29,996 nt of DNA from a virus, in IMG/VR virus record IMGVR_UViG_3300037584_000465, positions 1-29,996 of that record; one strand, written 5' to 3'. This document shows, one piece after another, positions 1 to 29,996 of the stretch (its first letter is position 1; each line of letters begins with the position of its first letter). The position numbers and the translations under genes are program-made. Below the pieces are notes generated by a model. That model did no database searches and had not been told where the DNA came from. It worked only from the letters and a program-made list of their open reading frames with translations.

Positions 1-179
1 GGATCACATGAAAGAACAGATAGATCAGTAACAGTTGAAGTATCAAAGTTACAAGTAATAAAACCAATAGATCAAGAAGAAAAGAAACTATCTAATCGAG
101 TAGAAAAGATCTTAAAAGACAAAGTAAAAGAACATAATGATTCAGATCCAAAGTACAGAGTAACGATAGGAATGTTAAG
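1..179. repeat. Terminal direct overlap, left copy
   Basis: Bases 1-179 match 29818-29996 with two mismatches, at 45 (A here, T there) and 52 (C here, G there). In the portal-fusion frame one change is silent (Ser) and the other swaps Gln for Glu. The simplest reading is a circular or circularly permuted genome of 29817 bp assembled from a mixed population. A true short terminal repeat is less likely because it would lie inside a gene and should be identical. Confidence 0.9.
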
Positions 180-1830
180 AAAGGTTTTTGAAAGAGGAGT
201 TGGTGCTTATAGAACTAATCCGGGCTCAGTTAGAGGAAATGTTAGATCTGCTGATCAATGGGCATTAGCACGGTGCAACGCGTTCTTAAAAGCATTAAAA
301 ACAGGAAAGTTTCCTAGATCTCCATTCGATACAGATTTACTTCCTGATAATCATCCAAACGCAAGTGATGAAAAGTATGGAAAACCAAAGAAACCTAAGA
401 AACCAAAAAAGAAACCTAAGAAGAAACCAAAGTACACAAAACAAATAGATCAAGTTCCTGATTACATTCAAAGGAATGCACAAAGAGGATTAGATAATTT
501 AGAGTTTGCAGGAGATGGACTACAAGATGCAACAATATCTGCAGCTAGAAGAATGGCGAATGGAGAAATATCTGAAAGAAAAGTACGTTTAATGTCTGCA
601 TGGTTTAAAAGACATGAAGTTGATTTAGATTCTGAAGGTGCTAGAGACTTTCTTAGAGGAGATGGAGATATGACTGCAGGACAGGTTGCATGGTTATTAT
701 GGGGAGGAGATCTAACTACTGAAAACAGGATGAGAGCACAAGAATGGGCACAAAGACAAGTAGATAAATTAGAAGCTGAGAAAGATCTAAGTTTTGAGTT
801 TTATGGATGGCAAGATCCCACAGTTAAATTTTTAGGTTTACCAAACGTTAAAAAAATAGAAACAGAAGAAGAAAAACAAATGTATTGGAAAGAAATAGAT
901 AATCTTAGACGTAGATGGGAACAGACACTAGAAACTCTATATGCAAAAGAATTAAACAGACAGAAAAGAGAAATTGCAAAAGAAATAAGAAAGAGTTCCG
1001 ATCTAAACAATATGGAATCAAGAATAGAAAGTGTAATAGATAGTACAAATTTTGAAAAACAGTTTTTACCATTGTATTACTCTTTAGCAGATGATTTTTC
1101 TGTTAGAACTTATGACAGTTTATTTCCTAAGAAAGAAGAAAGAAAAGCAGCTGATCCGGTTAATCTTGGTGTACAGATAGACGAACAAGAAACCATCAGA
1201 ACTGTATTTACTACATTAGGAACATTACTTCCATCACAAGGCAGAACAATAAATAGTATTGTAGCAGAGGGATTTTATAGACGACAAAGAGAAATACCTC
1301 CGGCTGTTGGATCAATATTTCAAGATGGAAAAGCAGCTGGATTCTTACAAGAAAATGCTAAATCTGTAATGAAAGATCTAAATGAAACAACAAAAAATAG
1401 AATATCTACAATAGTTAAAGATAGTCTAAAAGAACTTGAAGAGTTAGGAATAGTAAAGCCTGTAGCGGGTACACCACAGGGAGATAAATTCTTTGATAAC
1501 TTAGCAAGAAAAATTAATGTTGAATTAGGTGGACAATCTCTAAAAAGATCAAGAACTATTGCTAGAACAGAAGTTTTAAAAGCAAGTAGTTGGTCTCAAC
1601 AAAGAGCAGCAAAATCAACAGGAAAAGTTTTAGAAAAAGAATGGGTATCACAAAGAGATGGACTTGTAAGAGAGTCTCATTTCATATTAGATAATCAAAG
1701 AGTTCCGGCTGATAGTTTTTATCTGTATAATGGAATCAAGTTAGACTTTCCGGGCGATCCAAAAGCTCCGGCTGGTCTTACTATAAATTGTAGATGTACA
1801 GAGGCATTTGTAGAGGTAATAGATGAATAA
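1..1830 (+). CDS. Portal/minor head (Mu F-like) fusion, C-terminal part (5' partial here)
   Basis: The frame is open from base 1 and is the in-frame continuation of the portal gene that leaves the other end of the window. When the terminal overlap is closed, the protein is 1169 residues. This part has, in order: a short helix; a domain with the motif GAYRTNPGSVR, a DQW pair and DTDLLP (about residues 618-680 of the fusion); a Lys/Pro-rich linker; a domain holding VPDYIQ and AWLLWGG (about 710-820); a long helical stretch; and a C-terminal Mu F-like minor head domain (last ~95 residues) with IARTE, KEWVSQRDGLVRESH, FPGDP and INCRC. Minor head proteins of this family sit at the portal vertex and help assembly or DNA delivery. 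The ATG at 172 is probably internal: it has no good ribosome-binding site and the frame stays open upstream. The function of the middle modules is unknown. Confidence 0.85.
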   Translation, partial: GSHERTDRSVTVEVSKLQVIKPIDQEEKKLSNRVEKILKDKVKEHNDSDPKYRVTIGMLRKVFERGVGAYRTNPGSVRGNVRSADQWALARCNAFLKALKTGKFPRSPFDTDLLPDNHPNASDEKYGKPKKPKKPKKKPKKKPKYTKQIDQVPDYIQRNAQRGLDNLEFAGDGLQDATISAARRMANGEISERKVRLMSAWFKRHEVDLDSEGARDFLRGDGDMTAGQVAWLLWGGDLTTENRMRAQEWAQRQVDKLEAEKDLSFEFYGWQDPTVKFLGLPNVKKIETEEEKQMYWKEIDNLRRRWEQTLETLYAKELNRQKREIAKEIRKSSDLNNMESRIESVIDSTNFEKQFLPLYYSLADDFSVRTYDSLFPKKEERKAADPVNLGVQIDEQETIRTVFTTLGTLLPSQGRTINSIVAEGFYRRQREIPPAVGSIFQDGKAAGFLQENAKSVMKDLNETTKNRISTIVKDSLKELEELGIVKPVAGTPQGDKFFDNLARKINVELGGQSLKRSRTIARTEVLKASSWSQQRAAKSTGKVLEKEWVSQRDGLVRESHFILDNQRVPADSFYLYNGIKLDFPGDPKAPAGLTINCRCTEAFVEVIDE

Positions 1831-2923
1831 CGAAATGAAAAAACCGAAAGATTTGGTTTATAAGAAATCTCCTATTGAATTAAAAGAAGAGGGAGATAAA
1901 AGATATTTAGAGGCTGTTTTTTCTTTATTTGATACAATCGATTCAGATAATGATATTACAAAATCAGGAGCACTTAAATCCGGATATGAGGGAAATAAAG
2001 TTCCTTTAGTTTGGAATCACGAGTGGAGTAAAGTAATTGGTCGTGGTGTTATTGAGTCAGATAATCAAAAAGCAGTATTCAAAGGATATTTTTTAGATAC
2101 ACAAGCAGGTAAAGAAGCTTATGAAACTGTAAAACAAATGCAAGATATGCAACAGTTTTCATACGGATTTCAAGTAATGGACTCTGAAACCTCAACTGCA
2201 AAAGATTCTAAAGGAGATGAGATTCCTGTAAGAGTTCTTAAAGATGTAAAAGTATGGGAGGTATCTCCTGTATTAGTTGGATCACAACAAAATTCTTTCG
2301 TTCAAGCACTAAAATCAGGTTTAGACACAATGGAAGAAGATCCTGAAGAAGAAGAAAAAATAGATGATCACGATACAGAATTTGAAGAAGTTACAGAAGA
2401 AAAACGTGCTTTAGGAGATGATCTATATACAACTATGGAAGAGGCAGAAAAAAGAGCTGAAGAACTAGGTTGTTCCGGTCATCATGTACATGAGGTAGAT
2501 GGAGAAACACTTTATATGCCATGTTCGTCTATGAGTGATTATACAAATTTAACAGGTCAAGAACATACATCAGATGAAGATACGACATTGGTGTATAGAG
2601 ATAAGATTTCAAGTGAATCTGATGCAGGTATCGGAGAAACAGCCCAACAGGGTATGAGACTTGAAGAACATGCTATATCTTCTTTAGAGGAGGTAAAAGC
2701 ATTTATGGAGAGAATAGAAGATCTTGCACTTCTAAGAAACTCAGAAAAAAAGACATTGAGTTCAAAATCTACTGATCTTGTTACTAAGTATCAAGAGGGA
2801 TTGACTTCAATCTTTAATAGATTGGATGATGTTTTAGATACACATGGTAACGATCAGATAAACGATGACGAACTCTTTTTGGAAGTTCAAAAGAACATTT
2901 TTAACAACATAAAAGGAGACTAA
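1823..2923 (+). CDS. HK97-family prohead protease with C-terminal Cys/His module
   Basis: Serine protease of the S78 type that cleaves the capsid protein's scaffolding segment during head maturation. Residues 1-170 carry the family layout: WNHEW with the likely catalytic His66, and QFSYGF with likely nucleophile Ser113, then WEVSPV. After an acidic linker (about 170-195) comes a separate module at about 199-245 with GDDLYTTMEEAEKRAEEL, GCSGHHVH and YMPC. Its C217, H221, H223 and C234 could bind a metal. The rest is a helical tail. At 366 residues it is about twice the length of a bare S78 protease. The ATG at 1823 overlaps the upstream stop and has AGAGG about 7 bases before it. The gene stands just before the major capsid gene, as expected. 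Confidence 0.85.
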   Translation: MNNEMKKPKDLVYKKSPIELKEEGDKRYLEAVFSLFDTIDSDNDITKSGALKSGYEGNKVPLVWNHEWSKVIGRGVIESDNQKAVFKGYFLDTQAGKEAYETVKQMQDMQQFSYGFQVMDSETSTAKDSKGDEIPVRVLKDVKVWEVSPVLVGSQQNSFVQALKSGLDTMEEDPEEEEKIDDHDTEFEEVTEEKRALGDDLYTTMEEAEKRAEELGCSGHHVHEVDGETLYMPCSSMSDYTNLTGQEHTSDEDTTLVYRDKISSESDAGIGETAQQGMRLEEHAISSLEEVKAFMERIEDLALLRNSEKKTLSSKSTDLVTKYQEGLTSIFNRLDDVLDTHGNDQINDDELFLEVQKNIFNNIKGD

Positions 2924-2925
2924 TA

Positions 2926-4152
2926 ATGTCAAAGACATTAAAAGAACTAAGGAATGAAAAGAACATTAAATCTGATGAATTAATGGAAATTTTTGATTCC
3001 GTTGAAGAAATGTCCGAATTATCTTCCGATCAAAAAGAAGAGATCAAAAGAAGAAATAATGAACTAGCTGAACTTGGAGATTCAATTACTGAAATTCAAT
3101 CATTAGAGGAAATAAAATCCAATAATAAAAAGGTAGAAGAGAAAGTTGCTAAAACTGCTCCTATCTATCAAGAAGAATCAGTAGAAGCTCCTAAATCACT
3201 AGGACAACAATTCTTAGAATCACAAGCTTATAAGAGTTTTATGGATCATGGATTAAAGAATATTCCATTCGAGTCAAAAACAACTGTAACTACTTCTGTT
3301 TGGGATAGAGATACAATCTATCAACAGGTTATTCCTGCAATAGAGCCAAATCCTAATCCAGCATTAGATCTTGTTGATTCAATAAATACAGATCAAACAA
3401 CATACTACTTCTTACAAGAGGGTGCAACCAATAACGCTGCTGAAAAAGCAGAGGGTGCAGCTTCAGGAGAAGATGCATTCACATATACCGCAGTTACTGC
3501 ACCTGTGAGAAAATTCATCACAACTTTGCCTATTACAGCTGAGTTACTTGAAGATCAAGCAGGAGCACAAGCATATTTTGATGGCAGACTTGCTAATCAC
3601 GTTATGCAAAGATTAGAAAAACAATTCCTAATCGGCGGTGGTGTAGCACCTGAGATTAAAGGTCTTACACAACAAACAGGCATTAACACAATCACTTACA
3701 CTGCTGGAGCATTTCCTGCAACTGCTGGTGGCAAGTTAAGAACTGTTTTGGATGGTATCAAAGATGTAGAGATCAATGGTAAATTAGCACCGGACGCAGT
3801 ATTAATGAGTCCTGCAGCTTATAACGCATTGGTAGCACAAGTTGATGGAAACAACAACTTTATGCTAGGTGCATCCGCATTAGCTGGAACACCTACTATA
3901 TGGGGTTTACCTGTAACTAAATCATCTCAGATCGGTGGAGCAGTATCTACAACAATCGATGTTGTCGTAGGTGCATTCGGTGGTGGACTAGCAGCCAATC
4001 ATGTATTTAGAAGAGGAATGGAAATTTCCATATCTGATTCAAATGCAGATGGAGACTTCGCTAAAGATATACTTACAGTTAAAGCATCATTACGTTATGC
4101 ATTAGCCGTGTATAAACCACAAGCATTCACAAGAATCAACGATATAGAATAA
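2926..4152 (+). CDS. HK97-fold major capsid protein with scaffolding delta domain
   Basis: Main shell protein of the head. The first ~110 residues are charged and helical (ELRNEKNIKSDELMEIFDSVEEM), typical of the delta domain that scaffolds assembly and is removed by the protease encoded just upstream. The mature part begins near the VTTSVWDRDTIY segment and continues with PVRKFITTLPITAELLEDQ, the LEKQFLIGGG stretch, DAVLMSPAAYNAL and a GLPVTKSSQI segment, all characteristic of the PF05065-type capsid fold. At 408 residues the length is normal. Codons look tuned for high expression, with more ATC, GGC and GGT than in its neighbours. A good AAGGAG site (about 2912-2917) precedes the ATG by roughly eight bases. 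Confidence 0.92.
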   Translation: MSKTLKELRNEKNIKSDELMEIFDSVEEMSELSSDQKEEIKRRNNELAELGDSITEIQSLEEIKSNNKKVEEKVAKTAPIYQEESVEAPKSLGQQFLESQAYKSFMDHGLKNIPFESKTTVTTSVWDRDTIYQQVIPAIEPNPNPALDLVDSINTDQTTYYFLQEGATNNAAEKAEGAASGEDAFTYTAVTAPVRKFITTLPITAELLEDQAGAQAYFDGRLANHVMQRLEKQFLIGGGVAPEIKGLTQQTGINTITYTAGAFPATAGGKLRTVLDGIKDVEINGKLAPDAVLMSPAAYNALVAQVDGNNNFMLGASALAGTPTIWGLPVTKSSQIGGAVSTTIDVVVGAFGGGLAANHVFRRGMEISISDSNADGDFAKDILTVKASLRYALAVYKPQAFTRINDIE

Positions 4153-4161
4153 AATTATGGA

Positions 4162-4212
4162 AAAGCAGAGTCATAGTTACGTTATGAGTAATGAAATTAT
4201 CGACTCTGCTTT
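4162..4212 (+). other. Inverted repeat (hairpin) just after the capsid gene
   Basis: A perfect 11-base stem (AAAGCAGAGTC at 4162-4172 with GACTCTGCTTT at 4202-4212) encloses a 29-base loop, starting 10 bases after the capsid stop. No T-run follows, so it does not look like a classical terminator. It could protect the 3' end of capsid mRNA or give partial attenuation before the next gene, whose ribosome-binding site lies 10-15 bases downstream. Confidence 0.6.
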
Positions 4213-4234
4213 ACCACAAGTAAAGGAGAAAAAT

Positions 4235-4420
4235 ATGAAACTTATCGAAAAAGAAAACGAAAAAGTTTGGAAAGATAACAAAACAGGTAAATTACAAAAA
4301 GGTAAAGAATGTCCGTTCACATCCGGAGTTCTTGTAGCAGGTATCGGAGATCCTGTTCCAGAAATGCCTAAAGCTAAAAAACCTGAAACAAAAGCAGTTA
4401 AACCAAAAGAAAATAAATAA
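4235..4420 (+). CDS. Small lysine-rich head-region protein, unknown
   Basis: A 61-residue basic protein (MKLIEKENEKVWKDNKTGK...) with no recognised domain. The middle is PFTSGVLVAGIGDPVPEMP and the tail is Lys/Pro/Glu-rich and probably unfolded. The frame is open from an ATG at 4157, but the start at 4235 is preferred: AAAGGAG sits 7-8 bases before it, while the 4157 start lies in a hairpin and has no such site. Its position between the capsid and connector genes suggests a head-completion or decoration role, but nothing in the sequence proves that. Confidence 0.6.
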   Translation: MKLIEKENEKVWKDNKTGKLQKGKECPFTSGVLVAGIGDPVPEMPKAKKPETKAVKPKENK

Positions 4421-4470
4421 TATTTTGTGGTTTGACGAAATAATATTAGACGATTTAGACGAGGAATTAG

Positions 4471-5166
4471 ATGAGTCATCAATACGTAGATAAAACTGAG
4501 TTAAAAACATTCTTAGGAATGTCCGGATCGGGACAAGATAATAACTTAGATTTTGCATTAGATGCAGCATCTGCTGCTATTGATGACTTTTGTAATAGAG
4601 TATTTTACGCAACATCCTCTACTGAGGATCGTCATTATGACTGTGAGTTTACTGATTTTGCTTATGTTGATGATATAGCAACAACAACAGGATTAGTTGT
4701 AAAAACTCTAAACGTTGATGGTACAGATCACGAAACATTGACACTTGGAACTGATTTTTATCTTTATCCTCATAATGCTGATAAACTAGATCCAAAGATG
4801 CCACATGACAAAATTGTAATGGCAATAAAGAATGGTGGTAAAATTTTACCTACTTCATATCCAAAAAGTTTAAAAGTTACAGCAAAGTTTGGTTTTCCGG
4901 TACAAGAGGGATCAAATACAGTACCACCAGCAATATCACAAGCAACATTAATACAAGCGTCTAGGTTTTTTCAAAGAAAGAACAGTCCGATGGGATTTTC
5001 AGGTAATCCTGAAACAGGTAACGCTCCTGTAATATTTCTATCTGAATTAGATCCTGATGTTCAAACTTTGTGTAAAAAGTTTAAAAAATCTACTATAACT
5101 CTAGCTAGTGGGAGACCATACGTAGGTATCACACAAGTAAATAGGAACAGGGTTTATGGAGCATGA
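4471..5166 (+). CDS. Head-tail connector / adaptor protein
   Basis: A 231-residue protein whose N-terminal half has the layout of phage head-tail adaptors (gp6/YqbG-like): YVDKTELKTFLG, then DFALDAASAAIDDFCNRVF, a helix that packs against the portal ring. The C-terminal half has PPAISQATLIQASRFFQRKNSP, a helix-plus-loop segment typical of actinophage connectors. It would form the ring under the portal to which the tail joins. It sits between the capsid genes and the gp10-like gene, the usual place. Assignment rests on layout and motif style, so the exact family is not certain. Confidence 0.7.
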   Translation: MSHQYVDKTELKTFLGMSGSGQDNNLDFALDAASAAIDDFCNRVFYATSSTEDRHYDCEFTDFAYVDDIATTTGLVVKTLNVDGTDHETLTLGTDFYLYPHNADKLDPKMPHDKIVMAIKNGGKILPTSYPKSLKVTAKFGFPVQEGSNTVPPAISQATLIQASRFFQRKNSPMGFSGNPETGNAPVIFLSELDPDVQTLCKKFKKSTITLASGRPYVGITQVNRNRVYGA

Positions 5167-5717
5167 AATTTACAATCAATGGTGCTTTAGATTTAAGTAA
5201 ATCGATTAATAGTCAAAGTATATTTAATAAAAGATCATTAGAAACTTTCAATAAACTAGGTCAAGAATTAAAACGAGAATCAAAAGACAGATTAAGACTA
5301 CCTCCATCTCCTAGTTCTAAATCTAAGAAATCAACAGGAAAAACAAGAGATTCTATCTTTGTAGCTAAGTTAAGTAATACAAATAGACTTAGAATGAGTA
5401 CAGGAATAAAACTTGCATCCGATTCAAGAACTGCAATATTTTTACATGGTAAACCTATATTTAGAAGTTTTAGACCGGTCAAAAGAACTAAACCATTTTT
5501 TCCTCCATATCAAAAAGGATCTTCATTAGCACAATGGGCTGCAAGAGGTACACCAAAACTAAATGCTTTCTTAGTAGCTAGAGCTATTTCAAGAAGAGGT
5601 TTAAAGATGAAACCATTTATTGGTGGAACTGTTTTTGAAAATCAAAAGAAGATTAAAAAAGATTTGGATAAAATGATGAACAATATTGCAAAAGATATAG
5701 CGAGGTCAATAAAATAA
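5163..5717 (+). CDS. HK97 gp10-like neck / head-tail joining protein
   Basis: A 184-residue basic protein. The N-terminal helix contains ETFNKLGQELKRESKDRL. The C-terminal part has RGLKMKPFIGGTVFENQKKIKKDL, close to the RGxxxKPFl...A pattern of HK97 gp10-type proteins that join head to tail. The middle has SKKSTGKTRDSIFV, another typical feature of the family. The ATG overlaps the previous stop by four bases, indicating coupled translation. Gene order (connector, gp10-like, tail terminator, tail tube) matches HK97-type siphoviruses. Confidence 0.7.
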   Translation: MKFTINGALDLSKSINSQSIFNKRSLETFNKLGQELKRESKDRLRLPPSPSSKSKKSTGKTRDSIFVAKLSNTNRLRMSTGIKLASDSRTAIFLHGKPIFRSFRPVKRTKPFFPPYQKGSSLAQWAARGTPKLNAFLVARAISRRGLKMKPFIGGTVFENQKKIKKDLDKMMNNIAKDIARSIK

Positions 5718-6127
5718 TGGCAACATTTACAAGTATAAGAGATGGATTAAAAACAAGATTAGAGACTATTACTAGTCTTACTGTATATGATATAGTTCCG
5801 GATTTTCTTGATCCTCCAGCTGTAATTATTGCTCCATTTAATACACTTAACTTTGATTCAACAATGCAAAGAGGTAGTGACACTTATGAAATACCTGTAA
5901 TTCTTTATATACAAAAAGTAGATGCACAATCTGCTCAAGATTCTTTAGACGCATTTTTAGCAAGTTCCGGATCAGATAGTATAAAGGCAGCAATCGAGGG
6001 GGATATAACTTTGGGAGGTGCAGCAATGTCTGTTAGAGTAGTAAGTGCAACTGATTATGGAGAATATGAAGTGTCTCAGGGTACTTCTTTTCTTGGAGTT
6101 ACATTTATAGTTGAGGTTATAGGATGA
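5717..6127 (+). CDS. Tail terminator (tail completion) protein
   Basis: A 136-residue protein with the pattern of siphovirus tail terminators, especially those of actinobacteriophages: an N-terminal IRDGLKTRLETI helix, PPAVIIAP, a strand with YEIPVILYIQKVDAQSAQDSLDAFLA, and SDSIKAAIEGDITLGG followed by a strand near the end. The protein caps the growing tail tube and joins it to the neck. It overlaps the upstream gene by one base (TAATG) and the downstream gene by four, and directly precedes the tail-tube genes. Confidence 0.75.
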   Translation: MATFTSIRDGLKTRLETITSLTVYDIVPDFLDPPAVIIAPFNTLNFDSTMQRGSDTYEIPVILYIQKVDAQSAQDSLDAFLASSGSDSIKAAIEGDITLGGAAMSVRVVSATDYGEYEVSQGTSFLGVTFIVEVIG

Positions 6128-6372
6128 AAATAAAAATATTAATTGGAAGTAACTTTCCGGATGGAAAGGAAGAAAAGAGAGTAGAGGCAGGAGACATTCT
6201 TGAAGTTGATGACAAAATCGCTAAAAGTTTGATAAAGAATAAAGCTGCTGTAAAATTTGATAATGAAAAAGAATCTAAAAAAACTAAAAAAAGAGCTAGA
6301 AACAAAGATGGGAGTTTTAAATCAGATGATCCTACAACTCCTGAAAATGAAGCGTGGGAGGTAACTGAATAA
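6124..6372 (+). CDS. Small tail-region protein, unknown
   Basis: An 82-residue protein. The first 45 residues (KIKILIGSNFPDG, AGDILEVDDKIAKSLIKNKAAV) resemble the short phage proteins with a GDxxEVdd..A..Li..g.A pattern that are often encoded beside tail-tube genes. The second half is a charged Lys/Arg/Ser-rich tail that is probably disordered. The start overlaps the tail terminator stop by four bases and its stop overlaps the next ATG by one base, so it belongs to the same translational chain. A structural role is likely but unproven. Confidence 0.55.
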   Translation: MKIKILIGSNFPDGKEEKRVEAGDILEVDDKIAKSLIKNKAAVKFDNEKESKKTKKRARNKDGSFKSDDPTTPENEAWEVTE

Positions 6373-7091
6373 TGCCAACATTTAATCATGGTAAAGATGC
6401 AGTAGTCTTACTTGATAATACTAATTTAAGTACAACACTTACTGATCTTTCTGTTTCATTAACTGCTGATGTAAGCGAAACAAGTACATTTTCAAGTTCT
6501 TCTAAGTCGTATATAAGTGGACTTAGAGATGGAAATGCAACGGCTAGCGGTTACTTTGAAACATCTAGTCCCGATTCAGATGCTGAGTATTTAGCTCAAT
6601 TAGGTGGATCAGGGGCTGCTTTCTCAATAGCTCCTAGTGGATATACAAGAGGAAATCCAGCTACTTTAGGATCTGTTCTCCAAACATCTTATGACAGATC
6701 TGCTGATATAGCAGGAGTCGTAGCAGTAGCCGTAGCTTTCCAATTTAATGAAGATACTTTTGATGGTAAAAGTTTAGTTGCTCCAGCAGCTTTTACTACT
6801 ACTTCAACTGAAACCTCAGTTGATTTTGGAGCAGCAGGTACAAATGGAGGTGGAGCAGCTATTCATGTAACAAGTGTTAGTGGTACTTCTCCAACATTAG
6901 ATGCCAAAATACAAACAAGTGCAGATAATACAACGTTTTCGGACTACATAACATTTAGTCAGTTAACAACAGTAGGATCTGAATTTAAGACAAATACAAG
7001 TAATCCAGCAAGATACGCAAGAGCGGTATTAACTATTGGAGGTACAAATCCTAGTTTTACTGTTGCGATCAGTTTTGGACATGGAAGATAA
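6372..7091 (+). CDS. Major tail (tube) protein, long form with extra C-terminal domain
   Basis: A 239-residue protein. Residues 1-135 form a tail-tube domain (LTDLSVSLTADVSETSTFSS, YISGLRDGNATASGYF, LQTSYDRSADIAGVV) clearly homologous to the next gene. Residues 136-239 form an additional beta-sandwich-like domain with HVTSVSGTSPTLDAKIQTS, ARYARAVLTIGG and NPSFTVAISF, a kind often found on actinophage tail-tube proteins and probably exposed on the outside of the tail. It overlaps the upstream stop by one base. Two tube paralogues imply either a mixed tube or one decorated form made in a set ratio. Confidence 0.78.
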   Translation: MPTFNHGKDAVVLLDNTNLSTTLTDLSVSLTADVSETSTFSSSSKSYISGLRDGNATASGYFETSSPDSDAEYLAQLGGSGAAFSIAPSGYTRGNPATLGSVLQTSYDRSADIAGVVAVAVAFQFNEDTFDGKSLVAPAAFTTTSTETSVDFGAAGTNGGGAAIHVTSVSGTSPTLDAKIQTSADNTTFSDYITFSQLTTVGSEFKTNTSNPARYARAVLTIGGTNPSFTVAISFGHGR

Positions 7092-7100
7092 AGGAGAATA

Positions 7101-7508
7101 ATGCCAACATTTACACACGGAAAGAATGCAGCATTCAAGTTCGATGATTCAGGCGGTACAATTAGAGACGTATCAAATGTTCTTACAGACGTAGCAGTAT
7201 CAAGAACAGCTGATGTAAGCGAGGTAAGTGCTTTCAGTAATTCGAGTAAAGCATTCGTGTCAGGCTTAAAGGATGGATCAATAACCTTAACAGGTACTTT
7301 TGATGCAACTGTTAATGGTTATCTTACAGGTATTCTTGGATCAGAAGTCGATTTTGAGTTCTATCCAATAGGAACTACCTCAGGTAATCCAAAAGCTAGT
7401 GGAAAAGCAATTCTTACATCTTACGATAGAACACCTGATATTGCAGGTGCCGTAGGATTTAGCGCTGCTTTTCAAATTTCAGGCGATGTTACTGAGGGAA
7501 CTGCTTAA
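7101..7508 (+). CDS. Tail-tube protein, short paralogue
   Basis: A 135-residue protein that aligns along its whole length with the first 135 residues of the upstream tube protein: both start MPTF(N/T)HGK and share LTDVAVSRTADVSEVSAFS, FVSGLKDG, and ILTSYDRTPDIAGAV. It lacks the added C-terminal domain. An AAAGGAG site (7090-7096) stands a few bases before the ATG. This is the likely main tube subunit, or the two subunits may co-assemble; the sequence does not decide between these. Confidence 0.78.
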   Translation: MPTFTHGKNAAFKFDDSGGTIRDVSNVLTDVAVSRTADVSEVSAFSNSSKAFVSGLKDGSITLTGTFDATVNGYLTGILGSEVDFEFYPIGTTSGNPKASGKAILTSYDRTPDIAGAVGFSAAFQISGDVTEGTA

Positions 7509-7538
7509 AATATAGATTAACAATAAAAGGAGATCTAT

Positions 7539-7892
7539 ATGAAAAGATTAAAACTTGATGACATATCTAATCCTCCTGCGTTAAAAACTCAGGAAGTAGA
7601 ACTCAAACAATGGGATAAATCTGTTGTTGTTCAGGGATTAACAAAAGCAGATACAGTTGAAATAAACGAACTATCTGAAAATGAAGATGGTATAAGGGAC
7701 GATGTTCTTTTTGAAAAATATTTAATTTTAAAAGGAATGATAGATCCTGAATTAGATTCTTTAGAAGATGTCAATAATTTTTATACAAAAGCAACTCCAC
7801 AATTAATAGATCAAATTCTTATAGGGATCTATAAATGTATGGCATGGACAAAGGAGGATCAAGCTAATATAGCGGATCAATTTCGAGAATAA
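7539..7892 (+). CDS. Tail assembly chaperone, short (unshifted) product
   Basis: A 117-residue protein between the tail-tube and tape-measure genes, the fixed position of tail assembly chaperones. It has a beta-rich N-terminus (DKSVVVQGLTKADTVEINEL) and a helical part ending ...TKEDQANIADQFRE. In siphoviruses this protein is made with a longer frameshifted version, and both coat the tape-measure protein during tail assembly. AAAGGAG lies 8-9 bases upstream of the ATG. The downstream reading frame is described in the next entry. Confidence 0.75.
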   Translation: MKRLKLDDISNPPALKTQEVELKQWDKSVVVQGLTKADTVEINELSENEDGIRDDVLFEKYLILKGMIDPELDSLEDVNNFYTKATPQLIDQILIGIYKCMAWTKEDQANIADQFRE

Positions 7893-8070
7893 TGAAGAAA
7901 TTGCTTTTGAATTTAAGTTAGCTTTAGATCTAGGAATGACAGTAGATCAGTTAAGAAAACAGATGTCCGTTAAGGAGTTTGAGTCTTGGAAGTTATACTA
8001 TATTGATAAGAATAAAAAGGAAGCTAAAGCAATGACTGAGGCAAAAGCAAAAGGAAAGTTAAGAGGGTAA
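7539..8070 (+). CDS. Tail assembly chaperone, long product by +1 frameshift
   Basis: Bases 7893-8070 have no start of their own, yet encode a segment typical of the second half of tail chaperones: EEIAFEFKLALDLGMTVDQL followed by MSVKEFESWKLYY. This segment is in the +1 frame relative to the short product. The upstream limit of the open +1 frame is a TAG at 7870-7872, so the shift must occur between 7873 and 7890. Shifting at TTT-CGA gives a continuous 176-residue protein reading ...ADQF-ENNEEIAF.... Most phages use -1 at this locus; +1 is a known minority. Confidence is high that the two frames form one product, moderate about the exact slip codon. Confidence 0.75.
7881..7886 (+). promoter_or_regulatory. 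Probable +1 frameshift site TTT CGA
   Basis: The zero frame reads CAA TTT CGA GAA TAA. Phe tRNA, whose anticodon prefers TTC, can slip one base forward from TTT to TTC while the arginine codon CGA waits in the A site; the next codon is then GAG. The site lies two codons before the zero-frame stop, as is common for programmed shifts. No A- or G-type heptamer for a -1 shift is seen here. Confidence 0.55.
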
Positions 8071-8073
8071 CAA

Positions 8074-10086
8074 ATGGCTAGTGCAACACTAGAAATGATT
8101 CTAAAGCTTTCCGGAGTAGATAAAACATCAAGAGGATTAGATAAGGTATCTGATTCATCAAAAAAATTAGATAGTTCAGTTAAAAATTCTGAAAAAACAA
8201 ATGCAAAGTTTTCTGCTGGGATGTCCGGATTAGGTAAAACAGCTATTGCTGGTGCATCTATATTTGCAGCTAAAAAACTTGGAGATTTTGCTTTATCATC
8301 CATAACAGCAGCTAGCGCTGCACAAGAGGCAGCAGGTGCTTTTGGTACTACTTTTGGAGACGCTGCAGAAGATTTAGGAATAGAACTTTCAAAGAATGCA
8401 AACTTGTTTGGTTTAACTACTTCTGAAGCTAAACAGTTAATTGGTATATTCGGTGCGGTTGCACAGGGTATGGGGTTTACACAAGATGAATCCGCAGATC
8501 TTTCGTCAAACTTATTTGGTCTTGCAGGAGATATAGCTAGTTTCAACAACGTTACAGCTGGTGCAGAGCCTGTTCTTCGTGCATTTCAAAGTGCGATTGT
8601 TGGCGAGCGAGAGGCACTTAAAACTTATGGTATTGCTATAAGTGAGAGTGAAGTTCAAACAAAAGCTTTTACTATGACAGGAAAAAGTTCTGCTGATGCA
8701 TTAACACGACAAGAAAAAGCATTAGCAACTTCAGAACTTTTATTTGAAAAAGCTGCAGTTCAAATTGGTAACGCAGAAAGAGAGGCAGGAGGTTTTGCTG
8801 CACAAATGCTTACAACAAGAGCTGCTACACAAGAATTAAGAGAGGAAGTTGGAGATCAACTATTACCTGCAGCAGGACTAATACTAGGAGCTTTTAATGA
8901 ATTTGTTGAAGATGTTTCTCCTTTGGTTGTAGGTGCTTTTGGATTGGTCGGAGATGCAATTACTACAACAGCAGAATTAACAGACAAAGGAAGAGATGCT
9001 TTTACTGATTTTATAGCAAGGTATATATTAGGACAAAGAGTAATAGATGGAAGTAAAGACGCTATTGATGAGTTTAATAATACCTTAGAAGAAGAAAATA
9101 AGATCCTTAATGAAAACTCAGTTACTTTATTTAATGCGGCTGGTACTTCACAGGACTTAATGCATGTAGTTACGGGTATGAGAAAAGCATACAGTAGTTT
9201 TACACGTGACATTCAAGAAAATAGATCACAAGTTTTAATAAATACAACTCAGTTCAAAAAAATGGGAACTGTATTAGAAAAAGAATTACATCCAATATTT
9301 GGAGAATCAAATGCATTAATTATGACAAACATGCAATTAGAACGTGATAGAAAACTTTTATTAGATTTAATTACTTCTGCAAATGATGATGTAGCTACAG
9401 CAACTGATAATAGAAATAGGGCAGCTAGTAGATTAAATGAGTTACAAATTGACGAAAATATAGCAGACGCTGAGGCAGCTATAAGAAAATCTGAGTTAGA
9501 AACTAGAATAGGTTTTCTTACAGATGCACAGGAAAAAGGAAAAGACGTTACGTTAGATCTTGCATTAGCTGAGGCAGAGTTAGCTGAAGCAGAGTTTGAA
9601 TTGATAAACGATTCTCCTCAATTAATTTCTGCTAGAGAAGATTTAGAATTAGCTGAAAGAAACTTAGAAACTGCAGTTGATAATCAAAAACTAGCAGTAG
9701 AAAAAAGAAATGAGGCATTAATTATAGGAAATGATATTATTGATAAATCCATAGATAAATCAAATGAATTTAAAGATTCTTTAGATAAGTTAAATGATGT
9801 TGATTTTGACTCATTGTTTCAATCATTACTTCTACCTGAAGATCAACTAGCATTAGTAGAAAGTAGATCAAGACAAGCAGCTTTATCTGTGCAATCACAA
9901 ACACCGGACATAGTTTCTACTCCTGAGCCTGATGTGTCAACTTTTAGACAAGAATCACAACCAAAAATAGATGTATCAGTACAAATAGGAGAAGAAGCAA
10001 TAGAAGATATTGTTGTAAAAACATCAAAGACCGCAGAAGAAAGATCGGCATTCTTTTCAAGATTGATAGCTTCAGGAGCTGAATAA
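8074..10086 (+). CDS. Tape measure protein
   Basis: A 670-residue protein, the longest of the tail module, directly after the chaperone gene. It has an N-terminal helix with SGVDKTSRGLDKVSDSSKKLDSS, a hydrophobic segment (SGLGKTAIAGASIFAAKKLG), and a central part with ASAAQEAAGAFGTTFGDAA and GIAISESEVQTKAF, typical of tape measures. A long heptad-rich coiled coil lies between about 450 and 560 (AEAELAEAEFEL, AREDLELAERNLETAVDNQ). It sets tail length and is ejected with the DNA. At about 0.15 nm per residue the tail would be near 100 nm. No peptidase or lysozyme domain is evident. Its stop overlaps the next gene by one base. Confidence 0.88.
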   Translation: MASATLEMILKLSGVDKTSRGLDKVSDSSKKLDSSVKNSEKTNAKFSAGMSGLGKTAIAGASIFAAKKLGDFALSSITAASAAQEAAGAFGTTFGDAAEDLGIELSKNANLFGLTTSEAKQLIGIFGAVAQGMGFTQDESADLSSNLFGLAGDIASFNNVTAGAEPVLRAFQSAIVGEREALKTYGIAISESEVQTKAFTMTGKSSADALTRQEKALATSELLFEKAAVQIGNAEREAGGFAAQMLTTRAATQELREEVGDQLLPAAGLILGAFNEFVEDVSPLVVGAFGLVGDAITTTAELTDKGRDAFTDFIARYILGQRVIDGSKDAIDEFNNTLEEENKILNENSVTLFNAAGTSQDLMHVVTGMRKAYSSFTRDIQENRSQVLINTTQFKKMGTVLEKELHPIFGESNALIMTNMQLERDRKLLLDLITSANDDVATATDNRNRAASRLNELQIDENIADAEAAIRKSELETRIGFLTDAQEKGKDVTLDLALAEAELAEAEFELINDSPQLISAREDLELAERNLETAVDNQKLAVEKRNEALIIGNDIIDKSIDKSNEFKDSLDKLNDVDFDSLFQSLLLPEDQLALVESRSRQAALSVQSQTPDIVSTPEPDVSTFRQESQPKIDVSVQIGEEAIEDIVVKTSKTAEERSAFFSRLIASGAE

Positions 10087-11330
10087 TGTCTGTATCTTTC
10101 GATTCAGATGTAACATTAACCTGTGAAATTGCTTTTGACTCTAATCCTTTAGATTCTTCTCAGACATATACAGATGTTTCAAGTTTTTTAAGAGGTTTTA
10201 AAACAAGTAGAGGAAGAGCATCAAACTTAAAAGAGTTCCAGCCAGGAACTGCAATAATACAACTTGATAATTCAGATAATAGATTTTCTCCGAATCAAAC
10301 AACTTTTTTCTACGATTCAACAAACAATAGATCTAAAGTACAACCATTAAAAAGAATAAGAATAAAAGCTGCATATTCAGGTACGACACATACTTTATTT
10401 ACAGGATTTGTAGAAAGTTTTCCTGTTACTTATGGAGGACAGGGTGCAGATTCTGTTGTAAATATAAAAGCAGTAGATCTTTTTAAATTATTAAATAACG
10501 CTACTTTAGACTCAGTAGGGTGGAAATTAGGATCATCACTATTAGGACAAACAACTAGATTAGCTTTTGGACAACAACAAGAATTATCGTCAGTAAGAGT
10601 AACAAATATACTAAATTCTTTTGGATATACAGATCAATCAGTATCAACAGGTCAATTACAAGTACAAACACAGGCAACAACAGAAACATTATTAAAAGCA
10701 TTACAATCAGTAGAAAGAGCAGAAAATGGTACATTTTTTATAGCTGCAAACGGAAACGCAACATTTAGAGATAGAAACTTTCGTTTGACAAATACTACGA
10801 CTTCACAAGCTACATTCGGACAGGGATCAGGAGAACTTAATTATTCAGATATTGTTACTTCTTTTGATGACACAAAAATATTAAATACTGTATTACTAAC
10901 TAGAACAGGTGGATCACAACAGTCTGCAGTATCTGATGACTCAGTACAAAGATTTGGAACACATTCACTTAGTCAAACAGGCAGATTAAATATTCAGGAT
11001 TCAGATGTTTTATCAATAGCTAAACAAAGAGTAGTAGAGAATGACATACCTCAAACAACTGTAAGACAATTAAAATTTCGTCCACAAACTAATACTTCTT
11101 TATGGCCGAAAGCATTAGGTTTAGATATAGGATCTTTTGTAGAAACAAAAGTTACAACTCCATCAGGTGCTGTTGAAACCTATGAATTGTTTATAGAAAA
11201 CATTGTTCATAGTGTAGATTCAAGATCTAAAACATGGACATGGCAGATTGGTCTTTCTCCAGCAGAAACAGGTGCATGGCAGATTGGAGTTTCAAAGTTG
11301 GGAATTGACACAAACATAAGTTATACTTAA
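10086..11330 (+). CDS. Minor tail protein (distal tail / hub-like)
   Basis: A 414-residue protein right after the tape measure. The N-terminal half has SFLRGFKTSRGRASNLKEFQPGTAIIQLDNSDNRFSP and then LFTGFVESFPVTYGG, the pattern of actinophage minor tail proteins: a strand series with GTA.I.LDN.D.RF.P followed by lFtG.ve. The C-terminal part has TWQIGLSPAETGAWQIG, another familiar ending in that group. It probably forms part of the tail-tip ring that links the tube to the fibres. The gene starts at an ATG overlapping the tape-measure stop (TAATG). Confidence 0.75.
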   Translation: MSVSFDSDVTLTCEIAFDSNPLDSSQTYTDVSSFLRGFKTSRGRASNLKEFQPGTAIIQLDNSDNRFSPNQTTFFYDSTNNRSKVQPLKRIRIKAAYSGTTHTLFTGFVESFPVTYGGQGADSVVNIKAVDLFKLLNNATLDSVGWKLGSSLLGQTTRLAFGQQQELSSVRVTNILNSFGYTDQSVSTGQLQVQTQATTETLLKALQSVERAENGTFFIAANGNATFRDRNFRLTNTTTSQATFGQGSGELNYSDIVTSFDDTKILNTVLLTRTGGSQQSAVSDDSVQRFGTHSLSQTGRLNIQDSDVLSIAKQRVVENDIPQTTVRQLKFRPQTNTSLWPKALGLDIGSFVETKVTTPSGAVETYELFIENIVHSVDSRSKTWTWQIGLSPAETGAWQIGVSKLGIDTNISYT

Positions 11331-11347
11331 AAAAATAAAGGAGAATT

Positions 11348-12223
11348 ATGGCAGCAGGTGGATGGTTTGATTGGACTACCGGAGATCTAGTAACAGAATC
11401 AAGATTTCAAGACATACAAGATAGTTTAGTTTTTATATTTGCATCAGAAAGTGCAGCAAACAGTGCATTAACAAATAAAGTTGAAGGCACTATTTTCTAT
11501 GATACCGGAGCAGACAAAATCAAGGCGTGGAATGGTAGCAGCTGGATAGCAGCAGAATCGGGAGATATCGAGGGAATAACCACATCTTCAACATCAGGTT
11601 TAGCAGGTGGTGCTACAACAGGAACTCCATCTTTAAGTGTTTCTCCATCATTAGCAACAGCTGGAACAATAGCATCTTCTGATGTTTTATTGTTTGGAGA
11701 TGTCTCAGATAGTAATAATCTTAAAAAAGCAACTGCACAAACTATTGCAGATCTTGCAAGTGTAACTTCTTTAATTACAAATGTTACAGTAAAAGTAGCA
11801 GATGATGGATCAGGAAGTCAAAATGTATTTTACATGTTGAGTGGATCTGATACAGGATCAGGAACTAAAACTCCTGCATTAGATGTTTCATTCGGCATGA
11901 AAATAAGATTTGATATATCAGATGGATCTTTGTCAGGACATAACTTAAAGTTTTCAACAACAAAAGACGGAAATCACAACTCCGGATCAGAATTTACTAC
12001 AAACGTTACTACAAACAGTACCGGTGGTAATACAGGAGCTTATGTACAGTTAGAAATTACTCCTGAAACAATGGGAGTTTCAACCGCAACAGGATCAACA
12101 ATAGAAACTCTTTATTATTATTGTTCAAACCATAGTGGTATGGGTGGTAATGGTAAACTTAGTTTATATCCAGCTGCAGCTGAAGCTGGTGTTAGTCTCG
12201 GTTTAGTATTGGCTTTATCGTAA
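11348..12223 (+). CDS. Tail fibre / tip protein with cupredoxin-like C-terminal motif
   Basis: A 291-residue, Ser/Thr/Gly-rich protein. The N-terminus (WFDWTTGDLVTESRFQDIQD) looks like a tail-attachment segment, followed by GTIFYDTGADKIKAWNGSSW, a short repeat-like unit common in marine phage fibres. The C-terminal ~130 residues form a beta-rich domain ending in TLYYYCSNHSGMGGNG. The C-x2-H-x2-M pattern after a Tyr-rich strand resembles the copper-binding loop of small cupredoxins and is seen in fibre proteins of marine phages. Whether it binds metal is unknown. A good AAAGGAG site lies before the ATG. Likely role: adhesion or tail-tip structure. Confidence 0.65.
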   Translation: MAAGGWFDWTTGDLVTESRFQDIQDSLVFIFASESAANSALTNKVEGTIFYDTGADKIKAWNGSSWIAAESGDIEGITTSSTSGLAGGATTGTPSLSVSPSLATAGTIASSDVLLFGDVSDSNNLKKATAQTIADLASVTSLITNVTVKVADDGSGSQNVFYMLSGSDTGSGTKTPALDVSFGMKIRFDISDGSLSGHNLKFSTTKDGNHNSGSEFTTNVTTNSTGGNTGAYVQLEITPETMGVSTATGSTIETLYYYCSNHSGMGGNGKLSLYPAAAEAGVSLGLVLALS

Positions 12224-12243
12224 TGAAAGAAAGGAAATAGACA

Positions 12244-12570
12244 ATGGCAGACACGCTTCATAGCGTTCAAGGCGTTTTAGGCACAAGTGCTGGAGATATA
12301 ATAGACGCAGTACCATCATCAACAACTGAAACTGCAATAGGTATTTTATTATCTAACGTCAGTTCAAGTAGTGCAGATGTTACTGTTGATCTTAGTGTTA
12401 CAAAGTCAGGTGGAACATTAAGACATATTCTTAACAATGTATCTCTTCCGTTTGGAACAACTATTGAATTAAACTCTAAAATAACTCTTGAAACAGGAGA
12501 TAAACTGCAAGGACTATGTTCCGCAGCTTCAAGTTGTGAGTTCAATGTATCATTTCTGAGACAAACCTAA
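12244..12570 (+). CDS. Small beta-rich tail-associated protein
   Basis: A 108-residue protein of alternating hydrophobic strands (AIGILLSNVSSSSADVTVDLSV, LRHILNNVSLPFGTTIELNSKI, LETGDKLQGLCS). This style, with GILLSN and LPFGTTIEL, is common in short marine-phage proteins encoded near tail fibres. No enzymatic motif is present. An AAAGGAAATAG stretch upstream supplies the ribosome-binding site. It stands just before the six-gene paralogue block but does not resemble those six proteins closely. Probably a structural or decoration protein. Confidence 0.55.
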   Translation: MADTLHSVQGVLGTSAGDIIDAVPSSTTETAIGILLSNVSSSSADVTVDLSVTKSGGTLRHILNNVSLPFGTTIELNSKITLETGDKLQGLCSAASSCEFNVSFLRQT

Positions 12571-12579
12571 AGGACTCAA

Positions 12580-13179
12580 ATGAGTTACATAGGCACACAA
12601 CCAAATGATCTGAAAAAGAATATAGGTTTATATACACCTAGTAAAATATTACAACTAACTAAAGATGGTAGTTGGGGTGGTAGCTTAGAACTTATACAAT
12701 CTCAATCTGTTAGTGGTGCTACTACTTGTAATTTTACAAGTATTCAACAAGAAAGATTTGATGTACATTTACTTCAATTAGATGATATAGAAAGTGGCAG
12801 TGAAATGTATAGTGAAATAAGATTATCAAATGATAGTGGGAGTAGTTATGAAACTTCTAATTATCAAAGAGCAGTTCAGTATGGTGGTACTCAGGGAAAT
12901 TTTGGTGCAAATCAAAGTACAAGTGCAGATAGATTTACTATATTAAATATTTCAAGTGCAAATCAGCCACATAGTTTGTATGTATATTTATATAATTTAG
13001 GTAGTTCAAGTAAGTATAGTTTTATCACTCATCAAGCACCACCAAGCAATATTTATATGTATTTTGGTGGTGGTGTTTATACAGTTGCAGAAACAATAAA
13101 TGCTATACAAGTTTTAAATAGTGCAGGTGCTAGTTTTACAGGTGGAACTGCAAAACTCTATGGAATAAAGCAAATATGA
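12580..13179 (+). CDS. Fibre-like protein A1 (first gene of duplicated triplet)
   Basis: A 199-residue protein homologous to the gene at 14198. Both have an N-terminal extension (SYIGTQPNDLKKNIGLYTPSKIL here), then a beta-rich core beginning LELIQSQSV, an internal YNLGSSSKYSF motif and a C-terminal SFTGGTAKLYGIK ending. The N-terminal extension, absent from the B and C types, may anchor the set to the tail. The core motif (Y/F)N-x-SS-x-Y-S/T-F and the ending ...G(T)xxLYGIK occur across the six-gene block. Receptor binding or adhesion is the best guess; no enzyme motif is visible. An AAAGGA site precedes the ATG. Confidence 0.65.
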   Translation: MSYIGTQPNDLKKNIGLYTPSKILQLTKDGSWGGSLELIQSQSVSGATTCNFTSIQQERFDVHLLQLDDIESGSEMYSEIRLSNDSGSSYETSNYQRAVQYGGTQGNFGANQSTSADRFTILNISSANQPHSLYVYLYNLGSSSKYSFITHQAPPSNIYMYFGGGVYTVAETINAIQVLNSAGASFTGGTAKLYGIKQI

Positions 13180-13694
13180 GTAACTTAAGATTAATTAATG
13201 AAACTACTGCTAGTTCTGTTGCAAGTGTATCTATAACAAATGTATTTAGTGCTGATTTTGACATATATTATTTATCAATGACAACAAATGATTTATCAAC
13301 TGCAACAGATAATAATTATAGGTTTATTAATTCTAGTGGCAGTATTATAAGTGCAAGTAGTTATGATTATGCAAGTTTATTTATGCCAATGTATTCAGGT
13401 TTTACAGAGGGTAAGGCAACAAATGGAAGTTCTGCTTTAGGTGCGTCTTTTGGTAATAATGGAACTGAGGGTTTTGGGTTAAGTATGTATATATATAATC
13501 CATTTAATAGTTCATCATATAGTTTTGCACAAGTACAAAGTGTTTTTAGATATCCTGCAGGTGGCAATCAAAGTTACAAATCTATATCAGTTTTAAAATC
13601 TGCTACTTCTTGTACAGGAATTAATTTTTTTCCATCATCAGGCACTTATGACAATATAAATTTAAGAGTTTATGGATTGAGAGTTGATAGCTAA
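13176..13694 (+). CDS. Fibre-like protein B1 (second gene of triplet)
   Basis: A 172-residue beta-rich protein homologous to the gene at 14833: both start with a short LxxI segment followed by TASS and SxxDIsxxFSAxxDxY, share IYNPFNSSSYSF (here) or IYNPFSSSSYTF, and end in a strand with VYGLR/IYGVK. It lacks the N-terminal extension of the A types. The ATG overlaps the A1 stop by four bases (ATGA), and its own stop overlaps the next ATG by one, so the set is translationally coupled. Likely a structural tail-fibre subunit; function inferred only from position and fold style. Confidence 0.62.
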   Translation: MSNLRLINETTASSVASVSITNVFSADFDIYYLSMTTNDLSTATDNNYRFINSSGSIISASSYDYASLFMPMYSGFTEGKATNGSSALGASFGNNGTEGFGLSMYIYNPFNSSSYSFAQVQSVFRYPAGGNQSYKSISVLKSATSCTGINFFPSSGTYDNINLRVYGLRVDS

Positions 13695-14197
13695 TGAGTT
13701 TATTACAAGTAGCAACAGAAACAGTAACAAGTGCAACTGCTACTGTTACCTTAACAGGCATAGATAGTGATGATGTTTATATGGTTGCTTTAAATAATGT
13801 GCAACCTGCAACTGACGCAGCATATATACAATTAAGATTTACTGTTGGCGGTAGTGCTGATACATCAACCAATTATGACAGAGCAGCTAAAGAATTAAGA
13901 GCAGATAGTAGTTTTGGGAATAGTTCTGCAACAAATGGTAGCACTATAAATTTTATTCAAAATGGAACTAACACAAGTGAAACTCATCAAAACATTATTT
14001 ATCTTTATAACTTTAATAATTCTAGTGAATACAGTTTTTGCACTTTTGAGGAAGCAAGTTTTATGTATGCAGAAGCTCTTAGAGGTAGGCAGGGTGGTGC
14101 AGTTTTGACAGAAACACAAGCAACAGATGGAGTACACTTTAGTTTTTCTAGTGGCAACATAGCAAGTGGCACATTTACATTGTATAAGGTGGTTTAG
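13694..14197 (+). CDS. Fibre-like protein C1 (third gene of triplet)
   Basis: A 167-residue protein homologous to the gene at 15339: both have ETxxSAxxxVxLTGIDS, DVYMV, a STNYDRA(A/S)KxLRxxSSF segment, YxFNNSSEYSF/NNSSEYTF and an SGNI..G.F.LY ending. Its TSTNYDRAAKELR segment is the best conserved stretch of the C type. It overlaps the previous gene by one base, and the A2 gene starts at the very next base after its stop. Like its neighbours it is Ser/Thr/Asn-rich with no catalytic motif, consistent with a trimeric fibre or adhesin subunit. Confidence 0.62.
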   Translation: MSLLQVATETVTSATATVTLTGIDSDDVYMVALNNVQPATDAAYIQLRFTVGGSADTSTNYDRAAKELRADSSFGNSSATNGSTINFIQNGTNTSETHQNIIYLYNFNNSSEYSFCTFEEASFMYAEALRGRQGGAVLTETQATDGVHFSFSSGNIASGTFTLYKVV

Positions 14198-14833
14198 ATG
14201 AGTAGTGAATTTGGATATATACCAGAAAGCCCAGAACAAAGTTTTGGATCAAATACCGGCATTTTTACTCCTAAAGATATTTATGATTTAACAAGAGCAG
14301 ATAAATATACTAACTATGGACAATTAGAATTAATTGAAACTCAAACTGTTAGTAATGTAGCCACAGTAGATTTTACAAACTTAGGAACTTACAATGTTCA
14401 TTTTATGACTTTTAATGATATTCATTCAGCAACTAATAATGTTTTAACAAATGTTAGATTTTATGAAAATGAAGTTTTAGAAGCAGGGGCAAGTGTTTAC
14501 CAATATGCCTATCAATATGGAAATGTTGCAGGAAGTTTTGGGGAAAGCAAAAGTTCAGCTAACTCTAGAATTTATACTTTAATGAATTTAGGTAATGCTA
14601 CTAATGAAACTGCAAATGGTTATACATATTTTTATAATTTAACAGACAGTTCAAAATACAGTTTTTTAACTTTTCACTCAATGACAATAAATGCCTCTCC
14701 TAATGGAAATATGAATTTTGGAAGTGGAGTTTTACCACAAATAAGCACAGTTACAGGAATACAAGTTTTAATGCAAAGTGGGAATATTACAAGTGGCACT
14801 ATATCGTTATATGGCATAAAGGAATACTCATAA
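14198..14833 (+). CDS. Fibre-like protein A2 (A1 paralogue, second triplet)
   Basis: A 211-residue protein that repeats the layout of A1: an N-terminal extension (FGYIPESPEQSFGSNTGIFTP), then LELIETQTVSNVATVDFTNL, YNVHFMTFNDIHSA, a YAYQYGNVAGSFGES segment matching A1's RAVQYGGTQGNFGAN, the YNLTDSSKYSF motif and an SGNITSGTISLYGIK ending. Divergence from A1 is considerable, so the duplication is not recent, or the two copies came from different phages. Start follows C1 with no gap; stop overlaps the next ATG (TAATG). Confidence 0.65.
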   Translation: MSSEFGYIPESPEQSFGSNTGIFTPKDIYDLTRADKYTNYGQLELIETQTVSNVATVDFTNLGTYNVHFMTFNDIHSATNNVLTNVRFYENEVLEAGASVYQYAYQYGNVAGSFGESKSSANSRIYTLMNLGNATNETANGYTYFYNLTDSSKYSFLTFHSMTINASPNGNMNFGSGVLPQISTVTGIQVLMQSGNITSGTISLYGIKEYS

Positions 14834-15342
14834 TGGCTACTAATTTACAATTTATAAAATCTGTAACTGCTAGTAGTGGTGTATCAACATTGGATATATC
14901 AGATTGTTTTTCAGCAGAATATGATGTTTATGAATTGTACATACCAAAAGTAGATTTAGGGTCTAATGCTTATCTAAATGTTAGATTTTTAAAAGCTAGT
15001 GATGGCTCTGCTGATACCACAAGTAATTATGATAGTGCTGGACTTATGATTAGTTCTATTTCTGCTTTTAGTCAAAACAGATATACAAACTCATCTTCTT
15101 TATCAAATGTTTTTGGATTATGGAATACTAGCGATTTCAATAATGGTGGAAAAATTACTATATATAATCCATTTTCAAGTTCATCTTATACTTTTGTTGC
15201 AGGGCAAATAGCACAATGGTACACAGCATTATATGGCTCAAAACATATTGGTGTTCATAAAGTAGCACAGTCTAATTCTGGAGTACAATTATTATTTTCA
15301 AATATAGATTTTGTACAAGTAAGTATATATGGTGTCAAATGA
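14833..15342 (+). CDS. Fibre-like protein B2 (B1 paralogue)
   Basis: A 169-residue paralogue of B1. It has TASSGVSTLDISDCFSAEYDVYEL, a SNYDSAGLMISSISAF segment, IYNPFSSSSYTFVAGQ and the final strand VSIYGVK. The middle shares NYDSA with the NYDRA of the C types, so B and C probably also derive from one ancestor. It overlaps A2 by one base and C2 by four bases. No signal peptide, membrane segment or enzyme motif is visible. Confidence 0.62.
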   Translation: MATNLQFIKSVTASSGVSTLDISDCFSAEYDVYELYIPKVDLGSNAYLNVRFLKASDGSADTTSNYDSAGLMISSISAFSQNRYTNSSSLSNVFGLWNTSDFNNGGKITIYNPFSSSSYTFVAGQIAQWYTALYGSKHIGVHKVAQSNSGVQLLFSNIDFVQVSIYGVK

Positions 15343-15857
15343 GTGGTAGCTTAATAAAAATAGCAGAAACAACAGTTAGTTCAGCAGTATCAAGTGTATC
15401 TTTAACAGGTATTGATAGCACTTATGATGTGTATATGGTCAAGGTAAGTAATTTACAATGTGATACAGATGTAGAAGATGTCAAATGTAGAGTTACTGAA
15501 AGTTCAACACCAAATACAACTTCAAATTATGATAGGGCAAGTAAATTATTAAGAACAAATTCTTCTTTTGCTGACCAATTTGCAACTAATGAAACAAGTT
15601 GGGATATGGGAACTAATATTGGTACAGGAACAGGTGAAAGTTCAAATTTTGTTCAATATATTTTTAATGCTAACAATTCATCAGAATATACTTTTATGAC
15701 AAAAGAAGTAGCAGAATTTAATTCAACACCAGAATTACTAGGACAACAAGGTGGTGGAGTTTTTACTTCTACAAGTACAGTAAATGGTCTGCAATATTTT
15801 ATGGATAGTGGCAACATAGATAATGGTAGCTTTGTTTTATATGGTTTAAAGAAGTAA
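15339..15857 (+). CDS. Fibre-like protein C2 (C1 paralogue)
   Basis: A 172-residue paralogue of C1 that ends the block. Shared features: IAETTVSSAVSSVSLTGIDS, YDVYMVKVSNLQ, a SNYDRASKLLRTNSSF segment, NNSSEYTFMT, and DSGNIDNGSFVLYGLKK. It starts at an ATG overlapping the B2 stop by four bases. After its stop there are 32 bases before the next gene, ending the run of overlaps. As the last member it may sit at the tip of the fibre, but that is a guess from order only. Confidence 0.62.
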   Translation: MSGSLIKIAETTVSSAVSSVSLTGIDSTYDVYMVKVSNLQCDTDVEDVKCRVTESSTPNTTSNYDRASKLLRTNSSFADQFATNETSWDMGTNIGTGTGESSNFVQYIFNANNSSEYTFMTKEVAEFNSTPELLGQQGGGVFTSTSTVNGLQYFMDSGNIDNGSFVLYGLKK

Positions 15858-15889
15858 GTATAAGAAATATATAGTAAGATAGGAGGACT

Positions 15890-16210
15890 ATGGCGATTAA
15901 AACAATAGAACAGTTTAGAACTGAAGCTACTTCAGAGATTGAAGCTGCAAAGCCAATGTATGCTCAAGTCAATAATGAAAGACGAGAGTTTACAGATGCT
16001 GAGTATGATCAAGCAATAGAAGATTTAGCACAGTCTAAATTAGATGAACAAGACAATGGATATGCAAGAGCTAGACAGGAAAGTTATCCAGCATTAGGAG
16101 AACAACTTGATATGTTATTCCATGATATGACATCTTCAAAGGGCGATAAAACCGGAGAATGGTATAAAGCCGTCAAAAAAGTTAAAGACGATAATCCAAA
16201 ACCAAGCTAG
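15890..16210 (+). CDS. Small fibre-region protein
   Basis: A 106-residue charged, helical protein. The C-terminal part has YPALGEQLDMLFHDM followed by GEWYKAVKKVKDDNPKPS, a pattern common to short phage proteins encoded after tail fibres (YPs.gdQLDmLwh ... W...i..vK...PKP). These are thought to be fibre assembly factors or structural parts, but the role is not settled. AGGAGG lies seven bases before the ATG. It is the last gene of the tail block. Confidence 0.6.
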   Translation: MAIKTIEQFRTEATSEIEAAKPMYAQVNNERREFTDAEYDQAIEDLAQSKLDEQDNGYARARQESYPALGEQLDMLFHDMTSSKGDKTGEWYKAVKKVKDDNPKPS

Positions 16211-16212
16211 AA

Positions 16213-16247
16213 TATACTAAATAAAGAGTATATACTACATGTAGTAT
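16213..16247 (+). promoter_or_regulatory. Operator-like palindrome and -10 box over the start of the HTH gene
   Basis: ATACTACATGTAGTAT at 16232-16247 is a perfect 16-base palindrome that covers the first two bases of the ATG at 16246. A further direct copy of the half-site ATACTA lies at 16214-16219, 18 bases away. TATACT at 16231-16236 fits a -10 box and would place the transcript start near 16243, giving an mRNA with almost no leader. No clear -35 box or ribosome-binding site is visible. This layout fits autorepression by the HTH protein encoded immediately downstream. Confidence 0.55.
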
Positions 16248-16497
16248 GGATTCTTTAGAAGAATTTCAAAATAAACATGGGCGAAATACAGGGCAATTCG
16301 CATCTCAACGTTATATTTTAGATAACTCAGATGCACGATCTATTTTCATTGAAATAGCAGAAGAAGCTAAAGAAAAGTATATATCAGACACTATTGCTGC
16401 TCAATACTTAGTGTTAAACTTTGAACACTTTAAACATCTTAGTTACAACACAGTAAGACGATATTTCAGGGATTATAGAGATGGACTCCTCAAATAA
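16246..16497 (+). CDS. Small helix-turn-helix-like protein, possible autoregulator
   Basis: An 83-residue protein. Residues about 48-77 (SDTIAAQYLVLNFEHFKHLSYNTVRRYFRDYRDG) read as a helix-turn-helix: two helices joined by a turn with LSYNTVRRYF as the recognition helix. The N-terminal NKHGRNTGQFASQR segment is basic and polar. I do not recognise the family. No Shine-Dalgarno sequence is present, and a palindrome overlaps the start codon, so a leaderless, self-regulated gene is plausible. It overlaps the next gene by 17 bases, and may therefore also control the phosphoesterase and the lysis genes behind it. Alternatively it could be a small terminase-like or packaging accessory HTH protein. 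Confidence 0.6.
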   Translation: MDSLEEFQNKHGRNTGQFASQRYILDNSDARSIFIEIAEEAKEKYISDTIAAQYLVLNFEHFKHLSYNTVRRYFRDYRDGLLK

Positions 16498-17701
16498 CTT
16501 AGAAAACTTTAAAGAGTCTGTTTATGACAGATCTCCTTATAAAAAGAAAAAACGTGTACATCCACAGGGATTCGAGCCATCAGGGTACTTTTCAGAGGAA
16601 AAACAATCAGGAGAGATAGTCTCTTCTCCACAGAAATCAAACAATATTGATTGGAATGAACAATTAGAATCATATTTTGGTAAAGACGCACATAAATATC
16701 AAGTAGTTCCGGGCACTGCAGAAATACGTTTTTGGGATAATAATATGGGATCAGGTAATGTAGAAAGATTCTATTATTTTAAAGCAAAGATCGTATCATC
16801 TAAAAAATTCATGGAAGATGAAGATTTTAAGAAACTACTCAATCAAACTAAAAAAATAAAGATACCTAAGAAAAAAACTAAATTAAAGAAAGGTAAAGTC
16901 TATACAGTATGTATTTCTGATCTTCAAATTGGTAAAGAGGGTACAGATCAAACAGTAGAAAGATGGATGGATGCTATTCCTAAGATCAAAGATGAAATAA
17001 GAGAGATCAGAAAGACGGAGCCAATAGATCAGTTATTATTAGCGGGATTGGGCGATATTGTCGAGGGTTGCAGTGGATTCTATCCGATGCAAGAATCATC
17101 AATTATATTAGATCATAGGCAACAACAAAAGGTAGCTAGGAGAATGGTTTACACCTTAATGAAAGAATTAGTTCCTATGTTTGATAAAACAATAGCAGCT
17201 TTTATAGCTGGAAATCATGGCGAGTTCCGTAAAAATGGTAAAGCTTATACATCATTCGGAGACAATAAAGACGTAATGTTACTAGAAGAACTTGCAGAAA
17301 TATTTAAAGAATCTCCTGATTATAAAAAGAAAATAGACTTTCTTGTACCGGAAAACGATCTGAGTATGACGTTTGAATTACAAGATACTATTATAACTCT
17401 TGCACATGGGCATCAAATGCGTACCGGTGGGACAAATCATCAAGCAAAATCTAAGAATTGGTTAGCTAATCAATCACTTGCACGATCTATGGTTGCAGAT
17501 ACAGATGTACTACTCATGGGACATTTCCATACATTTTCAGTATTCGACGCAGGAGGATCAAGACTTATTGCAACTGCACCTAGTTTAGACTCAGGATCAC
17601 AATGGTTTGATAATGTTTATGGTGGTAATTCTAGTTCAGGAATCTTAACCTTAGTTTTGGGTGGAGAAGAGAAATGGAGTAAAATTAACGTTATCAGGTA
17701 A
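16481..17701 (+). CDS. Calcineurin-like metallophosphoesterase
   Basis: A 406-residue protein with a basic, disordered N-terminal ~135 residues and a phosphoesterase core: DLQIG (D147; the usual second His of D-x-H is Gln149, as in many phage members), GDIVEG (D192), GNHGE (N245, H246), AHGH (H309, H311) and GHFH (H348, H350). These are the metal ligands of the family that includes Mre11/SbcD nucleases. Phage members of this type are common in actinophages. The substrate is unknown; DNA end processing or a cyclic nucleotide are both possible. The ATG lies inside the upstream gene (17-base overlap). Confidence 0.82.
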   Translation: MDSSNNLENFKESVYDRSPYKKKKRVHPQGFEPSGYFSEEKQSGEIVSSPQKSNNIDWNEQLESYFGKDAHKYQVVPGTAEIRFWDNNMGSGNVERFYYFKAKIVSSKKFMEDEDFKKLLNQTKKIKIPKKKTKLKKGKVYTVCISDLQIGKEGTDQTVERWMDAIPKIKDEIREIRKTEPIDQLLLAGLGDIVEGCSGFYPMQESSIILDHRQQQKVARRMVYTLMKELVPMFDKTIAAFIAGNHGEFRKNGKAYTSFGDNKDVMLLEELAEIFKESPDYKKKIDFLVPENDLSMTFELQDTIITLAHGHQMRTGGTNHQAKSKNWLANQSLARSMVADTDVLLMGHFHTFSVFDAGGSRLIATAPSLDSGSQWFDNVYGGNSSSGILTLVLGGEEKWSKINVIR

Positions 17702-17704
17702 ATT

Positions 17705-18286
17705 ATGAAACTTGAAGTATTAAGATTTAACAGTTCTGATGATTTCACAAATGGAATCCTCTTTGACGTGTCCAACAACAAACGAGAATTTCTTGCATAC
17801 ACCTTAGAAGATCAAGAACAAACAACAAAAGTATGGGGCGAGACAAGAATCCCATCAGGCAAGTACAACTTATCATTAAGAAAAGAAGGCGGCTTTCACA
17901 CGCGTTACTCTAAGAAATTTAGTGATCATATCGGCATGATTCATGTTGATAATGTCAAGGATTTCAAATACGTGCTTTGGCATATCGGGAATGACGATGA
18001 CGATACGGCGGGCTGCCTTTTATTAGGAAAAACTTCACAAGATAATTTTATTGGAAGAAGTACGGATGCATATAAGGAAGTTTACAAACGTGTAGCTCCT
18101 GTTATTGAATCCGGAGAGGAAGTAACAGTTAATTATATTGATTACGATGGAGACATGGTATCTAATAAATCAACTGATTATACTCCTCCGTCTGATAATT
18201 CTGTACTTGAAGAACTACAACAGGTAAAAGCAGAAATGAGTGCTCTCAGGAAAGCTTTAATCTTAAAAGGACTTCAAGCTCAATAA
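17705..18286 (+). CDS. DUF5675 family protein, probable lysis-module member
   Basis: A 193-residue protein. The core matches the DUF5675 pattern: AYTLEDQEQTTKVWGETRIPSGKY, GGFHTRY (H65), HIGMIHV (H75, H80), VLWHIGND (H93) and DTAGCLLLG (C104), followed by STDAYKEVYKRV. The conserved His and Cys residues suggest a metal- or thiol-dependent enzyme, possibly acting on cell wall, but the activity is not established for the family. A C-terminal helix (about 164-190) looks like a short coiled coil. The conserved core is visibly richer in G and C than its surroundings. It lies four bases after the phosphoesterase and directly before the holin. Confidence 0.72.
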   Translation: MKLEVLRFNSSDDFTNGILFDVSNNKREFLAYTLEDQEQTTKVWGETRIPSGKYNLSLRKEGGFHTRYSKKFSDHIGMIHVDNVKDFKYVLWHIGNDDDDTAGCLLLGKTSQDNFIGRSTDAYKEVYKRVAPVIESGEEVTVNYIDYDGDMVSNKSTDYTPPSDNSVLEELQQVKAEMSALRKALILKGLQAQ

Positions 18287-18304
18287 ATCAAATAGGAGAA
18301 ATCT

Positions 18305-18517
18305 ATGAAAAATAAACAATATTGGTTGTTCGTTTTGAATAAAGCGTTTAGAACAGGTTTACAATCTGCTATCAGTTTGTATCTTGCAAATTCCACAGGA
18401 ATAATAGACGCACAAGTAATGGAGTTAGTGGGAGTCGCATTTATGACTAGCGCTCTTTCTGTTCTTCAAAATGGGCTAGAACAATATAAACCAAAGCAAA
18501 CCTTTGAGGATGCTTGA
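18305..18517 (+). CDS. Holin, r1t-type
   Basis: A 70-residue membrane protein: WLFVLNKAFRTGLQSAISLYLA, then IIDAQVMELVGVAFMTSALSVLQNGLEQ. Two amphipathic or hydrophobic helices with a short turn containing an Asp, plus a basic N-terminus, resemble the r1t holin family frequent in actinophages. It would open the inner membrane at the end of infection to release cell-wall enzymes. The neighbouring DUF5675 gene and the terminator behind it fit the end of a late operon. GGAG precedes the ATG at good spacing. Confidence 0.65.
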   Translation: MKNKQYWLFVLNKAFRTGLQSAISLYLANSTGIIDAQVMELVGVAFMTSALSVLQNGLEQYKPKQTFEDA

Positions 18518-18660
18518 GCAAAACTTGGTTGCAATTCAAACTAGATCTACGTAATTTGTTAAAGATCTTCTATTACGAGATGTTTGATTTCATCAAGTAT
18601 ATGAATAGTAAAAACAACAAGCTTTTACTAGAATTAGAGGAAGAACTTAAAAGGATCTAG
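18514..18660 (+). CDS. Small helical protein after the holin (TTG start)
   Basis: A 48-residue reading frame (SKTWLQFKLDLRNLLKIFYYEMFDFI..., ending ELEEELKRI) that starts at a TTG overlapping the holin TGA stop, with TGAGGA a few bases upstream. The N-terminal half is amphipathic and aromatic, the C-terminal half a charged helix. It ends just before the terminator. Position suggests a lysis accessory (antiholin- or spanin-like), but the sequence gives no proof. The start codon is uncertain. Confidence 0.45.
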   Translation: MSKTWLQFKLDLRNLLKIFYYEMFDFIKYMNSKNNKLLLELEEELKRI

Positions 18661-18686
18661 CAATAGACTTTTTAGGATCTTAAATT

Positions 18687-18718
18687 AAAAAGAGGAGATT
18701 TTGAAATCTCCTCTTTTT
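18687..18718 (+). terminator. Strong intrinsic terminator closing the late block
   Basis: A 32-base inverted repeat: AAAAAGAGGAGATTT, two bases, then AAATCTCCTCTTTTT. The GC core GAGGAG/CTCCTC is followed by a run of T on the + strand and preceded by a run of A, so it could stop transcription from either side. It lies 27 bases after the last late gene and upstream of the early promoter region. Confidence 0.88.
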
Positions 18719-18793
18719 GTGTTTCTGAAAGGGTACGGAGGTTGAAACCAATCGTACATACACGATAAGGGAGCCGATTCCTTAAAGAAACAC
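18719..18793 (+). ncRNA. Candidate structured RNA, cloverleaf-like, unknown
   Basis: These 75 bases begin directly after the terminator. The ends pair perfectly over eight bases (GTGTTTCT at 18719-18726, AGAAACAC at 18786-18793). Inside are a five-base hairpin (ATCGT 18751-18755 / ACGAT 18762-18766, six-base loop) and a possible third hairpin (AAGGG 18767-18771 / TCCTT 18779-18783, seven-base loop). The size and shape recall a tRNA, but there is no seven-base anticodon loop, no variable loop and no T-loop consensus, so it is not called one. It carries an orphan copy of the early-gene ribosome-binding site (GGAGGTTGAAA, 18737-18747) without a start codon after it. Confidence 0.35.
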
Positions 18794-18813
18794 TTATATT
18801 ATATAACATACGT

Positions 18814-18878
18814 TTGACAAAATTTTTCTAAAATCAATGACAAAATTTTTATTATGTAGTAATCTTATATATAGGAGG
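18814..18878 (+). promoter_or_regulatory. Early promoter region with 23-base-spaced direct repeat and strong RBS
   Basis: TGACAAAATTTTT occurs at 18815-18827 and again at 18838-18850, an offset of 23 bases (about two helical turns). The first copy includes a consensus -35 (TTGACA, 18814-18819). The second provides ATGACA (18837-18842), which is 17 bases from TAATCT (18860-18865), a plausible -10. AGGAGG at about 18873-18878 serves the first gene. The region is A/T-rich and probably bent. Repeats at this spacing could be activator or repressor sites. The exact -10 is not certain. Confidence 0.55.
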
Positions 18879-18883
18879 TTGAA

Positions 18884-19048
18884 ATGAGTAATGTATTATT
18901 CTTTCAAGACATAGTAGAAAAGAACAAATTAAAAGGTTTGACTCTTAATTGTCTATGTTGTGAAGAAACTATCAAATTCGATGGTAGTGAAAATGTTTTG
19001 GATGAGGTTTACTTCTGTGAACATTGTCATTATCCAATAAATTTTTAA
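18884..19048 (+). CDS. Small zinc-ribbon protein
   Basis: A 54-residue protein with two Cys pairs: LNCLCCEET near residues 22-27 and YFCEHCHYP near residues 44-50, giving a zinc-ribbon shape with about 17-20 residues between. The first gene after the early promoter, with a near-perfect AGGAGGTTGAA site before its ATG. Such small early zinc ribbons often bind nucleic acid or host proteins; the target here is unknown. It is too short for most gene finders. Confidence 0.65.
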   Translation: MSNVLFFQDIVEKNKLKGLTLNCLCCEETIKFDGSENVLDEVYFCEHCHYPINF

Positions 19049-19058
19049 GGAGGTTGAT

Positions 19059-19454
19059 GTGAAACTTAAAATGAGTTCTACAACGTGGTCTATACCTTAT
19101 GATGATGAATTATATTTTATCAACTTAGAAGAAGATATAGAGGATAATTTAATTGACATATCTAAAGATGATATAAATTCTTTCTTTAACAAAAAGGTTT
19201 TTAATTGGGATCACACTAACCATTGGAAACATGATAAACATTGTATTTTCAGTATTGATAATCAAAAAGATGTTTTAATTATGGATTTTATATTAAAAGA
19301 AATTGATTACGGTATTGATAGAGATTGGTTTGATATTGTTACTTGTTGGAGAGAAAACGAGGATCAAGAATATAAACATATTTTACAAAAAGGTAAAAAA
19401 GAACACAAAAGTCTAGTAAGTAAGTTAAAGTCATATAAAAGGAGGTTGAAATGA
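19059..19454 (+). CDS. Early protein of unknown function
   Basis: A 131-residue acidic N-terminal, basic C-terminal protein rich in Trp, Asp and His (NWDHTNHWKHDKHCIF, WFDIVTCWRENEDQEY). I do not recognise it. The start is a GTG with AAGGAGGTTGAT directly upstream; an ATG two bases earlier is followed at once by a stop, so GTG is the real start. The stop overlaps the next ATG by four bases. The last codons (KRRLK) are formed by the ribosome-binding site of the next gene, showing how tight the packing is. Confidence 0.65.
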   Translation: MKLKMSSTTWSIPYDDELYFINLEEDIEDNLIDISKDDINSFFNKKVFNWDHTNHWKHDKHCIFSIDNQKDVLIMDFILKEIDYGIDRDWFDIVTCWRENEDQEYKHILQKGKKEHKSLVSKLKSYKRRLK

Positions 19455-19624
19455 TGATTCAAGAATGGTTTTATCTATTTCTTGTAATGTATGGATTCAT
19501 TAGTTTGATTTTTACATTTTGTTATATATCTTTATGGATCACAGAAAAAAGACTAGAGGATAAATCTGATTTTGTAACTAGATTACAAAAAGGAGAGATT
19601 CTCGACAAAAACAATATATTCTGA
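19451..19624 (+). CDS. Small single-pass membrane protein
   Basis: A 57-residue protein. Residues 5-31 (EWFYLFLVMYGFISLIFTFCYISLWI) form one strongly hydrophobic segment, followed by a charged cytoplasmic-type tail (TEKRLEDKSDFVTRLQKGE). The ATG overlaps the upstream stop and has GGAGGTTGAA before it. A function in host membrane takeover or superinfection exclusion is possible but cannot be read from the sequence. Confidence 0.6.
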   Translation: MMIQEWFYLFLVMYGFISLIFTFCYISLWITEKRLEDKSDFVTRLQKGEILDKNNIF

Positions 19625-19788
19625 TGTGTGAATATTGTGAAACTACAAAAGAGTATATTGAGAATCATAATACTCATGGGATTGAAGTTAACGTTTGTAC
19701 TGATTGTGCGATAAGAAATGGTTATAGAACTGTTGATTGGTATAAGGACAATGAACATAAACTAGACTTTGATTGGAAACAAATCTGA
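19624..19788 (+). CDS. Small zinc-ribbon protein
   Basis: A 54-residue protein with CEYC at residues 2-5 and CTDC at 25-28, then a Trp/Asp-rich tail (RTVDWYKDNEHKLDFDWKQI). The CxxC-19-CxxC layout suggests one zinc ion. Its ATG overlaps the upstream TGA and its own TGA overlaps the next ATG, so the three genes are translated as a chain. The target is unknown. Confidence 0.6.
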   Translation: MCEYCETTKEYIENHNTHGIEVNVCTDCAIRNGYRTVDWYKDNEHKLDFDWKQI

Positions 19789-19997
19789 TGTTTGAGAACA
19801 AAATACCAAACAAATTTATTTGGACGTATAAGTTCTTATATTGGAATGTGGAACACAGTTATATCCACTTCTATACAATAGAAACAGACAGAGGATATAA
19901 ATACGCGGAAAATATTGCGTGGGGTAATGCAACTTGGGATGGTTGTAGGACTATGAAATATTTAGGAAAAAATAAGGAGGTAAAAAATGGATCTTAA
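19788..19997 (+). CDS. Early protein of unknown function
   Basis: A 69-residue aromatic-rich protein (FIWTYKFLYWNVEHSYIHFYTIE, then GYKYAENIAWGNATWDGC). The frame is open from a TTG at 19773, but the ATG at 19788, overlapping the previous stop (TGATG), is the better start. The last codons overlap the ribosome-binding site and start of the next gene. No domain is recognised. Confidence 0.55.
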   Translation: MFENKIPNKFIWTYKFLYWNVEHSYIHFYTIETDRGYKYAENIAWGNATWDGCRTMKYLGKNKEVKNGS

Positions 19998-20634
19998 AGA
20001 CTATGTAAAAGTAGATGATCTAATTAAAAGAATGAATGAAGAATATCCGGAGGGGAGACTAATTACAGAATTAGTAAATCAAATGGGAGATCTAGTTGTG
20101 TTTAAAGCGACTTTCTATAATGGAGATTCTGATCCTATCTGTACAGGACATGGTGCAGAAAAGATAGTAAGAGATAAAAAATTAGAAAAGGCAGAATCGG
20201 TCGCACGAGGACGTTGTTTAAGGGTTTTATTCTCTGAAAAACCATTATACGAAGAGATGGAGGATATAGTCCAAAACAAGACAGAAACGTCTAAAAAGCC
20301 GCAGGAAACTGTAAATAAACCGCGTCAAGACGTAACATACAAGTATGAGGGTTATACAAAAGAGAAAACTCCTTTGGATCAGAAGTTAGAGGATGCAGGA
20401 GTAAAAGCTACTGATGTATCTGAATCTAAACAACATATTATGAATAACATAAAAGATTACGCTCTTAGTGTTACCGGAAATGATATGGATAAAGCAAGAA
20501 TGTTTACTGCACAAGCATTAGGAGAAATGAATATCAGTAAACAAAATGTATCAATAAATAATATGCAAAGTATAAAGAATAAAATATCTGATCTTGTAAA
20601 CTTGTCATCAATAGATGACGATAAGGGAGAGTGA
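19987..20634 (+). CDS. Putative single-strand annealing / recombination protein
   Basis: A 215-residue protein. Residues 18-85 (YPEGRLITELV, VVFKATFYNGDSDPICTGHGAEK, LEKAESVARGRCLRVL) follow the pattern ...GR..te.v....v.v.a..y......atGhg.E.....lEkAEt.A.GRaLr..G that is common in phage recombination and annealing proteins. The middle (about 95-130) is a Lys/Pro/Thr-rich linker and the C-terminus a helical, acidic tail ending SIDDDKGE, as in ssDNA-binding partners that recruit others by an acidic tip. The next gene is a replication-initiator-like protein, which supports a DNA role. AAGGAGG precedes the ATG. The family assignment is tentative. Confidence 0.5.
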   Translation: MDLKDYVKVDDLIKRMNEEYPEGRLITELVNQMGDLVVFKATFYNGDSDPICTGHGAEKIVRDKKLEKAESVARGRCLRVLFSEKPLYEEMEDIVQNKTETSKKPQETVNKPRQDVTYKYEGYTKEKTPLDQKLEDAGVKATDVSESKQHIMNNIKDYALSVTGNDMDKARMFTAQALGEMNISKQNVSINNMQSIKNKISDLVNLSSIDDDKGE

Positions 20635-21053
20635 TGTCTTGGATTCAAGTAGATGTATCTTTGTTAAGAAATCCTAAATTAGTTCAATTTGCTAACATGA
20701 ATAAATTATCACAAATGGAATCAATAGGAGCTTTAGTAAAACTTTGGGCATATTCTTTTGAATATGGAAAAAAACCGGGCTTTATTCCTCATCCTGAACT
20801 ATGTAAAGACTTAGTTTGGGATGGTAAAGACCTCTTAAAGAGTATGGTTGATTCAGGTTTTATAGATAAGAAGAAATCAGGATATTATGTTCACGATTGG
20901 GAGGATAAGTATTCACAACTTGATAAATACAGGAAGATGAATGCACAAAGACAAAAAGAATATAGACAGAGAAAGAAAGAGGAAGAAACTAATAAGAAGT
21001 ATAAAGATCTTCAAAAAAAGTTATATCCGGAAATAAAAGATGAGATTAAGTAA
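20634..21053 (+). CDS. Replication initiator / DnaD-like N-terminal domain protein
   Basis: A 139-residue protein. Residues 1-95 have the layout of phage replisome-organiser N-terminal winged helices: SWIQVDVSLLRNPKLVQFA, GALVKLWAYSFEYG, KPGFIPHPELCKDLVW, LLKSMVDSGFIDKKKSGYYVHDW. The last 45 residues are a highly charged helix (QRQKEYRQRKKEEE). No DnaD C-terminal domain follows. It probably binds the phage origin and loads host helicase. The ATG at 20634 overlaps the upstream TGA; a GTG three bases earlier is less likely. The frame closes at TAA, but a related-looking tail continues in other frames downstream. Confidence 0.65.
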   Translation: MSWIQVDVSLLRNPKLVQFANMNKLSQMESIGALVKLWAYSFEYGKKPGFIPHPELCKDLVWDGKDLLKSMVDSGFIDKKKSGYYVHDWEDKYSQLDKYRKMNAQRQKEYRQRKKEEETNKKYKDLQKKLYPEIKDEIK

Positions 21054-21152
21054 TGTTACGTGTTATAACGATGTTACAACTCATGATATTACAAAGTAGA
21101 GTAGAGAAGAGTAAAGAAAAGAATATATTATACAAAAATAGGAGGTTGAAAA
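21053..21152 (+). other. Candidate replication origin: iteron-like repeats, purine tract, AT-rich stretch
   Basis: Just after the initiator-like gene there are TGTTAC (21054-21059), TGTTATAAC with the palindrome GTTATAAC (21062-21069), and TGTTAC (21072-21077). A purine-only run follows (21096-21120, interrupted by few T) and then an AT-rich stretch (about 21122-21139). Iterons, a purine run and a melting region beside an initiator gene fit a phage origin. The same bases also hold an unsupported 35-codon ORF (21053-21160) and look like remnants of a longer gene tail. Confidence 0.35.
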
Positions 21153-21404
21153 TTGTATAAAATTAATAACAAAATAACAAATTTACAAAAGGTAAGAGCT
21201 GTTTTAGAACTAGAGGGAGAGATTTGTTCTCTTGATCGGTCTGTAACTCGTGTAAGACAACAAGTATATTTGTTACAAAAAGAAGAAGGCATGACAATAT
21301 ATACTGAAGATTGTCATTGTGTAGAGGGAATGATGAAAGCAAGATTGAATCTTGATGGTACTCCTAGAAAACATAAAAAATATGTAAATGAATGGGCATT
21401 ATGA
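21153..21404 (+). CDS. Winged-helix DNA-binding protein, small
   Basis: An 83-residue protein. The stretch VRAVLELEGEICSLDRSVTRVRQQVYLLQKEEGMTIYTE follows the pattern of short phage winged-helix domains: helix, turn, recognition helix with RVRQQVYLLQ, then a wing ending in .G..I.T. A CHC motif follows the wing. Start is TTG with GGAGGTTGAA seven bases upstream, part of the shared early ribosome-binding site. The gene at 22915 has a similar fold. Role is likely transcription control or origin binding, but the target is unknown. Confidence 0.55.
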   Translation: MYKINNKITNLQKVRAVLELEGEICSLDRSVTRVRQQVYLLQKEEGMTIYTEDCHCVEGMMKARLNLDGTPRKHKKYVNEWAL

Positions 21405-21631
21405 AAACTTATACAATTATGGTTATTTTACAAAAAGATTATAAAGTATCAGACATTTCACAAGCAAATAAAATGTTTCAACAGGATAAATCTTTATTTC
21501 ATCCAACATGGAAGATTAAAAATGAAATGTTTTTAAAAGAAGATTTAGAAAAAGAAAAACATTCAATAGAAAATGTAGATATGGGTATTGAACTTGAACT
21601 AGGTGCAAAACAACTTGGAGAAGAAGAGTGA
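21401..21631 (+). CDS. Early protein of unknown function
   Basis: A 76-residue protein (MKTYTIMVILQKDYKVSDI...) with an N-terminal beta strand and an acidic helical C-terminus. The ATG at 21401 overlaps the upstream stop (ATGA). An earlier ATG at 21392 is possible but lies inside the previous gene. The stop overlaps the next gene's GTG by four bases. Nothing else can be said from the sequence. Confidence 0.5.
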   Translation: MKTYTIMVILQKDYKVSDISQANKMFQQDKSLFHPTWKIKNEMFLKEDLEKEKHSIENVDMGIELELGAKQLGEEE

Positions 21632-22065
21632 TCACTTTTGCAATGTTAGATCTTTTGTTAACTTGTAGTTTGTTATCTGATATTCATTTTAACCTAAATA
21701 CAGTTAACGACATTCCGCAAGTCGTTGAACAATGTCAGATAATAGAGGAGGTGCAAGAGTGGATTCCTTTGGTAAGTTCCACATTTCCAAAAAAAGAAAC
21801 CGCTCTTGCACTTACCATAATTTATTGTGAAAGTTCAGGATATTCAAAAGCTACAGGAATAAACAAAGACGGATCACGTGATCAGGGCTTATTTCAGTTT
21901 AATGAACGGACAGAACGTTGGTTAGAAAAAGATATATATAAAAGAGATCTTGATATGTATGATCCCGAAACAAACGTAAAAACTGCTAGATGGTTGTCTT
22001 ATAACGATGGATGGCATCATTGGAATAGTTCTAAACATTGTTGGGGTAAATATGAGTCTAACTAG
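21628..22065 (+). CDS. Lytic transglycosylase (SLT-like muralytic enzyme) with N-terminal export segment
   Basis: A 145-residue protein. The first ~20 residues are hydrophobic (ITFAMLDLLLTCSLLSD) and look like a signal or signal-anchor, so it may leave the cytoplasm without holin help. The catalytic domain has IIYCESSGYSKA with likely catalytic Glu68, then GINKDGSRDQGLFQFN (the .DGS.D.GLFQ.N signature of transglycosylases), DPETNVKTARWL and GWHHWNSSKHCWG. It cleaves peptidoglycan between the sugars. A GTG start overlaps the upstream stop (GTGA). Its place among early genes, away from the holin, is unusual: it could be a lysis enzyme, or help early entry or envelope changes. Confidence 0.78.
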   Translation: MITFAMLDLLLTCSLLSDIHFNLNTVNDIPQVVEQCQIIEEVQEWIPLVSSTFPKKETALALTIIYCESSGYSKATGINKDGSRDQGLFQFNERTERWLEKDIYKRDLDMYDPETNVKTARWLSYNDGWHHWNSSKHCWGKYESN

Positions 22066-22240
22066 ATATTTATGTTTGGAATGTGATATATGGAAGAAAA
22101 GAGGAACAATATTTAGAGGTTTTAGATTTATTTGTTCGGATTGTGATGTTACTTATTGGGAAGAACAAAAGAAATGGTCTAACGATGGGAGAGTATATTA
22201 TGCAAATATCAGTACAAAAAGTACCGAAGAATGTTTATAG
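22052..22240 (+). CDS. Com-like small zinc-ribbon protein upstream of mom-like gene
   Basis: A 62-residue protein with CLEC (residues 8-11) and CSDC (28-31), two CxxC pairs 16 residues apart, followed by TYWEEQKKW and a polar tail. It overlaps the transglycosylase end by 14 bases and the mom-like start by 41 bases. In phage Mu, the 62-residue zinc-finger protein Com is encoded just before and overlapping mom, binds mom mRNA and unlocks its translation. The size, Cys layout and overlap match that arrangement. The frame is also open upstream, but the ATG at 22052 gives the natural protein. The function is inferred from context; two other zinc ribbons are encoded nearby, so Cys pairs alone are weak evidence. 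Confidence 0.6.
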   Translation: MSLTRYLCLECDIWKKRGTIFRGFRFICSDCDVTYWEEQKKWSNDGRVYYANISTKSTEECL

Positions 22241-22904
22241 TGATTGGATTTTAAATAAACATTACGCAAAAAGAATGTGTCAAGTATCACATGCTTATGG
22301 ACTTTATATTGATGGAATAATATCAGGTGTTGTTACTTATGGAATGTCTCCATCGGCTACACTAGCAGCGTCAATAGCGGGAGAAGATTATAAATCTATC
22401 GTTTATGAACTTAACAGGTTAATAACAGAAAATAACTTACCAAAAAACGTTTTATCTACTTTTGTATCGAAAACATTTAAGTTATTACCTAAACCAACAA
22501 TTATTGTTAGTTTTGCAGATCCAAATAGTGGCCATCATGGATATATTTATCAAGCGACTAATTTTATCTATACCGGAATATCTTCAAACACAACTCAATA
22601 TCGTTATCCTGATGGTAAAGAGTTTCATTTTAAAAATTTTAGACATAAGAAACATAGCTCTACTTTTAAAAAACAACTAGGTAAACCTGATGTAACTAAT
22701 AAAGATATTATAGAGTTTTATGATCTACGAAAAGTAAATATAGAGGGTAAACATCGTTATATCTACGTCATAGGATCTAAGACAGAAAAAAAGAATATTA
22801 TGAAAAACTTTCGTTTAGAGATACTAAAATATCCTAAAGGAGAAAATAAAAATTACGAAGTTGATTTCGACAAAATGGAGAAACAACTGAATCTATTTGG
22901 ATAG
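22200..22904 (+). CDS. Mom-like DNA modification protein (GNAT-type fold)
   Basis: A 234-residue protein with the pattern of the phage Mu Mom family, which converts adenines in phage DNA to a bulky modified base and so blocks restriction. Visible motifs: NKHYAKR (19-25), GLYIDGIISGVVTYG (34-48), YELNRL (69-74), NVLSTFVSKTF (83-93) and SFADPNSGHHGYIYQATNF (104-122), then IYTG. These match the family's GvvtfG, eL.RL, N..S.f and S.aDp..gH.G.iYqA.n.. positions. Starts upstream are open to 22083, but ATG 22200 has GGGAGAG about six bases before it and matches the family's N-terminus. A weak five-base hairpin holds the start codon in its loop. Length equals Mu Mom (about 230). Confidence 0.78.
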   Translation: MQISVQKVPKNVYSDWILNKHYAKRMCQVSHAYGLYIDGIISGVVTYGMSPSATLAASIAGEDYKSIVYELNRLITENNLPKNVLSTFVSKTFKLLPKPTIIVSFADPNSGHHGYIYQATNFIYTGISSNTTQYRYPDGKEFHFKNFRHKKHSSTFKKQLGKPDVTNKDIIEFYDLRKVNIEGKHRYIYVIGSKTEKKNIMKNFRLEILKYPKGENKNYEVDFDKMEKQLNLFG

Positions 22905-22914
22905 GGAGGTTGAA

Positions 22915-23163
22915 GTGTCAGATAGAAACAAAGTAAAAGAAATATTGATAAGAAATAAAGATACTTGGGTATGTAGTTCTGTTTTTTTAAGAGAACATTT
23001 TATAAAGGATTATGCACAGAGGGTATCAGAGGTTAAAACAGAAAAAGTAAATGGTTTTGACATTGAAATACAGGGCAAGAAGTGTGATATGCATGATCAC
23101 AGATTATTTATGTATAAATTATCAATAATCGCACCAAATTATGAACGCAGTACCTTATTCTGA
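22915..23163 (+). CDS. Winged-helix-like early protein
   Basis: An 82-residue protein: VKEILIRNKDTWVCSSVFLREHFIKDYAQRVSEVKTE reads as helix-turn-helix, followed by FDIEIQGKKC as a wing and a short HDHRLFMYKL strand. The layout repeats that of the gene at 21153 (three helices, wing with CxxH), suggesting distant paralogues. Start is GTG 22915 with GGGAGGTTGAA upstream; a longer TTG start would run through this site. It directly follows the mom-like gene and could take part in its control, but nothing proves this. Confidence 0.55.
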   Translation: MSDRNKVKEILIRNKDTWVCSSVFLREHFIKDYAQRVSEVKTEKVNGFDIEIQGKKCDMHDHRLFMYKLSIIAPNYERSTLF

Positions 23164-23557
23164 TGATATAAATAGAGGTTATGAAGTTGTTAAAAAACAT
23201 CTTTTGGATCTTAATTTGTGGAACAGAATTGTCAATAAAAAAGAACTAGATCCAATAAGAGATCATCATATATTTTTTGATCATTATGGAGGAGTTGAAT
23301 TTACTCTACACGTCAAACAAATCCAATCAAAATGGTCAATAGTTTATACAAGAAGAGATCTTTTTAATCTTTTAACTGAAACTCCTGTTTCTAATCAAGT
23401 TTTATGGGGTATAAGCTATGATGACTTACTAAATATTTTATTTAGTGTTTTTGAAGAATTAATAAAAGAAGAAAATAAGTTACTAGCTCAAGCAATAAGG
23501 GAATCGGAATACAGAAAAGCTGCAAAGAAAATGCATTACGATTTTGATGAAAATTAA
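23141..23557 (+). CDS. Early protein of unknown function
   Basis: A 138-residue charged protein, starting at an ATG inside the end of the previous gene (23-base overlap). The middle has RDHHIFFDHYGGVEFTLHVKQIQSKWSIVY, which looks like a beta-hairpin region, and the C-terminus is a long helix (EELIKEENKLLAQAIRESEYRKAAKK). No family recognised. It overlaps the next gene by 11 bases. Confidence 0.55.
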   Translation: MNAVPYSDDINRGYEVVKKHLLDLNLWNRIVNKKELDPIRDHHIFFDHYGGVEFTLHVKQIQSKWSIVYTRRDLFNLLTETPVSNQVLWGISYDDLLNILFSVFEELIKEENKLLAQAIRESEYRKAAKKMHYDFDEN

Positions 23558-23738
23558 ACCAAATCAAAAAGTAAGATTTGTTGAAGCTGGTACTGATTTT
23601 TTAGTTCCTGAATCACAAGATATTATATGGAGATACGGAATAGTCCATGTCGTACTAAAAAGAAGTTGTATCATTATTGAAGATCAAACAAAAGATAGAC
23701 TCAAAATTTCAAAATATCTGATCTTTCCTGTACATTAA
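23547..23738 (+). CDS. Small early beta-rich protein
   Basis: A 63-residue basic protein (KIKPNQKVRFVEAGTDFLVP, then YGIVHVVLKRSCIIIEDQTKDRLKIS). The strand order and KVRFV...YGIV.vv....I.IED pattern suggest a small SH3- or Tudor-like barrel, perhaps nucleic-acid binding. The ATG at 23547 is preferred to the TTG three bases earlier. Function unknown. Confidence 0.5.
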   Translation: MKIKPNQKVRFVEAGTDFLVPESQDIIWRYGIVHVVLKRSCIIIEDQTKDRLKISKYLIFPVH

Positions 23739-23742
23739 ATAC

Positions 23743-23928
23743 ATGGCAGAAAATAATGGAATGACTACAAAAGAATTAATTATGATGGTAATTGAAGGCC
23801 AGCAAGAGATTAACAGGCGTATTGATGAATTGCATGAAAAAACAAATTCAAAGTTATCAAAAACAGAATTTTTTAGTTATATGGGCATAATCATTTCTTT
23901 TTCTGTTTTATTACAAGCGATGATGTAG
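23743..23928 (+). CDS. Small coiled-coil plus C-terminal membrane anchor protein
   Basis: A 61-residue protein: an N-terminal amphipathic helix (MVIEGQQEINRRIDELHEKTNSKL), then one hydrophobic segment (FFSYMGIIISFSVLLQAMM) at the end. This layout is that of XhlA-type lysis accessories, which pair with holins, though it could equally be another membrane peptide. No Shine-Dalgarno sequence is seen in the few bases before the ATG, so translation may be coupled to the upstream gene, which ends four bases earlier. Confidence 0.5.
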   Translation: MAENNGMTTKELIMMVIEGQQEINRRIDELHEKTNSKLSKTEFFSYMGIIISFSVLLQAMM

Positions 23929-23939
23929 TGGAGGATATT

Positions 23940-23978
23940 ATGGACTGTTGTGGACAGGGCTGTTGCTCAGGAGGTTAA
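23940..23978 (+). CDS. Micro-ORF for a Cys-rich peptide, possible leader
   Basis: ATG at 23940, four bases after a GGAGGA site, encodes MDCCGQGCCSGG and stops at TAA. Four cysteines in twelve residues form two CC pairs. It overlaps the start of the large acidic-protein gene in another frame. Its last codons form the AGGAGG at 23969-23974. It may be a translated leader that controls the next gene, or a metal-binding peptide in its own right. It could also be chance, although the site spacing is good. Confidence 0.4.
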   Translation: MDCCGQGCCSGG

Positions 23979-26149
23979 GTAGATTAATATTTGTATTGTG
24001 TTTGATATGTCCACAAATAGCTTTTGCAGATCACGTTCCTACACAGCCTCCATATAATCAATCGATTGAATTAGATACATCTTCAGGAGATCTAACTATT
24101 GGAATATATTCTTCTGATGGTTTTGAAGATAGTCCACCTGAAAAATATACTATATTTTTTACTATTGGAGATACTTCTATTGACACAACTTCATCTTTTT
24201 GTGTTGCAACATCTTTTGGACATGGTAATAATTTATCGTGGCAGTATTATGTTTTTTCTTTAGAAAATTTACAATATTACTTTGAAAATCCTTATGGTAC
24301 TTTCAGAACACAAATAAGATCCGATAACGATACAGATAATAGTTACAGTACATTAACAACTGAACAGACGATAAACATACCTAATCAACTTCCATTCGTA
24401 AATTTAGGGAATTGGTCTGCTCCGTCTAGTAATTGTAATGATACAAGTACAACTACAACATCTTCGACTACTACTACTACAACTACTACAACTACTACAA
24501 CTACAACTTTGCCACCAACTACTACTACATCTTCTACTACAACTACCACAACAACAACTACTACAACGTTGCCTCCAACAGAAGAAGAATTGAACTTTAT
24601 TGAAACCGGTATTTATGAAACTAACGAAGAAAGATCTAGTAGAGAAGAAAATGAAAGAGTTGTGGCTGCACAGAATTGGGAAAGAGATAAGAATCAACAA
24701 GAAACAGGATATTGGGAGTTAGATTCTGAAAGACGGGAGAGAGAATCTAGGACTATTGTTATTGGAGATTCTAAAGTTGAATATACACAATCAGAAATAG
24801 AAGATGGAACAGTTGAAAGAGATCAACAGAGATACGACAACTTAAACAATTATGGTTGCGAAATGACAGATGAACAAATAGAACGCGGGGATTGTATAAT
24901 AGAAATAGATGAAGAAGAATACAATACCGAAGAAGAGTTTTTTGAGGATGATGATTTGGTATTTGAATTGGAGTTTGAGAATGAAGATATCGAATATAAA
25001 GATACTCTTATCGATTTATCTGAGGAAGAAATACTTGAATTTGAAGAACAGATGGAGATTAATGAAAAAAAATTGGAGCTTGAAGAAAACTTTCAGATAT
25101 TTGAATTTGAATCTGAAGAAGAAGAAGAGGAATTTATTAAAACCATTATTGAACTTGAAGAAATTGACTTTGAAGAAGAGTTCGGAGTTGAAGAAGAAGT
25201 ATTTGAGTTAGATTTAGATTTTGAAGATATAATCATAATTACTGAAGATGAAACAAAAGAAGAAGAATTACCTGAAGAAATCATTGAAATAGACGAAGAA
25301 ATAATAGAAAAAGAAGATTTTACAGAAGAAATACTTGAAGAAATAGAAGAAGAGATCTTAGAAGAAATACTTCCGGAAGAGATAACGAAAGAAGAATTTG
25401 AAGAGATCAAAGAAAAAGATATAGAAGATCTTACTCAAGAAGAACAAGAAATAATAGTTGATGTTGTAGAAGAGATAATTGAAGAAGTTGTAAACATAGA
25501 GATTTTGGAAGAAGAAATAGAGATACTTGAAGAAGAAGAGTTGGAAGAACTTACAGTAGAAGAACAAGAAATCTACGAAGAAGAACTAGAAGAAAAAGTA
25601 GAAGAATTTGTTGAAACATTGCAAACTGAAGAACTTGTAACTGTTGTTGAACAGGTGTCAGAGATTGGAGTTCAATCCTTAGAATCTGCAGACATACAAA
25701 CAATAAAAGTTGTTCAAGCAGTAGTTACAGAGATAACAGATACAGAAACAGTTGAAGAATTAACGGAGGAACAAGTAGAAACAGTTGCAGAGGTTTTAGG
25801 TTTTGAAGAAACTGAGGACGTAAAAATAATATCTGAGATCTTAGAAGATCAAGATAATACTGTTGTTAAAGAGGCTGTTGAGGAATATGTTGAAAGAAGT
25901 ATAAAAAATGGAAAAGACTCTTTGATGCCATACACTTTGGCTGATTCTATCGTGGAAGTACAGGTTGAACAGTTTCTTGAAAATCCTATTCAAAGTTTGG
26001 TAAATGTAGATATTTCAGATATAAATATAGAAGATATTAATTCAGGAATGACTCAGGATCAAAGAGAAAAATCTCAAGAGGTTGTTATTCCAACAATTTT
26101 GGTAAGAATTGCATCTATGTTTAGTATGGGTTATAGGAGAGAGATTTGA
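23948..26149 (+). CDS. Large secreted, extremely acidic protein with poly-Thr linkers
   Basis: A 733-residue protein. It has an N-terminal signal peptide (basic LRRLSR, hydrophobic LIFVLCLICPQI, then AFA before DHV); a ~130-residue beta-rich domain; two poly-Thr linkers each ending LPP (about residues 168-212); a charged helical segment; and about 240 residues made mostly of Glu, Ile, Leu and Asp (about 318-558). A helical part (VVEQVSEIGVQSLESADIQ, ETVEELTEEQVETVAEVLGF) and a conserved-looking end with VVIPTILVRIASMFSMGYRR follow. The Thr/LPP linkers are typical of exported proteins of marine actinobacteria, which suggests a host-derived gene. The start is uncertain: TTG 23948 gives a full signal peptide but is poorly placed to the GGAGGA; no start follows AGGAGG 23969 at normal spacing. 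Function unknown. Confidence 0.7.
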   Translation: MWTGLLLRRLSRLIFVLCLICPQIAFADHVPTQPPYNQSIELDTSSGDLTIGIYSSDGFEDSPPEKYTIFFTIGDTSIDTTSSFCVATSFGHGNNLSWQYYVFSLENLQYYFENPYGTFRTQIRSDNDTDNSYSTLTTEQTINIPNQLPFVNLGNWSAPSSNCNDTSTTTTSSTTTTTTTTTTTTTTLPPTTTTSSTTTTTTTTTTTLPPTEEELNFIETGIYETNEERSSREENERVVAAQNWERDKNQQETGYWELDSERRERESRTIVIGDSKVEYTQSEIEDGTVERDQQRYDNLNNYGCEMTDEQIERGDCIIEIDEEEYNTEEEFFEDDDLVFELEFENEDIEYKDTLIDLSEEEILEFEEQMEINEKKLELEENFQIFEFESEEEEEEFIKTIIELEEIDFEEEFGVEEEVFELDLDFEDIIIITEDETKEEELPEEIIEIDEEIIEKEDFTEEILEEIEEEILEEILPEEITKEEFEEIKEKDIEDLTQEEQEIIVDVVEEIIEEVVNIEILEEEIEILEEEELEELTVEEQEIYEEELEEKVEEFVETLQTEELVTVVEQVSEIGVQSLESADIQTIKVVQAVVTEITDTETVEELTEEQVETVAEVLGFEETEDVKIISEILEDQDNTVVKEAVEEYVERSIKNGKDSLMPYTLADSIVEVQVEQFLENPIQSLVNVDISDINIEDINSGMTQDQREKSQEVVIPTILVRIASMFSMGYRREI

Positions 26150-26334
26150 TAGAAAAGATATGGAAATGGTTTATTGAAGCCATAAGAGAGACAGTAGGTC
26201 TTAGCTGGACGCTCGTTGGTCTAATTATTTCATATTTTACCTTAACCGGAGCTGCACAAAGAATTACAGGATTAGGTATTGTTATTACATTAGCTATATG
26301 GTTGCTTACGATAAACTTTAGAAAGAATGGCTAA
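26146..26334 (+). CDS. Small two-helix membrane protein
   Basis: A 62-residue protein with an amphipathic N-terminus (IEKIWKWFIEAIRETV), then two hydrophobic stretches (LSWTLVGLIISYFTLTGAA and LGIVITLAIWLLTI) and a basic end (FRKNG). It resembles small holin-like or membrane-anchor proteins of phages. A TTG start overlaps the acidic protein's stop by four bases, with AGGAGAGAG upstream, so the two are coupled and may work together at the membrane. Could act as a second holin. Confidence 0.55.
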   Translation: MIEKIWKWFIEAIRETVGLSWTLVGLIISYFTLTGAAQRITGLGIVITLAIWLLTINFRKNG

Positions 26335-26419
26335 TTGTACAATCTATCTTAAAGAGGACGGATCTTTCGTTCAAATATGTAACTGCAAATTTGGTAGTGA
26401 ACATTGTAAAGAAAGATAA
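26327..26419 (+). CDS. Cys-rich mini-protein
   Basis: A 30-residue frame (MANCTIYLKEDGSFVQICNC...), with Cys at 4, 18, 20 and 27 and a His near the end, enough ligands for a single metal site. It starts inside the end of the preceding membrane-protein gene and ends 16 bases before the terminase gene. The upstream AGAAAGA is a weak ribosome-binding site, so translation would rely on coupling. The evidence is composition and position only. Confidence 0.4.
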   Translation: MANCTIYLKEDGSFVQICNCKFGSEHCKER

Positions 26420-26435
26420 TACGATATAATAAATC
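26401..26435 (+). promoter_or_regulatory. Late promoter with leaderless start for the terminase operon
   Basis: TATAAT at 26425-26430 is a perfect -10 box, and the terminase ATG begins six bases later, where transcription should start. No ribosome-binding site lies before that ATG. Candidate -35 elements are ACATTG (26401-26406, 18-base spacing) or TTGTAA (26404-26409, 15-base spacing), neither strong. A leaderless mRNA is the natural reading, a form common in actinobacteria. This promoter would drive the packaging, head and tail genes around the circle to the terminator at 18687. Confidence 0.6.
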
Positions 26436-26936
26436 ATGGATTATTTAGATAACTTGCATATCCCGTTTCCACATCAACAACAGATAGGAGAATCCAATAT
26501 TGACTATAAAAGATTTGTTTATTACAAAGATTTAGGAGCGAAAAGATCTCTTAAAAAAGTTTCGGAGTTCTTCGGAGTTACGGATAGAAGAATAGAACAG
26601 ATCTCATCTAAAAATCATTGGGTTGATCGTATTCATGCAATTAATAAAGTAGAGAATGAACAGATCATAAGTACAGTTTTATCTTATGTAGGAGAAACTG
26701 CTAGAGATTTAGCAGAAGAGATAAAACCTGTAATTTTTAATATAATCTCCGAAATATCCGAAAAGGATCTAAGACAGATGAATCCTACTGAGTTGAAAGG
26801 TTTACTTGACGTTTGTTATAAAATAATAGCACAGATCTATGGAATAGGATCTCCACAGGTACAAGTTACCAACGTGGAATATCCACAGATCAATTTTAAA
26901 TGGGATTGGGAACAGGATGGCGATACGGACTATTGA
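26436..26936 (+). CDS. Terminase small subunit
   Basis: A 166-residue protein directly before the large terminase. Residues about 36-70 (KRSLKKVSEFFGVTDRRIEQISSKNHWVDRIHAI) contain a helix-turn-helix followed by the HWVDRI segment typical of phage terminase small subunits. The C-terminal half is helical (oligomerisation) with a tail ending FKWDWEQDGDTDY. It recognises phage DNA and guides the large subunit. The ATG follows a TATAAT box without a Shine-Dalgarno sequence. It overlaps the large-subunit gene by 20 bases. Confidence 0.75.
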   Translation: MDYLDNLHIPFPHQQQIGESNIDYKRFVYYKDLGAKRSLKKVSEFFGVTDRRIEQISSKNHWVDRIHAINKVENEQIISTVLSYVGETARDLAEEIKPVIFNIISEISEKDLRQMNPTELKGLLDVCYKIIAQIYGIGSPQVQVTNVEYPQINFKWDWEQDGDTDY

Positions 26937-28137
26937 GGCAACTCCTCCTGATTTACACGTAGGTCAGATAGATGTAATTAAGTCGTTAGACGAAAATCGA
27001 TATACAATAGTTTGTGCTGGACGTAGGTGGGGTAAATCAACTTTATCTCTTGTAAGTTCCGTAGATCAAGCATTGAAAGGATTAAAAGTATGGTTAATTT
27101 TTCCTGTATATCCTCAATCTTTAGAAGCTTGGTTGAATCTTAAATCTTTAATTAGACAGTTACCGGAAGAGTATGCAGAGATTAGAGAAGTAGAGAAAAG
27201 AATTGTATTACAGAATGGTGGATCTATACAGATAAAATCAGCTAATAAACCTGAATCATTAAGAGGAGCAGGTGGTATTTCATTAGTGATCTTTGATGAG
27301 GCAGCTTATATGGATCAAGAAACATGGCATACTGTTCGACCAATACTCGCAGATAGTTTTGGTAAAGCATTATTTATTTCTACTCCTAATTCTGTTAATT
27401 GGTTTTTTGATCTGTTTGAATCTGCTAAAAGAAGAAAAGATTGGAAAGTATTTCATTTTCAAACGTCTGATAATCCACGTATAAATTCAGAAGAGTTAGA
27501 ACAAGCACGTGAAGAACTAGGATCACTTGTTTATGCACAAGAGTTCTTAGCAGAGTTTACAGAAGTTGGAAACATGTTTAAAAGAGAATGGTTTAAGTAT
27601 TATGAAGAAACAAAGAACGGATATTTAGTTGATGGTAAATTGTATGATAAAGAAGATCTATCAATATATGCAACTATGGACACTGCATTATCAATAAAAG
27701 AAACTGCAGATTATTCAGTTATTATGGTTGTTGGTACTACTGAAGATGGTAAATTATTAGTTCTTGATGTATTCAGAAAAAGACTTGAAGCTCCTGAGTT
27801 ACTTCCTGTAATTGAAAAAACTATCAATGATTGGAATGTAGCATGGTTTGGAGTAGAAGATTCATCATTCGGATTAGGTATTATTCAAATGGCTAGACGA
27901 CAGGGATTACCAATAAGAAATTTAAAAGCGGATAAATCTAAAACAGCAAGATCAGTTCCTGCTGCAGCTGGTGTAGAAAATGGTACGATTTACTTTTTGA
28001 AAAATGCGAATTGGTTGATAGAATTTGAAAAGGAATTAGTAAGTTTTCCGTCTGGTACACATGACGATCAGGTAGATGCATTGTCTTATGCTGCAAGACA
28101 TGGGATAGTGAAAAAGACAAAATGGGATGTAACCTAA
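26917..28137 (+). CDS. Terminase large subunit (packaging ATPase-nuclease)
   Basis: A 406-residue protein with all core motifs. The ATPase half has Walker A AGRRWGKST (34-42), Walker B LVIFDEAA (123-130) and the coupling motif FISTP (153-157). The nuclease half has ATMDTA (D255), GVEDSS (E314, D315) and HDDQVDAL (D383, D384, D387), the acidic residues of the RNase H-like nuclease. It cuts and pumps DNA into the head through the portal encoded by the next gene. The length is slightly short but complete. The stop is immediately followed by the portal ATG. Confidence 0.93.
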   Translation: MAIRTIEATPPDLHVGQIDVIKSLDENRYTIVCAGRRWGKSTLSLVSSVDQALKGLKVWLIFPVYPQSLEAWLNLKSLIRQLPEEYAEIREVEKRIVLQNGGSIQIKSANKPESLRGAGGISLVIFDEAAYMDQETWHTVRPILADSFGKALFISTPNSVNWFFDLFESAKRRKDWKVFHFQTSDNPRINSEELEQAREELGSLVYAQEFLAEFTEVGNMFKREWFKYYEETKNGYLVDGKLYDKEDLSIYATMDTALSIKETADYSVIMVVGTTEDGKLLVLDVFRKRLEAPELLPVIEKTINDWNVAWFGVEDSSFGLGIIQMARRQGLPIRNLKADKSKTARSVPAAAGVENGTIYFLKNANWLIEFEKELVSFPSGTHDDQVDALSYAARHGIVKKTKWDVT

Positions 28138-29996
28138 ATGGGTTTGACAGATAATATAAGAGATTTTTTTAGACAACAGGGAGATCAAGAAACAAAAGCG
28201 TATGGGAATTTTCCTAATAATCAAGTAGTATTTCCATTTAATAGTGATATAGGATTTTTTAGTGGTGTCGATCAAGTAAGTCCGGAGGGAAACTCTGCAG
28301 CACTTGCTTGTCTTAATGTTTTAGGTACTGCATTCTCGGAAGCTCCTATTCAGGTATATGAAATGTCTGATGATGGGGAGCAGATGATAATTAATCATCC
28401 TGCTACTCAGTTATTAAGAAAACCTAGTCCATATATGTCAGGTAATCTACTCAATCAGTACATTATTACTTCTATGAGTGTTTCAGGAGATGCATTTATA
28501 TTAAAACTTCGTAATGACGCAGGTGGGGTTGTTCAGTTATATCCTTTGATTCCAGATCAGGTTGATGTTAAAGGTACAAGAGAAGAACTCATCACACATT
28601 ATGAATATAAACAAAAAGGACAAAACTTATTTATTCCACGTGAAGATATGATCCATATAAGAGAAAAAATAGATCCTAGAAACCACAGAAGAGGATTATC
28701 TCCTTTACGATCAGTAATGGTAGAGATACTTGGAGATGCAGCAGCATCACAGATGGCATCTGCTCTTGTAAAAAATATGGGTGTTCCGGGCGTAGTTATA
28801 TCTCCAAAAAATGATTTATCTATGACGAAAGAAGAATCAGAGAATATAGCAGAAGTATTTGGAAGAAGATTTGGAGGAGAGAATAGAGGTCGTCCATTAG
28901 TTATATCCGGTGGAGAAGTAGATATTCAAACTCTTTCTTTTTCTCCAAAAGATTTAGAGATAGGTAAATTAAGACACGTGAATGAAGAAAGAATATCTGC
29001 TGTTTTAGGTGTTCCGTCAATTCTTGCTGGTCTTGGATCAGGTTTATCATCAAGCACTTATAATAACGTGTCAGAACTCAGAAACTTCTTCACAGAACAA
29101 AAACTTATTCCTATGTGGAAGAATGTTGCGTCAGACTTTACGAATCAATTACTACAAGAAGATTTTACAGATGAGGACAATTTAGTAATGAAATATGACT
29201 TGTCAGATGTAAGAGCTTTACAATCTGATGAACAATTAGAAATGGATAAGATTGTTAAAGGTTTACAAGCAGGTTTTATTACAGTAGCAGAGGCAAGAAA
29301 AGCAACAGGATTTAATGCAGATGATCCAAATATGGATGTTTATCTTAGGGGTATTCAACAAGTAGAAGTTCCAACAGATGGCTCAGATGTAAGAATATTT
29401 TCAGGTCAAGTTCCAACAGGAGATCCTAATTTAGATCCATTAATGGAAGATAATAAGTCTAAAAAAAAAGATGAAGATGAGTTTGACGATACATTCTTAA
29501 TTTTAGAAGATGGAGAGAGAGTTCATATCTCTTGGATCGAAGCTAAAAAAATAAAAAAAGAAGATGGTAAGTATTGTGTTTACTCAAAAAATGGTAAAAG
29601 AAAGTTTGGTTGTTACTCAACAAGAGCTGAAGCTCAACGAAGATTAAGACAAATAGAACGATATAAAGCGATGTTTTCAGATCTCAAAGTAGGAGATTCT
29701 GTTTCATGGAGTATAAATAAAGATCCTGATCCACCATCAACAATACATGGTGTTATAGAATCACTAAATCAAAATGAAGAAACTGCAAACATTAGAGTAT
29801 GGGCTATCTTAGAAGATGGATCACATGAAAGAACAGATAGATCAGTAACAGTTGAAGTATCTAAGTTAGAAGTAATAAAACCAATAGATCAAGAAGAAAA
29901 GAAACTATCTAATCGAGTAGAAAAGATCTTAAAAGACAAAGTAAAAGAACATAATGATTCAGATCCAAAGTACAGAGTAACGATAGGAATGTTAAG
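28138..29996 (+). CDS. Portal/minor head (Mu F-like) fusion, N-terminal part (3' partial here)
   Basis: The first 619 residues of a protein that continues in frame at base 1 (after closing the overlap) to the stop at 1830. Residues 1-400 are an HK97-type portal: ALACLNVLGTAFSEAPI, HPATQLLRKPSPYMS, a TSMSVSGDAFIL segment, IPREDMIHI, RRGLSPL, GVPSILAGLGSG and SSTYNNVSELRNFF. At about 479-510 is YCVYSKNGKRKFGCYSTRAEAQRRLRQI, a small module seen in many phage head proteins. At about 515-582 (KVGDSVSWSINKDPDPPSTI...) is a Tudor-like barrel of the Hva1 type. The portal is the ring through which DNA enters and leaves the head. Fusing the portal to the minor head protein would tie one copy to each portal subunit. 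The ATG directly follows the terminase stop. Confidence 0.88.
   Translation, partial: MGLTDNIRDFFRQQGDQETKAYGNFPNNQVVFPFNSDIGFFSGVDQVSPEGNSAALACLNVLGTAFSEAPIQVYEMSDDGEQMIINHPATQLLRKPSPYMSGNLLNQYIITSMSVSGDAFILKLRNDAGGVVQLYPLIPDQVDVKGTREELITHYEYKQKGQNLFIPREDMIHIREKIDPRNHRRGLSPLRSVMVEILGDAAASQMASALVKNMGVPGVVISPKNDLSMTKEESENIAEVFGRRFGGENRGRPLVISGGEVDIQTLSFSPKDLEIGKLRHVNEERISAVLGVPSILAGLGSGLSSSTYNNVSELRNFFTEQKLIPMWKNVASDFTNQLLQEDFTDEDNLVMKYDLSDVRALQSDEQLEMDKIVKGLQAGFITVAEARKATGFNADDPNMDVYLRGIQQVEVPTDGSDVRIFSGQVPTGDPNLDPLMEDNKSKKKDEDEFDDTFLILEDGERVHISWIEAKKIKKEDGKYCVYSKNGKRKFGCYSTRAEAQRRLRQIERYKAMFSDLKVGDSVSWSINKDPDPPSTIHGVIESLNQNEETANIRVWAILEDGSHERTDRSVTVEVSKLEVIKPIDQEEKKLSNRVEKILKDKVKEHNDSDPKYRVTIGML
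29818..29996. repeat. Terminal direct overlap, right copy
   Basis: Copy of bases 1-179 with two differences (29862 and 29869). The reading frame of the portal fusion is kept across the join, which supports true circular closure instead of chance similarity. Confidence 0.9.

Follow-up and report, generated by a model that had tools for sequence, protein, structure and literature searches.

A Mom-family DNA modification gene overlapped by a small zinc-ribbon gene without detectable homology to Com in a marine tailed phage

We analyzed a 30-kb virus record of 29,996 nucleotides (the window), whose terminase, head-protein and tape-measure genes mark it as that of a tailed phage, of marine origin. 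In it, a gene for a small C4 zinc-ribbon protein overlaps the start of a mom-like gene (Table 1); the coordinates of the two ORFs, the lengths of their products, the two CxxC pairs and the extent of the overlap are all as given in the initial annotation, and the two additional zinc ribbons it reported nearby are present as well (stop to stop, 18875-19048 and 19582-19788). The zinc-ribbon gene in turn shares 14 nt at its start with the 3′ end of the SLT transglycosylase gene, which forms the left edge of a variable slot before mom. In remoter relatives the overlap between the zinc-ribbon gene and mom measures 29 nt, as against 41 nt in the window. Both ORFs are conserved in relatives and show dN/dS below 1 (about 0.03-0.5 across relative pairs for the zinc ribbon outside the overlap, and lower for mom), so each of them is a real gene. 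Elsewhere in the window, a 733-aa ORF (23948-26149) combines a tract rich in Thr with a very long acidic region rich in Glu and Ile.

Table 1. Features around the mom-like gene of the window (positions refer to the window)
Feature	Position	Strand	Basis or remark
Lytic transglycosylase (SLT domain) gene	21628..22065	+	PF01464, E=1.3e-9
C4 zinc-ribbon protein, 62 aa	22052..22240	+	ORF, cysteine pairs, purifying selection
Purine-rich ribosome-binding site GGGAGAG	22187..22193	+	GGAG with 8-nt spacer to mom ATG
Proposed hairpin arms ATATT/AATAT	22195..22209	+	Letters present, structure unsupported
Mom-family DNA modification protein, 234 aa	22200..22904	+	PF25680, PHROG 1384, PDB 8bv8
Overlap of zinc-ribbon 3′ end and mom 5′ end, 41 nt	22200..22240	+	ORF coordinates
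82-aa protein after mom	22915..23163	+	Retained in close relatives
138-aa protein	23141..23557	+	Apparent relative follows the mom-less zinc ribbon in L041 (by eye)

Mom of phage Mu is a DNA-disguising enzyme. The 234-aa protein of the window is a true member of the same family, as had been proposed, and three lines of comparison agree on this: the curated Pfam model of Mom (PF25680; E=1.7e-37, 129.5 bits, curated cut-off 27.1), PHROG 1384, "Mom-like DNA modification protein" (E=6.6e-56), and a direct match of the single sequence to the solved structure of Mu Mom (PDB 8bv8, annotated as a methylcarbamoylase; E=3.3e-9). Although it shares only 28% identity with Mu Mom, and the gene upstream of it differs from that in Mu, it has the motifs KHY, ELNR, FAD, YQA.N and YPK in common with Mu Mom and the PHROG 1384 proteins, and an alignment of 14 diverse Mom proteins, Mu Mom included, retains 28 invariant columns. 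The Mom-like proteins of PHROG 1384 come from phages of Listeria, Staphylococcus, Bacillus and others, and 287 phage records matched, from Listeria to Vibrio. Mom enzymes are known from other phages (PMC7824862), so that their occurrence outside Mu-like phages is already well established and not new. A group of long Mom proteins of about 297-315 aa (L053:1983-2873, L060:1965-2891, L061:1980-2924, L070:1542-2483, L082:1977-2918 and L058:771-1694) carries some 80-100 extra residues, helix-turn-helix-like, after the conserved motif EFHFRN. By itself this insert matches phage DNA methylases or methyltransferases in seven of eight records, the eighth having no annotation, which suggests a DNA-recognition domain common to Mom and methyltransferases. 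A 423-aa Mom (L073:1965-3233) has a second insert that weakly resembles YunG (E=5e-4, below the cut-off).

The cysteines of the zinc ribbon are C8/C11 and C28/C31, spaced C-x2-C-x16-C-x2-C. Searches of Pfam, PHROGs and NCBIfam gave no match above cut-off, no counterpart turned up in the phage collection, and the family occurs in 17 viral contigs; as far as such comparisons can tell, it is a separate, undescribed small family. One of its members, a 50-aa zinc ribbon on contig L041, ends before the part that overlaps mom in the window, and no Mom match was found on this 24-kb contig, which may be a fragment. A resemblance to the WW domain at residues 39-58 of the window protein (E=8e-4, below the cut-off) was judged to be a by-product of the double coding with mom, since the mom-less L041 homolog stops before these residues. 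Among solved structures, the top profile match was the anti-sigma-G factor Gin (PDB 5n7y, E=0.003), with weak similarity over 30 residues (CxxCD..K.RG....kFIC.DC) and the four cysteines in register. This match, together with the homolog on a contig without mom, would fit a host-takeover protein, for example an anti-sigma factor or an RNA polymerase-binding protein, that stands beside mom by position only. However, the Pfam model of Gin (PF10764) does not match back, as a reverse search of ten contigs of the zinc-ribbon clade returned nothing at E<=1, and the predicted structure of the zinc ribbon is too poor for structural comparison (pLDDT 49.5); we consider such a role unlikely.

We then looked at the gene pair among relatives of the phage. 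Ten aligned members representing the clade have both the zinc ribbon and mom, and the pair is kept where Mom is 66% to 95% identical to that of the window. In L004-L007, by contrast, mom was found alone, and in L041 the zinc ribbon alone. The Mom proteins of L004-L007, which share 83-86% identity with that of the window, form one clade, sister to that of the window (tree support 99/97); no zinc ribbon was found anywhere in these records, one of which is a 30-kb contig, although the contigs may be fragments. The initial annotation had named relatives that have mom but lack the zinc ribbon as a refutation of its reading, and L004-L007 provide exactly this case. Its force is reduced, nevertheless, because the swap in the sister clade also changed the stretch just before the mom ATG, so that loss of a regulator may have gone along with loss of its site. 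Between the SLT gene and mom, L004, L005 and L007 encode a protein of 219-229 aa that looks Dcm-like by eye; that of L004 has no Pfam match, and only that of L007 reaches the cytosine methylase model (E=0.045). The slot of L006 holds an N6_N4 DNA methyltransferase (E=3.3e-32). The slot before mom is exchanged: it carries either the zinc ribbon or a gene for a DNA methyltransferase or a protein resembling one, in a pattern that would fit a single replacement of the zinc ribbon, with one more exchange separating L006 from L004, L005 and L007. Varied DNA methyltransferases (Dam, MT-A70, N6_N4) are also found around the region in relatives (L008:562-1080, L033:1766-2308, L041:1975-2640 and L041:4587-5297), pointing to a DNA-modification island.

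Of 69 mom loci, 17 have an ORF with two CxxC pairs that ends close to the start of mom, nine of them belonging to the clade of the window and one to Mu. The remaining seven, out of about 58 distinct loci, are no significant excess over the 10 such cases among 151 control ORFs (Fisher p=0.26), and several of the seven look HNH-type or larger; a general association of zinc ribbons with mom was rejected. The isolated phages JeffCo, vB_EauM-23 and LMTA-57 encode, directly before mom, a protein that lacks CxxC, and in Riggi the gene upstream of mom lies in the opposite orientation. In another phage (L023:2723-2956), a 77-aa two-CxxC protein without a match to the Pfam Com model ends 4 nt inside the mom start.

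The initial annotation had placed the mom ATG in the loop of a weak hairpin and suggested a translational switch. The arms exist as letters, but they form no hairpin. The 15-nt stem-loop alone has a minimum free energy of 0.0 kcal/mol and the two arms pair with a probability of 0.001-0.002 in a 121-nt context, whereas the inhibitory hairpin of Mu, computed in the same way, reaches -8.7 kcal/mol and pairing of 0.85-1.0. The wider region is no more stable when folded than shuffled sequences (z=-0.18), and the consensus fold of ten relatives is empty. In these ten sequences four of the five hairpin pairs are invariant, while the fifth is broken in three of them with no compensation; the invariance of the arms is explained by double coding, since the upstream arm specifies a conserved Tyr-Tyr in the zinc-ribbon protein and the downstream arm lies in the codons with which Mom begins. 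With no folding energy, next to no pairing and no compensatory change, the hairpin was rejected. The mom start of the window is an open, ordinary Shine-Dalgarno start, and the site before the ATG is purine-rich in the ten aligned zinc-ribbon/mom relatives. Its accessibility ranks 16th of 37 among the genes of the phage, but this is a weak test: the opening energy is uninformative because even Mu mom, 16th of 50, is not singled out by it.

Com of Mu is a translational switch, and the 62-residue protein had been taken for its counterpart. The two are alike in that both are small (about 62 aa) C4 proteins with x16 spacing, and both genes overlap the start of mom, by 41 nt here and by 50 nt in Mu if the GTG start is used for the count; Com genes (PF10122) from Mu, Pseudomonas, Moraxella and other phages likewise extend into the beginning of a gene for DNA modification. 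A similar size, four cysteines and their spacing are generic features. Of the two family matches expected from a database check of the pair, the Mom match was obtained (PF25680, 8bv8) and the Com match was not. The Pfam Com model, which recognized Mu Com as a positive control (E=2.7e-9), gave no match to the window zinc ribbon and four relatives at E<1, nor anything in ten clade contigs at E<=1. Pairwise BLASTP between the zinc ribbon and Com yielded no alignment, hhalign of an eleven-relative zinc-ribbon profile against six Com proteins gave a probability of 1.3%, and the Com signature residues LL and IKCPRC are missing from the aligned zinc ribbon. Homology to Com was rejected on the results of BLASTP, Pfam, NCBIfam and hhalign, and at the level of sequence the zinc ribbon has no detectable relationship to Com. 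The identification as Com is not supported: the Com model is silent, the hairpin is missing and the pair is not always found together, the zinc ribbon being absent from the records of a sister clade that retains Mom.

A zinc ribbon unrelated to Com could still have converged on its function, binding the mom mRNA near the start and controlling translation. Such an analog would account for the shared size and cysteine spacing, the overlap of 29-41 nt (50 nt in Mu) with a Mom partner and the retention of the pair in 10 aligned clade representatives, and the joint loss of zinc gene and upstream start sequence in the sister clade would agree with a cis module that can be removed as a unit. The layout also recurs with real Com: in B3, Phipami28 and Chuche the gene that its relatives overlap, by 31-56 nt, carries the annotation DNA (adenine) methyltransferase in place of mom (L144:1201-1386 and 1356-2150; L142:1201-1392; L140:1186-1392). 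The target gene of Com thus seems to change while the overlapping layout stays. Com recognizes the motif CC(N)2-3GAG near the mom start (PMC6483171). This motif occurs twice in Mu but not once in the window and eight relatives, although a diverged protein could use another one. Unlike the Mu system, the window mom thus has neither inhibitory hairpin nor Com motif, and its Shine-Dalgarno site is ordinary and its accessibility mid-range. In addition, a zinc-ribbon homolog sits on a mom-less contig, and the protein is near neutral (10 K/R, 9 D/E) whereas Com is basic (14/8). On balance we consider a convergent analog of Com improbable, and it is likewise improbable that an unrelated zinc-ribbon family evolved control of mom independently from an overlapping upstream gene, which would make such an overlapping regulator of Mom a convergent design in phages unrelated to Mu. 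That the zinc ribbon is a diverged true member of the Com family is hardly credible: its cysteines are in register with Com in the profile alignment, but profile probability, signature residues and Pfam model all speak against it.

The reading that we find likely is that of a Mom enzyme accompanied by a non-Com zinc ribbon in a swappable slot, with coupling in cis, a zinc protein acting in trans and no switch of the Mu type. By analogy with Mu Mom, the enzyme, which has an acyltransferase fold, most likely modifies adenines of the phage DNA, and this modification would protect it from restriction. The 41-nt overlap and the open Shine-Dalgarno start would most simply amount to cis translational coupling between the two genes, and a target of the zinc protein, in the host or the phage, is probably reached in trans. 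A start-codon hairpin switch like that of Mu does not operate at the window mom, and the conserved translational switch outside Mu-like phages that had been proposed finds no backing in a locus with no hairpin, no detectable homology to Com and genes that are uncoupled in relatives.

With its Com-like layout, the case is mostly an ordinary new instance of the known enzyme Mom. The set of Mom enzymes now extends to a group of uncultured marine phages and, with Mu as the positive control, the case shows that a Com-like layout can occur without detectable Com homology or an RNA switch. If the zinc protein did control mom, a rare translational switch would have arisen by convergent evolution. The exchange of the slot with DNA methyltransferase genes points to a modular organization of DNA protection in these phages.
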